A stretch of 64,000 nucleotides of DNA, from NCBI GenBank assembly GCA_025055675.1, contig JANWWT010000003.1, forward strand, positions 62,001 through 126,000. The letters run 5' to 3'. A model generated the notes under the pieces. It saw only the letters and a program-made list of their open reading frames with translations. It did not search any database and was not told the origin of the DNA. The stretch comes from Pseudanabaenaceae cyanobacterium SKYG29. GTDB lineage: Bacteria > Cyanobacteriota > Cyanobacteriia > Pseudanabaenales > Pseudanabaenaceae. Position numbers and translations under genes: made by a program. Below, piece by piece: positions 1 through 64,000 of the stretch (positions are counted from its first letter, which is position 1; each line of letters begins with the position of its first letter).

Positions 1-738
1 GCTGGTATTTTGGCAGCATTGGTGGGCAATTTGTGGCTGGTGTTTCTGGTCGTGGTGATGCTGATCATAGTGGGTTTGGGGGCAGCTATCTTTTTAGAAG
101 AGTATGCAGATGTATTTCTCTATCGAGTATTTAAGAATAGAAGGCTGGTAAGGTGGGTAGAAACCCTACTGGAAATTAACTTGGACAACCTATCCGCTAT
201 CCCTACGATTATCTATGGTGTGCTAGGAGCGGAGCTGTTTGTTAGGACAATGGGAGCAGGTAGGACGGTGATTGCGGGGGCCATGACTCTGGCGATCTTG
301 GCTTTACCATTTGTGATCACAACGTTTAGGACTTCCCTGCGCAATGTACCAGCTACTCTACGCTACGCGGGCTACGCTGTAGGGATGAGTAAGTCCCAGG
401 TGATTTTGCGTATAGTAATTCCCTATGCTTTTTCTGGTTTGACTTCGGGGGTATTACTAGCAGCAACGGTAACTATGGGGGAAACAGCAGCTTTGGGAGC
501 AGTGGTAGGGGCATTGGGTCTAATTTCCTTCACACCTTTCCAGAATCCGGAGGGAACAGGTCCTTTCCTCAGTCAGTTTGTGACAATCCCGCTCCAGATT
601 TATCTCTGGACAACCCAGCCCGCTACAGAACCGCTGAGTGCAGCAGCGATTGTTGTCCTACTGGTTATTTTGCTGATTTTGGGCGCTCTGGCTTTGTTTA
701 CGGCTAACCTATTTCAATCCAAGACCTATGAATCCTGA
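1..738 (+). CDS. pstA: Phosphate ABC transporter permease PstA (5' end cut by window edge)
   Basis: This is one of the two inner-membrane permease subunits of the high-affinity phosphate importer PstSCAB. The frame is already open at base 1, so the first potential start inside the window (TTG at 10) is not the true start and the N-terminus lies upstream. The visible part has hydrophobic helices and the permease cytoplasmic loop typical of binding-protein-dependent transporters: a TTFRTSLRNVP stretch followed by RYAGYAVGMSKSQVILRIVIP, which corresponds to the EAA loop that contacts the ATPase. A further conserved region, TMGETAALGAVVGA, follows. The gene overlaps pstB by 11 bases, so the two are translationally coupled. 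pstS and pstC should lie just upstream but are outside the window. Expression is normally under phosphate control by SphR/PhoB in cyanobacteria; that region is not visible here. Confidence 0.93.
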   Translation, partial: AGILAALVGNLWLVFLVVVMLIIVGLGAAIFLEEYADVFLYRVFKNRRLVRWVETLLEINLDNLSAIPTIIYGVLGAELFVRTMGAGRTVIAGAMTLAILALPFVITTFRTSLRNVPATLRYAGYAVGMSKSQVILRIVIPYAFSGLTSGVLLAATVTMGETAALGAVVGALGLISFTPFQNPEGTGPFLSQFVTIPLQIYLWTTQPATEPLSAAAIVVLLVILLILGALALFTANLFQSKTYES

Positions 739-1534
739 GTACACATCTGGCACAGTTTTACAGGGGGAAGGGGTATCCATTGCCCTCGATGATGTCACGG
801 TATTTTACGGCATCAACCCTGCGATTCAGAATGTGACATTGGATATTTACAACCACTCTGTCACAGCCTTTATCGGTCCGTCGGGGTGTGGTAAAACTAC
901 ACTCCTACGCTGTATTAACCGCATGAACGACATGATCACCAGTACGCAAATTACGGGCGAGATTCGGGTATTTGGGGAAGATATACAGACAATTGACCCG
1001 ATCGAGCTGCGGCGGCGGGTAGGGATGGTGTTTCAGCGCCCCAATCCTTTCCCTACTTCTATCTATGAGAATATTGCTCTGGGGTTGCGAGTGAACGGTT
1101 TTCGGGGCAATATCTCCGACCAAGTGGAGAAATATTTGCGTCTGGTGGGTCTCTACGATGAGGTGAAGGACAGACTGAAAACTAATGCTTTGCAACTATC
1201 GGGGGGGCAACAACAACGGTTGTGCATAGCCCGTGCCCTTGCCCTGGAACCAGAAATTATCCTTATGGATGAACCCTGTTCTTCCCTTGACCCCATCTCT
1301 AGTATCCGCATTGACAATTTGATTACCCAACTGAAGAAATATTTTACGGTGGTGATCATCACCCATAACTTGCAGCAGGCAGCCCGCATTGCTGACTGGA
1401 TCGCTTTCTTCAAGGTGGTGGAAGCAGAGGGAGCAAGGTTTGGTGTCCTGGGGGAATATGCTACGTCTACCGATTTCTTTACAAAGCCAGCCTCGATCGA
1501 TTCCTACAACTACATCAATACCCGCATTGGTTAG
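728..1534 (+). CDS. pstB: Phosphate ABC transporter ATP-binding protein PstB
   Basis: This is the cytoplasmic ATPase that drives phosphate import through PstA and PstC. At 268 aa it is full length for PstB. Visible motifs are the Walker A loop GPSGCGKTT, the Q-loop in VFQRPNPFPTSIYENI, the ABC signature LSGGQQQRLCIARALA, Walker B IILMDEP with the D-loop SSLDP, and the switch histidine in VIITHNLQQAARIAD. The PNPFP stretch after the Q-loop is characteristic of PstB rather than of other importers. The ATG lies inside the last codons of pstA (11-base overlap), and the next gene starts within its last 8 bases, so this is the distal part of a compact pst operon. Confidence 0.96.
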   Translation: MNPEYTSGTVLQGEGVSIALDDVTVFYGINPAIQNVTLDIYNHSVTAFIGPSGCGKTTLLRCINRMNDMITSTQITGEIRVFGEDIQTIDPIELRRRVGMVFQRPNPFPTSIYENIALGLRVNGFRGNISDQVEKYLRLVGLYDEVKDRLKTNALQLSGGQQQRLCIARALALEPEIILMDEPCSSLDPISSIRIDNLITQLKKYFTVVIITHNLQQAARIADWIAFFKVVEAEGARFGVLGEYATSTDFFTKPASIDSYNYINTRIG

Positions 1535-2234
1535 AATTTTTCGGTCGGCGAGGCTCCCGAGGCGTCGGTCGGCGAGGCTCCCGAGACGGCTGCTCCTGCT
1601 GGTTGGTTTTTGCTGGCTACTACTCCCTGGGGAAGCGGCAGCAAATCTGTTTTTCGATCGGGGAACCTGGCTGCTGGGGCAAAATGACCTGCAGGGGGCA
1701 ATTACGGACTTAAATAGAGCGATTGAAATAGACCCCAGGGCAGTCGATGCTTACCTTAATCGGGGCATTGCCTATGAGCGGTTACGGCAGTGGGACAAAG
1801 CGATCGGGGATTACAGTCGGGTACTGGAGTTGCAGCCCCAAGATGCCTATGCTTACAACAACCTGGGAAATGCCTATGGGGGCAAGGGGGAATGGGAGAG
1901 GAGTTTGGCTTACTACGAGCGGGCAGCGCAACTAGACCCCAAATTGTCGATCAGTCAGGTCAATGCTGCTCTGGTTTTGTATCAAGTTGGCAGAGAGGTA
2001 GAGGCAGCCAAGCGGATTAGGAATTTAGTGCGCAGGTATCCCTATTGGGCGGAGGTGCGGGCAGCATGGACAGTTATGCTGTGGCAGCAGGGCAGGCACG
2101 GGGAGGCAGAGAGTAACTGGGTGGCAGTGCTGGGCTTGGATAAGCGCTACACAGACTTGGAGTGGGTGCGGGAGGTGCGGCGTTGGCCTCCCAGGTTGGT
2201 AGAAGAGTTGGAGAAATTTTTACAACTGCAATGA
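1527..2234 (+). CDS. Exported tetratricopeptide-repeat protein
   Basis: This 235-aa protein has at least three consecutive 34-residue TPR units (from about residue 50 to 150, with the pattern A..N.G..Y...G....A...Y..A..L.P), a scaffold for protein-protein contacts. The start chosen is TTG at 1527, which overlaps the end of pstB by 8 bases. A longer reading from 1389 would lie inside pstB and is less likely. The N-terminus is strongly basic (two SARLPRR units) and is followed by a hydrophobic core LLLLVGFCWLLLPGEAAA, which looks like a signal peptide cleaved after AAA. Its partner and role are unknown. It shares the pst operon layout, but nothing in the sequence ties it to phosphate uptake. 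The next gene begins in its stop codon (ATGA overlap). Confidence 0.8.
   Translation: MVRIFRSARLPRRRSARLPRRLLLLVGFCWLLLPGEAAANLFFDRGTWLLGQNDLQGAITDLNRAIEIDPRAVDAYLNRGIAYERLRQWDKAIGDYSRVLELQPQDAYAYNNLGNAYGGKGEWERSLAYYERAAQLDPKLSISQVNAALVLYQVGREVEAAKRIRNLVRRYPYWAEVRAAWTVMLWQQGRHGEAESNWVAVLGLDKRYTDLEWVREVRRWPPRLVEELEKFLQLQ
1541..1585 (+). repeat. Tandem 24-bp direct repeat in the signal-peptide region
   Basis: Two head-to-tail copies of a 24-base unit start at 1542 and 1566. Twenty-one bases are identical between copies (1541-1561 and 1565-1585), a GC-rich run containing GGTCGGCGAGGCTCCCGAG. Because 24 is a multiple of three, each copy adds the peptide SARLPRR plus one residue, and the frame is kept. 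The unit duplicates the positively charged n-region of the predicted signal peptide of the TPR protein. Confidence 0.9.
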
Positions 2235-2944
2235 CGAAGATAACGCCAGCTAGGTTGAGGGAATTGCATAGCTTACTCGATCGTTTACCTCTTGCGGACA
2301 AGGAGCGAGTTAACTGGGAATTAGTGGATTTAGCCCTCATTCACCCCAGCTACGGCAGTGAAAATAATGACTATTTAGAATTTTGCGGTGACAGTGTCAT
2401 TCGCCTGGAAGTTACCCTCTACCTCTATCGACAACACCTGTCTTCCCTGGGGGATTTGACCAATTTGCGCAATCAGCTGGTCAGCGATCGGGTACTAGCA
2501 GAAATTGCCGACAGCTATAACCTCGATCGGTTCATCTTAGCTGCTCCTGAGGTAGCAAAATCCACACCTAGGTTGCGGTCACGGTTAGCAAATGGTTTGG
2601 AAGCCCTAGTGGGGGCACTATATCTGTCCACGGATGATTTTAGTTTGGTCAGTCCTTGGCTCGATCGCCACTGGGAACGATTGATTCCCCCCTTGAAAAC
2701 AAAGCCCGCCTTTGGCAACTACAAAATTGCTCTCCAGGAATTAACCCAAGCCCACTGGAAGCAGTTACCAGAATATCGCCTAGTACAAAATCAGCCCCCC
2801 TTTGTGGCGGAAGTGTGGATACAAAATCGCTGTTGGGGCAAGGGAACAGGCAATAGCATCAAGGAAGCCCACCAAGAAGCCGCCGCTCAGGCTCTTCCCC
2901 TGTTGCAAAAATTTGTGCAGGAGCAAGCAGATGCAGGTGCATAA
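2231..2944 (+). CDS. rnc: RNase III family endoribonuclease
   Basis: RNase III cuts double-stranded RNA in rRNA precursor and mRNA processing. The 237-aa product has an N-terminal RNase III domain (about residues 10-150; signature YLEFCGDSVIRLEVT at 48-62) and a C-terminal double-stranded RNA-binding domain (about 165-235; NYKIALQELTQ near its start and AHQEAAAQALPLL near its end). The start is the ATG at 2231, which overlaps the stop of the TPR gene as ATGA. Compared with the E. coli catalytic set E38, D45, D114 and E117, this protein has D47, D54, N121 and E124. The second and fourth are kept, the first is a conservative change, and the third is Asn instead of Asp. Cyanobacteria commonly carry more than one RNase III homologue, so this may be a specialised copy; whether it is fully active is uncertain. 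Confidence 0.85.
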   Translation: MTKITPARLRELHSLLDRLPLADKERVNWELVDLALIHPSYGSENNDYLEFCGDSVIRLEVTLYLYRQHLSSLGDLTNLRNQLVSDRVLAEIADSYNLDRFILAAPEVAKSTPRLRSRLANGLEALVGALYLSTDDFSLVSPWLDRHWERLIPPLKTKPAFGNYKIALQELTQAHWKQLPEYRLVQNQPPFVAEVWIQNRCWGKGTGNSIKEAHQEAAAQALPLLQKFVQEQADAGA

Positions 2945-3073
2945 ACATGTATAGCGACGCTAAGGGTGATGGGGTAGTGTAGAAAGTGTGTGAGGAGCGA
3001 ACCAAAAAGGGGATCAGGACGGAACGAGGAAAGTACCTGGTCCTCTTCTTGTATCTAAGGTTAAGGAGGTATT

Positions 3074-6000
3074 GTGCAAGCCCTCAGACGGATAGCAGCG
3101 GGATTAACTCTGACGGTCACAGCTTCTGTCCTAGGTGGCATTTGGTATGGGCGCTATTACCTCAACACACACTTGACTCCCCAGCTCCAGGCTTACTTAA
3201 CAAAGGTACTACAAAGGCCGATCGAGTTAGGGCAGGTTAGTTTCGTCAGTACAAGGTCAGTTCACCTTGCCAGGACTGTTATCCCCCCTACCCCCACCCA
3301 GCCCGACTTTTACGTCTTCGATCGCATTGAGCTGCACACTGACCCTTGGGAACTGCAACGATCGGGCAAGCTAAAATTGCGGGGCAAATTACTACGCCCC
3401 AGGGTGTTTTTACCCCAGGACGACCAGGGACAAATACCAGCCCTAACCCAAGAGCCGATTACTGTGGAGTTACCAGATTGGCTAGACCTAGAAACGATCG
3501 ATGTGGTGGAGGGACGGCTAACCATCGGTATTAGCAAGACAAGGCAGTTAGTCACACTCGATCGGTTGGGGATAAACAGCCGCTGGGACAATCTCAATTC
3601 TGTCTTAGCTAGGGGCGTGGCGGAGGTCAAACTAGGGCAATGGCAGCCAGACTTCAACCCCACAGCCATGGCAGCTATCGGGAATGAGAAGTCCCAAGGG
3701 CGAGCTATGCTTGACTACGAATGGAATTTGCGCACAGGGGACAGTAATCTACAGGTGCTACAGCAGGATGTCAATCTAGCTGTCACTACCAGCTTCATTC
3801 CTGACCTGCCCTTTACAACAATAGGGGGGAAAGTAGACGGCAATGCTCTGATATTTTTCCGTCCCGATCGGGAACCCCAAGTTAAAGCGGGGCTTAAGGT
3901 CAAACAGGGGGCAGTGATGATTCCTGGTGTGGAGCAGCCCCTAGAGGAGATAGCCGGGGAGTTCAGCTACGATAGTGCCACTACCAAAGTAAAAGGATTG
4001 CAAGCTCGATATAAAAAGGTTCTCCTCACTGCAGCGGGGGAAATTACCCCCGATCGGGGTTTGGACATAGATTTACGTATCCCCCGCCTGGATTTAGACC
4101 AGTCTCCTATCTCCAGTCCCGTACCGATGGCAGGCAAGGTGGCGATCACAGGCAAGTTAAGGGGTACAGAACCCAGCTTTTACGGCAAGGCAACAGCGCT
4201 AGAACCCCTGACGATCGATCGCATCCCCATAGAAACGGCAGAATTAGTAGTAGCTACCTCAGACTGGCAAACCTGGCAATTACCCCAACTGCGATTTGCA
4301 GCAGCTAAGGGTGTAGTACAAGGCAGCGGCAAATTGGTGCTAGGGGAACAGCCCAGCTTAGATGTCAATCTCCTAGCCCAGGACATCGAGGGGGAGACTA
4401 TTGCCCAACTCTACCAAGTAGATTTACCCTTTCCCCTGGGGAATGTACAGGGCAGTGCCCGTCTCACTGGTGGAGGAAAGGAATTTCAACTGGTCATCGA
4501 TGCCCAAGCTCCCCAAGCCAAGTATCCTTTCCGTGCCCAAGCTACTGTTGCCCCAGGGATGACTACTGTCGATCGGGTTGAACTCAACTTGCCAGAGGGC
4601 AAAATTAGGGGTGAGGGACTAATTACTGACAAGGGCTGGTCTGCCAAACTCAGTACTCCTGGGCTACAGCTGCCCCAAACCACAGTAGCGGGGACACTAG
4701 AAGCCATTAGCCCCAACGGTAGTCTTGCCCTAGAAGACATCCGCGCCACAGCCAAACTAGAGCTACCCCAGGGTATAGGACAGTTCCAGGCAACTCTCAC
4801 AGGCAACCTAGCATGGGACGGCAAAAATATCCTGGTGCAAACTCTCCAGCTAGGAGAAGTGCTCACAGCAACAGGGGAAATTGAGTTAGAGAAAAATGAC
4901 CGCCATCTACCCCAGGGTATAGGGGAAATCAACTTGCAGGTGCGGAGTGAGAATGCCCAATTAGAGGATTTACGGTTTCTGTTTCCCCAAATACCAGCTA
5001 AGTTGGTGGGGAATTTAGATTTTCGGGGGCAAGTCAGAGGAGAACTGGAGCGGCTACAAATACTCGGCGACCTAAAAGGCAGAGGAATTACCTTGGCAGG
5101 GGAGAACAACTTACCAGAGGGCACGATCGAATTTAGCAGCAATATCAGCGGTAGTATTTTTGCCCCCCAAATCCAGGGTAGAGCCACGCTAGTGGGATTA
5201 GGTTACCAGGGTATATCCTTTGACCCTGTCCTTGCAGGGGATTTCCGCTTTGACCAAGGGGGGATAAAGGTAGATTTACGCGGGAACAGAGACCGCATTA
5301 ACCTAGACCTCAATACCCAACTGCAACCGCAAAGTATTGACCTGCGTTTGGGCGATGCCAAAGCAACAGCCCGCTCCTTGGCTAGTGACCAACTCCAGGT
5401 CGAGGTAGAAAACTTCCCCCTTGGCTTGGTAGCAACTGCCTTGGGGCAAACAGAAATCAGCGGCATAGTGGCAGGGAGAGGGGAAATTAACCTGGGGAAA
5501 AACTTCCAGACTGTGGGGCAATTCACCATCGATCGTCCTGCCTATGGTCGCGTTCAGGGGGAAACACTAAGGGGCGATTTCACCTACACAGACGGCAACT
5601 TTCTCCTGCAAAACGGAGAACTGACAATTCCTGTCACCCCCGATCGGACTTCTGCTTACCAGCTAGAGGTTGCCTACAACCCCAGAGCTACCACCAGACT
5701 GCAGGCTAGCCTGACGATCGCAGAAGGTAACCTCCAGGACATTACCCAGATTATGCAGTGGTCACAGTGGTCGGACATTGCCCAGGGATTAGCTCGCCCC
5801 CGCTATGCCTCCGGGAAGGACTTAGCAACTTTTCCCCCCGTGGGTCTGTCCCAGGCTCCCTTCAGCCAACAACTGCAGTATTTTTTCCAAATCCAACAAC
5901 GTCTTACGCAGCAGGAAATTGCCACTGCCAAACGAAGTGTTTTGCCACCCCTGACGGATTTGGCAGGTTCCCTATCGGGAAAAATCACTGTCACCGACTC

Positions 6001-7876
6001 CGCCCCAGGGGGATTAGGGGTGCAAGTGAACCTGGTAGGCAAAGATTGGGAATACGGTAAGTTTGCTGTCAATGACATTAGCCTGCAGGGGGAATACCGC
6101 AACGGTACCTTGAAGATTGCTCGTGCCCGCCTCCAATCTGACCAATCTTTTGGGGAGTTGCAAGGTGCCCAAATTAGCTTAATTGACCCGCAAACGGGCA
6201 AATTAGGAGAGATTCAAGGGGAACTAGAACTAGAGAACTTCCCTATCGAGTCTTTGCGCCCTCTACCCTTCTTGCAGCTTATCCCTGTGGAAGTGACAGG
6301 GAAGCTCAAAGGCAAAGCTAAGTTGGGGGGCAACATCCTGCAACCCCAAGTTGAGGGGGAGTTAGAGCTAGTAGGGGGCACGATCAGCCAGGAACCAATC
6401 GAGTCGATCACGGGGGCATTCACCTACAAGCAGGGGAGACTAAGTTTTAACAGTACCCTTGCCCTCGCTGGTGCTCCACCCATGCAACTGCGGGGAAATC
6501 TACCCTTGGCGATCGGGTATGTCTTTCCTGGCACCCAGTTAGAAATGAACCTAGAGGTGAAAGACCAAGCCCTGGCGTTTGTCAACCTCCTCACCCCTAA
6601 CCTGCGCTGGCTTGATGGTAAAGGGGAAGCCAAGATTGCTATTAGTGGTACTACCAAACAACCGAAACTGCTGGGTAATGCCACAGTCACAGGGGCACGC
6701 ATTCAAGTGGCGGGCTTGCCAGAGGAAATTACTGACCTCCAAGGAAAAGTAGAATTTGACCTCGATCGTGCCACCGTTGACCTCCAGGGTAGATTCAGTC
6801 AGGGAGAACTACTTGCCCAGGGCAGTCTGCCTATTAGCAACGAAACCCTAGTGGCAGAAAATCCCCTTACCCTCACTGCCACTAAACTTACCCTCAATCT
6901 AAAAAATACCTACAGTGGCAATTTTGATGGGCAAGTAACTGTGGGCGGCTCCCTGCAAAACCCTGTCCTCACAGGCAAAGTGACTCTCTCTAATGGACGT
7001 ATTCTTTTGCCTGAAGAAACAATAGAGCGCAATGGTTCGGCACCTGCCCCTATCTCTTTCCGCAACCTCAAAGTAGCATTAGCAGACAATGTGCAAATTA
7101 CACGCGCACCCCTGTTCAACTTTGTGGGCAGAGGAGAAGTAGAAGTCAACGGTAGTATCAAAGACATTCGCCCTGCAGGTAGGATTGCCATCACTAGAGG
7201 GCAGGTCAATGCTATATCAGCGCGTTTCCGCCTCGATCGTTCCTTTGACAACTTTGCTGAATTCCTGCCCACCCAGGGCTTAGACCCCAATTTGAACGTA
7301 CGCGTGTTAGGGGTAGTGCCAGAGGTAATTCGCCCGCCGATTGAACCCTCTCCCTTTGATGCCTTTAATCCTAGTGCTATTCCTGTCAGCAATTTGGGTG
7401 CGCAACGGACATTGCAGGTACAGGCTACAGTCACTGGCAGAGGTAGCAGTCCCACGATCGAGTTGCGTAGCAGCCCGCCCCGCACAAATTCCGAAATCCT
7501 GGCATTAATTGGGGGGGGCTTATTAACTCAGACAGGGGGGGACCCCACCGCTACTTTGGTCAATCTGGCAGGAGGGACAATAGTTTCTCTCCTACAGGAT
7601 GCAATTGGGGATGTGTTGAGTTTGTCGGAATTCAATCTTAGCCCCGTGACCACAGGTGGTGATGGCAAACGTATTTCCGCTCTAGGTCTAGCGGCAGAGG
7701 GAGCGATTGAAATAGGCAGAGATTTCTCCCTATCTATCCGTGGCGTGATTAATGACCCCTCCCAAAATACTAACTACACCCTCCGCTATCGCCTTGACCC
7801 CAACACCCTTATCAGAACTAATACTGACCTGGGAGGCAACAATAGTTTAACGATCGAGTGGGAAAACCGTTTCTAG
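3074..7876 (+). CDS. tamB: TamB-like inner-membrane-anchored translocation/assembly protein
   Basis: This 1600-aa protein has one N-terminal membrane anchor (about residues 8-28, AGLTLTVTASVLGGIWYG), then about 1300 residues of short beta-strand repeats rich in G, N and hydrophobic residues, and a C-terminal TamB/DUF490 domain (about the last 300 residues, including PRTNSEILALIGGG and QDAIGDVLSLSEF). Family members form a long periplasmic beta-taco groove that spans the envelope and helps move lipids or outer-membrane proteins. The start is GTG at 3074, preceded by a near-perfect ribosome site AAGGAGGT at about 3064-3071. The stop codon interlocks with that of dapF on the other strand (CTAG, 7873-7876). 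Large antisense ORFs within it are composition artefacts. Confidence 0.88.
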   Translation: MQALRRIAAGLTLTVTASVLGGIWYGRYYLNTHLTPQLQAYLTKVLQRPIELGQVSFVSTRSVHLARTVIPPTPTQPDFYVFDRIELHTDPWELQRSGKLKLRGKLLRPRVFLPQDDQGQIPALTQEPITVELPDWLDLETIDVVEGRLTIGISKTRQLVTLDRLGINSRWDNLNSVLARGVAEVKLGQWQPDFNPTAMAAIGNEKSQGRAMLDYEWNLRTGDSNLQVLQQDVNLAVTTSFIPDLPFTTIGGKVDGNALIFFRPDREPQVKAGLKVKQGAVMIPGVEQPLEEIAGEFSYDSATTKVKGLQARYKKVLLTAAGEITPDRGLDIDLRIPRLDLDQSPISSPVPMAGKVAITGKLRGTEPSFYGKATALEPLTIDRIPIETAELVVATSDWQTWQLPQLRFAAAKGVVQGSGKLVLGEQPSLDVNLLAQDIEGETIAQLYQVDLPFPLGNVQGSARLTGGGKEFQLVIDAQAPQAKYPFRAQATVAPGMTTVDRVELNLPEGKIRGEGLITDKGWSAKLSTPGLQLPQTTVAGTLEAISPNGSLALEDIRATAKLELPQGIGQFQATLTGNLAWDGKNILVQTLQLGEVLTATGEIELEKNDRHLPQGIGEINLQVRSENAQLEDLRFLFPQIPAKLVGNLDFRGQVRGELERLQILGDLKGRGITLAGENNLPEGTIEFSSNISGSIFAPQIQGRATLVGLGYQGISFDPVLAGDFRFDQGGIKVDLRGNRDRINLDLNTQLQPQSIDLRLGDAKATARSLASDQLQVEVENFPLGLVATALGQTEISGIVAGRGEINLGKNFQTVGQFTIDRPAYGRVQGETLRGDFTYTDGNFLLQNGELTIPVTPDRTSAYQLEVAYNPRATTRLQASLTIAEGNLQDITQIMQWSQWSDIAQGLARPRYASGKDLATFPPVGLSQAPFSQQLQYFFQIQQRLTQQEIATAKRSVLPPLTDLAGSLSGKITVTDSAPGGLGVQVNLVGKDWEYGKFAVNDISLQGEYRNGTLKIARARLQSDQSFGELQGAQISLIDPQTGKLGEIQGELELENFPIESLRPLPFLQLIPVEVTGKLKGKAKLGGNILQPQVEGELELVGGTISQEPIESITGAFTYKQGRLSFNSTLALAGAPPMQLRGNLPLAIGYVFPGTQLEMNLEVKDQALAFVNLLTPNLRWLDGKGEAKIAISGTTKQPKLLGNATVTGARIQVAGLPEEITDLQGKVEFDLDRATVDLQGRFSQGELLAQGSLPISNETLVAENPLTLTATKLTLNLKNTYSGNFDGQVTVGGSLQNPVLTGKVTLSNGRILLPEETIERNGSAPAPISFRNLKVALADNVQITRAPLFNFVGRGEVEVNGSIKDIRPAGRIAITRGQVNAISARFRLDRSFDNFAEFLPTQGLDPNLNVRVLGVVPEVIRPPIEPSPFDAFNPSAIPVSNLGAQRTLQVQATVTGRGSSPTIELRSSPPRTNSEILALIGGGLLTQTGGDPTATLVNLAGGTIVSLLQDAIGDVLSLSEFNLSPVTTGGDGKRISALGLAAEGAIEIGRDFSLSIRGVINDPSQNTNYTLRYRLDPNTLIRTNTDLGGNNSLTIEWENRF

Positions 7877-8697
7877 TATTTACCCGTAAACACCCGCTCA
7901 GCTGTACCACTCATAAACACATGGTTGCTACTCTCCTCCCAGTGAATCTTGAGTGTTCCACCAGGCAGGTACACGGTACAAGAACGATCGATTAGCCCCT
8001 GCAGCACCCCCGCCACCACTGTGGCACAAGCGCCTGTTCCGCAGGCAAGGGTGATCCCTGCCCCCCGTTCCCACACTCGCATTTTTACCTGGCTACGGTC
8101 AAGCACTTCCACAAATTCAGCATTAACCCGTTGCGGAAAGGCAGGGTGATGTTCAAACAACGGTCCAACCTCGGCCAAGGGCAAATTGTCGACTTCAGGA
8201 ACAAAGGTGACACAGTGGGGGTTGCCCATACTAACACAGGTCACGTGCCAAGTTGTGCCCTCGACCACTAAAGGAAGATTAACTACCTGTTGATCGGGTT
8301 TACCCAGGGTAGTAGGTATTGCCTGAGCCAGTAAACGAGGTTCCCCCATATCGACGGTGATTAAATTGTCCTGCAGATGAACGACCATTTCCCCTGCTAA
8401 AGTCTTGATTGTGTATCGGTTATCTGGTGGGTCGATGCCCAAATCCTGCATAAATTGCGCCAGACATCTAATGCCATTGCCACACATTTCAGGTTCGGAA
8501 CCATCACTGTTAATAATGCGCATGACATAATTGCCTGCACTATCCTGTAGCAAAAAAATCACCCCATCCGCCCCAATGCCAAAATGCCGATCGCAAAGGC
8601 GAGGGATACCCGCAATAGGTACCAACAGTTCCTGCTGCTGCCGGTTGTCAATCAAAATAAAATCATTACCCAGACCCTGGTACTTACTAAATTCCAT
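7873..8697 (-). CDS. dapF: Diaminopimelate epimerase DapF
   Basis: DapF converts LL- to meso-diaminopimelate, the direct precursor of lysine and of the peptidoglycan cross-link, without a cofactor. The two catalytic cysteines are in CGNGIRC and ACGTGAC. Other family landmarks are FSKYQGLGNDFILIDNR at the N-terminus, GIGADGVIFL, and NPHCVTFV. The start is set at the ATG at 8697, giving 274 aa, because it has a good ribosome site (GGGAGGTGTTG before the ATG) and matches where the family begins. The frame is open for 27 more codons upstream, but those residues resemble nothing in the family. It converges on tamB and shares four bases with it. Confidence 0.95.
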   Translation of the reverse strand: MEFSKYQGLGNDFILIDNRQQQELLVPIAGIPRLCDRHFGIGADGVIFLLQDSAGNYVMRIINSDGSEPEMCGNGIRCLAQFMQDLGIDPPDNRYTIKTLAGEMVVHLQDNLITVDMGEPRLLAQAIPTTLGKPDQQVVNLPLVVEGTTWHVTCVSMGNPHCVTFVPEVDNLPLAEVGPLFEHHPAFPQRVNAEFVEVLDRSQVKMRVWERGAGITLACGTGACATVVAGVLQGLIDRSCTVYLPGGTLKIHWEESSNHVFMSGTAERVFTGKY

Positions 8698-9062
8698 CAA
8701 CACCTCCCCAAGGGTAAGTTGCTCTCCCGACCCGTCTTTGGATTTCACTTCGGGGATCATACTACCATCTCTCACCACAGTGACAATGACATTTCTAGGG
8801 CTTGCCTCAGTACCCTACCAACGCCGACATTAAAAGCCACCTCTCTACCCTGCGATCCCAAAAAAAGAGTGAAAGTCATCCACCCGCCACAAATGGGTCT
8901 CAGCCCCAGCAAATAGGCGATCCCAAACATTTTAGGTATATTTACTTAGTGGTTAGACTCTTAAATTGTAACAGTTAGTTACGCTAATAATCTATCTATT
9001 GATAGATAAATTTTGCTTATCAAAGCACAAGAGTTGATTAGGCGATACCGTAAGGAGGAGCT
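8698..9062. other. Intergenic region between divergent dapF and the 60-aa gene
   Basis: These 365 bases separate divergent genes, so they should hold promoters for both. I see no convincing ORF. The part near 9063 is AT-rich and contains an inverted repeat ATCTATC-TATT-GATAGAT at about 8990-9007 and a GTAAC...GTTAC repeat near 8969-8983. The downstream gene has a strong ribosome site (TAAGGAGGAGCT). The half near dapF resembles weakly coding sequence in several frames with no recognisable product. Confidence 0.5.
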
Positions 9063-9245
9063 ATGGCTAAGAGTTTACTGATGCGTCTAGGGGCGACAGT
9101 GGTATTGTTTATGGCGTTGCCGTCTCTAGTAGAGCGCTGGGCGACATATTTTCAAATTTCCCCTGTGTTTGAGGGTATATTAGCTATAGTTGCCTGTTTC
9201 GGTGCGTGCTTACCCTTGTTGACCATTTTTCAAAACAGCGATTAG
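9063..9245 (+). CDS. Small membrane protein, unknown
   Basis: This 60-aa protein consists of two hydrophobic helices (about residues 7-24 and 35-55) joined by a short polar turn with ERWATYFQ. I do not recognise the family. It is supported as a gene by a strong Shine-Dalgarno sequence (AAGGAGGAGCT directly before the ATG), by its position 4 bases ahead of the YggT/Ycf19 gene, and by the absence of a competing frame. It probably works in the membrane, possibly with the YggT product; that is inference from adjacency only. Confidence 0.65.
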   Translation: MAKSLLMRLGATVVLFMALPSLVERWATYFQISPVFEGILAIVACFGACLPLLTIFQNSD

Positions 9246-9249
9246 GACT

Positions 9250-9537
9250 ATGGGGTTACTGGAGTTGCTGCTGGGATTAGTGTTAGGAACGCTGATTGTG
9301 TTCTACGTGCTGCGTATTGTGCTGACTTGGTATCCCCAAATCCCCTTGCAGAAGTTTCCCTGGGTAATTGTCTATGTGCCGACAGAGCCTTTGTTGGTAC
9401 TCCTGCGCCGCCTGGTACCGCCCCTGGGGGGAGTCGACATTACACCGGTATTGGGGGTAGGGCTATTTAGCCTACTGCGGGAGTTGCTCTTGGGGCAGCA
9501 GGGGATTTTGACTATGCTCGATCGCTTATCTAGCTAG
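9250..9537 (+). CDS. YggT/Ycf19 family membrane protein
   Basis: This 95-aa protein has two membrane helices and the family pattern: a first hydrophobic segment (LLLGLVLGTLIVFYVLRIVL), the TWYPQIP turn, then TEPLLVLLRRLVPPLGGVDITPVLG. The P..L..LR...PP.GG.D..P block is the hallmark of YggT, called Ycf19 in plastids. Members are implicated in cell or plastid division and in thylakoid organisation, but the molecular role is not settled. The gene follows the small membrane protein by 4 bases and precedes trpC by 3, so it is in an operon with both. Confidence 0.86.
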   Translation: MGLLELLLGLVLGTLIVFYVLRIVLTWYPQIPLQKFPWVIVYVPTEPLLVLLRRLVPPLGGVDITPVLGVGLFSLLRELLLGQQGILTMLDRLSS

Positions 9538-9540
9538 GTT

Positions 9541-10410
9541 ATGGTGGAGTTGCTGGTTAGGCGGTTGCACACAGAGCGGGAGGGCTATACCACTGCTAGG
9601 ACTGCCATACCTAGTAACGTCCTGGAAAAGATTGTCTGGCACAAGGAATTGGAGATTCAAACCGATCGGGATATTTCCCGTTTGGAACGTTTGCCGGTGC
9701 GAGATTTTATTGGCAGTCTGCGGTGCTCCCCTTACCAGCCAGGGTTGATTGCGGAAGTGAAACGGGGATCACCGAGTAAGGGAGTAATCAGAGAAAATTT
9801 TGACCCTGTGGCGATCGCGACGGCTTACGAGGAGGGGGGGGCAAGGGCAATTTCGGTGTTGACTGACAGGGAGTTTTTTGGGGGCAGTTTTGAGTATTTG
9901 GGGCAGGTAAAGGGGGCAGTGAGCTTGCCTGTGTTGTGTAAAGAGTTCATCATCGATCGGGTGCAGTTGGACTGGGCGCGGGCGTTTGGCGCGGATGCGG
10001 TGTTGTTGATTGTGGCGATTTTGTCCGACTACGATTTGCAGGATTTGTGGGATTATGCCCAGGAGTTGGGAATGCAGGTATTGGTGGAGGTGCACACGAT
10101 CGGGGAGTTACAGCGGGTTTTGTCTTTGGCGGGGATATTGGCAGGGCTGAGGGCAGGACGGGGGGCGATCGGGGTGAACAATCGGGATTTGCGGGATTTT
10201 ACGGTGAATTTGCAAACCACGATCGAGGTCATCAACTCAGTAGATAGGGAACTGCGGGAAAGTTTGTTTTGGGTGAGTGAGTCGGGTCTATTCACGCGGG
10301 CTGATTTGGATTTGGTACAAGCAGCGGGGGCGAAGGCGGTCTTGGTGGGGGAATCCTTAGTTAAGCAGTCTGACATTAGGCAAGCAGTAGTGCGGTTACT
10401 GCAGGGATGA
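9541..10410 (+). CDS. trpC: Indole-3-glycerol-phosphate synthase TrpC
   Basis: TrpC closes the ring of CdRP to make indole-3-glycerol phosphate in tryptophan synthesis. The 289-aa product has the TIM-barrel active-site motifs in order: [12 protein letters not shown] (catalytic Lys and phosphate loop), the CKEFIID segment carrying the second catalytic Lys, [19 protein letters not shown], the NNRDLRDF loop and SESGLF at the phosphate site. About 45 extra N-terminal residues before the barrel are usual for cyanobacterial TrpC. proB begins inside its stop codon (ATGA). trpE lies about 3 kb downstream rather than adjacent, so trp genes are scattered, as is normal in cyanobacteria. Confidence 0.95.
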
Positions 10411-11531
10411 CTTTAGTAATCAAAATTGGCACTTCGACGCTGACGCGCCCAGATACAGGGGATTTATATATCAGTGCCATTGCGCGGTTGGTGGAAACGA
10501 TCGTGGAATTGCGTCGCCAGGGCTACAAGGTTATCTTGGTGTCCTCGGGGGCAGTGGGGGTAGGTTGTACGCGGTTAGGGATCACAGAGCGTCCAAAAAA
10601 GTTGAGCACTAAGCAAGCAGTGGCGGCTGTAGGACAGAGTCGGTTGATGCGCATCTACGACGATTTTTTCAGTCAGTTTCAGCAGCCTGTCGCCCAAGTA
10701 CTTCTTACCCGTGCCAATCTCATAGAAAGACAGCACTACGTCAACGTCAGCAACACTTTTAACGAACTGTTAGAAATGGGGGTAATTCCCATCGTCAATG
10801 AAAATGACACCGTGGCTGTGGAGGAATTGAAATTCGGTGATAACGATACCCTCTCTGCCCTGGTAGCAAGCCTAGTACAGGCCCAGTGGTTGTTTTTGCT
10901 GACCGATGTCGATCGGTTGTATTCTGCTGACCCCCGCAAATTCCCTGCCGCTGAGCCAATTTTGTCTGTGAGCAGTGCCGAGTTACGTTCTCTGGCCATT
11001 GACACAACCTCAGAGGGGAAAAGTTGGGGGACGGGGGGGATGGTCACCAAAATTACAGCTGCCAGGATTGCCACCAGCGCGGGCGTAAGGACAGTTATCA
11101 TGCATGGCAGGGAGCCAGAAAACATTCTGCAAATTCTCAAGGGAGAACCGATCGGGACGCATTTTGCTCCCCAGCCCCAAGCCCTGAGTGCCCGCAAGCG
11201 TTGGATTGCCTACGGCATGATCCCCCTGGGGGAACTGGTGTTAGATGAGGGAGCCGTGATTGCTGTTACCACCAAGGGCAAATCGTTGTTACCAGCAGGG
11301 ATTGTGGAGGTACGGGGGGAGTTTGACAGCGGGGATTGTGTCAGTTTGGTTGACCAGGAGGGAAGAGAAATCGGCAGAGGCATCAGCAACTACAATAGCC
11401 AGGCAGTGCGGCAGATTCAGAAGTGTCAGTCAGAGGCAATTAGCGATATTCTTGGCTATGAAGGTGAACCCACTGTCGTCCACCGTGACAACCTAGTTAT
11501 CCTAGACACAGCCCCTGCCCCTTCAGTATAA
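10407..11531 (+). CDS. proB: Glutamate 5-kinase ProB
   Basis: ProB phosphorylates glutamate, the first and feedback-regulated step of proline synthesis. The 374-aa product has the amino-acid kinase fold (about residues 1-255): [10 protein letters not shown], the [10 protein letters not shown] loop, [17 protein letters not shown] for substrate binding, and [11 protein letters not shown]-terminal PUA domain (about 275-360) follows, as in full-length bacterial ProB. Translation is coupled to trpC by a 4-base overlap. I see no biological reason for the trpC-proB pairing other than shared amino-acid biosynthesis. Confidence 0.95.
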
Positions 11532-11562
11532 TTACTACCTAACCTTTGCCCAAGGAGTGCCT

Positions 11563-12711
11563 ATGCAGGACAAGTTGATGTTGATGATTCCAGGGCCCAC
11601 TCCCGTTCCTGAACGCGTATTGCTAGCTCTGGCAAAACACCCGATCGGTCATCGTTCCAGTGAATTCAGCCAGATTTTTGCCGATGTCACAGACAAGCTC
11701 AAGTGGCTACACCAGACCCAAAACGATGTCTTGATCCTCACTGCTAGTGGCACGGGGGCGATGGAAGCAGCCATTATCAACTTTCTCTCCAAGGGCGATC
11801 GGGTTTTGGTGGGGGAAAACGGCAAATTTGGGCAACGGTGGGCAGAGGTGTGCGAGGCTTATGGTCTCACCACAGAACGCATCACAGCAGAATGGGGTAA
11901 GCCCCTTGACCCCGAGGTGTTCCGCGAGAAGTTGGAGGCAGACAAAGACAAGACCATCAAGGCGGTGATCATCACCCACAGTGAGACTTCTACGGGGGTA
12001 CTTAACGACCTAGAAACCATCAATCGTCACGTCAAAGCCCACGGGGAAGCTCTGATTATTGTCGATGCGGTCACTAGCCTGGGGGCAACCAACTTGCCTA
12101 TGGATGAGTGGGGTATCGATGTGATCGGGTCGGGGTCACAAAAAGCTTATATGATTCCCCCTGGGTTGGGGTTTGTGGCAGTGTCAGAGAGGGCATGGCA
12201 GGCTTACAAACGGGCTGACCTACCCCGCTACTACCTGGACTTGGGCAAAGCTCGCAAGGATGCGCAGAAGAACACCACTCCCTTTACAGCCTCTGTCAAC
12301 ATGATCGTGGCTCTGCGAGAGAGTTTGACTATGATGCAGGAAGAGGGACTGGAAAACATCTTTGCTCGCCACAGTCGGCATCGGGCAGCGGTGAGGAGTG
12401 CAGTTAGAGCGCTGGGGTTGCCTCTTTTCACCAGTGATGACTGTGCTAGTCCTGCCATTACTGCTGTAGCTCCCGTCAACGTGGAGGCGGAGAAGGTGCG
12501 CTCCCTGATGAAGAAACATTTCCAGATTGCTCTGGCGGGGGGTCAAGACCATCTCAACGGCAAGATATTCCGCATTGGGCATTTGGGCTATGTCAGCGAT
12601 CGGGATATTCTCAGTGCCATTAGTGCGCTGGAAGCGACTTTGCAGATGCTAGGGGTAGAAATCACGCCAGGAGCGGGGGTAAACGCAGCTATCCAAGCCA
12701 TTAGGGGTTAG
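11563..12711 (+). CDS. Class V aminotransferase, alanine/serine-glyoxylate type
   Basis: This is a pyridoxal-phosphate enzyme of the alanine-glyoxylate/serine-pyruvate aminotransferase family, probably acting in photorespiratory glyoxylate metabolism. Landmarks are the N-terminal MIPGPTPVP, the phosphate-binding TASGTGAMEAA, VDAVTSLG with the PLP-ring aspartate, and the Schiff-base lysine in GSQKAYMIPPG. Cyanobacterial homologues have also been annotated as the soluble hydrogenase 42-kDa subunit, which looks like a historical label. The start is ATG 11563, giving 382 aa, because AAGGAG lies just before it; a GTG six bases upstream is inside the ribosome-site spacing. The next small gene starts immediately after its stop. 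Confidence 0.88.
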   Translation: MQDKLMLMIPGPTPVPERVLLALAKHPIGHRSSEFSQIFADVTDKLKWLHQTQNDVLILTASGTGAMEAAIINFLSKGDRVLVGENGKFGQRWAEVCEAYGLTTERITAEWGKPLDPEVFREKLEADKDKTIKAVIITHSETSTGVLNDLETINRHVKAHGEALIIVDAVTSLGATNLPMDEWGIDVIGSGSQKAYMIPPGLGFVAVSERAWQAYKRADLPRYYLDLGKARKDAQKNTTPFTASVNMIVALRESLTMMQEEGLENIFARHSRHRAAVRSAVRALGLPLFTSDDCASPAITAVAPVNVEAEKVRSLMKKHFQIALAGGQDHLNGKIFRIGHLGYVSDRDILSAISALEATLQMLGVEITPGAGVNAAIQAIRG

Positions 12712-12915
12712 ATGACGGTTGATCCTGACTTGCTCTGGTTGGGGGAGATGATGGGGGCAGACCAAGTGCTGACCGATCGGCAGATGATTGCTATGTTGTG
12801 TCCCCACCTAGCAGGTAAAACGCTAGCAGAGCTGACCCCAGAGGAAGTAGCGGAGTTGTTAAAAGCGGCAGAGTCTTTTCCCCTGAGTACCCTTCCAGAA
12901 GAGGAGGAGGATTAG
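12712..12915 (+). CDS. Small acidic conserved-looking protein, unknown
   Basis: This 67-aa product begins at the base after the aminotransferase stop and ends 10 bases before the DUF3531 gene, which supports it as a true operon member. It is predicted helical and acidic (LTPEEVAELLKAAE and a PEEEED tail), with no signal peptide or membrane segment. I do not recognise the family. It might be a small regulatory or adaptor protein; no function can be assigned. Confidence 0.6.
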   Translation: MTVDPDLLWLGEMMGADQVLTDRQMIAMLCPHLAGKTLAELTPEEVAELLKAAESFPLSTLPEEEED

Positions 12916-12925
12916 TCAATTATCT

Positions 12926-13354
12926 ATGCGGGTGGAATTTCGGGAGTGCGACTGGTTCAACCTGTGGATTTGGATTGAGTTTCAGGACTATCTCACAGAG
13001 AGGGAAAAGCAAATTATAGATGAGGTGTTTTCTTCCTGGTTTTTGCTAGGGAAGTTGGGAGGGTTCAATGCGGCTAACCTCCAGGTGCTAGAAGCAGGGG
13101 TGGATGTCAGTCATCTGGACTATGACTCCGATAGTTTGCAGGGGGAAATGATGGCGGTCATGCACAATATCAGTGATGTGGAATACGAGGGCAATTGGGC
13201 GCGCTGTTGGGTGGATTTGGGGACGGCTGATGCCATCGCTTTAGACACCTTGCTCAATACTCTCTACCGCCTCAGTGAGGAATATGTCCCTATTGTGAAG
13301 GTCTACATTGGTGGAGAGCAGGAACACTGGCCCATCGATCGGCGCTATGACTAG
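12926..13354 (+). CDS. DUF3531 family protein
   Basis: This 142-aa soluble protein matches my memory of the cyanobacterial/plastid DUF3531 family: N-terminal VEFRECDWFNLWIWIEF, then EVFSSWFLLGKLGGFNAANLQV, then a less conserved acidic segment and the C-terminal VYIGGEQEHWPI. No catalytic residues are known for the family and the role is undescribed. It lies in a plus-strand run 10 bases after the 67-aa gene and 32 bases before trpE, probably in the same transcript. Confidence 0.75.
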   Translation: MRVEFRECDWFNLWIWIEFQDYLTEREKQIIDEVFSSWFLLGKLGGFNAANLQVLEAGVDVSHLDYDSDSLQGEMMAVMHNISDVEYEGNWARCWVDLGTADAIALDTLLNTLYRLSEEYVPIVKVYIGGEQEHWPIDRRYD

Positions 13355-13386
13355 TTATACTAAGTTTGCTCCCTCTGCCAGTCCCT

Positions 13387-14880
13387 ATGGATGCTTACCA
13401 ACAGTTTCTTGCCTTGACCGATCGGGGTAATTTTATTCCTGTATTTCGGGAATTCGTGGCGGATTTGGATACACCTGTGGGGGCATGGTATCGAGTCTGT
13501 CAAGGCTCAGCCTACAACTTTTTGTTGGAATCGGTGGAGGGCGGGGAGAGAATAGGGCGTTACAGTCTGCTGGGTTGTGACCCCCTGTGGCGGTTGGCAA
13601 ACTACGGCGATCGGACAGTCCAGGTTTACCGCGATGGCTCCAAGAGAGAGTTACAGGGTAATCCTTTCCACCACTTGGCAGCGTGTTTAGCTGATATTCA
13701 TCCTGTCCATTTGCTGCAGTTGCCCCCTAGTATCGCTGGTGTGGTGGGGTTCTGGGGCTATGAGTTGATTAAATGGATAGAACCCCGTGTGCCCATTCAT
13801 CCCCCTTGCGGTCTCCCCGATGGCTTGTGGATGCAATTCGATCGGTTACTGGTTTTTGATCAGGTCAAGCGCAAGATTTGGGTGATTGTCTATGCTGATA
13901 CCAGGGAAACCGCACCTGCCATAGCCTACGATCGTGCCCTGGAGCGCCTAGAGGAGACTATAGCCAAGCTACATCAGCCCCTAACCGATCGGTATGACCT
14001 AGTTTTAACCCCTGATGCGCCTGCCATCGCTTACGAAAGCAACTTCACGGAAACGGCATTTACTGCAGCTGTAGAAAAGGCTAAGGAGTACATTCGCCGT
14101 GGTGACATCTTCCAAGTGGTACTTTCCCAGAGACTGTCCACTCCCTTTAGCGGCGATCCCTTCCGCCTCTATCGTGCCCTGCGTTTAATCAACCCTTCCC
14201 CCTACATGGCCTATCTGCAATTTGGTGATTGGCAGTTGATTGGTTCCAGTCCCGAAGTGATGGTCAAGGTGGAAAATACCAGTCAAGAGAACTGTAAAAA
14301 GGTGGCGTTAGTCAGACCGATCGCTGGTACGCGCAAACGGGGAGCCACTCCCGAAGAAGACCAGGCGTTAGCGCAAGAGTTGCTGCAGGACCCCAAAGAA
14401 ATTGCTGAACATGTGATGTTGGTGGACTTGGGACGGAATGACCTGGGTAGGGTGTGTCGTGCGGGCACGGTGAAGGTGAACGAAATGATGACGATCGAGC
14501 GTTATTCCCATGTCATGCACATTGTCAGCAATGTTGTCGGCGAAGTGCTGCCCAGCAAGACTGCTTGGGATGTATTGCAAGCGACTTTTCCTGCTGGTAC
14601 TGTCAGCGGTGCACCTAAAATTAGAGCCATGGAGATCATCTACGAACTAGAACCCGATCGGCGTGGTCCCTACGCAGGTGCCTACGGCTATTACGATTTT
14701 CGGGGACAGTTGAATGTAGCCATCACCATTCGCAGTTTGATCGTGCACCAAGGACGAGTAAGTGTCCAGGCAGGAGCAGGTATAGTGGCAGATTCCCAAC
14801 CCCATTTGGAATACCAGGAGACCCTCAACAAAGCGCGGGGGATGTTGGAAGCAATTCGGCAAATTAGTTCTGCAGTGTGA
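13387..14880 (+). CDS. trpE: Anthranilate synthase component I TrpE
   Basis: TrpE converts chorismate to anthranilate using ammonia from TrpG, the first step of tryptophan synthesis. The product has an N-terminal regulatory domain with LLESVEGGERIGRYS (the tryptophan-feedback element) and a C-terminal chorismate-binding domain with VVLSQRLS, SSPEVMVKV, RPIAGTRKRG, HVMLVDLGRNDLG, FPAGTVSGAPKIRAMEII and QAGAGIVADS. The start is set at ATG 13387 (497 aa), where homologues begin; an in-frame TTG seven codons upstream is possible but less likely. There is no adjacent trpG. Confidence 0.94.
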   Translation: MDAYQQFLALTDRGNFIPVFREFVADLDTPVGAWYRVCQGSAYNFLLESVEGGERIGRYSLLGCDPLWRLANYGDRTVQVYRDGSKRELQGNPFHHLAACLADIHPVHLLQLPPSIAGVVGFWGYELIKWIEPRVPIHPPCGLPDGLWMQFDRLLVFDQVKRKIWVIVYADTRETAPAIAYDRALERLEETIAKLHQPLTDRYDLVLTPDAPAIAYESNFTETAFTAAVEKAKEYIRRGDIFQVVLSQRLSTPFSGDPFRLYRALRLINPSPYMAYLQFGDWQLIGSSPEVMVKVENTSQENCKKVALVRPIAGTRKRGATPEEDQALAQELLQDPKEIAEHVMLVDLGRNDLGRVCRAGTVKVNEMMTIERYSHVMHIVSNVVGEVLPSKTAWDVLQATFPAGTVSGAPKIRAMEIIYELEPDRRGPYAGAYGYYDFRGQLNVAITIRSLIVHQGRVSVQAGAGIVADSQPHLEYQETLNKARGMLEAIRQISSAV

Positions 14881-14933
14881 GACACTCCCGTTGTCTACTG
14901 GCTAAGATGGAAGGGATACCCTCGAGGTGAGCG

Positions 14934-16220
14934 ATGCACATTGGCGAAAGTATCAAAATGGCGTGGCAGACTCTCAGTGCCAACCGCTTGCGCAGTTTCC
15001 TCACCATGCTGGGGATAGTGATTGGCAACGCTTCGGTGATTGCCATGATCGGTGTGGGGGAAGGGGGTAAACGCTATGCTGCTGGTCAGTTCCAGTCCCT
15101 AGGCACCAATGTTCTGTTCGTCATCACGGGTAGTGACAGCACCCGCCGCAACATCCTCAATCCTCCCCCCCGCCTCGTGCTCTCTGATGCGGAAGCCATT
15201 GCGCAACAAGTCCCCACGGTCAAAGCTGTTGCCCCCGAAGTCAGAGGGACGGAACGCGCTACTTTTAACGATCGTTTCCGCACTACGCCTTTGATTGGCA
15301 CTACTCCTGAATACAGCCAGGTGCGGGATGTGGACACCTACATGGGCAGATTTTTTAACCACCAGGATTTGCAGCGCCGCGCCCGTGTGGTCACCCTTGG
15401 TTGTGATACAGCTAAATTATTCTTTGGCAGCTTGCCTTCTACTGTGCCTGGCAAGGAAACGGAATGTAAAAAGGACTCTCCTAACCCTGTCCAGTTCCTA
15501 ATCAACCCCATTGGTCAACATATCCGCATTCGGGGTACAGCCTATGAGGTAATCGGCATTATGGAATCCAAGGGGGCGTTCCTGGGTTTCAACCAAGATG
15601 ACACCATTTTGTTGCCCTTGACGACGATGGTCAGTCGTTTAGGTGGTCGTAATACTTCTCCCTACGGCATTGCCATTCAGGTCATCAACATCTCTGCCAA
15701 AGACGATCGCAGTGTCAGTGCTGCCAAATTCCAGGTAGAAAATCTGTTGAAACTCCGCCATCAAACAGACGACACCTTTACCATCCGCACCCAGAAAGAC
15801 GCAATCGAAATTGTGGGCAATGTCACCACGGCTCTGACGGCAATGTTGGCAGCGATCGCTGGTATTTCCCTGTTGGTGGGGGGCATTGGCATCATGAACA
15901 TTATGTTGGTATCTGTGGCTGAACGAACGCAGGAGATAGGACTGAGAAAAGCGATCGGAGCCTCCCAAAGAGACATCCTCACCCAGTTTTTAATTGAAGC
16001 AGTAATCCTAGGCACGATCGGGGGCATTTTAGGTACCAGTTTAGGCATTGGCGGTATTATTCTAGTGGCTGCCCTTACACCTCTAGAAACCACAATTTCC
16101 GTGGGAGCAATTTGGTTAGCGGTGGGAGTTTCCAGTGCCATTGGACTGTTCTTCGGCGTATTTCCCGCCCGCCAAGCAGCCAGACTTGACCCGATCGTAG
16201 CCCTGCGCAGTAATGTCTAG
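14934..16220 (+). CDS. MacB/FtsX-type ABC transporter permease
   Basis: This 428-aa membrane protein has the MacB layout: an N-terminal transmembrane helix (LRSFLTMLGIVIGNASVIAMIG after the amphipathic ESIKMAWQTLSANR), a periplasmic domain of about 220 residues, and three C-terminal helices of the FtsX domain, including GIMNIMLVSVAERTQEIGLRKAIGA. Such permeases work with a separate LolD/MacB-like ATPase and a membrane-fusion protein, exporting or extracting lipids, peptides or antibiotics by mechanotransmission. No ATPase gene is adjacent, so the partner is elsewhere. The gene stands alone after trpE (53-base gap) and interlocks by CTAG with the convergent tldE gene. Confidence 0.85.
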   Translation: MHIGESIKMAWQTLSANRLRSFLTMLGIVIGNASVIAMIGVGEGGKRYAAGQFQSLGTNVLFVITGSDSTRRNILNPPPRLVLSDAEAIAQQVPTVKAVAPEVRGTERATFNDRFRTTPLIGTTPEYSQVRDVDTYMGRFFNHQDLQRRARVVTLGCDTAKLFFGSLPSTVPGKETECKKDSPNPVQFLINPIGQHIRIRGTAYEVIGIMESKGAFLGFNQDDTILLPLTTMVSRLGGRNTSPYGIAIQVINISAKDDRSVSAAKFQVENLLKLRHQTDDTFTIRTQKDAIEIVGNVTTALTAMLAAIAGISLLVGGIGIMNIMLVSVAERTQEIGLRKAIGASQRDILTQFLIEAVILGTIGGILGTSLGIGGIILVAALTPLETTISVGAIWLAVGVSSAIGLFFGVFPARQAARLDPIVALRSNV

Positions 16221-17527
16221 CCCTTAGATGCTACCCCTATCCGATCGAACAAAATGGCAGGAATAAGGCTATTTCCCCCTACTAACTCCCGCTCGCTACT
16301 CATATCAATCATTTGGTTGAAGGCTTCAAAGATACTACTAGCCACCATTGTATTTTTGACCCGCCCCACAATTTCTCCGTCTACCACTTTGTAGCCCAAA
16401 GCCAAGTTGACAGAAAATTCCCCTGCCAATTGATTGGACTGTCCTGCTCCCAGTACCTGCTCGACAATTAGACCCTTGGCCATCTTTCTCCGCAAATCTG
16501 TATAGGGAACATCCCCTGCAACAAAGCACAAATTGCAAGTGGCGGGAGTAGGGCGACTCAAGCCTGACCGAAAACCATTGCCCGTAGAACTTCTTCCCAT
16601 TTTGGCTGCCCATTTCCTATCCCAGTAAAAACCCTGCACCACACCGCGGTCAATAAATGTCTTCTTTTGCGTCGGCGTACCCTCATCATCTACAGGACAG
16701 GCACTGACACCGATCGTGGGGTCTTCGTAGACCGTCAAACGCTGATCGAATAACTTCTCCCCCACCTTATCCGCGAGAGGGGAAGCCTTCTGCGCCACCG
16801 ACTGCCCCGAGAGGACTGTATTAAACAAGCCGCCGATTACACTCGCCACCGCGCGGGGAGTAAACAGCACAGGCATAGCGCCACTTTCGATGGTGGTAAT
16901 TTGCTCTGCCCAGCGGTACTTTTGGATAACTCGCTCCAGAATGGCATCGTAGTCAGGCTCACCTTCCCGCACCACTTCGTAGTCATAAATCTGCAGGAAA
17001 TCCTCCCCTTGTACCAAATTGCCCCCTAGGGTACAACTAACTACCTGCCGTTGCTGCTGGCTGAATGTCCCCCCTGTAGTTGCCAAAGCCTTGTGCACAG
17101 AACGGATATGAAAGTCGGCGCTGACCATAATTTCTGAGTTATAGGAGCGTAACCCTTCAATCAACTTTTCCCCCACACCTACCAACTTATCAAAAGAGGG
17201 GGGCTGAAATGTAGAGGCGTGTAAGTCATCATAGGAAGAGTTATCACTGGCAAAGCTAAAAGTGGCTTCTTCCCCAATCTCCGCCGTCTGGATGGCAGCA
17301 TCGATCAATTCTTCCAAACGATTGACATCTGTAGTGCTGGCAAAACCAACCCGATCGTTTACCCTCACCCTCAGAGCAATTCCCTGGCTGGCTTTAGTTT
17401 GTAGGCTTTTGAGACGGTTATTCTCAAATTCAATGGGTGTGTCTTCATTAGTCAAGTAAAATGCCTCTGCCTCTTGTACTAAAGGACGTACCCGATCGAG
17501 TAATTGGGAAAGAATTGCCTGCACCAT
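16217..17527 (-). CDS. TldD/PmbA family protein, TldE-like subunit
   Basis: TldD and TldE (PmbA) form a heterodimeric metalloprotease that degrades unfolded peptides and matures some modified peptides. This 436-aa protein has the family fold, with FENNRLKSLQTKASQGIALRVRVNDRVGFAST near the N-terminus and GLIVEQVLGAGQSNQLAGEFSVNLALGYKVVDGEIVGRVKNTM near the C-terminus. It lacks the HExxxH zinc motif of TldD, which assigns it to the non-catalytic TldE/PmbA side. No TldD gene is adjacent. Its stop codon shares CTAG with the ABC permease gene. Confidence 0.88.
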   Translation of the reverse strand: MVQAILSQLLDRVRPLVQEAEAFYLTNEDTPIEFENNRLKSLQTKASQGIALRVRVNDRVGFASTTDVNRLEELIDAAIQTAEIGEEATFSFASDNSSYDDLHASTFQPPSFDKLVGVGEKLIEGLRSYNSEIMVSADFHIRSVHKALATTGGTFSQQQRQVVSCTLGGNLVQGEDFLQIYDYEVVREGEPDYDAILERVIQKYRWAEQITTIESGAMPVLFTPRAVASVIGGLFNTVLSGQSVAQKASPLADKVGEKLFDQRLTVYEDPTIGVSACPVDDEGTPTQKKTFIDRGVVQGFYWDRKWAAKMGRSSTGNGFRSGLSRPTPATCNLCFVAGDVPYTDLRRKMAKGLIVEQVLGAGQSNQLAGEFSVNLALGYKVVDGEIVGRVKNTMVASSIFEAFNQMIDMSSERELVGGNSLIPAILFDRIGVASKG

Positions 17528-17578
17528 AGCTGACCATAAAACAGTGGCTTTAATTATAGCCTATCTCCTTTACAAAAA

Positions 17579-17611
17579 TTGACTGTTACTAGAGGCGTAA
17601 AGTTTTAGACT
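17579..17611 (+). promoter_or_regulatory. Weak candidate promoter for the universal stress protein gene
   Basis: A TTGACT -35-like hexamer at 17579-17584 is followed by poor -10 candidates (TTTTAG at 17603 or TAGACT at 17606). The only intergenic space before the stress-protein gene is here, so a promoter is expected, but the -10 match is weak. Confidence 0.3.
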
Positions 17612-17637
17612 GAAGAGGGAGCTAGGAGAGGAGAGTT

Positions 17638-18138
17638 ATGTACAAAAAAATTTTAGCAGCGATCGAGAATAACCCCAGAGGGGATCAAGTATTTGCCCGT
17701 GCTTTGGAACTGGCGGAGTTGAACAAAAGTGAGTTGCGTTTGCTCCATGTCCTCTCTCCTGAAGAAGAATATGGTCCTGTCTTTCATGGCATTTCCACCC
17801 TTGATTATTACCCCGCTTTGTATGATGACCTGATGCAAAAGTACCGCAAAGAATGGGAACAAATGTTAGAATCTACCCGCAGTCGTTTGGATAATCTGAC
17901 CAACCAGGCTAGGGCAAGGGGCGTACCCACAGAATACAGCCAAAACTACGGCAGTCCAGGGCGGACAATTTGTGAAGTAGCAGAGGAGTGGCAGGCAGAT
18001 TTAATTGTTATGGGACATCGAGGCTTGAAGGGAATTACTGAACTGATTCAGGGCAGTGCTAGCAACTACGTTCTTCACAACTCCAAGTGTTCGGTGCTGG
18101 TGGTAAAAATTCCCCACCTCATGGCAGAGCAAAGTTAG
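17638..18138 (+). CDS. Universal stress protein (UspA family)
   Basis: This 166-aa protein is a single-domain universal stress protein with the N-terminal MYKKILAAIENNPRGDQVFARALELA strand-helix and the C-terminal nucleotide-binding signature G..G.........GS (GHRGLKGITELIQGSASN), which indicates an ATP-binding type. Such proteins act in the cytoplasm in stress adaptation, usually as dimers. The start has a clear ribosome site (AGGAGAGGAGAG). The last four bases are shared with the convergent Dam methylase gene. Confidence 0.9.
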   Translation: MYKKILAAIENNPRGDQVFARALELAELNKSELRLLHVLSPEEEYGPVFHGISTLDYYPALYDDLMQKYRKEWEQMLESTRSRLDNLTNQARARGVPTEYSQNYGSPGRTICEVAEEWQADLIVMGHRGLKGITELIQGSASNYVLHNSKCSVLVVKIPHLMAEQS

Positions 18139-19073
18139 GGGTCGTAGTTGGTAATCAGTAGTTCGTGGATTTTGCCTCTCTTGGTACTCTTAGAATTGAC
18201 AGCTCTGGCAGCATGAACACGGAAGATGTTGTAGCCACAGAAGACTTCTTCAAAGAAATTGTCCTGGGGGTTTTCATTTTTAGGGTCAGAGTTAGACAGC
18301 ATTAGTTTTGCTCCCTTGGTTTGGTCTAGTTTCCGAAAGAATTTCGCGAGCTCCAATTGCTCCTTATCAGTAAATTCTGTACCTGTATAGGTAGTAAAGT
18401 TTGCTGTTTGGCTGATGGGGCGGTAGGGGGGATCGAAGTAAACAAAAGAATCTGCTGTAACTAGATTAAAGCAATCACTATAGATGCCGTAGTGTATTTC
18501 TGCTTTCCGTAATGCCCTAGCCACTGCATATATATTAGTTGGGTCACAAATTCTTGGCTTGTCGTAACGACCGTAGGGGACATTAAATTCTCCCTTAGAA
18601 TTGAGGCGAAATAAACCATTGTAACAGGTTTTATTGAGGAAAATAAATTGGGCAGCTCTGGCAATCCAGTTGTCAGATGGTACTTTATGGTACGGGGGAG
18701 ACATCAGTGTGCGGTTCCTATTAAACTCCTGCCTTACTGCTAAAAATAGCTCCCTGCGCTTCTCTAGGGGGGTGCCCTCGTAGTTTTTCTGATATTGTTC
18801 TAGGACAGTTAGTAAATCCTCAGGTCGTTGCTGAATTACTAAATAAGTGAGAATCAAATCCCTATTCACATCAAATAGATAGGCACTCTCGATTTGATAC
18901 TGTTGCACAATGTGTAGGAATACCGCTCCACTCCCCAAGAATGGCTCAATGTAATTTCTAATTTTGCCTTCTTTCAGCTCACGGGGATAATAATTAACAA
19001 ACTGGTCTAACAGCTGTGTCTTACCCCCTGCCCATTTAATAAATGGTTTAGCCCTAATTGTCCTATCGACCAA
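18135..19073 (-). CDS. Dam-type DNA adenine methyltransferase, solitary
   Basis: This 312-aa protein is a D12-class N6-adenine methyltransferase. Motif I is FIKWAGGKTQLLDQF (SAM binding), motif IV is DPPYRPIS (catalysis), and an MLSNSDP motif follows. The order matches the Dam/DpnM alpha group, so the likely target is GATC; by analogy it would correspond to the solitary GATC methylase of Synechocystis (M.Ssp6803III). No endonuclease gene is adjacent. That fits an orphan methylase rather than a restriction system. The start is TTG at 19073; the frame is the same as that of the upstream dsbA-like gene, whose TAA stop lies 6 bases before it, so translation is probably coupled. The window is extremely rich in GATC inside HIP1-like sites, the presumed substrate. 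Confidence 0.88.
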   Translation of the reverse strand: MVDRTIRAKPFIKWAGGKTQLLDQFVNYYPRELKEGKIRNYIEPFLGSGAVFLHIVQQYQIESAYLFDVNRDLILTYLVIQQRPEDLLTVLEQYQKNYEGTPLEKRRELFLAVRQEFNRNRTLMSPPYHKVPSDNWIARAAQFIFLNKTCYNGLFRLNSKGEFNVPYGRYDKPRICDPTNIYAVARALRKAEIHYGIYSDCFNLVTADSFVYFDPPYRPISQTANFTTYTGTEFTDKEQLELAKFFRKLDQTKGAKLMLSNSDPKNENPQDNFFEEVFCGYNIFRVHAARAVNSKSTKRGKIHELLITNYDP

Positions 19074-19079
19074 AACCAG

Positions 19080-19817
19080 TTATTTCTTCACCTCAGCTAA
19101 CAACTGCTCTAATTCTTGGAGAGAAACTGCCCCCGAAAGAAACCGATCGTTCATAAAAAAGGCAGGCGTACCTTGAATACCCAATTCCCTACCCAGGTTA
19201 AAGTCAGCTACTACCGCATCTTCAGCAACTTGACTCTGACGGTCTTGATTAAATTTGTCCACATCTAGTCCCAGGTTTTGGGCTAGTTCCACATAAAATC
19301 CTTCCCCCAACCTTTGCTGCTGTGTGAATAACTGGTCATGAAATTCCCAAAACTTATTTTGCTGTTGGGCTGCCCAACTCGCCTTAGCCGCAGGTAACGC
19401 CTCGGGATGAATACTCTGCAGTGGAAAATGCTTGTAAGTGAGGGTCACTTCATTTTTGTGTTTCTCCATAAATTGCTTGACAGTAGTATGAGCCCGAGCA
19501 CAGTAGGGACATTGAAAGTCCGAGAATTCTGCTAGGACAATTTTCCGATCGGGGCTACCAGTTGTAGGGGATTGACGAATGATATTAGTTGGTTGTCCCA
19601 CCACTTGTTGAAATCTTTGTTGGATTTGTGCTCTGGCTTGCTCCTCCTGGTATTTCTGTACTGACTCCAGAATTACTTGGGGATTTTTTTTGATCACCTC
19701 CACCACTTTTGCTTCTAGTTCCGCATCACTGATCTTGTTACCACCGCCTATTTGCGCACATCCCCAAGTGCAAAACGCCAATACCACTAGCAAAATTAGT
19801 CGCCCTACCAGTCTCAT
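19080..19817 (-). CDS. DsbA-family thiol oxidoreductase, membrane-anchored or lipoprotein
   Basis: The 245-aa product has an N-terminal hydrophobic segment ending in WGCAQ (possible but imperfect lipobox, Cys20), a helical linker (about residues 28-72, DAELEAKVVEVIKKNPQVILESVQKYQ) like the oligomerisation region of ScsC-type proteins, and a thioredoxin-fold domain with the redox motif CPYC (Cys103, Cys106) and the cis-proline loop GTPAFF. It should make or rearrange disulfides in the periplasm or thylakoid lumen. It overlaps the upstream DUF4079 gene by four bases and is followed after 6 bases by the methylase, forming a three-gene minus-strand operon. Confidence 0.85.
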   Translation of the reverse strand: MRLVGRLILLVVLAFCTWGCAQIGGGNKISDAELEAKVVEVIKKNPQVILESVQKYQEEQARAQIQQRFQQVVGQPTNIIRQSPTTGSPDRKIVLAEFSDFQCPYCARAHTTVKQFMEKHKNEVTLTYKHFPLQSIHPEALPAAKASWAAQQQNKFWEFHDQLFTQQQRLGEGFYVELAQNLGLDVDKFNQDRQSQVAEDAVVADFNLGRELGIQGTPAFFMNDRFLSGAVSLQELEQLLAEVKK

Positions 19818-20575
19818 TTACCTTGCCCCCCACACACCCGATTCTGGAAGTCACAGCTCCAGATGGCAGGTTCTTGCCAGCTCAAAGGAATTTCCAACAA
19901 GTCCCGTGCTCCCGTAAAGCCCTGACCAATAAATAGAATAACAGCAAATGTGTTCACTAAAGCATGGGCAAGGCGCACTTTCTCACTCCGATCGCGGTAA
20001 ATTTCAGGCACGATCGCTAGGGATATAATCATCAGGATGGTGACTGCTGTGCCAAAGTAAAAGTGGGAGAGATACCATTCATTGTCCCGCCGAAAAATCG
20101 CCCCGAATCCTGCCCTTCTCAGCAGCAAATCTTGAAATCCTATGACCAATACTCCCAAACTGGTTAAAACCGCAAATAGGTAACGCCAAATTGCTTCCCT
20201 GGCTCGGTAGAGAATCACCAGAGAACCGATCGTTAAAACAAACATCAAGACCAGAAACACTACCTGAAAAGGCGCTTTACTCCCCAGGTCATTTTTGATG
20301 ATATATTTGACAGTGGGATGTAGCAGCCCCAATAGACAACTACCCACTACAGCAGCAGTGAGAATCTTACCAAGGCGCAGATGCTCTCCACCAACGCCCG
20401 CGGCAATCTTATCATTTCTTTCTAATCTTTTTTGACGAGTCAACCAGGCAAAATTGACCACAACACCAACTATGGGGAAGACAAAGGTAACTGCCAAACT
20501 GGGATGAACAATCCTTAACCAGTCAGACTGCGTGAAATACTGCCAGCTAGCTAAAGCAAACAGGGGGCTATACAT
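19814..20575 (-). CDS. DUF4079-like integral membrane protein
   Basis: This 253-aa protein has about six membrane helices and conserved-looking histidines (RIVHPSLAVTF, LLHPTVKYII, LSHFYFGTAV, LAHALVNTFAV) placed in or near the helices. That pattern, with HP motifs, resembles the cyanobacterial DUF4079 family and is suggestive of a cytochrome b561-like haem protein. The C-terminus has two cysteines (WSCDFQNRVCGG). It is the first gene of an operon with the DsbA-like protein (ATGA overlap), so a role in envelope redox chemistry is a reasonable guess, but it is not shown. Confidence 0.65.
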   Translation of the reverse strand: MYSPLFALASWQYFTQSDWLRIVHPSLAVTFVFPIVGVVVNFAWLTRQKRLERNDKIAAGVGGEHLRLGKILTAAVVGSCLLGLLHPTVKYIIKNDLGSKAPFQVVFLVLMFVLTIGSLVILYRAREAIWRYLFAVLTSLGVLVIGFQDLLLRRAGFGAIFRRDNEWYLSHFYFGTAVTILMIISLAIVPEIYRDRSEKVRLAHALVNTFAVILFIGQGFTGARDLLEIPLSWQEPAIWSCDFQNRVCGGQGK

Positions 20576-20628
20576 AGGGTCAAGCTGAGAACTGTTCCTA
20601 TCCTACCTGCCCCCCTCTAACCCCCAAA

Positions 20629-22443
20629 TCAACCCTCAGAGTTAAGTTGCAGAATTGCCATAAATGCCTCCTGCGGTACATCCACACTGCCCACTGCTTT
20701 CATTCTCTTCTTGCCTTCCTTTTGTTTCTCTAGGAGTTTCTTTTTGCGGGTAATATCACCGCCGTAGCACTTCGCCAGCACGTTCTTCCGTAGAGCAGGA
20801 ATATTTTCCCGTGACAGTATCTTACTTCCCACCGCCGCTTGAATGGGAATTTGGAACTGATGGCGGGGAATTAACTCTTTCAATTTCGTTACTAATGCCT
20901 TGCCCACATAGTAGGCTTTGTCCCGATGCACGATCGTGGCGAGAGAATCCACTGGCTCTTCATTTACCAAAATATCCAAGCGTACCAGGTCATTCGGTCG
21001 ATAACCGATCATGTGATACTCCATGCTGGCATAACCCTTCGATCGGGATTTCATCTGGTCAAAGAAGTCAGTGACAATTTCTGCCAAGGGCAATTCATAG
21101 ATGAGCGTAACCCGATCGGCATTCAAATATTTCATCTCTTTGTAGATACCCCGTCGATTTTCACACAGCTCCATAATGGTGCCAATGTAGTCTTTAGGCA
21201 TCATGATTTCCACTTGCACATAGGGTTCTTCGATCGATTGGCGTTCATGGGGGGGCGGCAGTTCGCTGGGGTTGTCAATCATCAGTACGTTCCCTTTGTT
21301 ATCCACCACCTTATAGACCACTGTTGGGGCTGTGATAATCAAGTTGAGGTTATATTCTCTTTCCAGTCTTTCCTGCACAATTTCCATGTGGAGAAGACCG
21401 AGGAAACCACACCGAAAGCCAAACCCCATGGCACTGGAAGTCTCAGGCTCATAGTGCAAAGCAGCATCATTTAGTTTCAATTTCTCTAACGCTTCCCGCA
21501 GCTCCTCAAACTGGTCAGCATCCACAGGAAACATGCCACAAAAAACCATTGGCTTAGCCTCCTCGTAACCCTCCAAAGGAGTAGCAGCAGGATTGTGCGC
21601 CAGAGTAATCGTATCCCCTACGCGGGCATGTTCGACCGTCTTAATGGCAGCTGCTAAGTAACCCACTTCCCCTGCATGCAAACTTTCCACCTGCACCTGA
21701 TGGGGAGTCATGACCCCCAATTCCGTAATTTCATACTCCCGTCCCGATGCCATGAATTTGATTTTGTCACCTTTTTTCACCTCCCCATCCATGACACGGA
21801 AATAGACAATCACTCCCCGATAGGCATCATAGTAACTGTCAAAAATTAACGCTCGCAGTGGCTCCTTAACTGTATCTCTGGGGGGGGGAACTTGTTTAAC
21901 GATCGCTTCTAATATCTCCTTAATACCAATTCCTTCTTTTGCTGATGCCAGAATTGCCTGGGAACAGTCCAAACCAATTAACTCCTCAATTTCCTGTTTC
22001 ACCCGATCGGGTTCGGCACTAGGTAGGTCAATTTTGTTGAGGACAGGGATAATCTCCAAGTCGTTTTCTATGGCTAGATAGACATTAGCTAGAGTTTGGG
22101 CTTCTACCCCCTGGGAAGCATCCACCACCAAGAGTGCCCCTTCACAGGCAGCTAGAGAGCGGGAAACCTCATAGGAAAAATCCACGTGCCCTGGCGTATC
22201 AATGAGATTAAGGACATACAAATTGCCGTCATCTGCTGTGTAGTTCATGCGAGCAGCCTGGAGTTTAATCGTGATCCCCCGCTCCCGCTCCAGTTCCATG
22301 TTGTCTAGGAATTGCTCCTTCATTTCCCGCTGCGACACTGTCCCCGTGAATTCCAATAACCGATCGGCTAAAGTTGATTTGCCATGATCAATGTGGGCAA
22401 TGATACAGAAATTACGGATACGGGAAACAGCAACATCGGTCAT
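20629..22443 (-). CDS. lepA: Elongation factor 4 (LepA)
   Basis: LepA/EF4 is a ribosome-dependent GTPase that can back-translocate stalled ribosomes and aids 30S maturation. At 604 aa it is full length. The GTPase motifs are [14 protein letters not shown] (G1), RERGITIK (G2), [15 protein letters not shown] (G3) and NKIDLP (G4). The C-terminal LepA-specific domain includes [20 protein letters not shown] and [22 protein letters not shown], the tRNA-contacting tail. It is a single-gene unit between DUF4079 and divergent DUF3082. Confidence 0.97.
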
Positions 22444-22561
22444 AGAAGTTACCTGGTGGAACTATTAGGTTATGTTACAACAACTGGCGGACGGATAGGA
22501 AACGTGACCCAGCGGCAGCAATTCATCGCTATGATCGAACTAAAGACATTCTCACCCAAAT

Positions 22562-22831
22562 ATGGATGAATCGCCAAAACCCCTGCGCAACTTGACTGGT
22601 GCCAGTATTGCTTTCGCTATAGCTCTAGCGTTGTACTGGTTGACAAGCACGATCGGGGAAAAACTATCCGTCAATCCTATTTTTGGCAATAACCTGGCGT
22701 TTAGATTGAGTGTGGTGGTGCGCAGCGCTCTGCTGGCAGTGGGGACGGGAGGAACCATGGTCTTTGGCATGGTAGCACTAGGGCTAGTGTTATTGACCAT
22801 CCGTCAGGCATTTTCCCCCAAACAGGACTAA
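22562..22831 (+). CDS. DUF3082-like small membrane protein
   Basis: This 89-aa protein has two membrane helices (about residues 14-32 and 55-80). The pattern LRNLTGASIAFAIALALYWLTSTIGEK, then VVVRSALLAVGTGGTMVFGMVALGLVLL, matches my memory of the cyanobacterial DUF3082 family, in which the function is unknown. It is transcribed away from lepA and toward argD. No clear ribosome site is visible before the ATG. Confidence 0.65.
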   Translation: MDESPKPLRNLTGASIAFAIALALYWLTSTIGEKLSVNPIFGNNLAFRLSVVVRSALLAVGTGGTMVFGMVALGLVLLTIRQAFSPKQD

Positions 22832-22900
22832 TCTGCTAAATTAACTACCTTCTCCCTGGTAACTTTGCCTATAATGTTTTAGTCCCTTGGCAATCTCTCT

Positions 22901-24142
22901 ATGACTCAGACAGCGGCGGTAACTACTTCTACTTCCTTCGACTTTGCCGAATTCGATCGGTATGTGATGAACACGTACGCTAGGTTTCCCATTGCGATTG
23001 AGCGGGGGAGAGGTTGTCGGCTGTGGGATAGTGAGGGTAGGGAATACTTGGATTTCGTGGCGGGGATTGCCACCTGTACTTTGGGTCACGCCCATCCTGT
23101 GTTGATCGAAGCTTTGACGGAGCAAATCCACCAGCTACACCATGTCTCTAACCTCTACTACCTGCGTGCCCAGGGACTTTTAGCTAAGTGGCTTGTGGAA
23201 CATTCTGGCGGCGATCGGGTGTTCTTCTGCAATTCGGGGGCAGAGGCGAATGAGGGAGCAATCAAACTCGCCCGCAAGTATGCCCATGTCAAGTTGGGGA
23301 TTGATGAACCTGTAATTCTCTCGGCCCATGCCAGCTTCCACGGTAGGACGTTAGCTACCATCACCGCCACGGGTCAGCCCAAGTATCAAAAACACTTCAC
23401 ACCCCTACCCTCAGGCTTTGACTACATTCCCTACAATGACCTGGAGGGGTTGCAGGCAGCCCTTGATCGTTATCACAACCGGGTGTGTGCCATTTTGCTG
23501 GAACCCTTGCAGGGGGAAGGGGGTGTTTGTCCTGGCGATCGGGATTATTTTCAAGCTGTGCGTTCTCTCTGTGATGAGCGGGGCATTTTACTCATCCTGG
23601 ACGAGGTGCAGGCGGGCATGGGGCGCACAGGTAAGCTCTGGGGGCATGAGAATTTGGGCATTGAGCCTGATATTTTCACGACAGCAAAGGGCTTGGGGGG
23701 CGGTATTCCCATCGGTGCTATGGTCTGTAAGTCCCACTGTGATGTGTTTGAACCAGGAGACCATGCTAGTACGTTCGGTGGCAATTCCCTCGCTTGTCAT
23801 GTGGCATTGAAGGTCTGTGAAACTGTCCTCAACCAAAATCTGGTGGCTAATGCCTACGATCGGGGTCAGCAGTTGAGTCAAGGCTTGGCTAAGATTGCCC
23901 AAGAATTTCCCGAACATATTGCTCAGGTGCGGGGGTGGGGTTTGATTCAAGGGTTGGTATTACAGCCAGATAGCCCGATCGCTGCCCGTGATGTGGTGCA
24001 GGCTTGTATGGAACGGGGATTGCTGCTGGTGCCCGCAGGAGTAAAAGTGGTGCGGTTTGTCCCTCCCCTCATCGTAGAGGCAGAAGAAATAGAGCAAGCG
24101 ATCGATCGGGTAGGAGAAGGTGTAGCCAGTCTGGTAAAATAG
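22901..24142 (+). CDS. argD: Acetylornithine aminotransferase ArgD
   Basis: ArgD is a PLP-dependent class III aminotransferase that converts N-acetylglutamate semialdehyde to N-acetylornithine in arginine synthesis. The 413-aa product carries GRGCRLWDSEGREYLDFVAGIA, FCNSGAEANEGAIKLARKY (PLP phosphate site), SFHGRTLATITATGQ, LDEVQAGMGRTG, and the Schiff-base lysine in TTAKGLGGGIPIGAM. A TATAAT hexamer at 22870-22875 could be its -10 element, but no good -35 is visible. Confidence 0.95.
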   Translation: MTQTAAVTTSTSFDFAEFDRYVMNTYARFPIAIERGRGCRLWDSEGREYLDFVAGIATCTLGHAHPVLIEALTEQIHQLHHVSNLYYLRAQGLLAKWLVEHSGGDRVFFCNSGAEANEGAIKLARKYAHVKLGIDEPVILSAHASFHGRTLATITATGQPKYQKHFTPLPSGFDYIPYNDLEGLQAALDRYHNRVCAILLEPLQGEGGVCPGDRDYFQAVRSLCDERGILLILDEVQAGMGRTGKLWGHENLGIEPDIFTTAKGLGGGIPIGAMVCKSHCDVFEPGDHASTFGGNSLACHVALKVCETVLNQNLVANAYDRGQQLSQGLAKIAQEFPEHIAQVRGWGLIQGLVLQPDSPIAARDVVQACMERGLLLVPAGVKVVRFVPPLIVEAEEIEQAIDRVGEGVASLVK

Positions 24143-24164
24143 GCGTAAGCTGTTAGGCAGGCAT

Positions 24165-24332
24165 ATGACTACCCACTATATAGAGCTAGAAATTTCTTTG
24201 GCGGAGCCTCTGACGGTCGCTCAAATTGAAGAGGAATTAAAAAAGGAAGGGGAACCATTACGCTGGGCAGTGACCAAGGTCGATCGGGAAGAACAAAAGG
24301 CGATCGTGGAGGCAGTGGTTACCAGGGGCTAA
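24165..24332 (+). CDS. Small acidic protein of 55 aa, unknown
   Basis: This is a short gene downstream of argD. Its ATG at 24165 is 22 bases after argD and its TAA ends 8 bases before the convergent channel gene. The product is MTTHYIELEIS... ending EAVVTRG; it alternates beta-like strands with a helix (VAQIEEELKKEGEPLRWAVTKVD) and has the codon usage and GATC-type site of its neighbours. Length, position and composition look like a conserved cyanobacterial small protein, but I cannot name the family. Confidence 0.55.
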   Translation: MTTHYIELEISLAEPLTVAQIEEELKKEGEPLRWAVTKVDREEQKAIVEAVVTRG

Positions 24333-24340
24333 AAGCGAGT

Positions 24341-26338
24341 TTAGCTCACCTCTATGAGATGGGCACTGATCTGCAAACTAGCTAACTCCCGCACTAAACG
24401 TAACCCCTGATGTTTGAACAATAGCACATCTAGTTCCCCTGGCAGATGGCGGAACACTTCCCTTGCCTGTTCAAACTGACAGCCTGTGATGCGGACAATA
24501 GTGTCTACCCCACTAGCCAAGTGGCGGCGGTCCATGACCTCAGTTACACACAAGCGCCAACGCCGTGTTTGGGCTGTATCCCTACCCAACTCGATACGGT
24601 GCAGTGCATCTGTAGTCGCCAACACAATTAACCGATCGCCTACTTTTAAGCGAATATCGTAGCTGGGTAGAGGCGTAGGTTGACCTGTGCGGGATTGATA
24701 TAGCACAGGGAAGACTCCGTAACCGTAAGCAACCTCTGTGATCAACTTGCCATGGAGGGTATCCCCTGCCTCAATTGTGTACTCCGTCACCAAAATTGTA
24801 TGTTGCCGCAACTGAAATAAACTGAGCACATTTTCCCCATAGGCACCAGCAGCGAAAGCTTCTGCCGCTAGAGCATAGGCACATAATACTTGAGCATGGG
24901 GCAATAACCGTGATAAATGACTGCTAAAGCGCGGCTCAAAGGTACGAATCACCAGGTCTAGGTGGGGATTTTCCTTCTGGGCAACTAAACCCAACTCCAG
25001 ATTAGTCATTTCATCATCGGTGACAGTAATGATGCTTTTAGCCGTGGCAAGGTTAGCGGACTGTAGGCATTGCTTTAAGTCCCCTGTGATAACCGGCACC
25101 TGGGGTAACACCGTACTGTCCACTTCCTCCCCATGCAGGGCGACCAAGGGCTGGCGGAACTCCTGCAAATACTCTGCTACTCTCTGCCCCACCTGCCCTA
25201 ATCCCACAAGCACCACGTGATCCCGATCGGGCACCGGCGGACGGCGGGACAAAAACCGTAGGCGCAAACTCAAAATGCTATCTGTAAGCAGACCGTAGAG
25301 TACCCCCGTTAAAGCAATCCCTGTCAGCGTCATCAGGAGGGCAAACAGTTGTAACCAGAGGGGCACGATCACACGGTCAGTAATGCCGCCAAAAATATCG
25401 CCATATCCCCCCAAAATCAAGGTCGCCGTGGTAGCAAAGGCATTTTCTAGAGACACCCCCTGCATCCCAAACAGCAATGTGCCCCAAATTCCCAGAGCCA
25501 ACACCAAAAAGAAACAGCCAGCAGCGATCGTGCGAATTTTATCCTGCCCCGTCCATCTAAAGAATTCTATGATCCTCCTTTGCCACGATCGGGGGTTGAG
25601 GGCAGCGAGAACCATCCCTAACCAATGGCGGAAGGTCAGCTTGTCTTTTGTGCCCAGGGTAGAGGCATAGTCCGACACCTCTACGTAGATAACATTGTCA
25701 TCTGTGTCCAAACGATCGGTGGGTTCCCAGTCATGGAAAATGTCCCCTGCATAGAGTAACTTGTGCTTTTGTTCGTGGCAGAGGACACGCAGGTCGGGGC
25801 GGTTAATTTCTTGCAAGGTTAATTTTTGCCGCCAGGGGTGACTATCGGTAATCTGCCCCTTAACTACCCGCAAGAGGTAGTTGTCTATCTTAAAGCAACC
25901 TAACGTCTGTGCTCCCAGGGCTGCCAGAGCGAAAGCTGCTGCGGGTAGCTGGTCAGGTTCAAAGGCAATGAAGTTACCTAGGTGTTGGGCAAGAATCTCG
26001 TTGAGCTGTTTTTTACCAGAACGTACCACCAGTCTGATATGGGGGTTAAGGGAGCGTGCCACAAAAGCTGCCTCAATATTAACCTGCTCCGATGAAGTGA
26101 CCAGTAAGATACCGCGACACTCCCTAATCCCTGCCTGTTCTAGAATTTTCCCCTGGCGACAGTCCCCAAAAAATAAATCCAAAGCATCCTTCATCCCAGG
26201 AATTTCCCAAGTTTTGGGCGTGGTCTCACTGATTGCAGTAACCTGAGCACCGAATTCCTCCAGGGCTGCCACACAGTGTTGTCCTAAGCTGCCTAAACCA
26301 CAGACCAAGAACCGATTGGCAGCGATCTCTCCCTCCAT
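24341..26338 (-). CDS. RCK-pore-RCK potassium channel-like protein
   Basis: This 665-aa protein combines two cytoplasmic TrkA-N/RCK nucleotide-binding domains around a membrane pore. The order is: Rossmann domain with VCGLGSLGQHC (about 8-130), a linker, membrane helix 1 (about 270-290, TIAAGCFFLVLALGIWGTLL), a pore loop with the selectivity-like GGYGD, helix 2 (QLFALLMTLTGIALTGVLYG), then a second Rossmann domain starting VVLVGLGQVGQRVAEYL and a C-terminal TrkA-C part. The GYGD filter suggests K+ selectivity, though the residues before it (TLILG) are not the standard TVG. The start ATG 26338 has GGGAG upstream; a TTG at 26353 is the alternative. The tRNA-Ser gene is divergent. Confidence 0.8.
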   Translation of the reverse strand: MEGEIAANRFLVCGLGSLGQHCVAALEEFGAQVTAISETTPKTWEIPGMKDALDLFFGDCRQGKILEQAGIRECRGILLVTSSEQVNIEAAFVARSLNPHIRLVVRSGKKQLNEILAQHLGNFIAFEPDQLPAAAFALAALGAQTLGCFKIDNYLLRVVKGQITDSHPWRQKLTLQEINRPDLRVLCHEQKHKLLYAGDIFHDWEPTDRLDTDDNVIYVEVSDYASTLGTKDKLTFRHWLGMVLAALNPRSWQRRIIEFFRWTGQDKIRTIAAGCFFLVLALGIWGTLLFGMQGVSLENAFATTATLILGGYGDIFGGITDRVIVPLWLQLFALLMTLTGIALTGVLYGLLTDSILSLRLRFLSRRPPVPDRDHVVLVGLGQVGQRVAEYLQEFRQPLVALHGEEVDSTVLPQVPVITGDLKQCLQSANLATAKSIITVTDDEMTNLELGLVAQKENPHLDLVIRTFEPRFSSHLSRLLPHAQVLCAYALAAEAFAAGAYGENVLSLFQLRQHTILVTEYTIEAGDTLHGKLITEVAYGYGVFPVLYQSRTGQPTPLPSYDIRLKVGDRLIVLATTDALHRIELGRDTAQTRRWRLCVTEVMDRRHLASGVDTIVRITGCQFEQAREVFRHLPGELDVLLFKHQGLRLVRELASLQISAHLIEVS

Positions 26339-26366
26339 GACGATAACTCCCAACTTGTTCTACAAT
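26337..26366 (+). promoter_or_regulatory. Candidate promoter for tRNA-Ser
   Basis: ATGACG (26337-26342) and TACAAT (26361-26366) are spaced by 18 bases, and the tRNA begins 12 bases after the -10. The -35 matches consensus at four of six positions and the -10 at five of six. It overlaps the start region of the divergent channel gene. Confidence 0.45.
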
Positions 26367-26377
26367 ACATTAAACAG

Positions 26378-26462
26378 GGAGAGATGGCAGAGTGGTCGAT
26401 TGCGCCCGACTTGAAATCGGGTAAGGGTAACACCTTCCAGGGTTCAAATCCCTGTCTCTCCG
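26378..26462 (+). tRNA. trnS-UGA: tRNA-Ser (anticodon UGA)
   Basis: The 85-base sequence folds as a class II tRNA. The acceptor stem pairs GGAGAGA at 26378-26384 with TCTCTCC at 26455-26461, followed by discriminator G at 26462. The anticodon stem CCCGA/TCGGG (26405-26409 and 26417-26421) encloses a seven-base loop with anticodon TGA at 26412-26414. A long variable arm follows, and the T-loop is GGTTCAAATCC. The 3' CCA is not encoded and must be added. It reads UCA serine codons and, by wobble, probably others. Confidence 0.97.
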
Positions 26463-26782
26463 TCGCTCTAGCGGTAACTAAGTGTTTTAGAGATTCCATA
26501 TTGTTGCCGCCGGCGCTCAACACTGGTTTCGGAACCTATGAAGAATACCCTCGCTATCGTTAACGATCGACTACGATCCAGGTGGTACAGGGTTTATCTC
26601 GCAGTACGTAAACGTACCCTCTTCTTAGCGTACAAAGATACCATCACTCAGAAATGGCTTGAGGTTTCCTCGAAGTTGGCTGCTACTCCGATTAACTGTT
26701 CTGGCAAGTCAAAGAGGTATATAGTCAAGTGCGGCACATTTTAGTAGGCTAAACTAAAGCGGTCTTTAATAAGAGGTTAATT
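26463..26782 (+). other. Region between tRNA-Ser and psbO: psbO leader, inverted repeats, one doubtful ORF
   Basis: These 320 bases must contain the psbO promoter. Visible structures are TGTTG/CAACA flanking an 8-base palindrome CGCCGGCG (26502-26522), and GTACGT-AA-ACGTAC (26604-26617). TATATA at 26718-26723 could be a -10, but no -35 stands out. AAGAGG before the psbO ATG is the ribosome site. One ORF (26538-26744) is listed separately as doubtful. Confidence 0.5.
26538..26744 (+). CDS. Doubtful 68-aa ORF upstream of psbO
   Basis: An open frame encodes a basic, mixed-composition peptide with WYRVYLAVRKRTLFLAYKD and QKWLEVSSKL segments. I recognise no family, and no Shine-Dalgarno sequence precedes the ATG. 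It lies where the psbO regulatory region should be. It may be chance or a decayed gene; it is listed because nothing else explains the open frame. Confidence 0.2.
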   Translation: MKNTLAIVNDRLRSRWYRVYLAVRKRTLFLAYKDTITQKWLEVSSKLAATPINCSGKSKRYIVKCGTF

Positions 26783-27601
26783 ATGCGGTTTAATTGGATT
26801 TGGCGGCTAGGCATGGTTTTCTGCCTGGTGCTGTCGTTAATACTTGGTATTGCCCCTGCTGAGGCTGTACAAAAGCCCCTAACCTATGATGAAATTTTGG
26901 GGACAGGTTTGGCAAACAAGTGCCCCGATGTGACTGAGGGTGCCCGCGGGCGCGCTGTGATTCCTCTGGAAGTGGGCAAGCCAACCGAAATTTACAATCT
27001 TTGTTTAGAACCCACCAACTTCTTTGTCAAAGAGGAAGTCAGCAATAAGCGCCGTCAACCTGAATTTGTCCCCACCAAGCTCCTTACCCGTGCTACTTCT
27101 AGCCTAGATTTCATCAAAGCTACAGTCACCCTCCAACCTGATGGCAGTCTCGTCTTGGAAGAGAAAGAGGGATTGGACTATCAGCCGATCACTGTGCAAT
27201 TGCCAGGGGGAGAGAGAGTAGCGTTTTTGTTTTCTATCAAGAACTACAAAGCTGTATCCCAACCCGGGTTGATTGGTTTGACCACCGCCGTAGATTTTGA
27301 AGGGGAAACAGAGGTGCCCACCTATCGTGGAGCTAGTTTCATTGACCCCAAGGGTAGAGGTCTGGCTATTGGTTACGATGCTGCAGAGGCTCTCACTGCT
27401 AAGCGGGATGAATTTGAAGCCAGTATCAAAAAAGATGAATTTATGAAGGGCAAGCTCTCTATGCAAATTGAGAAAATCAATAGCAACACTAGGGAAATTG
27501 CCGGTACCTTTGAGTGTGAGCAACCCTCAGATACAGAATTTGGTGCCTTTGAACCCAAAGAAGTAAAACTGCGGGGTATCTTCTACGCTAAAGTACGTTA
27601 G
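26783..27601 (+). CDS. psbO: Photosystem II manganese-stabilising protein PsbO
   Basis: PsbO is the 33-kDa extrinsic subunit on the lumenal face of photosystem II that stabilises the Mn4CaO5 cluster. The 272-aa precursor has a signal peptide (helix VFCLVLSLILGIAPAEA, cleavage after AEA) and the mature family landmarks: LTYDEILGTGLANKCPDV, YNLCLEPTNFFVKEE (the two cysteines form the conserved disulfide), FKNYK-like FSIKNYKAVSQPGLIGLTTAVDFEGETEVPTYRGASFIDPKGRG, and C-terminal GAFEPKEVKLRGIFYAKV. It is transcribed ahead of sppA. Confidence 0.98.
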   Translation: MRFNWIWRLGMVFCLVLSLILGIAPAEAVQKPLTYDEILGTGLANKCPDVTEGARGRAVIPLEVGKPTEIYNLCLEPTNFFVKEEVSNKRRQPEFVPTKLLTRATSSLDFIKATVTLQPDGSLVLEEKEGLDYQPITVQLPGGERVAFLFSIKNYKAVSQPGLIGLTTAVDFEGETEVPTYRGASFIDPKGRGLAIGYDAAEALTAKRDEFEASIKKDEFMKGKLSMQIEKINSNTREIAGTFECEQPSDTEFGAFEPKEVKLRGIFYAKVR

Positions 27602-27612
27602 TAACACTACTG

Positions 27613-27638
27613 GGCAGGAGTTGACTGCAGCTTCTGCC
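27613..27638 (+). terminator. Hairpin after psbO, possible terminator or mRNA 3' end
   Basis: GGCAGGAG (27613-27620) pairs with CTTCTGCC (27631-27638) with one G-U pair, around a 10-base loop. A second small hairpin CCTC-TACT-GAGG (27644-27655) is followed by TTTTC just before the sppA start. The first lacks a T-run and the second has a short stem, so together they may give partial termination that lowers sppA relative to psbO. Confidence 0.4.
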
Positions 27639-27661
27639 TCTGTCCTCTACTGAGGTTTTCT

Positions 27662-28618
27662 ATGCAAACTAATCGCTTGCTGGCTCTCCTCCTCGTGGTT
27701 ATCTGCTTTGTCTCCGCCGTAGTGGGCTTCAAGAATCAACGATCGGTTCTGGTTCCCCCTACCCAGGAAAATCACCTAGAAATAGTAAGGTTGACCGGTG
27801 CCATTACTAGTGACCCCAATACCTTGGATGTCCGCGACCGTCTCCTAGAGATTCTGGAGGAAGATAATGTCAAAGGTGTACTCCTGTCTATCAATTCCCC
27901 AGGGGGCACAGTAGCGGCTAGTCAAGAAATTTACCAAGCGGTACGGCGGCTGCGGGAAAAAAAACCTGTCTACGTCAGTATGCTCGATGTGGCTGCCAGT
28001 GGGGGCTACTATGTAGCGAGTGCTGCCGATCGGGTTTATGCTAACGATGGCACTTTAACAGGCAGTATTGGTGTAATTTTAAGCGGGTTTAATGTGGGAA
28101 AGCTCCTAGAGCGGCTGGGTGTAGAACCCCAAACCATCAAAACTGGACCCTACAAAGATATTTTTTCCCCCTACCGCAAGCTGTCCGATAGCGAGCGGGA
28201 ATTGCTGCAGGGTTTAATCCAGGACACCTACGAAAAATTCGTTGCTGATGTGGCGGCAGGGCGTAACCTCGACCCCAAAGTCGTAAGAGAAGTAGCGGAC
28301 GGGCGGGTGTTTACCGGCAGACAGGCACTACAGAATAAGTTAGTAGATGCGATCGGGACACAAAGTCAAGTGGAGATAGATTTACGTGCCGCTGCCAGGG
28401 CAAAATTTGGCTTAAAAGAGAGTGAGAAACTGCCCCTGCGGGAGAGTCGTCGTTCCTTCGATCGTTTGTTGCAGCGTTTTTTACAGGGCAAGTTGGGAGT
28501 ATTTGGTCGTTCTGGTGTGCCCAGTTTGGAGGTACCGATTTTGTTGATGCCCAGTTGGTTCCTACCCCAGGAGTTTGTAGTGTATAGTGAATTGGGCAAA
28601 GTCCTGGAACCCCAGTGA
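27662..28618 (+). CDS. sppA: Signal peptide peptidase SppA (S49 family)
   Basis: SppA-type serine proteases cleave leftover signal peptides in the membrane. This 318-aa protein has one N-terminal membrane helix (LLALLLVVICFVSAVVGF) and a single S49 domain of the short bacterial form. Motifs are LLSINSPGGTVAASQEIY, the nucleophile serine in AASGGYYVASAADRVYAN, and the lysine base in KTGPYKDIFSPYRKLS. It lies between psbO and an LCP gene; the next start codon is 8 bases downstream of its stop. Confidence 0.88.
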   Translation: MQTNRLLALLLVVICFVSAVVGFKNQRSVLVPPTQENHLEIVRLTGAITSDPNTLDVRDRLLEILEEDNVKGVLLSINSPGGTVAASQEIYQAVRRLREKKPVYVSMLDVAASGGYYVASAADRVYANDGTLTGSIGVILSGFNVGKLLERLGVEPQTIKTGPYKDIFSPYRKLSDSERELLQGLIQDTYEKFVADVAAGRNLDPKVVREVADGRVFTGRQALQNKLVDAIGTQSQVEIDLRAAARAKFGLKESEKLPLRESRRSFDRLLQRFLQGKLGVFGRSGVPSLEVPILLMPSWFLPQEFVVYSELGKVLEPQ

Positions 28619-28625
28619 GGAGTAC

Positions 28626-29972
28626 GTGATTACGAAGGTAAAAAAGTTAGGGGCTGTGCGCCTACGTTGGCTGCTTGTCTGTTTAGCCTTTGTGGCGGGA
28701 GGATTGGGAGCTGCTACTGCTTTGTTTGTCAGCAGCCGTCCCTTTCAAAGGACACCTACTGCTGTCGTAGAGGACAGTATAGTCCATGTGGCACAGTTGC
28801 GTCGTCCTGTTAACATCTTGGTGCTGGGTACGGTGGTTCTGACCTCTGACTTACCAGGGGCGGGCCCCCTACCCGTCAACAATACTTACTGGGAAACAGT
28901 GGATGGCAATCTCGATGGGCAAAGTGACACTATTCTGCTTATCCGCTTTGACCCTCACAGCCAAACTATTACTGTCCTCTCTGTTCCCCGCGATACTCAG
29001 GTGGAAATTCCAGGGGTGGGTCTCAGTAAAATCAATGCTGCTAATTTTGTGGGGGGGGCAATTCTCTCAGCTAAAACTGTCAGTAAATTACTCAATGATG
29101 TCACCATCGATCGTTATGTGCGGGTGAATGTCAATGGTTTCGCTCAGCTCATAGATGCCTTGGGGGGTGTAGATGTTTATGTGCCCTACGATATGCAATA
29201 TCGGGACGACAGCCAGCGTCTATATATCAATCTGCAGAAGGGAATGCAGCATTTAGACGGCAAGCGAGCCATCCAGTTTATGCGTTTCCGTCAGGATGAC
29301 TTGGGTGACATTGGCAGGCTGCAAAGACAGCAGATGCTCATCCGGGCTTTGCTGGAACAAAAGCTCAATCTGGAAACAGTGAAGAGAGTGCCCCAACTGC
29401 TGGAAGTTGTGCGAAACAACCTCGATACCAATCTCTCGATTGAGGAAATGCTAGTGCTAGTAGCCTTTGCCCACAAAACCGATCGGTCTAATGTGCAGAT
29501 GCTAATGTTGCCAGGGCGGTTTAGCACCGAGGCAGAGTATAACTTAAGTTACTGGCTGCCAGATAGTCGCCACATTAAGCAGATGATGCACCGCTATTTC
29601 CAAGTCAACTACTACCCCGACGAGGAAGCAACAGACAACACGACACCTGCCCATATTCGCGTTGCTGTGCAAGATAGTTTAGGTTCTTCCTCTGCTGTCA
29701 ATTCCCTAGTGCAAAAATTAGCCGATCGGGGCTATGCCCAAGTTTTTTCCACCCAAACAGGCTGGACAAAGCCAATAGACCGCACTCTCATCATTGCCCA
29801 GTCCGGGGACCGAGAAGTTGCTGAGCAAGTAAGGGCAGCCCTAGGGATAGGCGAAATTGTGCTAGAAGCCACGGGGGACATTGAATCGGATGTGACTGTT
29901 CGTATCGGTAGGGATTGGCTAACTAGAGTGCCCGCAACACCCCCATCTCCTTCTGACAAGGCACGACCCTGA
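28626..29972 (+). CDS. LytR-CpsA-Psr (LCP) family cell-wall glycopolymer transferase
   Basis: LCP proteins attach anionic or capsular glycopolymers to peptidoglycan from the outer face of the membrane. The product (448 aa from the GTG at 28626, which has AGGAG just upstream) has an N-terminal membrane helix (LRWLLVCLAFVAGGLGAATALFV), the LCP catalytic domain (SDTILLIRFDP, SVPRDTQVEIPG, FMRFRQDDLGDIGRLQRQQ, which hold the substrate-binding Arg/Asp residues) and a C-terminal LytR_C domain ending in VTVRIGRDW. The frame is open upstream into sppA, but that region has no ribosome site. The 3' end overlaps convergent comB by 50 bases. Confidence 0.88.
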   Translation: MITKVKKLGAVRLRWLLVCLAFVAGGLGAATALFVSSRPFQRTPTAVVEDSIVHVAQLRRPVNILVLGTVVLTSDLPGAGPLPVNNTYWETVDGNLDGQSDTILLIRFDPHSQTITVLSVPRDTQVEIPGVGLSKINAANFVGGAILSAKTVSKLLNDVTIDRYVRVNVNGFAQLIDALGGVDVYVPYDMQYRDDSQRLYINLQKGMQHLDGKRAIQFMRFRQDDLGDIGRLQRQQMLIRALLEQKLNLETVKRVPQLLEVVRNNLDTNLSIEEMLVLVAFAHKTDRSNVQMLMLPGRFSTEAEYNLSYWLPDSRHIKQMMHRYFQVNYYPDEEATDNTTPAHIRVAVQDSLGSSSAVNSLVQKLADRGYAQVFSTQTGWTKPIDRTLIIAQSGDREVAEQVRAALGIGEIVLEATGDIESDVTVRIGRDWLTRVPATPPSPSDKARP

Positions 29973-30636
29973 GTAAATCGCACCGCGCACAATAAGCTAG
30001 GTCGGCTTCCCCCTGCAGGCGCAACAGTCTTTGACCATGGGTTGCCTGGTAGAACATCTTTTCCAGGTCATGGCGCCACTGACTATAGAGGGCATGGGCT
30101 GCTACCGCCTCATCATTCCCCAAGTCATAGCGATCGGTCAAGCGATCCACTACCGCACCTGCACAAGCTGTGTCTTCCAGGGAGAAATTCCCTTCCCAGC
30201 CCGACCCTACCACCCATACAGTTTCAGGTTGCTGTTGTTGTACTAATTCCGTAATTACCGCCAAATTGACGAAGGCTGCTGTTAACACCTGGGGGGCATG
30301 ACTGACCCGTTGCAGTGCCCTAGTGCCGTTGGTCGTGCTGAGCAAAATCCCTTTCCCCTTAACCCGATCGGGAGTATAGTCCAGAGGAGAATTGCCTAGG
30401 TCATAGCCCTCTACCCGTTTGCCGCCCCGCTCTGCTGCTCGCAGGCAATACCCAGGGGGATAGGAGTTACCCACTTGGTCTAGTTCATGCAAACTGGCAA
30501 ATACCTGCACAAATTCCGCCCCCGCTGCCAAAGCCGTAGCAATAGTTGTAGTTGCCCGCAGAATATCTACTACGATCGCGCAGTCGGGTGTACCAGGGGG
30601 AACCGCTTCGGGAGTATGGTAAACGAATAACTTCAT
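29923..30636 (-). CDS. ComB-like 2-phosphosulfolactate phosphatase family protein
   Basis: This 237-aa protein matches the ComB family: VVDILRATTTIATALAAGAE, YDLGNSPLDY, LLSTTNGTRALQR and GSGWEGNFSLEDTACAGAVVDRL. In methanogens ComB makes sulfolactate for coenzyme M; in cyanobacteria the substrate is unproven. The C-terminus VVPCQKEMGVL matches the family, so the 50-base overlap with the convergent LCP gene is real and not an artefact of start choice. Confidence 0.85.
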   Translation of the reverse strand: MKLFVYHTPEAVPPGTPDCAIVVDILRATTTIATALAAGAEFVQVFASLHELDQVGNSYPPGYCLRAAERGGKRVEGYDLGNSPLDYTPDRVKGKGILLSTTNGTRALQRVSHAPQVLTAAFVNLAVITELVQQQQPETVWVVGSGWEGNFSLEDTACAGAVVDRLTDRYDLGNDEAVAAHALYSQWRHDLEKMFYQATHGQRLLRLQGEADLAYCARCDLLRVVPCQKEMGVLRAL

Positions 30637-30670
30637 GGACAGCTCGACAAACTGCTTTTAGGATACCACG

Positions 30671-33600
30671 CTACAGACCGTCCTGGCGACGGCGGTAGGC
30701 ACGCTGTAAAGCTACCGACATTTCATCTATGCGAATTGGTTTTGTGAGGTAGTCGTTAACACCAATCTCGAAGGACTGGCGGGCAGTTTCCGCCTGGGCA
30801 TCGGCACTTAGAGCAATAATCCAGGGTTGATAGCCCGATCGTTCCCTGATCAGTTTAGTTGCCGTCAGCCCGTCCATTTCTGGCATTTGGATATCCAGTA
30901 AAATCACATCATACACCTGTCGGTCTAGGGCCTCTAGTACCTCTAACCCATTAGCCACTAATTCCGCCTGATAGCCCAACTTTTCCAACATTTTCAGGCA
31001 GACCTTCTGGTTGACTACATTATCTTCCGCCACCAAAATACGTAGAGGGAATTGACTTAACTTGCGTATAGCAGAATCCTGGGATGCTTTAGTAACTGAC
31101 GGTAAAAATATTTGAGCTAGTAAACCGTATAGAGTATCATAACGAATCGGCTTACTAAGTGATAGCGGAAAAGGATAACTCTCACCGTACTCCAATAAGA
31201 AGATTTTTGGTATAGATGCAGCTGACTGCAAATCATCTGTAATTAAAACATCGGCTTGCTCAAGATTAGATATAAGCTCCATTCCCAAGCTATTCAGGAT
31301 AGAAGTGATCATGCAATATATATCATTTTGCTGGACGGAGACAGCAATTTTTCTTCTAGGCAGTGGGGCTGGGAGATGGGGGCAGTTAGCTAACTCAGCT
31401 TTAATAGTAAAGTTAAAGGTAGAACCCTCTCCCTCTGTACTCTCCACACTCATCTTACCACCCAACAACTGAGTCAGTCTATAACAAATAGATAAACCCA
31501 AACCTGTGCCACCGTAACGTCTGGTAATTGAAGAATCAGCTTGAGTAAAGGGATCAAAAATATCCTGTAACCGATCGGCAGGAATACCAATCCCTTCATC
31601 GATCACAGCAAAGGATAATTCAATTTCTTTGCTACTAATCTGCTTAGCAACATACACAAAGACAGTGATTCTACCCTTCTCAGTAAATTTGACAGCATTA
31701 CTCAACAGGTTGAGAATAATCTGTCGCAGCCTTGTCACATCCGATCGAATCCATAGAGGCACATTAGAGTCGAATAAGTAGAGTAATTCCAGCCCCTTTT
31801 GCGCTACTTGGGGGTAAATCAAGTCAATAGCATCCTCTACGCAGTGTCTTAGGTTAAAATCCTGCATTTCTAATTCAATCCTGCCTGACTCTATTTTGGA
31901 AAAGTCTAAAATGTCGTTGATCAGAGTCAGAAGAGTTTCCCCACTTTGACGAATGGTACGAACATAATCTTGTTGCTCTGGGGTTAGATTAGTAGTCTGC
32001 AAAATACTGGTCAGACCAATTACCCCGTTCATGGGTGTCCGCAACTCATGACTCATGTTTGCCAGAAATTGACTTTTGGCAACGTTGGCTTCTTCCGCTC
32101 TGCGGCGCTGTTCAATCAAGACATGGCGGTTTTCCTGGCGTTCCAGGTGGAAAGAAATAGCACTAGCAGCTGCCCTTAACAGTCCTAAAGCTCCTTCCGA
32201 CCAAGGTTCAGTAGAAACACAATTGTCAAACCCTATAAATCCCCAACATTCTTGATTGACAAACAAGGGTAAAATCAGAATTGACTGAATATCCTGGGAT
32301 TCTAAAATCTGTCGTCCTAACTCTGTTAATTCAGATACAATACAAGCAACCTCTGTCCCTCGTGAGAGTTGTTCTACCCAGCTAGGGAAATATGCCTCAA
32401 AGTCAGCATTCTGTAGCTCAGGGTTGTCAATTTGCGGTTTGATGCCAGGGGCACACCATTCATAAATTTGGCTAGTTAACAGCCGCCCATCTGCCGATCG
32501 GTGATTAGCAAATATATAAGCCCGCGAAGCCTTTGCTGTTTCGCCTAGTTGTTGCAAGATACGGGGGTAGCACTTTCTGTCCTCATTCATCAGTAATTGT
32601 TGTTGGATTTCAATCAAGCAATTCAGATAGGACTGATTCTGCAGCATTGCATCTTCCGCCTGTTTTAGTTCTGTGATGTCTGTGACGATACCCCCGATCG
32701 CTTCCACTTCCTGTTGTTCATTGAGGAGGGGAAACTTGGTGACTAGGTAAACTTTTTCGATACCATTTTTATTGACTGCCATCTCTGTTTGCACAGATTT
32801 CTTGGTAGCCAAAATTTGTCGATCCATATAGTCAAAAGTAAAAGCTAGCTCTGGCGTATAAATTTCACAATTGTTTTTGCCCACCACGTCTGCTAGAGAT
32901 AATCCCAGGTAATTGAGCAGGTTTTCATTAGCATAAATATATCGACTTTGGCTATCTTTTACACCAATAAAAGCAGGTATGTTAGTCATTACCCACTCCA
33001 TCAAACGGCGCTGTTTTTGTAATTCTATTTCTATCTGTTTACTCTGGGTAATTTCAATCGTAATGCCTACCACCCGATCGGGTCTACCTGTAGCATCAAG
33101 TAACACTTGACCACTGACTAAAAACCAACGTTGGTTAATAGCAAAATCTGCCAGCCTGACTTCCTGCAGAAAAGAACCGCCTGTCCTAAATTGAGTACGC
33201 ACAGTTTTCTCCAAAATCGGTCGATCCAATGGGTGAATTTGGTCTAGACTTTCCTCTAAAGTCATTCGCCAAGCATCCATGCGCCAAGTTCCAACCTGAA
33301 AGGTACCAATCCCCTCTACCGTTCCCGTAGCAATTTCATATTCCCAACAAACACCTCTGGCGCTGGAAAGAGCAATGCTTAGCTGATTTTCTCTCTTTGC
33401 TAACTCTGCTAGGGTATTGTGCCATTCTGTCTCTATTTGTTGCTGTCTGGTTAAGTCCCGCAAGAAACTGTAGATATATTTCTTACCTCCCACCACAAAC
33501 AGAGTGCTGTAAATGCTGACGGGGACAGGATAACGATCGGGGCGAGGAATGCATAGACCTTCATACCAACCACCAATCCTGCCCTGAAAAGCAGTTTGCG

Positions 33601-34036
33601 CCTCCTCTCTCTGTTCTTCAATGTAGAGCTGGCTATGATGCATGCCAATCAGTTCTTCCGGTCTTTTGGCAGTCAGAGAAAACGCCTTTGCATTTGCTTG
33701 CACCAATTTACCACTATCAGCTTCAGCAATCATGACAGCATCAGGGGTAGCTTCCAGCATGAGTTCATGGCGGGGGTCAAGACAGGCTTCCACCAAGAGA
33801 GCATCTTCTCCTGCTTCGATCGTTACTGGTGTGACATAGCAAAGATAGCTACTACCTGCTATAGTGAGTATCCATTCTGTCACTTTGCTCCCGGCTTGCA
33901 GGTCAGAAAAATGACCAGCATCTTTTAATAAATTCTGCCCTGGCAGATTGGCATACCAAATTTCACCTTTGCAAAGGATCCAGACAGGAGTCTGCAACAA
34001 ATCGAAAACCTGGCATTGAGTACGCCCCAAGCCCAT
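30671..34036 (-). CDS. Hybrid sensor histidine kinase with PAS, GAF and receiver domains
   Basis: This 1121-aa cytoplasmic sensor has no obvious membrane segment. Domains in order: a degenerate PAS (5-85), PAS (about 90-195), PAS (215-332), PAS (345-460), a GAF-like domain (about 475-635), HisKA with phospho-accepting His663 in [19 protein letters not shown], HATPase (about 760-882; N box [11 protein letters not shown]-like [14 protein letters not shown]1 DEGIGIP, G2 GGTGLGLSI), a degenerate receiver (895-978), and a C-terminal receiver with Asp1048 in [13 protein letters not shown]. The GAF lacks the Cys-His chromophore pair of phytochromes, so the signal is unknown. There is no adjacent response regulator, so output probably passes through a histidine phosphotransfer protein elsewhere. 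Confidence 0.9.
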
Positions 34037-34094
34037 ATACTTTGTCTACAAAACTTTTACGATGTTATCACAGATATAGCTATTTTATTTCTAA

Positions 34095-34123
34095 TTTGGG
34101 GGAAGCGGGGCAGTTTGCTAAAA
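34095..34123 (+). promoter_or_regulatory. Candidate thiD promoter
   Basis: TTGGGG (34095-34100) and TAAAAT (34118-34123) are separated by 17 bases, 24 bases before the thiD ATG. It lies in the divergent spacer between the histidine kinase and thiD. Confidence 0.4.
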
Positions 34124-34147
34124 TGGAATAGCTGTGTGAACGGAGAT

Positions 34148-34951
34148 ATGGAGCGACCGCCAGTAGTGATGACAATTGCTGGCTCTGATAGCGGCGGGGG
34201 GGCTGGTATCCAGGCTGACCTGAAAACCTTTGCCTTTCACTGTGTGCACGGTACCAGTGCCATTACCTGTGTCACTGCCCAAAATACCCAAGGTGTAACC
34301 GCCGTTGAGGCTATGCCTTTGTCTTTGATTACAGCTCAGATTGATGCAGTTGCTGCTGATATGCAAGTGGCAGCCCTAAAGACGGGCATGCTGCTTAAAT
34401 CAGAAATTGTCCAGTTAGTGGCTAAGAAAATAGTCGGTCAAGGCTGGCGGCAAGTTGTAGTTGATCCTGTGATGGTCTCCCGCACGGGCGCAAAATTGTT
34501 AGATGAAGAGGCTATTGATTCTATCACCCACCGGCTGTTACCTCTAGCTTTGTTAATCACGCCTAATCGTTATGAAGCGCAGTTGTTGACAGGTAGGGAT
34601 ATAAACGGGATCGATGATATGCAATTTGTAGCAGAAGAGATACATAAAAAAACAAAGACAGCGGTTCTAGTCAAGGGTGGCGGTATGACAGTACCAATCA
34701 AAGGCACGGACGTCTACTTTGACGGCGAAAAGATGGAACTATTCCCCCAGGAAGCTATCCCTACCCCCCACACCCACGGCACTGGCTGCACCCTATCAGC
34801 AGCGATCGTTGCCAACTTAGCCCTCGGTTTTTCTCTATTAGAAGCGGTTAAGAAAGGGAAGGCATATGTGACAAAAGCGATCGAGCACAGTCTGACGATC
34901 GGGAGGGGGCAGGGGCCAGTAGGACACTTTTTTCCCCTGCTAGCAGATTAG
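34148..34951 (+). CDS. thiD: Hydroxymethylpyrimidine/phosphomethylpyrimidine kinase ThiD
   Basis: ThiD phosphorylates HMP and then HMP-P in the pyrimidine branch of thiamine synthesis. The start is ATG 34148, giving 267 aa; a longer open frame upstream lies in the promoter region. Motifs are MTIAGSDSGGGAGIQADLKTF (substrate binding), DPVMVSRTGAKLL, ITPNRYEA, and the anion hole TPHTHGTGCTLSAAI with the catalytic Cys. It is a single-domain protein, not fused to ThiE. It ends in a 4-base interlock (TTAG) with the convergent Spy-like gene. Confidence 0.95.
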   Translation: MERPPVVMTIAGSDSGGGAGIQADLKTFAFHCVHGTSAITCVTAQNTQGVTAVEAMPLSLITAQIDAVAADMQVAALKTGMLLKSEIVQLVAKKIVGQGWRQVVVDPVMVSRTGAKLLDEEAIDSITHRLLPLALLITPNRYEAQLLTGRDINGIDDMQFVAEEIHKKTKTAVLVKGGGMTVPIKGTDVYFDGEKMELFPQEAIPTPHTHGTGCTLSAAIVANLALGFSLLEAVKKGKAYVTKAIEHSLTIGRGQGPVGHFFPLLAD

Positions 34952-35388
34952 AATGAACGGCGGGGACGCATAGGCGGACGTTGACTCATCAACTCACGGA
35001 ATTTGGTGCGTTGTTCAGGTGTGAGAATTTGGCGCATTGCCAACATTTGTTCAAAGCGAATTTCCGCCATCTTGGATTTGACTGCTTGAACTTCTTGGAA
35101 TTTAGCCCGCAGTTGTTGTTCAGGGGCATTGGAACTAAGGAGTTGATCCATCTCTTGCCGCAGTTGTTGTTTTCGCTGTTGCAGGTCTGCCAATTCTCCC
35201 TGGCGCTGTTGCCGAATCACCTCTAGCTGCTGTTTTTGCTGTGGTGTCAGATTCAGTTCCTCTAGCAGACGGCCTCTTCTTTCTTCCCAACGGGGAAACT
35301 CTCGCTCCGGCGGGGAGGGTTGGGCAGAGACGGTCAAAGGCAGAATTGTCAGTGCTGACAGTAAGAATAAAGAAGTAAGATGTTTCAT
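34948..35388 (-). CDS. Spy/CpxP-like periplasmic chaperone
   Basis: This 146-aa protein has a signal peptide (LFLLSALTILPLTVSAQ) and a helical body with two LTxxQ motifs, LTPQQKQQLEVI and LTPEQRTKFRELM, the hallmark of Spy/CpxP proteins that hold unfolded proteins in the periplasm under envelope stress. It is 1 base downstream of the anti-sigma gene and is therefore probably both a target and a member of the sigma regulon. Glutamine-rich coiled-coil segments (QQRQGELADLQQRKQQLRQE) are typical for this group. Confidence 0.82.
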   Translation of the reverse strand: MKHLTSLFLLSALTILPLTVSAQPSPPEREFPRWEERRGRLLEELNLTPQQKQQLEVIRQQRQGELADLQQRKQQLRQEMDQLLSSNAPEQQLRAKFQEVQAVKSKMAEIRFEQMLAMRQILTPEQRTKFRELMSQRPPMRPRRSF

Positions 35389-35389
35389 G

Positions 35390-35710
35390 TTATTTGTCCT
35401 CCTGATCAGTAAAGAGATAAGAGAGAGAATCTTCCGATCGGGCAGTAGCTACCTCCCAATTTTGCATGAGGGCGGCTTCCAAACTGTTAGTATCTAGCTC
35501 AGTTTGTGCCACCTGCCACTGCCTAAAGCGAGCAAAACCAAAGAGTCCAGCCCCCACCACCACTGTACCAATCAGTAGCGGTAACCAGGGGAAAACAGCA
35601 GAACGAGGGGTCAGTTGTTGTATGATTTTCTCCTCTAACTCCTCTCTGGGGGGAGGTACTTCTAGTCGATAAGTGCGGATAAATTGCACAAGGGCATCGT
35701 CTTCCTTCAT
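35390..35710 (-). CDS. Membrane anti-sigma factor candidate without a Cys/His zinc motif
   Basis: This 106-aa single-pass protein (helix LPLLIGTVVVGAGLFGFA at about residues 43-60) begins inside the stop region of the ECF sigma gene (4-base overlap). Gene order and topology make it the probable cognate anti-sigma factor, holding the sigma factor at the membrane until a signal arrives. It contains no cysteine and no histidine, so it is not a ZAS (zinc-binding) anti-sigma domain. I do not recognise a named family; the assignment is from context. Confidence 0.6.
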   Translation of the reverse strand: MKEDDALVQFIRTYRLEVPPPREELEEKIIQQLTPRSAVFPWLPLLIGTVVVGAGLFGFARFRQWQVAQTELDTNSLEAALMQNWEVATARSEDSLSYLFTDQEDK

Positions 35711-36300
35711 AGTTCTACTCCTTGACTGATAAGATACTGCCGCAAGGCTTGGCGGGCATGAAACAGACGAGATTTCACCGTACCGATCGGTAGTTTAAGA
35801 ATCGCCGCAATCTCTTTTTGGGGAACTTCCTCCAAATCGTGCAAGACTATAACAGCCCGATGCTCAGGGGACAGTTGGTCTAATCCCTGATAGAGAATTT
35901 GCTGATAGTGGAGATGCTGCAGAGAGGGAGTGTTGTCCGGATCAGGCAGATGATGACAGCCTTCTACAGGTACAGGAATATGTTTTTGATTCCGTTTGGC
36001 AAACGATCGTCTTTGGTCTGTAGCTACATTCCAGGCAATGCGATAGAGCCAGGTAGAAAACTGACAAGAGCCGCGAAACTGCCTTAGTCCGCGCCATGCC
36101 CGCAAAAACACTTCTTGCACCAAATCATCTAACACTTCCTCGCCACACATTTGAAACAGAAGAGACCGTACCTTGGGATGATGTCGTTGATACAACAGAC
36201 GAAAGGCATGGGTGTCACCCCCCAACGATCGGTGGATGAGTTCTCCATCTGTCAGCCCTACAGGTGATAGTGAGTTTATGGAACCGGATTGGGCAACCAT
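35707..36300 (-). CDS. ECF (extracytoplasmic function) sigma factor
   Basis: This 197-aa group 4 sigma factor has region 2 (LLYQRHHPKVRSLLFQM, then VLDDLVQEVFLRAWRGLRQFRG, then FSTWLYRIAWNVATDQRR) and region 4 (LSPEHRAVIVLHDLEEVPQKEIAAILKLPIGTVKSRLFHARQALRQYL). It directs RNA polymerase to a small stress regulon. It heads a three-gene operon with the membrane anti-sigma candidate and the Spy-like chaperone, an arrangement that suggests an envelope-stress response. The likely autoregulated promoter is in the 96 bases before it, but I cannot identify it. Confidence 0.92.
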   Translation of the reverse strand: MVAQSGSINSLSPVGLTDGELIHRSLGGDTHAFRLLYQRHHPKVRSLLFQMCGEEVLDDLVQEVFLRAWRGLRQFRGSCQFSTWLYRIAWNVATDQRRSFAKRNQKHIPVPVEGCHHLPDPDNTPSLQHLHYQQILYQGLDQLSPEHRAVIVLHDLEEVPQKEIAAILKLPIGTVKSRLFHARQALRQYLISQGVEL

Positions 36301-36396
36301 TGGTTTTGTTGAGCAACTACCCTTAAGACTGTCCGTGGTAGCGGCAGGTTCAATTCTTTGTTTTTTGTTGCAACAGGTTTATATTTGCAGAACCTA

Positions 36397-36771
36397 TCAG
36401 TCTGCCTCAGGGCGCAACCAGGAAAAAGAAAACCACGGCTTTTTGGTGGGATAGTTCTGACTGAACTGTAACCGATAGACCTCATCTTCAGCTTGAGTTT
36501 CCAACAGCAGGTCGCTGCGGGCATAACCAATGCAAATCAGTCCATACCCCTGCTCCTGTAAATAGCGGGATAAGCCTATCCCTTCCCGTTGATCGATCGT
36601 GCCTGCTTTGATCTTGACAGCGCAGGTAGTACAAGCGCCCGCACAACAGGCAGAGGGTAAAATAATTCCCTGTTTTTCTAAAGCATCAAGAATGTATTCC
36701 TGGTCAGATACCAGTCCTGTATAGGTTTGCCCCGATCGTTTGTCGTAGATTTCCACCCGATAATTTGGCAT
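36397..36771 (-). CDS. Plant-type [2Fe-2S] ferredoxin
   Basis: This 124-aa protein contains the [2Fe-2S] cluster motif C-x4-C-x2-C in CCAGACTTC and the distal fourth cysteine in LICIGYARSD. The body resembles photosynthetic ferredoxins, but it is about 25 residues longer, with a C-terminal tail YPTKKPWFSFSWLRPEAD. It is more like the low-abundance ferredoxin paralogues than PetF, which is about 98 aa. An extra cysteine precedes the first ligand (SACCAGAC). Electron donor and acceptor are unknown. Confidence 0.85.
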   Translation of the reverse strand: MPNYRVEIYDKRSGQTYTGLVSDQEYILDALEKQGIILPSACCAGACTTCAVKIKAGTIDQREGIGLSRYLQEQGYGLICIGYARSDLLLETQAEDEVYRLQFSQNYPTKKPWFSFSWLRPEAD

Positions 36772-36784
36772 ACGCTCAGTGATA

Positions 36785-37633
36785 TTAATTAATTAACTTC
36801 CCTTGGGCAAAGGCGCGGGCCAGTCTATCGCACCGATCGTTATCTAGGTTACCAGCATGACCCTCTACCCAGTGCCACTCTACGTTGGGATGGTTGAGAG
36901 CTTGCAGTCTCTGCCAAAACTCTTTGTTTTTCACAGGCTTCCTTCCCTTGGTTAACCAACCGTTTTTCTGCCAGTTTCTGATCCAAGTAGTAATACCGTC
37001 TTTTATGTAACGACTGTCTGTATAGAGAGGGATTTTTTGTTTCTGGAGATAAGGTTGGCAAAATTTTAGGGCTTGAATGACAGCTTCTAATTCCATCTGA
37101 TTATTGGTAGTGCGTTCTACTCTCCCCCCCCACTCTTTGCTGCTGCCATCACTAAACTTGACCACAGCTGCCCATCCCCCTGGACCAGGATTATCTGTGC
37201 AGGAACCATCGGTGTAAACCGCAGTAATGTAATTGTCGCTCCCTGACTCTTCTAGAGAGGGACAGTCCAGGGTGTCATTTTCTTGGTAAATTTCTACGGC
37301 AACCGAACCCTGAAAGTTAGGAATAGGGGGATGCTTAATCACCTTTAGGCGAATCTTAGTGATGCGTTTATCTTTCAACAACTCTGTCACGATCGCCCCT
37401 GCCAATCTTTCTACCAAAGCAAACTTGCTGGTCTTGATTAAATCCTCGATTGTCTTGATACAGTGGCGGTAATCGATCGTGTCGTTAATATCATCGCTCT
37501 GGGCTGCCCGCAGAAAATCTACCCATAGTTCCGCATCCACTTCAAACCATTGCCCTAGGACATTTTCCTCCGGTAGCAAGCCCACGTAGCCATAGGCACG
37601 CACGCCCCGTAGATAAATTTTGGACTCTGCCAT
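36785..37633 (-). CDS. Fused dihydroneopterin aldolase (FolB) and RNase HI (RnhA)
   Basis: One 282-aa frame joins two enzymes. Residues 1-118 are FolB of folate synthesis, with expected active-site residues Glu22 (in PEENVLGQ), Tyr55 (TIDYRH) and Lys100 (IRLKVIKHPP). A short linker of about 17 residues rich in Ser, Glu and Asp follows. Residues 136-280 are RNase HI, with the full catalytic set Asp142 (YTDGSC), Glu181 (MELEAV), Asp206 (YTDSRY), His259 (VEGHAG) and Asp269 (RCDRLA). The start is ATG 37633; 13 further in-frame residues upstream are not needed. Both halves look intact, so both activities are likely. I know of no functional link between folate synthesis and RNA-DNA hybrid removal. 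Confidence 0.9.
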   Translation of the reverse strand: MAESKIYLRGVRAYGYVGLLPEENVLGQWFEVDAELWVDFLRAAQSDDINDTIDYRHCIKTIEDLIKTSKFALVERLAGAIVTELLKDKRITKIRLKVIKHPPIPNFQGSVAVEIYQENDTLDCPSLEESGSDNYITAVYTDGSCTDNPGPGGWAAVVKFSDGSSKEWGGRVERTTNNQMELEAVIQALKFCQPYLQKQKIPLYTDSRYIKDGITTWIRNWQKNGWLTKGRKPVKNKEFWQRLQALNHPNVEWHWVEGHAGNLDNDRCDRLARAFAQGKLIN

Positions 37634-37737
37634 AGGAATTAATTTTGTACCAAATCTTAATAATACCACCAAACTTTCGGAACCTGAACTATAATCTTTT
37701 ACCTACATTTAACCTATTCTTAACCTAGAGGGCAAAA

Positions 37738-38622
37738 ATGAACGAGGCAACGATTGGTTCCTGTGCACTCCAGGCACTGAAGAGCTACTATCGCAAGTGG
37801 GTTAAGCAGGAGGAGGGAGTACGGGCAGACCAAGACCCAGAGGCACTCCATCAGATGCGGGTGGGCTTGCGGCGACTGCGGTCAGGGTTATTGTGTTTTG
37901 CCCCGATTTTGCCCCGCAGCATCCGTCGGCAGGAACCTAAACTGGGTCAGATCAGCCGTATCCTGGGCAGGGTGAGGGATTTGGACGTACTGCGCCAGGC
38001 CTTGACAAATAACTATATGCCCTTGCTGCCAGAGGTAGAGCAGGTGCAGTTACAGAAATATTTGGCACAGAGGGAACGGCAACGGCAAAAATACTTTCAC
38101 CGCATGATTGCTTTGCTGGACAGCCCTTTTTACCGGCGGACGCGGAAAACGATCGGGAGTTGGCTCAAAGACCCCCATATGCAGGAGGCAGGGGATTTTG
38201 CTGTAACGGAGATGATGCCCCAGCTGCTCTTACCTAGTCTCAGAGCCGTGTTGTTACCCAATTGGAATCTACGCAAACAAAAACAACTCCATGACTTGCG
38301 CAAGCTATTCAAGTTAACCCGTTACCAACTGGAGTGCTTCACACCCTACTTCGGTGAGGAACTAAATCCCAGTCTTCGTCATCTGGCTACCGCCCAGGAG
38401 GTGCTGGGGTCGCTCCACGACCGCCTCGTTCTCCTTGAGACCTTTTCCCAGAAGCAGTGGCGACGGTTGCCCCATCTGTATCAGATCATTCAGCAGCATC
38501 AGGGAGAGGATTGGCGGACATGGTACAGTCTCAACTATAATCTGCAGTGGTTGCAGGTACTTCTACAGATTAGGAGTCTGTGCACCGCCAAGGAGAGCAT
38601 CCCGAGTAGCCAAGAAAATTAG
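37738..38622 (+). CDS. CHAD domain protein
   Basis: This 294-aa protein has a CHAD domain: repeated helices with conserved histidines, including LHQMRVGLRRLRSGL (N-terminal signature), RVRDLDVLRQAL, and LHDLRKLFKLTRYQLECF in the second half. CHAD proteins bind inorganic polyphosphate. There is no CYTH triphosphatase domain and no adjacent polyphosphate enzyme. It is followed after one base by cutA on the same strand. Confidence 0.85.
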   Translation: MNEATIGSCALQALKSYYRKWVKQEEGVRADQDPEALHQMRVGLRRLRSGLLCFAPILPRSIRRQEPKLGQISRILGRVRDLDVLRQALTNNYMPLLPEVEQVQLQKYLAQRERQRQKYFHRMIALLDSPFYRRTRKTIGSWLKDPHMQEAGDFAVTEMMPQLLLPSLRAVLLPNWNLRKQKQLHDLRKLFKLTRYQLECFTPYFGEELNPSLRHLATAQEVLGSLHDRLVLLETFSQKQWRRLPHLYQIIQQHQGEDWRTWYSLNYNLQWLQVLLQIRSLCTAKESIPSSQEN

Positions 38623-38623
38623 T

Positions 38624-38935
38624 ATGTCCTATGCCCTGGTAATGACCACAGCTAGCAGTGTGGCGGAGGCAGAAACGATCGCCCAGGCAATTTTGCAGGA
38701 GCGGTTAGCAGCCTGTATCCAAGTCTTGCCCATCACTAGCTACTACACCTGGGAGGGCAAACAGCAGCGGGAGGGGGAATACCTCCTCCTCATTAAAGGC
38801 AGGGCGGCAAATTTTGCCCGTCTGCAGGAGTGTATCAAGTCCCATCACAGCTACAGTGTGCCTGAAATTATCCAAGTCCCTATTGTGGCTGGTAGTCCTA
38901 CCTATTTAGAATGGATTACAGCAGTAACTGACTAG
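38624..38935 (+). CDS. cutA: CutA1 divalent-cation tolerance protein
   Basis: This 103-aa CutA1 homologue forms a trimer with a ferredoxin-like fold. Motifs are MTTASSVAEAETIAQAILQERLAACIQ, YTWEGKQQREGEYLLLIK and the C-terminal HSYSVPEIIQVPIVAGSPTYLEW. The start is ATG 38624; the frame is open upstream into the CHAD gene, but that part does not resemble CutA. The physiological role of CutA1 is still debated. It ends 3 bases before thiG, so these plus-strand genes are probably cotranscribed. Confidence 0.92.
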   Translation: MSYALVMTTASSVAEAETIAQAILQERLAACIQVLPITSYYTWEGKQQREGEYLLLIKGRAANFARLQECIKSHHSYSVPEIIQVPIVAGSPTYLEWITAVTD

Positions 38936-38938
38936 TCT

Positions 38939-39736
38939 ATGCTTGACCAACCGCTGGTGATTGCGGGGCGTACCTTCCGCTCGCGCTTGATGACGGGTAC
39001 GGGGAAGTACAGGGATTTTAGTACTATGACCCAGGCAATTGAAGCTAGTGGCTGCGAAATTATCACGGTGGCGGTACGGCGTGTGCAAGAACAGGTAGCA
39101 GGGCATGGGGGGTTAGGGGAAGCGATCGACTGGCAGAAATACTGGATGTTGCCCAACACGGCAGGGTGTGCTACAGCAGAAGAGGCAGTGCGGGTAGCTC
39201 GCCTAGGCAGGGAAATGGCAAAAATCCTGGGGCAGGAGGACAATAATTTCGTTAAGTTAGAGGTGATCCCAGACCACCGCTATCTCTTGCCCGACCCGAT
39301 CGAGACCTGTAAAGCGGCAGAGCAGTTAATTAGGGAGGGGTTTGCGGTTTTGCCCTACATCAACGCTGACCCCTTACTGGCGCAACGATTGGAGGAAATG
39401 GGCTGTGCGACAGTGATGCCCTTGGCTTCCCCCATTGGCTCAGGACAGGGTCTGAAAAACAAAGCTAACATTCAGATTATTATTGAGCAGGCGCGGGTAC
39501 CAGTGGTGATTGATGCGGGGATTGGCACTCCCAGTGAAGCCTGTGCGGCAATGGAAATGGGAGCAGATGCCTTGTTAATCAATTCGGCAATAGCTCTCGC
39601 GCAAGACCCCGTAGCTATGGCCAAAGCCATGGGTTTAGCCACGATCGCTGGTCGTCTTGCCTTTTTGGCGGGGCGGATACCAATTCAACCGCTCGCTTCT
39701 CCTAGTTCCCCCATGGTAGGGCGCATCAACAGTTAA
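38939..39736 (+). CDS. thiG: Thiazole synthase ThiG
   Basis: ThiG builds the thiazole phosphate ring of thiamine from DXP, ThiS-thiocarboxylate and an imine. The 265-aa product has the barrel motifs [24 protein letters not shown], the Schiff-base lysine in [20 protein letters not shown] and [31 protein letters not shown]. It is a stand-alone gene, not fused to ThiO (glycine oxidase) as in many cyanobacteria, and there is no thiS next to it. It ends interlocked by TTAA with a convergent gene. Confidence 0.95.
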
Positions 39737-40086
39737 AGGTTAAACACGATCGTGCGGTCGCGGGGTTGGGACTGTTTCAGACGATCGAAGGCTTGAATAG
39801 CTTGGCGCAGCTTCCCCTTCATTTCCTCTACTAAGTTTACTATCCTTTCCTCCAACACCTGCCAGTCTGAGTCTTCTACAATTGTTCTAATTTCTACTGC
39901 TTCTGGCGTGGCACTGACACCCAGGTCGTAAAATGCTTCCTGGGACTCCAAAAAGGCAGCTAGTTCTCTGGGGTTAGATTCTGCTCGCACCAGGGAAAAC
40001 AGCAAACAACCAGTAGGGCTAGTTCTGACTTCGTAGCTGACAGTTACGGTTACCTCCACCGCCAGAGATTGTACTTTTTTCACCAT
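39733..40086 (-). CDS. Hypothetical protein, unknown
   Basis: This 117-aa soluble protein starts [12 protein letters not shown] and has an N-terminal strand-rich half and a helical C-terminal half ([27 protein letters not shown]). I do not recognise its family. It has normal codon usage and typical CGATCG sites, a proper ATG and a 4-base convergent overlap with thiG, all of which support a genuine gene. It is followed, after a 59-base gap upstream, by the ribosomal protein S1 gene in the same direction. Confidence 0.65.
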
Positions 40087-40145
40087 AGGATTTTGCCCAA
40101 ACCTGCTGCTAGGGTAAACTAAGTCAAGGGCTACGGCAAGAGCTG

Positions 40146-41042
40146 CTACGGAGACTGGTCCCAGAGTTTACTGACATTCTTTTCCAGACGGCTTTCTGCT
40201 TCCGCAAAAATCTGCTGCGGGCGTTCCAACATTTCCCCTGGGTGCAGTTCTAAAATTTTGGTGGACAGACCTACCCGATGGCGGGATTCATCCACTTCAA
40301 TCACCACTGCTCGCAGACTATCCCCCACTTTGAAGAGGCGAGAGGCATCCCCCACATTTTTTTCGCTGATCTCCTTGTTGTGGAGGAGGGCACTAATTCC
40401 GCCTAAATCGACAAATACGCCAAAGGGACGTAAACCCGTTACCGTACCTGCCACTAGCTGACCAATGCCCAACTGACTGAAGGTACTCACTTTCACTGCC
40501 GATCGGTGGGAAAGGATTAAACGTTTACGCTCTTCCTCTACCTCCATCACCACCACTGGCAAATTCTGTCCCACTAGTTTGTCCAAGGTGTCCCGTTCCA
40601 GTAACTGGGAGCGGGGAATGAAGCCCTGAATACCGCCGGCATCGACCACTACGCCCCCCCGATTTACCCCTGTCACGCGCACATGGAAAACTCGATTTTC
40701 ATTTTTCAGCTCCTGCACAGTCAGCCAGGCTTTTTTAGTAAATAGGCGGCGGATGGAGAGTTTGACTTCCCCTTCTTCGTCCTGGTCACGGATGATTAAA
40801 AACTCATGTTCTGACCCTAGGGCAAAAACCTCTTCAAAGACATCCTCCATGCCAATGACAATCTCTTCCATGGGCAGAAAGCCAGGGGATTTGCCGCCAA
40901 TATCGGCATAGACACCGCGGGAATCCACCTGAAAGACTTTCCCCTTGACAATTTGCCCTACTTGAAAGTTGTAATCGTGGCGATCGAGGGCTTGCAGAAA
41001 ATCCTCGCCGGAAAAGCCAGGAGTAACTTTACGCTGGGCCAT
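40146..41042 (-). CDS. rps1: 30S ribosomal protein S1 homologue, three S1 domains
   Basis: This 298-aa protein has three OB-fold S1 domains (about residues 27-97, 113-180 and 195-265). The last is the most typical: GQLVAGTVTGLRPFGVFVDLGGISALLHNKEIS. Cyanobacterial S1 proteins have three domains rather than the six of E. coli and lack a strict requirement for Shine-Dalgarno sites. Cyanobacteria usually carry two paralogues; I cannot decide which one this is. It is divergent from ftsH. Confidence 0.88.
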   Translation of the reverse strand: MAQRKVTPGFSGEDFLQALDRHDYNFQVGQIVKGKVFQVDSRGVYADIGGKSPGFLPMEEIVIGMEDVFEEVFALGSEHEFLIIRDQDEEGEVKLSIRRLFTKKAWLTVQELKNENRVFHVRVTGVNRGGVVVDAGGIQGFIPRSQLLERDTLDKLVGQNLPVVVMEVEEERKRLILSHRSAVKVSTFSQLGIGQLVAGTVTGLRPFGVFVDLGGISALLHNKEISEKNVGDASRLFKVGDSLRAVVIEVDESRHRVGLSTKILELHPGEMLERPQQIFAEAESRLEKNVSKLWDQSP

Positions 41043-41137
41043 AGGCTGCTGCAGTTAAGGTGTTAGATAGTTTAACTTAGAATTATGCCGATCGGCTGGA
41101 TTACACTATATTCATTAACCTTTAGGAGTCAAATACA

Positions 41138-43000
41138 GTGAAGGGTCTGCGGGGTTTGGTATTGGCAACTGTCCTGTCCCAGGGCTTAGTCTGCGGCACG
41201 GTGAGAGCACAGATGCGGGAGACTCCAGCACATTTGACCTACAGTGAATTTCTGCAGAAAGTGGAGAATAAAGAAGTCAAACAGATTGACATCGAACAAA
41301 ACCACAAGACGGATACCAGGGCTACTGTCACTCTGCAAAATGGCAAGCGAGTTACGGTTGACCTGCCCGCCAGAGGATATAGCGGCAATCTGATTAAAAC
41401 TCTACGGCAAAATGGTGTGGATATTGGTGTCGTTCCCCCTAAGCCTGCCAATTCTGGGGGGGGATTGTTCGTCTCTATCGGTCTAACGGTGTTATTTGTG
41501 CTGGTTTTGATGTTGTTGTTGCGCCGCCTTGCTAATGCCCCTGGCGGACCAATTCAGACCCTCAATTTTGGGCGCAGTCGTGCCCGCTTTTCGCCAGAAG
41601 CGAAGACAGGGGTGGTGTTCGACGATGTGGCGGGGATTGATACAGCTAAGGAAGAACTACAGGAGGTGGTGAGCTTCCTCAAGGACCGGGAACGGTTTGA
41701 GAAGGTGGGGGCACGCATTCCCAAGGGGGTGTTGTTGATTGGTCCCCCTGGTACGGGTAAAACGCTCTTGGCAAGGGCGATCGCGGGGGAAGCGGGTGTT
41801 CCCTTCTTTTCCCTGTCGGGGTCAGAATTTGTGGAAATGTTTGTGGGGGTGGGCGCATCGCGGGTGCGGGACCTATTTGCGCGGGCGAAGGAAAATGCTC
41901 CCTGTTTGGTGTTCATTGATGAAATTGATGCCGTGGGTAGGCAGAGGGGAGCCGGTCTCGGGGGGGGTAATGATGAAAGGGAACAAACCCTTAACCAACT
42001 CCTCAGTGAGATGGATGGCTTTGAGGCAAATACAGGGGTAATTGTTCTGGCGGCTACTAATCGTCCCGATGTTTTGGATGCGGCTTTGCTCCGTCCGGGC
42101 AGGTTCGATCGGCAAATTGTGGTGGATTACCCCGACTACAACGGCAGGTTGGCAATTTTGAAAGTCCATGCCCGCAATAAACGGCTGGCGGATGAGGTCT
42201 CCCTCGCCGCAATTGCTCGCCGTACGCCTGGGTTTGCGGGGGCAGACTTGGCGAATCTCCTCAATGAAGCGGCTATTTTGACTGCCCGCCGCCGTAAGGA
42301 AGCCATTACCAACCTAGAAATTGACGATGCCCTCGATCGGGTGACGATTGGTTTAGCCATGAAGCCTCTCCTAGACAGTGTGAAGAAGCGGTTGATTGCC
42401 TACCATGAGGTGGGACACGGTCTATTGCAAACTCTGTTGGAAAATGCCTTTTTGATGGACAAGATCACCATCATTCCCCGCAGTGGGGGCATTGGGGGGT
42501 TTGTGAAACCCTTGCCCACAGAAGACTACAGCCCCAGTTTTATGACCTATGCTTCTCTCCTCGATGAAATCACGGTGCTTTTGGGGGGCAGAGTGGCAGA
42601 GGAGTTGATTTTTGGTGCACCGGAGGTAACCGTTGGGGCAGCGGGGGACATTGAACAGATCACGCGCCGCGCCCGCCAAATGGTGACGATGTTTGGCATG
42701 TCGGAATTAGGATTGACGGCTCTGGAACGTCCCAATAGTGAAGTATTTTTAGGGCGCGACCTCATGCCCGTTACAGAATACTCGGAGGCGGTAGCGAGCC
42801 AGATTGACCAACAGATTCGCCGCATTGTTAACCACTGCTACGATCGTGCCCACCGCATTCTCAGTGCCCATATTCCCCTCATGCACTACCTTGTAGATGT
42901 CCTGATTGAGAAGGAAACGATCGAGGGAGAAGAATTCCGCCAGATTGTTGCCCAGTTTACCACCATACCCCAGAAAAAACTGGAATATGCCCGCCCCTAG
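41138..43000 (+). CDS. ftsH: ATP-dependent zinc metalloprotease FtsH
   Basis: FtsH is a hexameric membrane AAA+ protease that in cyanobacteria degrades damaged photosystem II and other membrane proteins. The 620-aa product has an N-terminal helix and lumenal region, a second membrane helix ([18 protein letters not shown]), the AAA module with Walker A GPPGTGKT, Walker [10 protein letters not shown] and SRH with [20 protein letters not shown], and the zinc-binding HEVGH motif of the protease domain. The start is GTG 41138 with TAGGAG upstream. The V of HEVGH is found in some cyanobacterial FtsH paralogues. The first helix looks cleavable (VCGTVRAQM). Which of the usual four paralogues it is cannot be decided here. 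Confidence 0.95.
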
Positions 43001-43037
43001 CTGGTATAGTGGGGAAACGGTGTGAAGAGTATCCTGC

Positions 43038-43793
43038 ATGCGTAAAACTGTAGCGACTTTGCTAACTACGGCGGTGGTTGCCGCTGCTGGGCTGGACAAA
43101 TCTGCCTCTGCCCAGGATTGCTTTATGATCACCTCGACAGGGCAGTACATCAATCTCAACCATCTTTGCCGCAGTGGCCTGCCCAGTAATCCGCCAGCAG
43201 TACGACCCAAACCCAAGCCCAAGCCTACTACTGGTGTTGTTGATTCCTACCTGGATACCCGCGAGTACCCTACCTACCCTGCTTCGGTGAACTTGCAGGC
43301 ATTTCTCCGGGTGATTCGCTACGCCGAGGGCACGGATAGCGAGGACGGCTACCAGATTGAGTTCACAGGGACGCGCTTCTACAACTTTGCTGACCATCCT
43401 CGCCGCATACGCTGTAGTGGCAGGCTCTGCTCTTCTGCCGCCGGTGCTTACCAGTTTTTGGAAACTACTTGGGATGATGTTGCCCGCCGCATTGGTGCGC
43501 CCGATTTTAGCCCAGAATGGCAAGACCTAGCAGCGATCGAGTTAATTCGCCGCGAGGGTGCCCTGGAGGATGTAGAGGCGGGTAGGATTGAGCGGGCAAT
43601 TGCCAAAACCGCTAATGTGTGGGCAAGTTTTCCCCGCTGGTATGGGGACTACTATGGTTACTATGGTCAGTCTGTGGTGCCGATGGAGTACCTAGTCAGT
43701 GAGTTTCGCCGCCAACAAGCGATTATTGCTAGTGGGGGAGGTAGTACGCCCCGTCGCCCTGCTGTAGTCAGGTTGTATCGGAGTGTTCCCTGA
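43038..43793 (+). CDS. Exported lambda-lysozyme-like muramidase
   Basis: This 251-aa protein has a signal peptide (TLLTTAVVAAAGLDKSASA) and a proline/lysine-rich linker (PAVRPKPKPKPTT). It then has a catalytic domain related to phage lambda R lysozyme (COG4678): FLRVIRYAEGTDSEDGYQIEF, with catalytic Glu in the AEGT segment, FADHPRRI, SSAAGAYQFLETTWD and FSPEWQDLAAIELI. It should cleave peptidoglycan in the periplasm, perhaps for cell-wall remodelling. A phage origin of the domain is possible, but the flanks are ordinary chromosome. Its stop overlaps the start of the bilin lyase gene (TGATG). Confidence 0.82.
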   Translation: MRKTVATLLTTAVVAAAGLDKSASAQDCFMITSTGQYINLNHLCRSGLPSNPPAVRPKPKPKPTTGVVDSYLDTREYPTYPASVNLQAFLRVIRYAEGTDSEDGYQIEFTGTRFYNFADHPRRIRCSGRLCSSAAGAYQFLETTWDDVARRIGAPDFSPEWQDLAAIELIRREGALEDVEAGRIERAIAKTANVWASFPRWYGDYYGYYGQSVVPMEYLVSEFRRQQAIIASGGGSTPRRPAVVRLYRSVP

Positions 43794-44362
43794 TGTTCCA
43801 GCCACCCAAAACCATGATGGATTTTTTCCGTTACAGCCAGGGGGTATGGTATACCCAAAGGTCTGTACATCACTTTGACCTGGTTGCTGATCAGTCAGGG
43901 GAATCTCTCCTCTACGTGGAGGTGCTGGAAGCTGAGGATGAGCGCTGTCAGGCGGTGTGTGCCCAACAGGGGGTTGACCCCCAGTTAGCGGCGGGGGGCG
44001 CTAGTTTCATGTGGCAAGAACACGGCAAAGAAGAGACTCCTGACCCAGAGAAGGCAGCCATTTTAGTGGATATTCCCCAGGGAGCACATCAGGGCAAGCT
44101 CCTGCGCAATCAGGGCTATGTGGAAAAAATTCCCGTTGTCAGTCGTTACTGGTTCGGCGAAGATGGCATTTTGACGATCGAGACGGAATACGAAACCAAC
44201 CAGGGACAGGAGCGGTGCTGGTTTTTGACAGAGGACTTTCGCGTGCGGGCCATCACTGTAAGGCTGCTGGGGGGGATATACATGATGACCTACTGTTCCG
44301 AACGCCGTCTGCCCCAGGTCAAGGATTTACAGGCTATGGTAAACGCCCATTCCCTCACTTAG
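43793..44362 (+). CDS. CpcS/CpeS-family phycobiliprotein lyase
   Basis: These lyases attach phycocyanobilin to Cys84-type sites of phycobiliproteins in the cytoplasm, forming a ten-stranded beta-barrel. The 189-aa product has the family signature at the N-terminus (MMDFFRYSQGVWYTQRSVHHFD), followed by YVEVLEAED, LRNQGYVEKIPVVSRYWFGEDG and TYCSERRLPQVK. It is one member of the broad CpcS/CpcU/CpeS group; the exact partner phycobiliprotein cannot be told from sequence alone. It is translationally coupled to the muramidase gene upstream and converges with DUF3352, sharing eight bases. Confidence 0.85.
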   Translation: MFQPPKTMMDFFRYSQGVWYTQRSVHHFDLVADQSGESLLYVEVLEAEDERCQAVCAQQGVDPQLAAGGASFMWQEHGKEETPDPEKAAILVDIPQGAHQGKLLRNQGYVEKIPVVSRYWFGEDGILTIETEYETNQGQERCWFLTEDFRVRAITVRLLGGIYMMTYCSERRLPQVKDLQAMVNAHSLT

Positions 44363-46001
44363 TGCGCAGGGATAGGAATAATTCCAGCTTTGCCTGTTCA
44401 CTGCTGGGTTGGGAATAGGCTACTGCCATACCGTTGATGCTGTTCATAACTGCTTGTGTCTGTTTCGCCTCTGTAGGCGGCACACGACTAATCACATCCT
44501 GGGCATAGATCGACCAGAGTTTGGCTAAGTTGAGATAAAGATAACCCTGATTCTGACTGTCCAACTGGCCAGCAATGGCTTTGAAGGCAGCACTGTCGGC
44601 CAGGGAAGGGGATGGTTTTTGTGTCATCACTTTGGCTAGGGGGCCCATCGCCACAAACAAGCTGTCCGGTTGATGCCAGCCGTAGGCAAGGATACTGCCA
44701 GGGGTAAAGGGGGATGTCCACTCCTGTACTTGTACGCCGTTAATTTCCTGGGAAGTAACCTTGACAGGGAACCCCAACTCTTGGGTTAGTTCATCTACTC
44801 GCTTGAGGGTTGTTTCCGCGGTTTTGCGGTCGGAGGTTTGGATCACTGCCACGAGACCCGATCGGGTTTGTTTGAGGATACCTTCCTCGGAAGGAATGAC
44901 TCCTAGGGCAAACTCCCCATCCATCCAGGCGATAATGTCCTTGTCCAGGTCGAGGTTGAGGTTGTCCTTGACTCCCTGACGAATTTCATCGATTGCTTCC
45001 TGCTGGGTTTTCTCCGTCTTTGCCTGCTCTAGGAGGTTCTGCCAAGCCTGCTTGAAATTGATACCACTAAACAGAAAATAGGTATCAGCAGGGAAATGGG
45101 CAATGACTTTACCAGGAGCGGGCTGGAATTTGGGCGCTTTTGTTCCCAGCTGCGTGACTGCTTGCAGCCGTAAACCTGTATCCTCTACACCCAAGCCGAT
45201 GACCATTGCCTTTGCCTGTTCCTCTATTCTCTCCAGAAACGGTTGGGGTATGGTTTGAGGAGTGGTTTTGGCCGCTAGGGCTATAGCTCTTTTCAGGTCG
45301 GGAATATAAAAGTGCAGGAGGGGGCGGTTGAGGGAAAGTTCGATCGGCGGTAGGGTAAAACTTTTCCCCCCCTGGTAGGTATCAATTCCCTCCTCTAGGC
45401 TCTGGCGGTCATTAGCAAACAACAAATAACGATCGGCAAACGCCCATACTCCATCCGTGGTGATGAATAGCTTGCTCCCCTTGTATTCTGCCTTCTGGGG
45501 GGGCTGTTGCAGCTTGGCAATGACTTTCTCCTGCAGGAATTTCTCGGCTTTGTTGCGATTCCTAACCCCCATGACAACAATAAATGACCCCGTAATTCCC
45601 ACTGAGGGAGAACTCTGGTCTTGGGTGAACACAACAGTAGGATGCAGGGCTTGTTGCCCAGGGGGAGGCAAAATGCCTACAAATACAGCCCCTAGCCAAG
45701 GTTGAATGTCACGGGCAAAGTCAATATCTAGGTCAGAGGAGAGAAAATTTTTGGGTACATCGGCAAAGGCTTCCTGCAATTCCTGGGTTTGGAACCGCTC
45801 TAGGGACTGCCAATGACCCAAGTTAGCTGAGACTGCCAGTCCTGCCACTGCTGTCGGCGGCACAAATTTTACATGCTCTGCGACTGTGTCTAGCCTTGCC
45901 CCCTGCTGCTGTTGGTAGAAGTAATAGGCTCCGTAACCCCCTGCCCCCGCCACCAGCAGTAAGCTGATCGGGATTAGGAGATTGCTCCGCCGCTCAGACA
46001 T
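44355..46001 (-). CDS. DUF3352 family membrane-anchored protein
   Basis: This 548-aa protein has an N-terminal membrane anchor ([23 protein letters not shown]) and a long extracytoplasmic region of mixed alpha/beta sequence, matching the cyanobacterial DUF3352 family of unknown role. The start is ATG 46001, which overlaps the last eight bases of rpoC2 (ATGTCTGA). An upstream in-frame extension to 46097 would run inside rpoC2 and is rejected. It is the last gene of the rpoB-rpoC1-rpoC2 transcription unit, so its level may track RNA polymerase. Confidence 0.8.
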
Positions 46002-49000
46002 ACTCGTCCTCCTCTTCGTCGTCGAATTTAGAATTGTCGTCCACCAGCTCCTCTGGGAAGCGATCGAGGGAATAGTTACGGGCAGTGGTATCGTCAATGA
46101 CTACATCATCCCCTACCTCCTCTAGGAGGATAGCAGGATCGCGGTGGGGTTCTTCGCTGTTGTTTTCATAGGCATTAAAGCCTGTACCCGCGGGAATTAA
46201 GCGCCCGATAATCACGTTTTCCTTTAAGCCCCGTAGCCAGTCGGATTTGCCCTCGATCGCTGCTTCCGTTAAGACCCTGGTCGTTTCTTGGAAACTGGCG
46301 GCAGAAATAAAGCTATCGGTATTCAAGCTGGCTTTGGTAATCCCCATCAAAACAGGGGTATACTCGGCGGGGGCGCGGTTGGCGATGATCATGGCTTCGT
46401 TGATCTGCTGCACCTGATTGAGGTCAATCAGTTCTCCCTGCAGGCGCGTGGTCTCTCCCCCCTCTTCAATCCTAACCTTAGAGGTCATCTGCCGTACCAC
46501 GATTTCAATATGCTTGTCGGCAATGTCTACCCCCTGGGACTGATACACTGACTGGACTTCATTGACGAGAAATTCCTGCACGCGCTGGAAGCTCTCCCGT
46601 GCTGCCTCGTAGTTGATCAAGCATTTGAGGGCGGTCTCGATCGCTGCTGGTTCGCGGTCGGTGAAAAAGTCCTCCAGTTCATTGAGTTTTTTCTGCGCCA
46701 GGGCAATGATCTGGGGGTCTTCTTTATAGACAGCAAAGAAAATTTCCAGAATATCGTGGGGATTAGCAGGACCATCCGTCAATCTGGTAGCGGGTTTCAC
46801 TTCTTCGCCATCTACCACCACAATGCTCTGCCCCACACCGATCGGGTAGTCGGTAAACAGACCATCGGGTTCCAGGATGCGAATGGCAGTTACCTCTTCC
46901 CCGTCATAGATCATCTCCACTCTGCCACCCCGCTGTGCCAATATGCACATTTCCTTGGGTTTACGGGCTTCCAGTAACTCTTCAATGCGGGGTAAACCCT
47001 GGATGATGTCCCCCGTTTTTGCCCGCTCGAACACCAGGAGAGCCAGATTGTCCCCCCGTTGCACCAAATCCCCATGTTGCACCTGCAGTACCGCCCCAGG
47101 GGAGATGAGATAGGGTCTACCCTTGCGCAGGATAACGCGATCGGCTTCTACCGCAATCACCTGACCTGATTCGGGGGTGACGGTTTTAGAGCCAATAGGG
47201 TCACCAGAGCGTACCAAGTCGCCCACCTGGACTTGGGGGTTCTTACAGGGAATGGCCAAACTGGCATTATCCGGCATAATCAACAACCGCCGAATTAACT
47301 CCCCTTCCTTCTTGATCCCCCGCACTGTCCCTGCCTGGCGGGCGAGAATTTCTGACCGAGCAACTATAGCTTTGGCTTCGATGTAATCCCCGTCTTTGAC
47401 CAGGAGGCGGGTTTTGGTAGTGTTTTCCAGGGCTTCTTCCTCTGGGTCTTCCTGGCGGATGGCCAGGGATTCCAAAATCACCAGTCGTAGTCGCAGGTTA
47501 TCGGGATCAGTGTCGTCAAATTCAATATCCGCACCTAGTTGGGGTGCATTGCTGTCAATTTCTAACACCAGTTGTGTGCGTAATAATTCCACCCCCTCGA
47601 TCGATTTCACCCGTTCGCCGTCGCGGTAGGTGATGCGCTGCACTGCCCGCAGACCAATGGAGTGACCCGACTTTTGGCTAGATTCTTGACTGGGAACATC
47701 AGGAGCATCGGGGACATGGAACTCTTCGACAGGTCGTAACAACAAGCCCGGTCCTTCGGGAGTTTCTACAAATTCCACGTAGCGCAAGTCCTGGGCGACG
47801 ATACCAGGCATGACCTCCGTGCCAGGATAGGCTAGCATTTCATGCTTTTGTTCCGCTGTGAGGGGGTCATCGACAATGTAAAAATCCCCCGGTTTGATGA
47901 CGATCTCCCGCAAAATGTCATCCCTTTGTTTAACTTCCAAAAGACCGCTGGTTTGACAGAAGATGTCTTTGACAATCTCTGTGCCTGCTTCCACGTATTG
48001 TCCGTCTTCCACTAGCAGCAGGGAAATGTCTTTATTGACATCTTGGGCTTCTTCCGGAATCCACAGAATTGTACCTCCCTTAACCACCTCAAACCCTTGC
48101 TTGAGGCTGCGCCCCCGCCGTGCCACCTCAATGCCCGCATATTTGATGATGCCACCGCTCTTGGTCTTGTAGGTGTCGTCGATCAGTTCGGCAATCACCT
48201 GATTGTTGGATACCTTTGTGCCTGGGGTCGCCATGAGGGAGAACCTTTGGCCACTGGGGGTTTCCAGGATATAGTGCCGCTGTCCCTGGAAATGTTCTTC
48301 CACAATACGGGATTGATCCAAAACTACAGAAGCAGTGATGATCTCTACTTCCAAGACATTTTTATGCACCGAGGGGTTGAGCCGCACAATCCCGCCGTGC
48401 TCGGAAATAAAGTTAGTCACTGTCAGGACACTGTTTACCTCTACCCGATCGTCATTTTGCACAATCGGTTCTGCCCCTGGGGGTAAGTTGTACACCTCTC
48501 CCGCTAATACCCACAACAAGCCACCCTGGGCTGCTACATAGCTGGTATTGCCCTGGCGGTCTTTCTTTTCTTCAGGAATGAGACGATCGAAATAGACTTC
48601 TCCCGCTACATCTGTTGTCAGGTCCTTGGTGGCTTTTTCCACAGTCTTGCGGGCTGATCTGCCGGCAACGGGGATTTCTGCAATTAGGGTATCTTTTTTC
48701 ACCTTCTCCCCATCTTTAACAAACAAAAGAGAACCTTGCACGACGGTGAAGCGGTCTTCCTGGTCTTTACCAGCAATGATTACTTCCGTTTCCCCCTTGT
48801 CTTCTACGATGAAGGCATCGTCACCGTGACGGGTACGGGTGGGACGGAGTTTGAGTTTTTTGGGCAGTTTAACTGTGCCATCGAAGGGGGCAGATTTCTG
48901 CTGTGCTACTTCCCCCATCACTGCTCCCCCAGTGTGGAAGGTGCGCATGGTCAACTGGGTGCCAGGTTCACCAATGGACTGGGCGGCAATAATTCCCACC

Positions 49001-50196
49001 GCTTCTCCCACGTCCACTAGCCGATTGTGGGCTAAACTCCAACCGTAACAGTGCTGACAAACCGATCGGGTAGCATCACAGGTGAGTGCCGAGCGCACAA
49101 TTACTTCCTCTACCCCTTTTTTGTCAATTTTTTTAGAGAGTTCGTCATTGACATCGCAGTTGCGGTGAGCGCCAGGAATGATAGCCCGCGCTGGTACAGT
49201 AGTAAATCTTTCTGCCAATTTGAGGGATGTGGCAGCGGTCAGTACCCAAAACTTCTCCCGTTTCTGTACGCCTGTGTTGGGGTCAGTGCGTAGTTCTTCC
49301 GTTTCGTCTTCCGGCGGAAAAATGGTGAGGGCTTCTTCCCGATCGAGTAACCGCCCTGGTATCGCCCACTTCCTATTGTCAGCGGCAGTAATGGGTAGAG
49401 TAATTTCCACTTCCCCTTGGGTGGGGTCCAGGACATCCCGCGCTAGCACTCGCCCAAATAGACGATCGGCTAACTTCACCACTACACGATCGCCATCCCG
49501 CATTGCTCGCAGGGGAATGCCCCGAATTGTACCGCAGTCTACTTCGCGGATAATCACATCCTGAGAGACATCGACTAAACGTCTAGTCAAATAACCAGAG
49601 TCAGCCGTCCGCAGGGCTGTATCCACCAAACCTTTGCGCGCACCGTAGGAAGAAATAATGTATTCTGTGACTGTCAGACCCTCGCGGAAGTTCGCCTTAA
49701 TGGGCAAGTCGATGATTTCGCCGTTGGGGTTAGCCATCAAGCCCCGCATCCCCACCAATTGCCGCACCTGGGACACATTCCCCCGCGCCCCCGATATAGA
49801 CATCATGTAAACAGAGTTGAGGGGATTGTTGACCTTGAAATTTTCCATCAACTGGTTTTTCAGCTCTTCATTGGTCATGTTCCAGGTGTCAATCACCTTT
49901 TGGAAGCGCTCTACTTCTGTAATCTCCCCTCTCACATAGCGCTGTTTGGTCTGTTCAATTTTTGCCTCTGCTTCTGCTAACAAGCGCCGTTTGACAGGGG
50001 GTACTTCCAAGTCTTCTACACTGATGGAAATCCCCGACTGAGTAGCATAGCGGAACCCCAAATTCTTGAGCTGGTCTGCCATTTCTGCCGATCGGGCAGT
50101 GCCAAATTCTGTAAAGGCATAGGCAATGAGATTGCGCAGGTCTTTCTTACCAACAATGTGATTGATAAACTTGGGCAGTTTGGGCTGTTTTTCCAT
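45994..50196 (-). CDS. rpoC2: DNA-directed RNA polymerase subunit beta-prime (RpoC2)
   Basis: RpoC2 is the C-terminal half of the split bacterial beta-prime subunit of cyanobacteria and plastids. The 1400-aa product contains [25 protein letters not shown] (zinc ribbon), [28 protein letters not shown] (bridge helix/trigger loop start), then the very long SI3 insertion, with many barrel-like (SBHM) repeats of the type V..GD.V..GD.I, and a C-terminal part including TGFNAYE and a strongly acidic tail (DDEEEDEYV). The trigger loop is split by SI3, as in all cyanobacteria. It is separated from rpoC1 by a Uma2 gene and a 227-base spacer with hairpins, which is unusual. Confidence 0.97.
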
Positions 50197-50260
50197 AGTC
50201 GTTTTTCTCTTTCACAAAATCAATAAAAGGAACAGTCGATACAGGCAGAAAAGAAAATCT

Positions 50261-50278
50261 CTAACCCTGGGGAGTTAG
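50261..50278 (-). terminator. Hairpin plus U-rich run between uma2 and rpoC2, possible attenuator
   Basis: On the minus strand CTAAC..GTTAG with inner G-U and C-G pairs makes a stem of about seven pairs, followed by AGATTTTCTTTTC. It lies 65 bases before the rpoC2 start and could act as a weak intrinsic terminator or attenuator in the operon. Confidence 0.4.
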
Positions 50279-50310
50279 GGCGAGACTTGTGTGTTAGTAA
50301 CTATCCATAG

Positions 50311-50329
50311 ACAACCTCCGATCGGTTGT
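50311..50329 (-). promoter_or_regulatory. Hairpin in the rpoC2 leader
   Basis: ACAACC pairs with GGTTGT around a 7-base loop that contains a GATC site. It is upstream of the U-rich hairpin in the same spacer; it may be part of the same structure, or an incidental HIP1-type repeat. Confidence 0.35.
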
Positions 50330-50423
50330 ACTGTTGCTGTAGGCTAGATTAGTCATTTTTCCCCCCTCAGTAAGATCAGGTCTTTCAATTGTAAGACTGC
50401 TACTTTGGCAGCCATGGATCAAT

Positions 50424-51005
50424 CTAGGGACTACCCCCTTGTAACAAAACGCGGGCAGTTAAAGAGAACTCGCCCAACCACGACGACAAAATTTGCTCCT
50501 CCCCTGTATAAATTGCTTCCTTGTAACAATTGTTTTGCCATTGCCACACCGTCACCTTCTGTGCCAGGGGATCAACAATCCAATATTCAGGAATGCCTCT
50601 AGCACTGTACTCTGCGGGTTTATCCTCATAGTCCTGTTTGACGCTGCTGGGACTGACTACTTCTACTACCAATTCCGGGGGTGGCATATCCAGGGTGATG
50701 AGATAACGCTTATTCCCCCGCACTCGTTCGTACAGAACTGGTGAGATGAGCACCAAATCAGGTATGCGGACGGTCTTGCTGGAAACGATGATTTCAGTCT
50801 TAAGTCCTAGCAGTTTCTCAGAAATACCAAGACGCACAAATGTCACTAACAAAAATATGGCAATCTGGTGATTGAGTTGACTTTCTGTTGGCACCCTAAC
50901 TAGTTTCCCATTCTCTAATTCGTACAGGTAGTCAGTTTCATCTTCATACTCCAAGAACTCAGCTAAGGTCATGGATGTATCGGCAACCTTACGTATCGTG
51001 GTCAT
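50424..51005 (-). CDS. Uma2 family (DUF820) putative endonuclease
   Basis: This 193-aa protein has the Uma2/DUF820 pattern of a PD-(D/E)XK nuclease fold: MTLAEFLEYED, VRIPDLVLISP (Asp), PPELVVEVVSPSS (Glu) and DKPAEYSARGIPEYWIVDP (Lys and the family YWIVDP). All active-site positions are present, so it is not an obvious relic. Uma2 genes are abundant in cyanobacteria; their function is undescribed. The ATG has a strong ribosome site (GGGGGAG). It lies 46 bases after rpoC1 and 227 bases before rpoC2, in the same direction, and so must be co-transcribed with RNA polymerase genes unless a local promoter exists. Confidence 0.88.
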   Translation of the reverse strand: MTTIRKVADTSMTLAEFLEYEDETDYLYELENGKLVRVPTESQLNHQIAIFLLVTFVRLGISEKLLGLKTEIIVSSKTVRIPDLVLISPVLYERVRGNKRYLITLDMPPPELVVEVVSPSSVKQDYEDKPAEYSARGIPEYWIVDPLAQKVTVWQWQNNCYKEAIYTGEEQILSSWLGEFSLTARVLLQGGSP

Positions 51006-51032
51006 AGCTCCCCCTTATGTTCCATGAAATAC

Positions 51033-51048
51033 AAGAACGATCGTTCTT
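51033..51048. repeat. Perfect 16-bp palindrome between rpoC1 and uma2
   Basis: AAGAACGATCGTTCTT is a perfect palindrome with the HIP1-like core ACGATCGT. In RNA it can form a 6-pair stem with a GATC loop, directly after the rpoC1 stop. It might be a binding site, a weak processing hairpin, or a HIP1 derivative. Confidence 0.85.
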
Positions 51049-51051
51049 TGT

Positions 51052-53085
51052 TTACTGCAACAGGGCTTGGCGAATGGTGTGATTAAAGATGACCCGACCT
51101 GGGGTAGTCAGCACGTATTGGGAGATCAAATTCCCCTGGGCATCCTCCCGCACCCGCAGAAATTTGTATATCTTCAACACGTTACCATTGTCATCGGTAA
51201 TCACCTGTTCCGGGTTAGATTTATCTTCCCCGTCCCCTTCAATTTCTCCGTCGTAGCGCACCCAAATCTTGTCGTGGATATGTACTAACTTCTGTTCAAA
51301 TGCCATAATCACATCTTCAAAGCTGGCAAAGAAGCGGTCTTCTGTTTTCGGGCGTTTGGGATTGTCCGTGGTGAGGTAGTAGGACCCTAACACCATGTCT
51401 TGGCTGGGGGTGATGATTGGTCTGCCCGTAGCAGGAGAGAGAATGTTATTGGAAGCTAACATCAATAGCCGCGCTTCCGCCTGGGCTTCCAGGGAAAGGG
51501 GGACATGCACTGCCATTTGGTCACCATCAAAGTCAGCATTGAAGGCAGGACAGACCAGGGGATGCAACTGAATTGCCCGCCCATCCACCAGAATCGGCTC
51601 AAAGGCTTGAATCCCCAGGCGGTGTAGGGTAGGTGCCCGGTTCAACAACACAGGGTGTTCGCTAATTACTTCCTCCAATACATCCCACACTAAAGGGTCG
51701 CCCCGCTGAATCATTTTCTTGGCGGCTTTGATGTTGTTGACATAATTCAGCTTGATTAACCGATTAATGACAAAGGGCTGGAATAACTCGATCGCCATTT
51801 CCTTGGGCAATCCACACTGATGGATTTTTAGATTAGGACCAACAACAATTACCGATCGTCCAGAGTAATCCACCCGTTTGCCCAAAAGATTTTGACGGAA
51901 GCGCCCCTGTTTCCCTTCAATGATGTCCGAGAGAGATTTCAAGGCGCGGTTATTTGCTCCTACCACCACTCTGCCCCGTCTGCCGTTGTCAATCAGAGCA
52001 TCTACCGCCTCCTGCAACATCCGTTTTTCATTGCGGACAATAATTTCGGGGGCAAGAATTTCCTGCAGGCGAGCTAGACGGTTGTTGCGGTTGATCACCC
52101 GACGATAAAGGTCATTTAGGTCACTAGTGGCAAACCGCCCCCCATCCAACTGCACCATGGGACGCAAATCTGGGGGAATCACGGGAATAATATCTAGTAC
52201 CATCCACTCCGGTTTTGCCCCCGTCGCCACAAAATTGTCGATCACCCGCAGGCGTTTGATCAGCTTAGTGCGCTTTTGTCCCTTCGATTGACTGATCTCT
52301 TCCCGTAGCTTTTCCGCCTCTAGTTCCAGGTTGATGTCCTGCAGCAGTTTTTTGATGGCTTCAGCACCGATCGAGACCTCAATGCCGTCCAGGGGTTCAT
52401 CTTCGCTGTAGATTTGCTCCTCGATTTCCATCCACTGGTCTTCTGAGAGGAGTTGCTTGTACTCCAAATTGTAGGTTGTGGCGAGCACCTGCCCCTTTAC
52501 CACCACATCTCCCGTTGCCACGGTCAGCACCTGCTTGGGATGGAGACGATAGACAGTTTCCGTTCCCCCCTCCCCCTTGACCCTGATCTCACTGAGAGTA
52601 GCACTAGTTACAGTTCCTGCCTCCGCTGCTCTGATGCCAGGGTTGATCACCACGTAGGAATTGAAATAGACAATCTGTTCCACATCCTTGAGGGGCATAT
52701 CCAACAAAATGGACATGTAGCTGGGAATCCCCTTCAGGTACCAAACGTGGGTGACAGGGGCAGCTAACTTAATGTAGCCCATGCGATGGCGGCGTACCCG
52801 TGACTCCGTTACTTCCACCCCACAACGTTCACAGACAATCCCCCGGTGCCGCACCCGCTTGTATTTTCCGCAGTGGCACTCCCAGTCCTTTACAGGACCA
52901 AAAATGCGCTCGCAGAATAGGCCATCCATCTCCGGTTTGAGGGTACGATAGTTGATGGTTTCCGGTTTGGTGACTTCTCCTACCACGTTGCCGTTGGGTA
53001 GAGTCCGTTCTCCCCATTTGCGAATGCGCTCCGGCGATGCCAAGCCAATCTTGACGTAGTCAAACCGCTGTTCCATTCTGGTCAT
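51052..53085 (-). CDS. rpoC1: DNA-directed RNA polymerase subunit gamma (RpoC1)
   Basis: RpoC1 is the N-terminal half of beta-prime and holds the catalytic Mg2+ site. The 677-aa product has the zinc-binding [20 protein letters not shown], the clamp/rudder region, [21 protein letters not shown], and the catalytic loop [12 protein letters not shown]. At 677 aa it is about 50 residues longer than typical cyanobacterial RpoC1 (about 625). The excess is an insertion at about residues 151-205, in the stretch after [11 protein letters not shown]. The start is ATG 53085 with CAGGAG upstream. Confidence 0.97.
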
Positions 53086-53108
53086 CACAAGTCTCCTGCC
53101 AAGTTTAT

Positions 53109-56100
53109 TTAATCTTCGCTGTCGTCATCGAGGGTGCCGCGATAAGCTTCATAGGTAGGACGGGGGGGTATCCGTCGCTGGGTGGTATCCATCATCAAGT
53201 CCACCTCTGTATCCTGTTGGTTGCCGTCCTCCGAGAGTTTGTGCACCGACACATCCAAGCAAAGGGACTGTAACTCCCGCATCAACACCTTAAAGGATTC
53301 CGGTGTGCCTGGACGGGGGATAGGTTTGCCTTTCACGATCGCGTTCAACGCCTCATTCCTACCCGTCATATCGTCGGACTTGACTGTGAGAATTTCCTGC
53401 AAGGTGTAAGCAGCACCGTAGGCTTCCAGTGCCCATACCTCCATCTCCCCAAATCGCTGTCCCCCCTGTTGGGCTTTCCCACCCAAGGGTTGTTGGGTAA
53501 CAAGGGAGTAGGGACCCGTCGATCGGGCATGAATCTTGTCATCGACTAGGTGCACCAGCTTGAGCATGTAGGCAATACCGACAGTCACGGGTTGGTCAAA
53601 AGGTTCCCCTGTGCGTCCGTCGTAGACCTTGAGTTTACCAGGATGCTCCGGGGAGAAAATCCAGTCTTCCCCAGTCACTTTGCGAGCTTCCTCCAACTTA
53701 CCATGCACCAACTGCCGCGAAGCCTCCTCGCCATACATCTCATCAAAGGGAACGACCTTAAAGCGAACATCCAGATTATGGGCGGCCCAGCCCAAGAGAC
53801 ATTCAAAAATCTGTCCCACATTCATCCGTGACGGTACCCCCAGGGGATTTAGGACAATATCAACAGGGCGACCATCCTCTAGGTAGGGCATATCTTCCTT
53901 GGGCAAAATCTTGGAGATGATTCCCTTGTTACCGTGGCGACCTGCCATCTTGTCCCCCACTTGGATCTTGCGTTTCTGGGCAACATAGACCCTGACTACC
54001 ATGTTGGCACCTGGGGGTAGTTCATCCCCCTGCTCCCTGGTAAAGATGCGTACATCCACCACTCTGCCTCTTTCGCCGTTGGGTACCCGCAGGGAGTTAT
54101 CTCGTACATCCCGCGCCTTTTCCCCAAAGATTGCCCGCAGTAGTTTTTCCTCTGGCGGCTGGTCGGACTCACCCTTGGGGGTCACTTTCCCCACCAGAAT
54201 GTCCCCCGCCTCTACCCAAGCACCTATGCGAATAATGCCGTGCTCGTCTAAATTCCTCAGCGCATCTTCTCCCACATTGGGAATTTCCCTAGTGATTTCC
54301 TCAGGACCTAACTTGGTAGTGCGCGCTTCGATCTCAAACTTTTCAATGTGGATGGAAGTGTAGACATCGTCGTACACAAACCGCTCGCTAACCAGGATAG
54401 CATCCTCATAGTTGTAGCCTTCCCAGGGCATATAGGCAATCAGGACGTTCTGCCCCAGGGCTAGTTCCCCTCCTTCTGTTGCTGAGCCGTCTGCCATCAC
54501 TTGTCCCGCTAGCACCCGATCGCCTACAAACACGATCGGTCTTTGATTTAAGCAGGTATCCTGGTTCGATCGTTGATATTTCTGCAGGGTATAGGTATGG
54601 ATTTTGCCCTCGTCGTCCTTGACGCGGATTTCCGTAGCTGAGACATAGACCACCTCGCCGTTAGTGCGGGAGACCACCACCATACCGGAATCGCGGGCAG
54701 CTTGGGCTTCTAAACCAGTACCCACCAGCGGGCGTTCTGGGCGCAACAAAGGCACTGCCTGGCGCTGCATATTGGACCCCATGAGTGCGCGGTTGGCATC
54801 ATCGTGTTCCAGGAAGGGAATCAGGGAAGTAGCTACAGAGATGGTTTGGACAGGGGAAACGTTGACAAAGTCCACCTGTTCAGGGGGAGCAGTATCAAAC
54901 TCCTGACGATAACGCACTGGTACTAAGTCTGCCGTAATGTTCCCCTCCGCATCTGTGGGAATATCCCCCGGTGCCAAACGGTATTTGTCCTCTTGGTCAG
55001 CGGTCATATATACAGGGGGCAAGTCCCGCCTTACCCTGCCATTTTCCACGCGGTAGTAAGGGGTCTCAATAAAGCCATAGCTGTTAACCCTGGCATGGGT
55101 AGCCAAGGAACCAATCAACCCTGCGTTGGGACCTTCAGGAGTTTCAATGGGACAAATGCGTCCGTAGTGGCTAGGGTGAATATCCCGCACGGCAAAGCCC
55201 GCCCGCTCTCTAGTCAGTCCCCCCGGTCCCAAGGCACTGATACGACGCTTGTGGGTCAATTCCGCTAAGGGATTGGTCTGGTCCATGAATTGGGACAGCT
55301 GGCTAGAGCCAAAAAATTCCTTAATCGCTGCCACGAGGGGTTTGGGATTGACCAGGGAAGTAGGAGTCAAGCTGTCGGCATCAGATACGGTCATCCGTTC
55401 TTTGATGATACGCTCTAAGCGACTGAGACCGACCCGCACTTGGTTTTGCAACAATTCACCCACCGATCGCACCCGGCGGTTCCCCAGATGGTCAATGTCA
55501 TCTACCGTGCCAATATCAAACTCCAAATTGATTAAATAATCAACCACCTTGAGGATGTCTTCCTTAGTCAGCACCCGTACTGTTTCTGGGGTATTGAGCT
55601 GCAACTTAGTATTCAGTTTATAGCGCCCTACCTTCCCCAGGTCATAGCGTTTGGGGTCAAAAAAGCGGGACTCCAGTAGTAATCTGCCCCCCGTCTCTGT
55701 GGGCGGTTCACCAGGGCGGAGTTTACGGTAGAGTTCCTTGAGGGCTTCCTCCTCGTCAAATTGTCCCTCCTTCTCGATCGTTTTCTGGAAAAACTCCGGA
55801 TGGGTCAGGGAGTCAAAAATCTCCTGGTCAGTCAAGCCCATCGCTTTGAGGAGCACCTGTGCCGACAGTTTGCGGGTTTTATCAATACGCACCCACACCA
55901 GACCATTCTTATCCGTCTCAAACTTGAGCCATGCCCCCCGATTGGGAATCAAACTAGCGTTGTAGGTACGACGACCGGTTTTGTCGATGTCTGCCTTAAA
56001 ATAAACGCCGGGGCTGCGGACGATCTGATTGACAATTACCCGCTCTGCGCCATTAATGATAAACGTACCGCGGTCAGTCATCAGGGGCAGCTCCCCAATA

Positions 56101-56402
56101 AACACGTCCATTTCTTTGATTTCCCCGTTCTCCCGGTTAATCAGCCGAGTGGGAACATACATCTGCAGGGAGTAGGTAGCATCCCGTTGCTTAGCCTCGT
56201 CGACCGTGTACTTCGGCCCTTTGAGATAATAGTCCTTCCCCAGGAAGTGTAGCTCCAGCTTACCTGTATAATCAGTAATAGGGGAAAAACTCTCTAACTC
56301 TTCAATCAGCCCTTCTGCTAGAAACCAGCGGAAACTCTCCCTTTGAATCTCCACCAAGTCCGGTAAGACAAAGGCAGGGGTAGCGGATAACTGTTTGTTC
56401 AT
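53109..56402 (-). CDS. rpoB: DNA-directed RNA polymerase subunit beta (RpoB)
   Basis: RpoB is the beta subunit, including the rifampicin pocket region ([38 protein letters not shown]) and the C-terminal clamp segment ([34 protein letters not shown]). The 1097-aa length is normal for cyanobacteria, with no large insertion. It heads the operon with rpoC1, the Uma2 gene, rpoC2 and DUF3352, 23 bases before rpoC1. A strong promoter candidate lies 80 bases upstream. Confidence 0.98.
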
Positions 56403-56445
56403 GCGCTTGTAGCTACTATTTCTATGGAGGCGTGCCTAGGCTTCT

Positions 56446-56467
56446 TTCGGTTATCTCACGAACCGAA
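56446..56467 (-). promoter_or_regulatory. Hairpin in the rpoB leader
   Basis: TTCGGTT pairs with AACCGAA around an eight-base loop, within the roughly 70-base untranslated leader between the promoter and rpoB. A role in mRNA stability or autogenous control is possible, but I see no known protein-binding motif. Confidence 0.5.
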
Positions 56468-56481
56468 GGCATAGGAACTCT

Positions 56482-56511
56482 ATTATACGTTATTTTACAC
56501 ACAATAGGCAA
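56482..56511 (-). promoter_or_regulatory. rpoB operon promoter
   Basis: On the minus strand, -35 TTGCCT (56506-56511), an 18-base spacer, and a perfect -10 TATAAT (56482-56487). The first transcribed base would be about 56475, giving a leader of about 70 bases. This is the best sigma-70 type match in the window. Confidence 0.7.
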
Positions 56512-56520
56512 AAGTTTGTG

Positions 56521-57012
56521 CTAAAAACGACTAGGTTGGGATTGCAGGTAGGCGAGGAACTGGCGTAGTTCGCTGGGGGTGAGTTGGTGGCGGGATTTTT
56601 TGCCAAAGGTACGCATCAAGTACTCCTGCCCTTGTTTGGTTGTCCAGCCTAAGCGTTCCATCTCCACCTGGGTTTGGCTAATTTCATTGGACAGGTCTTC
56701 GGGGTGGTGATTGCCAGGGGGAGTGAGGGTAAACTCGGGAGGCGAGCTATAGCTTTCTGGGGGAGTTGGTGTTGCTACGGTGGTAAGCGCTACTACTTGG
56801 TTAAGCCCCGCGAAGGTGAGGGCACGCTCGATCGCCTTTTCTTCTGCTCTTTCCAGGTCACTATCACAGGCAGTGGCAGTACTGAGGATAACCTGATTGA
56901 CACTCACAGTAGCACGGAAAATGAACTTGCCCTCCTGTTTGGGTAGCATTTCCGTCTGGATACTCCCCTGCGGATATTGGCTGCGAAACTGGGCAAACAC
57001 CGCAACACTCAA
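56521..57012 (-). CDS. Hypothetical protein with a possible Rad52-like N-terminal part
   Basis: This 163-aa soluble protein has an N-terminal domain (about residues 1-70) with strands and a helix (GKFIFRATVSVNQVILSTATACDSDLERAEEKAIERALTFAG), reminiscent of the Rad52/DdrA-type single-strand-annealing fold. A Pro/Thr-rich linker follows, then a C-terminal helical part (LGWTTKQGQEYLMRTFGKKSRHQLTPSELRQFLAYLQSQP), of the type seen next to recombination proteins. The resemblance is by eye and not proven. The start is uncertain: TTG 57012 or GTG 57000. It precedes the rpoB promoter in the same direction. Confidence 0.6.
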   Translation of the reverse strand: MSVAVFAQFRSQYPQGSIQTEMLPKQEGKFIFRATVSVNQVILSTATACDSDLERAEEKAIERALTFAGLNQVVALTTVATPTPPESYSSPPEFTLTPPGNHHPEDLSNEISQTQVEMERLGWTTKQGQEYLMRTFGKKSRHQLTPSELRQFLAYLQSQPSRF

Positions 57013-57074
57013 TCAGGTACAATACCATTCTAAAGCAGTGCGCAGTGAGGTTGTATTGTCCCTTTGCCAATCCT

Positions 57075-59042
57075 ATGAGCTACTGTATAAATCCCCATTG
57101 TGCTCTGCCTAACCATCCTGAAAACAGACAGAAAGCCCATTGTGCTAGTTGCGGTTCGCCTCTAGTTATTGCGGGAAAGTATCGGGTAGAGGGTTTGCTT
57201 AGTGACCAGGGGGGGTTTAGCCTGGTTTACCGTGCCTCCACAGGTAAAGAAGCGAAAATTCTCAAAGTCCTAAGGGTGGAACATAACACCAGTCGCAAGG
57301 CGGTCAAACTGTTTGTTCAGGAAGGAGAAGTGCTCAGTAAGCTGCGACACCCTGGTATTCCCAAGATCGATGGCTATTTTACCCATACAGTGGCGGGGCG
57401 ACTGGTTTTGCATTGCCTGGTTATGGAAAAAATTCCTGGTATGAATCTGGAGGAATGGCAAGTCCAGAAACGCTACCAACCCCTTGCCCAGGAACAGGCG
57501 ATCGAGTGGCTCAAAGCCTTAGTGGAAGTTTTGGGAGTAGTTCATCAACGCCGCTTTCTCCACCGCGACATCAAACCTTCCAATATCATGCTCACACCAG
57601 AGGGCAAGCTAGTGTTGATAGATTTTGGCACTGCCAGGGATGTCACTTCTACCTACATTGCCAATATTGACAAGGGGCGCAGCATGACGGCGGTGGTATC
57701 CAGTGGCTATACTGCTCCAGAACAGACCAATGGCAGGGCAGTCCCCCAATCAGATTTCTATGCCCTAGGGCGTACTTTCGTCCACCTCCTCACAGGGAAG
57801 CATCCTTTGGATATGTATGACCCCGATCGGGATGTGTTGCACTGGCGCAGCCACGCTCCTGGGATTACTCCTGCCTTTGCTGACCTGCTCGATCAAATGA
57901 TGAACCGCAAGCCGGGGGATCGTCCTGCTGATGCTAAAGCCCTCCTGCGACAGTTAGAGCTGGTAGAAAGGGTGGTAAAGCAATCGGGAACGGGAACTGC
58001 CTCCCTGCCTTCTCCTGGGCAGAAACGGCTCCCCTGGCAGGGGATTTTCCTGGCGGTGGGTGTCAGTTTAGCGGCTATAGGGTGGTACTTCAGGGGCACA
58101 AAGGGTGCAGTGGTGGGGGCAGGAGTCGGACTGGGGCTGATATATGCCAGCTACAACTACACAAAGGTGGGTGCTAGGCTCAAGCAATCCCTCCTTGCCC
58201 ATGCTAAAACTAATACTGCTCTAACTGTGACTCCCGATGGGCAGTTCTTGATTTCAGCGGGGGGCGATCGGACAGTCAGGGTTTGGCACAGTAAAACTCG
58301 ACAACGACTGCATAACTTGGTGGGGCATGGGGATTGGGTCTACAGTGTGGTGGTGACACCAGGGGGGCAACTAATCTTGAGTGGCAGTGGGGACAAAACC
58401 ATCAAGGTCTGGCAGTGTCAGTCGGGATTACCCTTGGAAACCCTGGAAGGGCATGAGCTGGGTGTAACTTGCTTGGCAGTGGCAGGGGATGAAAGTTGGC
58501 TAGTCAGCGGCAGTAACGACAAAACCCTCAAGGTGTGGGACTTGCGGACTTACAAACTCCTGAAAACAATCAATAACTTGGGACAGGAGGTCAATGCCGT
58601 GGTTGTCACCCCTGATCACCAGATTATCAGTGCCGATCGGTCAATCAAGGTCTGGAGTATTGATAAAAATATTCCCCAGCGAGTCATCCTAGGACATCAG
58701 CAGGAAGTGTTAGCCCTAGCTCTAAGCAGGGACGGTAAGCAATTGTTCAGTGGCAGTGCTGACCAAACAATTAAGTGCTGGGATTGGCTGACGGGGCAGC
58801 TAGTCAGGACCTTCATAGGGCACAAAGGGGAAGTGAAAACCCTGGTAGTGCATCCTACCAAATCATTACTATTTAGTGGCGCCACCGATCGGAGAATTGG
58901 CATCTGGGAAATGTCCACAGGCAAATTACTGTTGGTGTTAAAGGGGCACAAGGCCGCCGTAACTTGTTTAGCGATTAGTCCCAATGGCAAATGGCTCTAC
59001 AGTGGTGGGGAGGATGGTGTTATTAACATATGGCGGCTGTGA
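57075..59042 (+). CDS. Ser/Thr protein kinase with zinc ribbon, membrane helices and WD40 repeats
   Basis: This 655-aa protein starts (ATG 57075) with a four-cysteine ribbon (CINPHC...CASCG). The kinase domain follows (about residues 34-300): a weak glycine loop (LLSDQGGFSLVY), Lys in ILKVLRVEHN, HRDIKPSNIML as the catalytic loop, DFGTA and the APEQTNG activation-segment end. Two membrane-like helices (GIFLAVGVSLAAIGWYF and VVGAGVGLGLIYASYNY) precede a seven-bladed WD40 propeller (repeat ends VRVW, IKVW, LKVW, IKVW, IKCW, IGIW and INIW). It probably senses a partner through the propeller. Targets are unknown. The stop codon lies inside the next gene (13-base overlap). Confidence 0.92.
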   Translation: MSYCINPHCALPNHPENRQKAHCASCGSPLVIAGKYRVEGLLSDQGGFSLVYRASTGKEAKILKVLRVEHNTSRKAVKLFVQEGEVLSKLRHPGIPKIDGYFTHTVAGRLVLHCLVMEKIPGMNLEEWQVQKRYQPLAQEQAIEWLKALVEVLGVVHQRRFLHRDIKPSNIMLTPEGKLVLIDFGTARDVTSTYIANIDKGRSMTAVVSSGYTAPEQTNGRAVPQSDFYALGRTFVHLLTGKHPLDMYDPDRDVLHWRSHAPGITPAFADLLDQMMNRKPGDRPADAKALLRQLELVERVVKQSGTGTASLPSPGQKRLPWQGIFLAVGVSLAAIGWYFRGTKGAVVGAGVGLGLIYASYNYTKVGARLKQSLLAHAKTNTALTVTPDGQFLISAGGDRTVRVWHSKTRQRLHNLVGHGDWVYSVVVTPGGQLILSGSGDKTIKVWQCQSGLPLETLEGHELGVTCLAVAGDESWLVSGSNDKTLKVWDLRTYKLLKTINNLGQEVNAVVVTPDHQIISADRSIKVWSIDKNIPQRVILGHQQEVLALALSRDGKQLFSGSADQTIKCWDWLTGQLVRTFIGHKGEVKTLVVHPTKSLLFSGATDRRIGIWEMSTGKLLLVLKGHKAAVTCLAISPNGKWLYSGGEDGVINIWRL

Positions 59043-60358
59043 ATATAAATAATTGGTGGCACTATAGTTTGCTCAGCAGGGTGTGGGTGGGGTGGCAGTC
59101 TTTATCGCAATACAGTCTGTTAGTTTCTGTGCCCGCTCTGGCAGTTTGGCTGATAGTTTTGATCCTGGGCTTACCCTACCTATCCACTAGTCAAATTGGG
59201 CTGTTTTTGCTTGCCATTACTCTGTTTTATCTGCCCCTGGCCCAACGCAGTACATTGCAATTACCCATACTTGCCTATAGCTTGGTAGCTACTTTATCGA
59301 CAGTTTTCTCCCCTGTCCGCTCGGCTGCCTTGGATGGTCTAGTCAAGTTGCTGTTGTATTTTGTTGTGTTTCTAGCGATCGAGCGGGTGGTGACTGTCCA
59401 ACCAAAATATCGGGGCTATCTAGTGGGGGCTTATATCTTAACTAATTTACCAGTGGTGGTAGTGGGTTTACGGCAGCAATTTTTTGGTGCTCAACAATTG
59501 GCGACCTGGTGGGACCCGACTTCCGAACTATCCAGTTTGACGAGAGTGTATAGTTTTCTAGGCAATCCCAACCTGTTGGCGGGCTATTTATTAGCAGCAA
59601 TTCCCCTGGGAGTAGTGTCAATTATTCTGACTAAAAGGTGGACATGGAAGTTACTAATTGCTCTCTCCACTTTGGGGTCCTTGTTGTGCATTATTTATTC
59701 CTACAGTCGGGGGGCATGGCTGGGCTTGGGGGCAGAAGTTTTAGTGTTGACCCTGGCACTGCTGTACTGGGCTTTTCCCCGTCTATCCCTGTGGGCTTTG
59801 CCTGCGGTGGCAGTGGGTTTAGGAGGGGCAATGGCGGGGGCTGTGATCAGTAAACCTGCCCTGCGATTGCGGTTAATGTCAATCTTTTCTGTCTTCGATC
59901 GCAATGTCGATCAGAGTATCAGTTTTCGTTTGCGGGTGATGCAGGGGGCGATCGCGATGGTAAAACACTACCCGGTTCTAGGTATTGGTCCAGGCAATCG
60001 GGCATTTAACTTGGTTTATCCCCTGTTTCAGAAGGCGCGCCACAGTGCTTTGGGTGCCTATTCCGTGCCCCTGGAGATGTTAATTGAGACAGGAGTGGTG
60101 GGTTTGCTGACCTACGGTTGGCTGGTAACAGTAGTCATAGGGCGGGGGTTAGGGGCAATCAGAAAGGAACCTAGTCTTTGGGGAATAGCGGGGTTGAGTA
60201 TCGTTGTGGGGATGTTAGTCCATGGTCTAGGGGATACCGTGTGGTATCGTCCCCAGGTGCAGGTGTTATGGTGGTTAGCGGTCGCTCTAGTTATGGTAGG
60301 GGAGAAGCAAAATGAAACTAGCTCTGGTGTGGTTGACCCTGATGGCGCAAACGGCTAA
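59030..60358 (+). CDS. ictB: IctB-like O-antigen ligase/bicarbonate transport family protein
   Basis: This 442-aa protein has 10-12 membrane helices and the Wzy_C/O-antigen-ligase signature: FLGNPNLLAGYLL, IIYSYSRGAWLGLG, MVKHYPVLGIGPGNRAFNLVYPL and the C-terminal GDTVWYRPQVQVLWWL. Cyanobacterial IctB was proposed to affect bicarbonate accumulation, but the fold is that of polysaccharide ligases, so the substrate is uncertain. It overlaps the kinase gene by 13 bases and the pentapeptide gene by 47, so translation of the three is coupled. Confidence 0.85.
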   Translation: MAAVNINNWWHYSLLSRVWVGWQSLSQYSLLVSVPALAVWLIVLILGLPYLSTSQIGLFLLAITLFYLPLAQRSTLQLPILAYSLVATLSTVFSPVRSAALDGLVKLLLYFVVFLAIERVVTVQPKYRGYLVGAYILTNLPVVVVGLRQQFFGAQQLATWWDPTSELSSLTRVYSFLGNPNLLAGYLLAAIPLGVVSIILTKRWTWKLLIALSTLGSLLCIIYSYSRGAWLGLGAEVLVLTLALLYWAFPRLSLWALPAVAVGLGGAMAGAVISKPALRLRLMSIFSVFDRNVDQSISFRLRVMQGAIAMVKHYPVLGIGPGNRAFNLVYPLFQKARHSALGAYSVPLEMLIETGVVGLLTYGWLVTVVIGRGLGAIRKEPSLWGIAGLSIVVGMLVHGLGDTVWYRPQVQVLWWLAVALVMVGEKQNETSSGVVDPDGANG

Positions 60359-61031
60359 CCCTAGAGACGTACAGCGGTTGCAAGAATTGCGGATGTGCGA
60401 TCGGTGTAACTTAATAGGGGCAAATCTGCGGGGGGCAAATCTGCAGGGGGTGACAGTGGTGGCTTCTAATCTGCAAAATGCTGACTTGAGTGGTGCCCAA
60501 TTGATGGGAGCCTTCTTCGTCGATGCCCAATTGCGGGGGGCGGAATTATCTCAAGCTAATTTAACCAATGCTAACCTCAGCGGTTCGGATTTACAGGGGG
60601 TGAATTTAGCGGGGGCGCTGCTACAAGGTACGAACTTGACAGGGGCAAATCTGGGGGGAGCTATCCTTTTGGGGGCTGATCTGACAGGGGCTGACTTGGG
60701 AGGAGCTAACTTACAACGATCGGTCTTGACCAATAGCAAACTTACCCTTTCCAACCTAAAGCGAGCAAACCTAAAGGGGGCAATGCTCTTGAGCGGACAA
60801 TTGCGGCAGGCAGACCTAACCAGTGCCAACTTCCAAGGAGCCATCCTAAGGGGCGCAGACCTGCAAACCGCCGATCTCACCAATGCCGACCTTCGGGGCG
60901 CTGACCTCAGGCAAGCCAACTTTCGCCAAGCCAACCTAAGGGGTGCTCTCCTTACCGCCCCTCAACTCAGGGACGCCCAACTCTGTCAGACAATCTTGCC
61001 CGATGGCACCCAATCCGATCGAGACTGCTAG
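60312..61031 (+). CDS. Pentapeptide-repeat protein
   Basis: This 239-aa protein has a short hydrophobic leader (LALVWLTLMAQ) followed by about 36 pentapeptide units A(D/N)LxG (for example NLRGANLQG and ADLTGADLGGAN), forming a right-handed quadrilateral beta-helix. The leader could direct it to the periplasm or lumen. The function cannot be told from the repeats. The start ATG 60312 lies inside ictB, with GGGGAGAAGC as ribosome site. It ends interlocked (CTAG) with the convergent outer-membrane-like gene. Confidence 0.88.
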   Translation: MKLALVWLTLMAQTANPRDVQRLQELRMCDRCNLIGANLRGANLQGVTVVASNLQNADLSGAQLMGAFFVDAQLRGAELSQANLTNANLSGSDLQGVNLAGALLQGTNLTGANLGGAILLGADLTGADLGGANLQRSVLTNSKLTLSNLKRANLKGAMLLSGQLRQADLTSANFQGAILRGADLQTADLTNADLRGADLRQANFRQANLRGALLTAPQLRDAQLCQTILPDGTQSDRDC

Positions 61032-61522
61032 AACCTAAACCCAATCCCCGTTTGCAAAGAAGTGGCGGTGTTGTTGGAGTTGCGATAGGCATCAAAGGCA
61101 AAAATGGCGTTACCAAAGATCACCAAGTTACTGTTGGGAATTGTGTAGTCTACCCCAGGTTGTAGAACAAAGCTATTCTTATTGCCGACAGGGGTGATGT
61201 TATTGGCAATAGCCGCTCCCACTCCCAAATAGAAATCGGTGTTAAAGTTCAAGGGCAAATCATAGGAGATGGTGGGCACAACGGCTGTCGAGTCCCCAAT
61301 CAGTACCTGTGTCCGTAGAGAGAGTGGGATTTCCAAGAACTTATAGCGCAGAGCAATCAACCCCGCCGCTGTACGGGAATTTCCATCTAGGACACTACCC
61401 TCAGATACCCCTACCCCTAAACCCACACCAATATAGCTACCATAGGCAGGCTGGGCCACTGCCACCCCCGTACTTATCAACAAGCTGCAGACAGCCAAAC
61501 CGATCGCCAGACCTTTCCCCAT
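61028..61522 (-). CDS. Exported beta-barrel-like outer-membrane protein
   Basis: This 164-aa protein has a signal peptide (LAIGLAVCSLLISTGVAVAQP) and a mature part rich in alternating hydrophobic and polar residues ending in GIGFRF, a C-terminal phenylalanine after a beta signature, as in outer-membrane barrel proteins. About eight strands fit. The start is ATG 61522, with GAGG before it; a GTG two codons upstream is possible. No family name recognised. Confidence 0.7.
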   Translation of the reverse strand: MGKGLAIGLAVCSLLISTGVAVAQPAYGSYIGVGLGVGVSEGSVLDGNSRTAAGLIALRYKFLEIPLSLRTQVLIGDSTAVVPTISYDLPLNFNTDFYLGVGAAIANNITPVGNKNSFVLQPGVDYTIPNSNLVIFGNAIFAFDAYRNSNNTATSLQTGIGFRF

Positions 61523-61588
61523 AATCACACCTCACATTCATAGGAGCATGTTAACAGAAATCCTTACAAAAAGCGACCATTTCTGACA

Positions 61589-62920
61589 TCAACCCACCAG
61601 CAGAGTTTCCTCAGGGTACTGAATCATTTTCGGTTTTGGTGCGGACATCAGGGCTGCCATCAACAACATTACTCCCACCCGTCCCACGAACATAGTAGCT
61701 ACTAACACCAGCTGTCCTGGGGGGGAAATTTGCGGTGTAATACCCATCGATAAACCCACTGTCCCAAAGGCGGAAGCGCATTCAAACAAAATTTCAATAA
61801 AGCGAAATTGAGGGTCAGTAATTGATAGCAAAATTGTCGAACAGATCACTGTCAAGAGGGAACCTACGGCTACCCCGATCGCTTTCACTAGCAGTACATG
61901 GGGAACCTGTCGTTCGTAGATATACACCTCTTCATTACCCTGGAGTGCTGACCCTGTGCAAGCGAATAGAACCCGTGCTGTTGTTGTCTTAATACCACCC
62001 CCCGTACCACCAGGGGATGCCCCCACAAACATCCACGCAATGGTGATAAACAGCCCTGCTACGGAAAGTTTACTGATGTCAACTGTGTTAAACCCAGCGG
62101 TTCGTGTAGTTACTGATTGAAACCAAGCTGCCAACCATTTCTCCCAGAAATTTAAGTCCTGAAAGGCGGGGGAATTTGCCTCTGACATACGAAAGAGAAT
62201 TGTACCAACTACCAATAAAACTAAGGTAGTGCTGACTGCTACCCGAAAATTCAAGCTAAAAATAATCCGCTCCTGGGAGCGCCATAACTTGCTCCGTAAC
62301 CATAGGAAAAATTCCAGTAACACTTGGTAGCCAATCCCGCCGGCAATAATTAACCCTGAGATAGTTAAATTGACCAAAACCGATCGCTTATATCCCATCA
62401 AGCTATCAGAAAACAGACTAAAACCTGCATTATTAAAAGCACTCATACTATGGAAAATTGCCAGCCACAAACCCCGATCGATGCCATGGGCGGGGGCAAA
62501 TCCCAGCAGTAGAATAAAGATACCTGTGATTTCGATAATCAGAGTAGTGGCGATAATGGATTGCACCAAATTTATGCCCCCCCTGATGCCAGGAATATCG
62601 AGGGCTTGCTGCAGAGTTAATTTATCCCGCAAACTAAACTTCCGTCCGATCAAAAGGAGGAGAAAAGTAGTTGTCGTCATGTAGCCCAGTCCCCCAATTT
62701 GTAGGAGTAAAAGGAGGACAACTTGACCGAAATGGCTGTAGTATTGCCCCACATCCACCACTGATAAACCCGTCACACACACAGCGGAAGTAGCAGTAAA
62801 TAAAGCAGTAGTGAAACTACTCCAAGTACCATCCCTAGTGGCAAGGGGCAAACTTAAAAGAAAAGTACCTAGGGCAATCAGTCCTAAAAAACCTAAGCAG
62901 ATTGTCTTAGCAGGAGTCAT
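61589..62920 (-). CDS. TrkH/KtrB-family potassium transporter membrane subunit
   Basis: This 443-aa protein is a four-MPM potassium transporter subunit: the first filter TATSAVCVTGLS, the second loop FNNAGFSLFSD, the third SVTTRTAGFNTV and the fourth AFGTVGLSMG, each contributing one glycine filter element. KtrB works with a cytosolic RCK subunit (KtrA), which is not adjacent here; the RCK-channel protein at 24 kb is a separate type. K+ or Na+/K+ uptake is likely. Confidence 0.92.
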   Translation of the reverse strand: MTPAKTICLGFLGLIALGTFLLSLPLATRDGTWSSFTTALFTATSAVCVTGLSVVDVGQYYSHFGQVVLLLLLQIGGLGYMTTTTFLLLLIGRKFSLRDKLTLQQALDIPGIRGGINLVQSIIATTLIIEITGIFILLLGFAPAHGIDRGLWLAIFHSMSAFNNAGFSLFSDSLMGYKRSVLVNLTISGLIIAGGIGYQVLLEFFLWLRSKLWRSQERIIFSLNFRVAVSTTLVLLVVGTILFRMSEANSPAFQDLNFWEKWLAAWFQSVTTRTAGFNTVDISKLSVAGLFITIAWMFVGASPGGTGGGIKTTTARVLFACTGSALQGNEEVYIYERQVPHVLLVKAIGVAVGSLLTVICSTILLSITDPQFRFIEILFECASAFGTVGLSMGITPQISPPGQLVLVATMFVGRVGVMLLMAALMSAPKPKMIQYPEETLLVG

Positions 62921-63012
62921 AGCGACTTAGCCATAATTACAGACAATACTACTCTGAGGGACTACAGGCAAGAGTATAAGATAGTAATACCTAGCGTAAC
63001 GATGAGAAATCT

Positions 63013-63915
63013 ATGGCAAGACTGCGTTCTGTAATCCGTCGCCTAGCGGGGATATTTTCCCTGTGCCTTTTAGTGATGGTGATTATTTTTGGGGCAGGGC
63101 AACCTGCATGGGCAAAGCGTGCCAGTGGCAGAGTGGGAGGCAGTACCTTTCGGGCGCAGCCCCGTCGTCAGACAAACAACTTCTCCAGCCGTTCCCATCC
63201 CAGTTACAACTACTACTACAGTTCTCCCTTTCCCAGTAGTTGGTTTTGGTTCCCCTTCCTCCTGGGGGGAGGTGGCGGTAGTCTGTTGTCCCTGCTGGTG
63301 CTAGTTGCCATTGGTGGTATTCTGGTGCAGGGCTTCCGCAACTCTGGTATCTTCAATAGCCAAAGCAAAGTCACAGTTGCCAAGGTACAAGTGGGGTTAC
63401 TCGCTAGCGCACGGGGGTTACAGGCAGACCTCAACCGCCTAGCCCTGGAGTCTGACACCAATTCCCCTAGTGGTTTAGGGCAGCTCCTCCAGGAAACCAC
63501 CTTGGCTCTGTTGCGCCATCCTGAGTACTGGGTCTACGGCAGTGTCAAGCAAGAGACCGTAGCCCTCGATCGGGCGGAACAAACTTTCAATGCCCTGGCA
63601 ATTGGCGAGCGGAGCAAGCAAGCAGTAGAAGTTCTATCTAATGTCCACAATCGTCGGCAGGAACAACAGGCACTGACGGGCACAGGCGATCCCAGCGAGT
63701 ACATTGTCGTAACTATCATGGTAGCGGCTACGGGGTTACCCCAATTGCCCACTATTCGCTCGGCGCAGGACCTACGGCAAGCTATTACCACAGTTGGCTC
63801 CGTAGGAGCAGACAATTTGTTAGCGGTAGAAGTAATTTGGGAACCCCAATCCCCTGCCTATACTCTCACTGCCGATGACATGATTGCAGTCTATCCCGAA
63901 CTAGTGCGCATTTAG
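63013..63915 (+). CDS. DUF1517 family membrane protein
   Basis: This 300-aa protein has a signal-like first helix (LAGIFSLCLLVMVIIFGAGQPAWA), a glycine/serine/arginine and tyrosine-rich segment (GRVGGSTFRAQPRRQ, YNYYYSSPF), a second membrane helix (GGGSLLSLLVLVAIGGILV), and a conserved C-terminal domain with VAKVQVGLLASARGLQADLNRLA, EYIVVTIMVAATG and ADNLLAVEVIWEPQ. This matches the DUF1517 family of cyanobacteria and chloroplasts, whose role is unsettled. It is divergent from the KtrB gene. Confidence 0.82.
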   Translation: MARLRSVIRRLAGIFSLCLLVMVIIFGAGQPAWAKRASGRVGGSTFRAQPRRQTNNFSSRSHPSYNYYYSSPFPSSWFWFPFLLGGGGGSLLSLLVLVAIGGILVQGFRNSGIFNSQSKVTVAKVQVGLLASARGLQADLNRLALESDTNSPSGLGQLLQETTLALLRHPEYWVYGSVKQETVALDRAEQTFNALAIGERSKQAVEVLSNVHNRRQEQQALTGTGDPSEYIVVTIMVAATGLPQLPTIRSAQDLRQAITTVGSVGADNLLAVEVIWEPQSPAYTLTADDMIAVYPELVRI

Positions 63916-63947
63916 TTACAATGGGGGCATTGGTTGGATGAAACTCT

Positions 63948-64000
63948 GTGTCAGCCTTTGCCTCTATTGTCATTGCCACCAAAGACCGGGGGGAAGAAAT
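63948..64000 (+). CDS. Probable family 2 glycosyltransferase, 3' cut by window edge
   Basis: Only 17 codons are visible. From GTG 63948 they read SAFASIVIATKDRGEE after the start, matching the N-terminal nucleotide-sugar strand (S.VI.T..R) of GT2 glycosyltransferases. An in-frame TGA at 63939 rules out a start further upstream. The sequence is too short for certainty. Confidence 0.5.
   Translation, partial: MSAFASIVIATKDRGEE

Follow-up and report, generated by a model that had tools for sequence, protein, structure and literature searches.

Fusions that involve RNase HI and fusions that involve dihydroneopterin aldolase (FolB, or DHNA) have been described in separate contexts. SCO2299 of Streptomyces coelicolor joins RNase HI to an acid phosphatase (PMC1950709; NCBIfam NF005567), and the RNases HI with a dsRHbd hybrid-binding domain, such as eukaryotic RNase H1 and that of Bacillus halodurans, carry an extra domain beside the catalytic one, usually at the N-terminal side (PMC1950709). 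FolB is joined to other enzymes in the eukaryotic FolB-FolK-FolP fusions (PMC4224340), and the DHNA of E. coli and S. aureus is known to form octamers (PMC4176595). Runs of nine A (A9) are known to cause transcriptional slippage in bacteria, for which dnaX of T. thermophilus is the model (PMC1088944; PMC5009743). A literature search covering few subscription journals returned no description of a folB-rnhA pairing or of an A9-dependent form of it, and neither gene is mentioned in the main text of a frame-transition survey covering 1106 genomes (PMC3711429). The FolB-RNase HI fusion reported here is, apparently, undescribed so far.

The window, that is, the whole 64,000-nucleotide stretch analyzed from the cyanobacterium SKYG29, holds on its reverse strand one 282-codon frame that opens with an ATG at 37633, closes with a stop at 36785 to 36787, and has no internal stop. 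The features of the locus are as follows.

36785..37633, reverse strand: folB-rnhA fusion gene, 282 aa plus stop; uninterrupted frame with Pfam and NCBIfam matches for both domains, conserved in the genus.
37289..37618, reverse strand: FolB (dihydroneopterin aldolase) domain, residues 6-115, with Glu22, Tyr55, Glu75, and Lys100; PF02152 at 108 bits, aligned to solved DHNA chains, residues invariant.
37229..37276, reverse strand: linker, residues 120-135, of low confidence in the model and without internal ATG, GTG, or TTG.
36809..37225, reverse strand: RNase HI domain, residues 137-275, with Asp142, Glu181, Asp206, His259, and Asp269; PF00075 at 152 bits, E. coli RNase HI alignment and fold match, residues invariant.
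36397..36771, reverse strand: plant-type 2Fe-2S ferredoxin gene, 13 bases past the fusion stop; context, outside the fusion.

An earlier note on this DNA, made from the letters alone, had read positions 36785-37633 as a single uninterrupted frame for two enzymes. This reading is borne out, as the same uninterrupted frame is present in two genomes of the same genus (G002, with 81% identity, and G001, with 73%), which means that the fusion is not an assembly error; that source is also ruled out by the 30 genomes that share the architecture. The FolB part matches PF02152 (4.6e-31, 108.1 bits against a cut-off of 31.8) and passes the TIGR00525 equivalog (89.4 bits, cut-off 72.15), while the RNase HI part matches PF00075 (1.6e-44, 151.9 bits, cut-off 25.8) and passes the NF001236 equivalog (173.8 bits, cut-off 160). 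All the catalytic residues that the note had listed are present, with Glu75 of FolB as an addition, and they are invariant across 18 fused orthologues; the FolB residues align with solved DHNAs and those of RNase HI with the E. coli enzyme. In the AlphaFold2 monomer model (pTM 0.54), two folded domains flank a disordered linker, with pLDDT below 50 at residues 121-132. By fold comparison its nearest solved structures are RNases HI, and sequence comparison matches the FolB part to DHNA chains.

The source genome (2.56 Mb, 97% complete) contains one PF00075 match and one PF02152 match, both within the fusion gene. The search for separate folB and rnhA copies that the note had proposed thus found none by Pfam profile, and the fusion gene is the sole copy of both. 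Since the genome search returned no other folB or rnhA, each part most likely keeps its ordinary job. Both folK and rnhB (RNase HII) were also found, which gives the cell a neighboring reaction of the folate pathway and another type of RNase H; because RNase HII is present, RNase HI need not be essential.

The same architecture was sought across cyanobacteria, as had also been proposed, beginning with 38 genomes of the order in eight genera (g1 to g8). The in-frame fusion is present in 30 of them (g1, 3/3; g3, 1/1; g5, 26/26), a frameshifted folB/rnhA form in three (G033 of g6; G036 and G037 of g8), adjacent but separate genes in one (G003 of g2), and genes that lie apart in four (g4 and g7). 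The order in which the genera branch was not resolved by trees of the FolB domain, the RNase HI domain, or RpoB. The RNase HI of g7 (G034 and G035; L117 and L119) has 42-43% identity to the query and a long branch, its FolB having 67-70%, and may have been replaced by transfer, judging from these sequences. Besides its fusion, G029 of g5 has a second, weaker RNase_H match of 57 bits (G029:C1:1468755-1469078). A ferredoxin gene adjoins the fusion in G002 and was not seen near it in other genera. No conserved operon partners emerged: the ferredoxin, sigma-factor, and CHAD neighbors are kept within g1 only, and G001 shows the CHAD side only.

Outside the order, FolB and RNase HI are also fused in frame, over 358 codons, in one genome of family f50 (G340). 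Its FolB and its RNase HI both group with other cyanobacteria, away from the order of the window (separating branches with support of 98 and 90), which suggests that this is a second fusion, apparently independent of the first. In two genomes of family f9 (G172 and G328), folB and rnhA share a frame and follow each other directly, folB first, with one stop codon (TAG or TAA) to separate them; a third (G329) has folB just upstream in a different frame, and in two more (G070 and G082) folB lies on another contig than rnhA. The class-wide FolB matches were listed down to about E 1.7e-30, and additional fusions may exist in the class beyond them. The long FolB frames of G389, G412, G471, and G397 were ruled out as fusions, as they consist of an open stretch before FolB and contain no RNase H. 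A proA-like frame, which we take to be gamma-glutamyl phosphate reductase, precedes folB in both G340 (L159) and G397 (L163), and the folB concerned in G340 is the one fused to rnhA. The RNase HI of many other cyanobacteria ends in a strongly conserved stretch (GYLITSSELADLMDVNASAVTSRGDNWVWRNWVVSRVRREGNQILWQLERVD) that looks helix-turn-helix-like by eye and gave no Pfam or NCBIfam match above cut-off; the FolB-RNase HI fusions lack it.

3' part of the rnhA frame (L036, L038, L039, L041, L043, L044, L046-L048, L052-L056, L126, L127): C-terminal stretch of ~75 aa.

The frameshifted form was found in Pseudanabaena sp. PCC 7367 (G033; 6 kb of its contig C1 are identical to plasmid NC_019690.1) and in the two species of g8. 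Here the folB frame overlaps an rnhA frame shifted by -1, and an exact A9 run lies within the overlap in all three genomes (TC-A9-GTCG in G033, GCT-A9-TCC in g8). The junction of G033 is located at about 1942588 of its contig C2. No ATG, GTG, or TTG occurs in their rnhA frame from its opening to the catalytic TDG, and in the separate rnhA genes outside g6 and g8 an ATG or GTG precedes this motif. The overlapping frame is the sole RNase_H match in both g8 genomes, while G033 has one other that is weak and below the cut-off; none of the three holds another RNase HI over the family cut-off. Given an rnhA frame without a start codon and no other RNase HI above the cut-off, FolB-RNase HI is apparently the sole route to RNase HI in these genomes, by slippage or -1 frameshifting at A9, and FolB alone would be the unshifted product. 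One extra A would yield fusions of 348 aa in G033, whose FolB alone would have about 169 aa, and of 280 and 284 aa in g8. Exact A9 runs number 34 in G033 and 14 in each of the g8 genomes, both strands together, and by our arithmetic from these counts the chance of a coding-strand A9 in the overlap is ~8e-5 for the 22 bases of G033 and ~9e-5 for the 37 bases of G036. This reading of A9 draws on three assemblies, two of them metagenomic. The junction of the window gene has no run of nine, the longest run in its linker region being 4. An A8 run, the longest among the in-frame fusions examined, occurs in the linker of the in-frame fusion of G029 (L009 / L123).

We consider it probable, as one joint reading, that the window gene encodes a genuine fusion of two enzymes, sole folB and sole rnhA of its genome, with ordinary jobs, displayed on a FolB ring, derived from neighboring genes, and decoded through A9 slippage or -1 frameshifting in g6 and g8. 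One polypeptide would begin with an active-looking dihydroneopterin aldolase and end with an active-looking RNase HI, connected by a flexible linker, and each part would do what its family usually does, namely the aldol cleavage of a pterin for folate and the cutting of RNA in RNA-DNA hybrids. As DHNAs of known structure are octameric, RNase HI is probably carried on a FolB octamer, with several copies displayed around the ring. The two genes would have been neighbors before they were fused, a plain path that the adjacent-gene states of g2 and f9 suggest. Genera g6 and g8 would make FolB alone as the main product plus a fraction of FolB-RNase HI through slippage or -1 frameshifting at A9, so that slippage would set the dosage of the fusion in some lineages. 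A bolder version, which we regard as improbable, is that RNase HI sits deliberately on the FolB octamer, where A9 slippage controls its dosage in g6 and g8, that the folate enzyme is thereby a scaffold for hybrid removal, and that the pairing arose at least twice in cyanobacteria.

The earlier note had allowed for a link of folate-dependent nucleotide supply to ribonucleotide or hybrid removal and for a neutral gene fusion. That neighboring genes simply lost the intervening stop, the domains staying independent and their linkage being without consequence for the cell, has a little under an even chance of being right. It agrees with a disordered, poorly conserved linker of 10-66 aa among the fused genes, with the single stop codon between the same-frame genes in f9, and with the separate genes of g2, g4, and g7. 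Pure drift is nevertheless opposed by the retention of the fusion in 30 of the 38 genomes, by its apparent second origin in G340, and, in two genera with a broken frame, by its persistence through an A9 run. Folate supply and hybrid removal may be functionally linked, but this is a suggestion, considering the same variable linker and the same separate genes. RNase HI might additionally be freed from the fusion, either through translation from an internal start or through cleavage of the linker by a protease. Some GTG, TTG, or ATG lies in the stretch from the PPIP that ends FolB to the TDG in 25 of the 30 fused genes, and the linker is predicted to be disordered. However, these codons are mostly GTG and TTG in the last strand of FolB, plain Val and Leu codons of that domain, and five of the 30, the window gene among them, have none. 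An internal start is thereby ruled out for the window gene, whose product is most simply one polypeptide, and a separate RNase HI strikes us as very unlikely. The true fusion and co-translation put forward in the note are therefore supported.

Two further alternatives concern the A9 junction. The nine A could stem from a fault in sequencing or assembly, or from a recent decay mutation, in which case the true gene would have ten A and be an ordinary in-frame fusion (or RNase HI would have been lost). Homopolymers are error-prone in sequencing, and draft assemblies do hold broken genes, such as the rpoB of G001 and G035, which is in pieces. Against this, three assemblies from two genera all have exactly nine A, always with a -1 shift and always within the overlap, and the RNase HI domains of these genomes score 149-156 bits with intact motifs. 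The overlaps of G036 and G037 also fit selection on the rnhA frame, although just four bases differ, of which three are synonymous in the rnhA frame, against a single one in the folB tail. We find an error or decay unlikely. The shift could instead come from ribosomes that slip into the -1 frame on the slippery A run, rather than from slippage of RNA polymerase. The run of G033 includes A AAA AAG in register for such a shift, and that of g8 has A AAA AAA; yet no RNA structure beyond that of shuffled sequences was detected downstream in any of the three genomes (z of 0.23, 0.15, and 1.41), which speaks against such a structure as a stimulator in g6 and g8, and transcriptional slippage at A9 runs is documented (PMC1088944). 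Ribosomal frameshifting is thus conceivable though somewhat doubtful, and transcriptional slippage is favored for both genera.

Under the preferred reading of a genuine bifunctional fusion, about thirty cyanobacterial species tie an enzyme of folate synthesis to the one RNase HI that was found in them. In Pseudanabaena sp. PCC 7367, RNase HI appears to depend on a misread A9 run, which offers a testable case of programmed slippage in a cellular housekeeping gene. The fusion is, furthermore, a testable case in which the oligomer of one enzyme possibly serves as a platform for another, unrelated enzyme. An automatic annotation of the genomes with A9 may list rnhA as absent or disrupted.

The protein of the window resembles SCO2299 in that a bacterial RNase HI domain shares its polypeptide with an unrelated enzyme (PMC1950709). 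However, RNase H is N-terminal and the partner is a phosphatase in SCO2299, whereas here RNase HI is C-terminal to FolB, and the NF005567 match of the window protein reaches 19.5 bits against a cut-off of 326, over the RNase H part only. It shares with the dsRHbd RNases HI an extra domain beside the catalytic one, but the hybrid-binding domain binds nucleic acid, and FolB is an enzyme for pterins that has an active site of its own. Like the eukaryotic FolB-FolK-FolP proteins, it joins FolB to another enzyme; the partners there catalyze consecutive steps of folate synthesis, while RNase HI lies outside that pathway. Finally, the g6 and g8 form recalls dnaX of T. thermophilus, with an A9 run in a coding region and two products from one gene (PMC1088944), which in the cyanobacteria we infer from sequence. 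Slippage in dnaX leads to a shorter product, whereas in g6 and g8 it would give a longer one to which a second enzyme is added; the window gene has no such run. Each domain is an ordinary member of its own family, and, as RNase HI fusions and FolB fusions are known separately, what appears to be new is their pairing.
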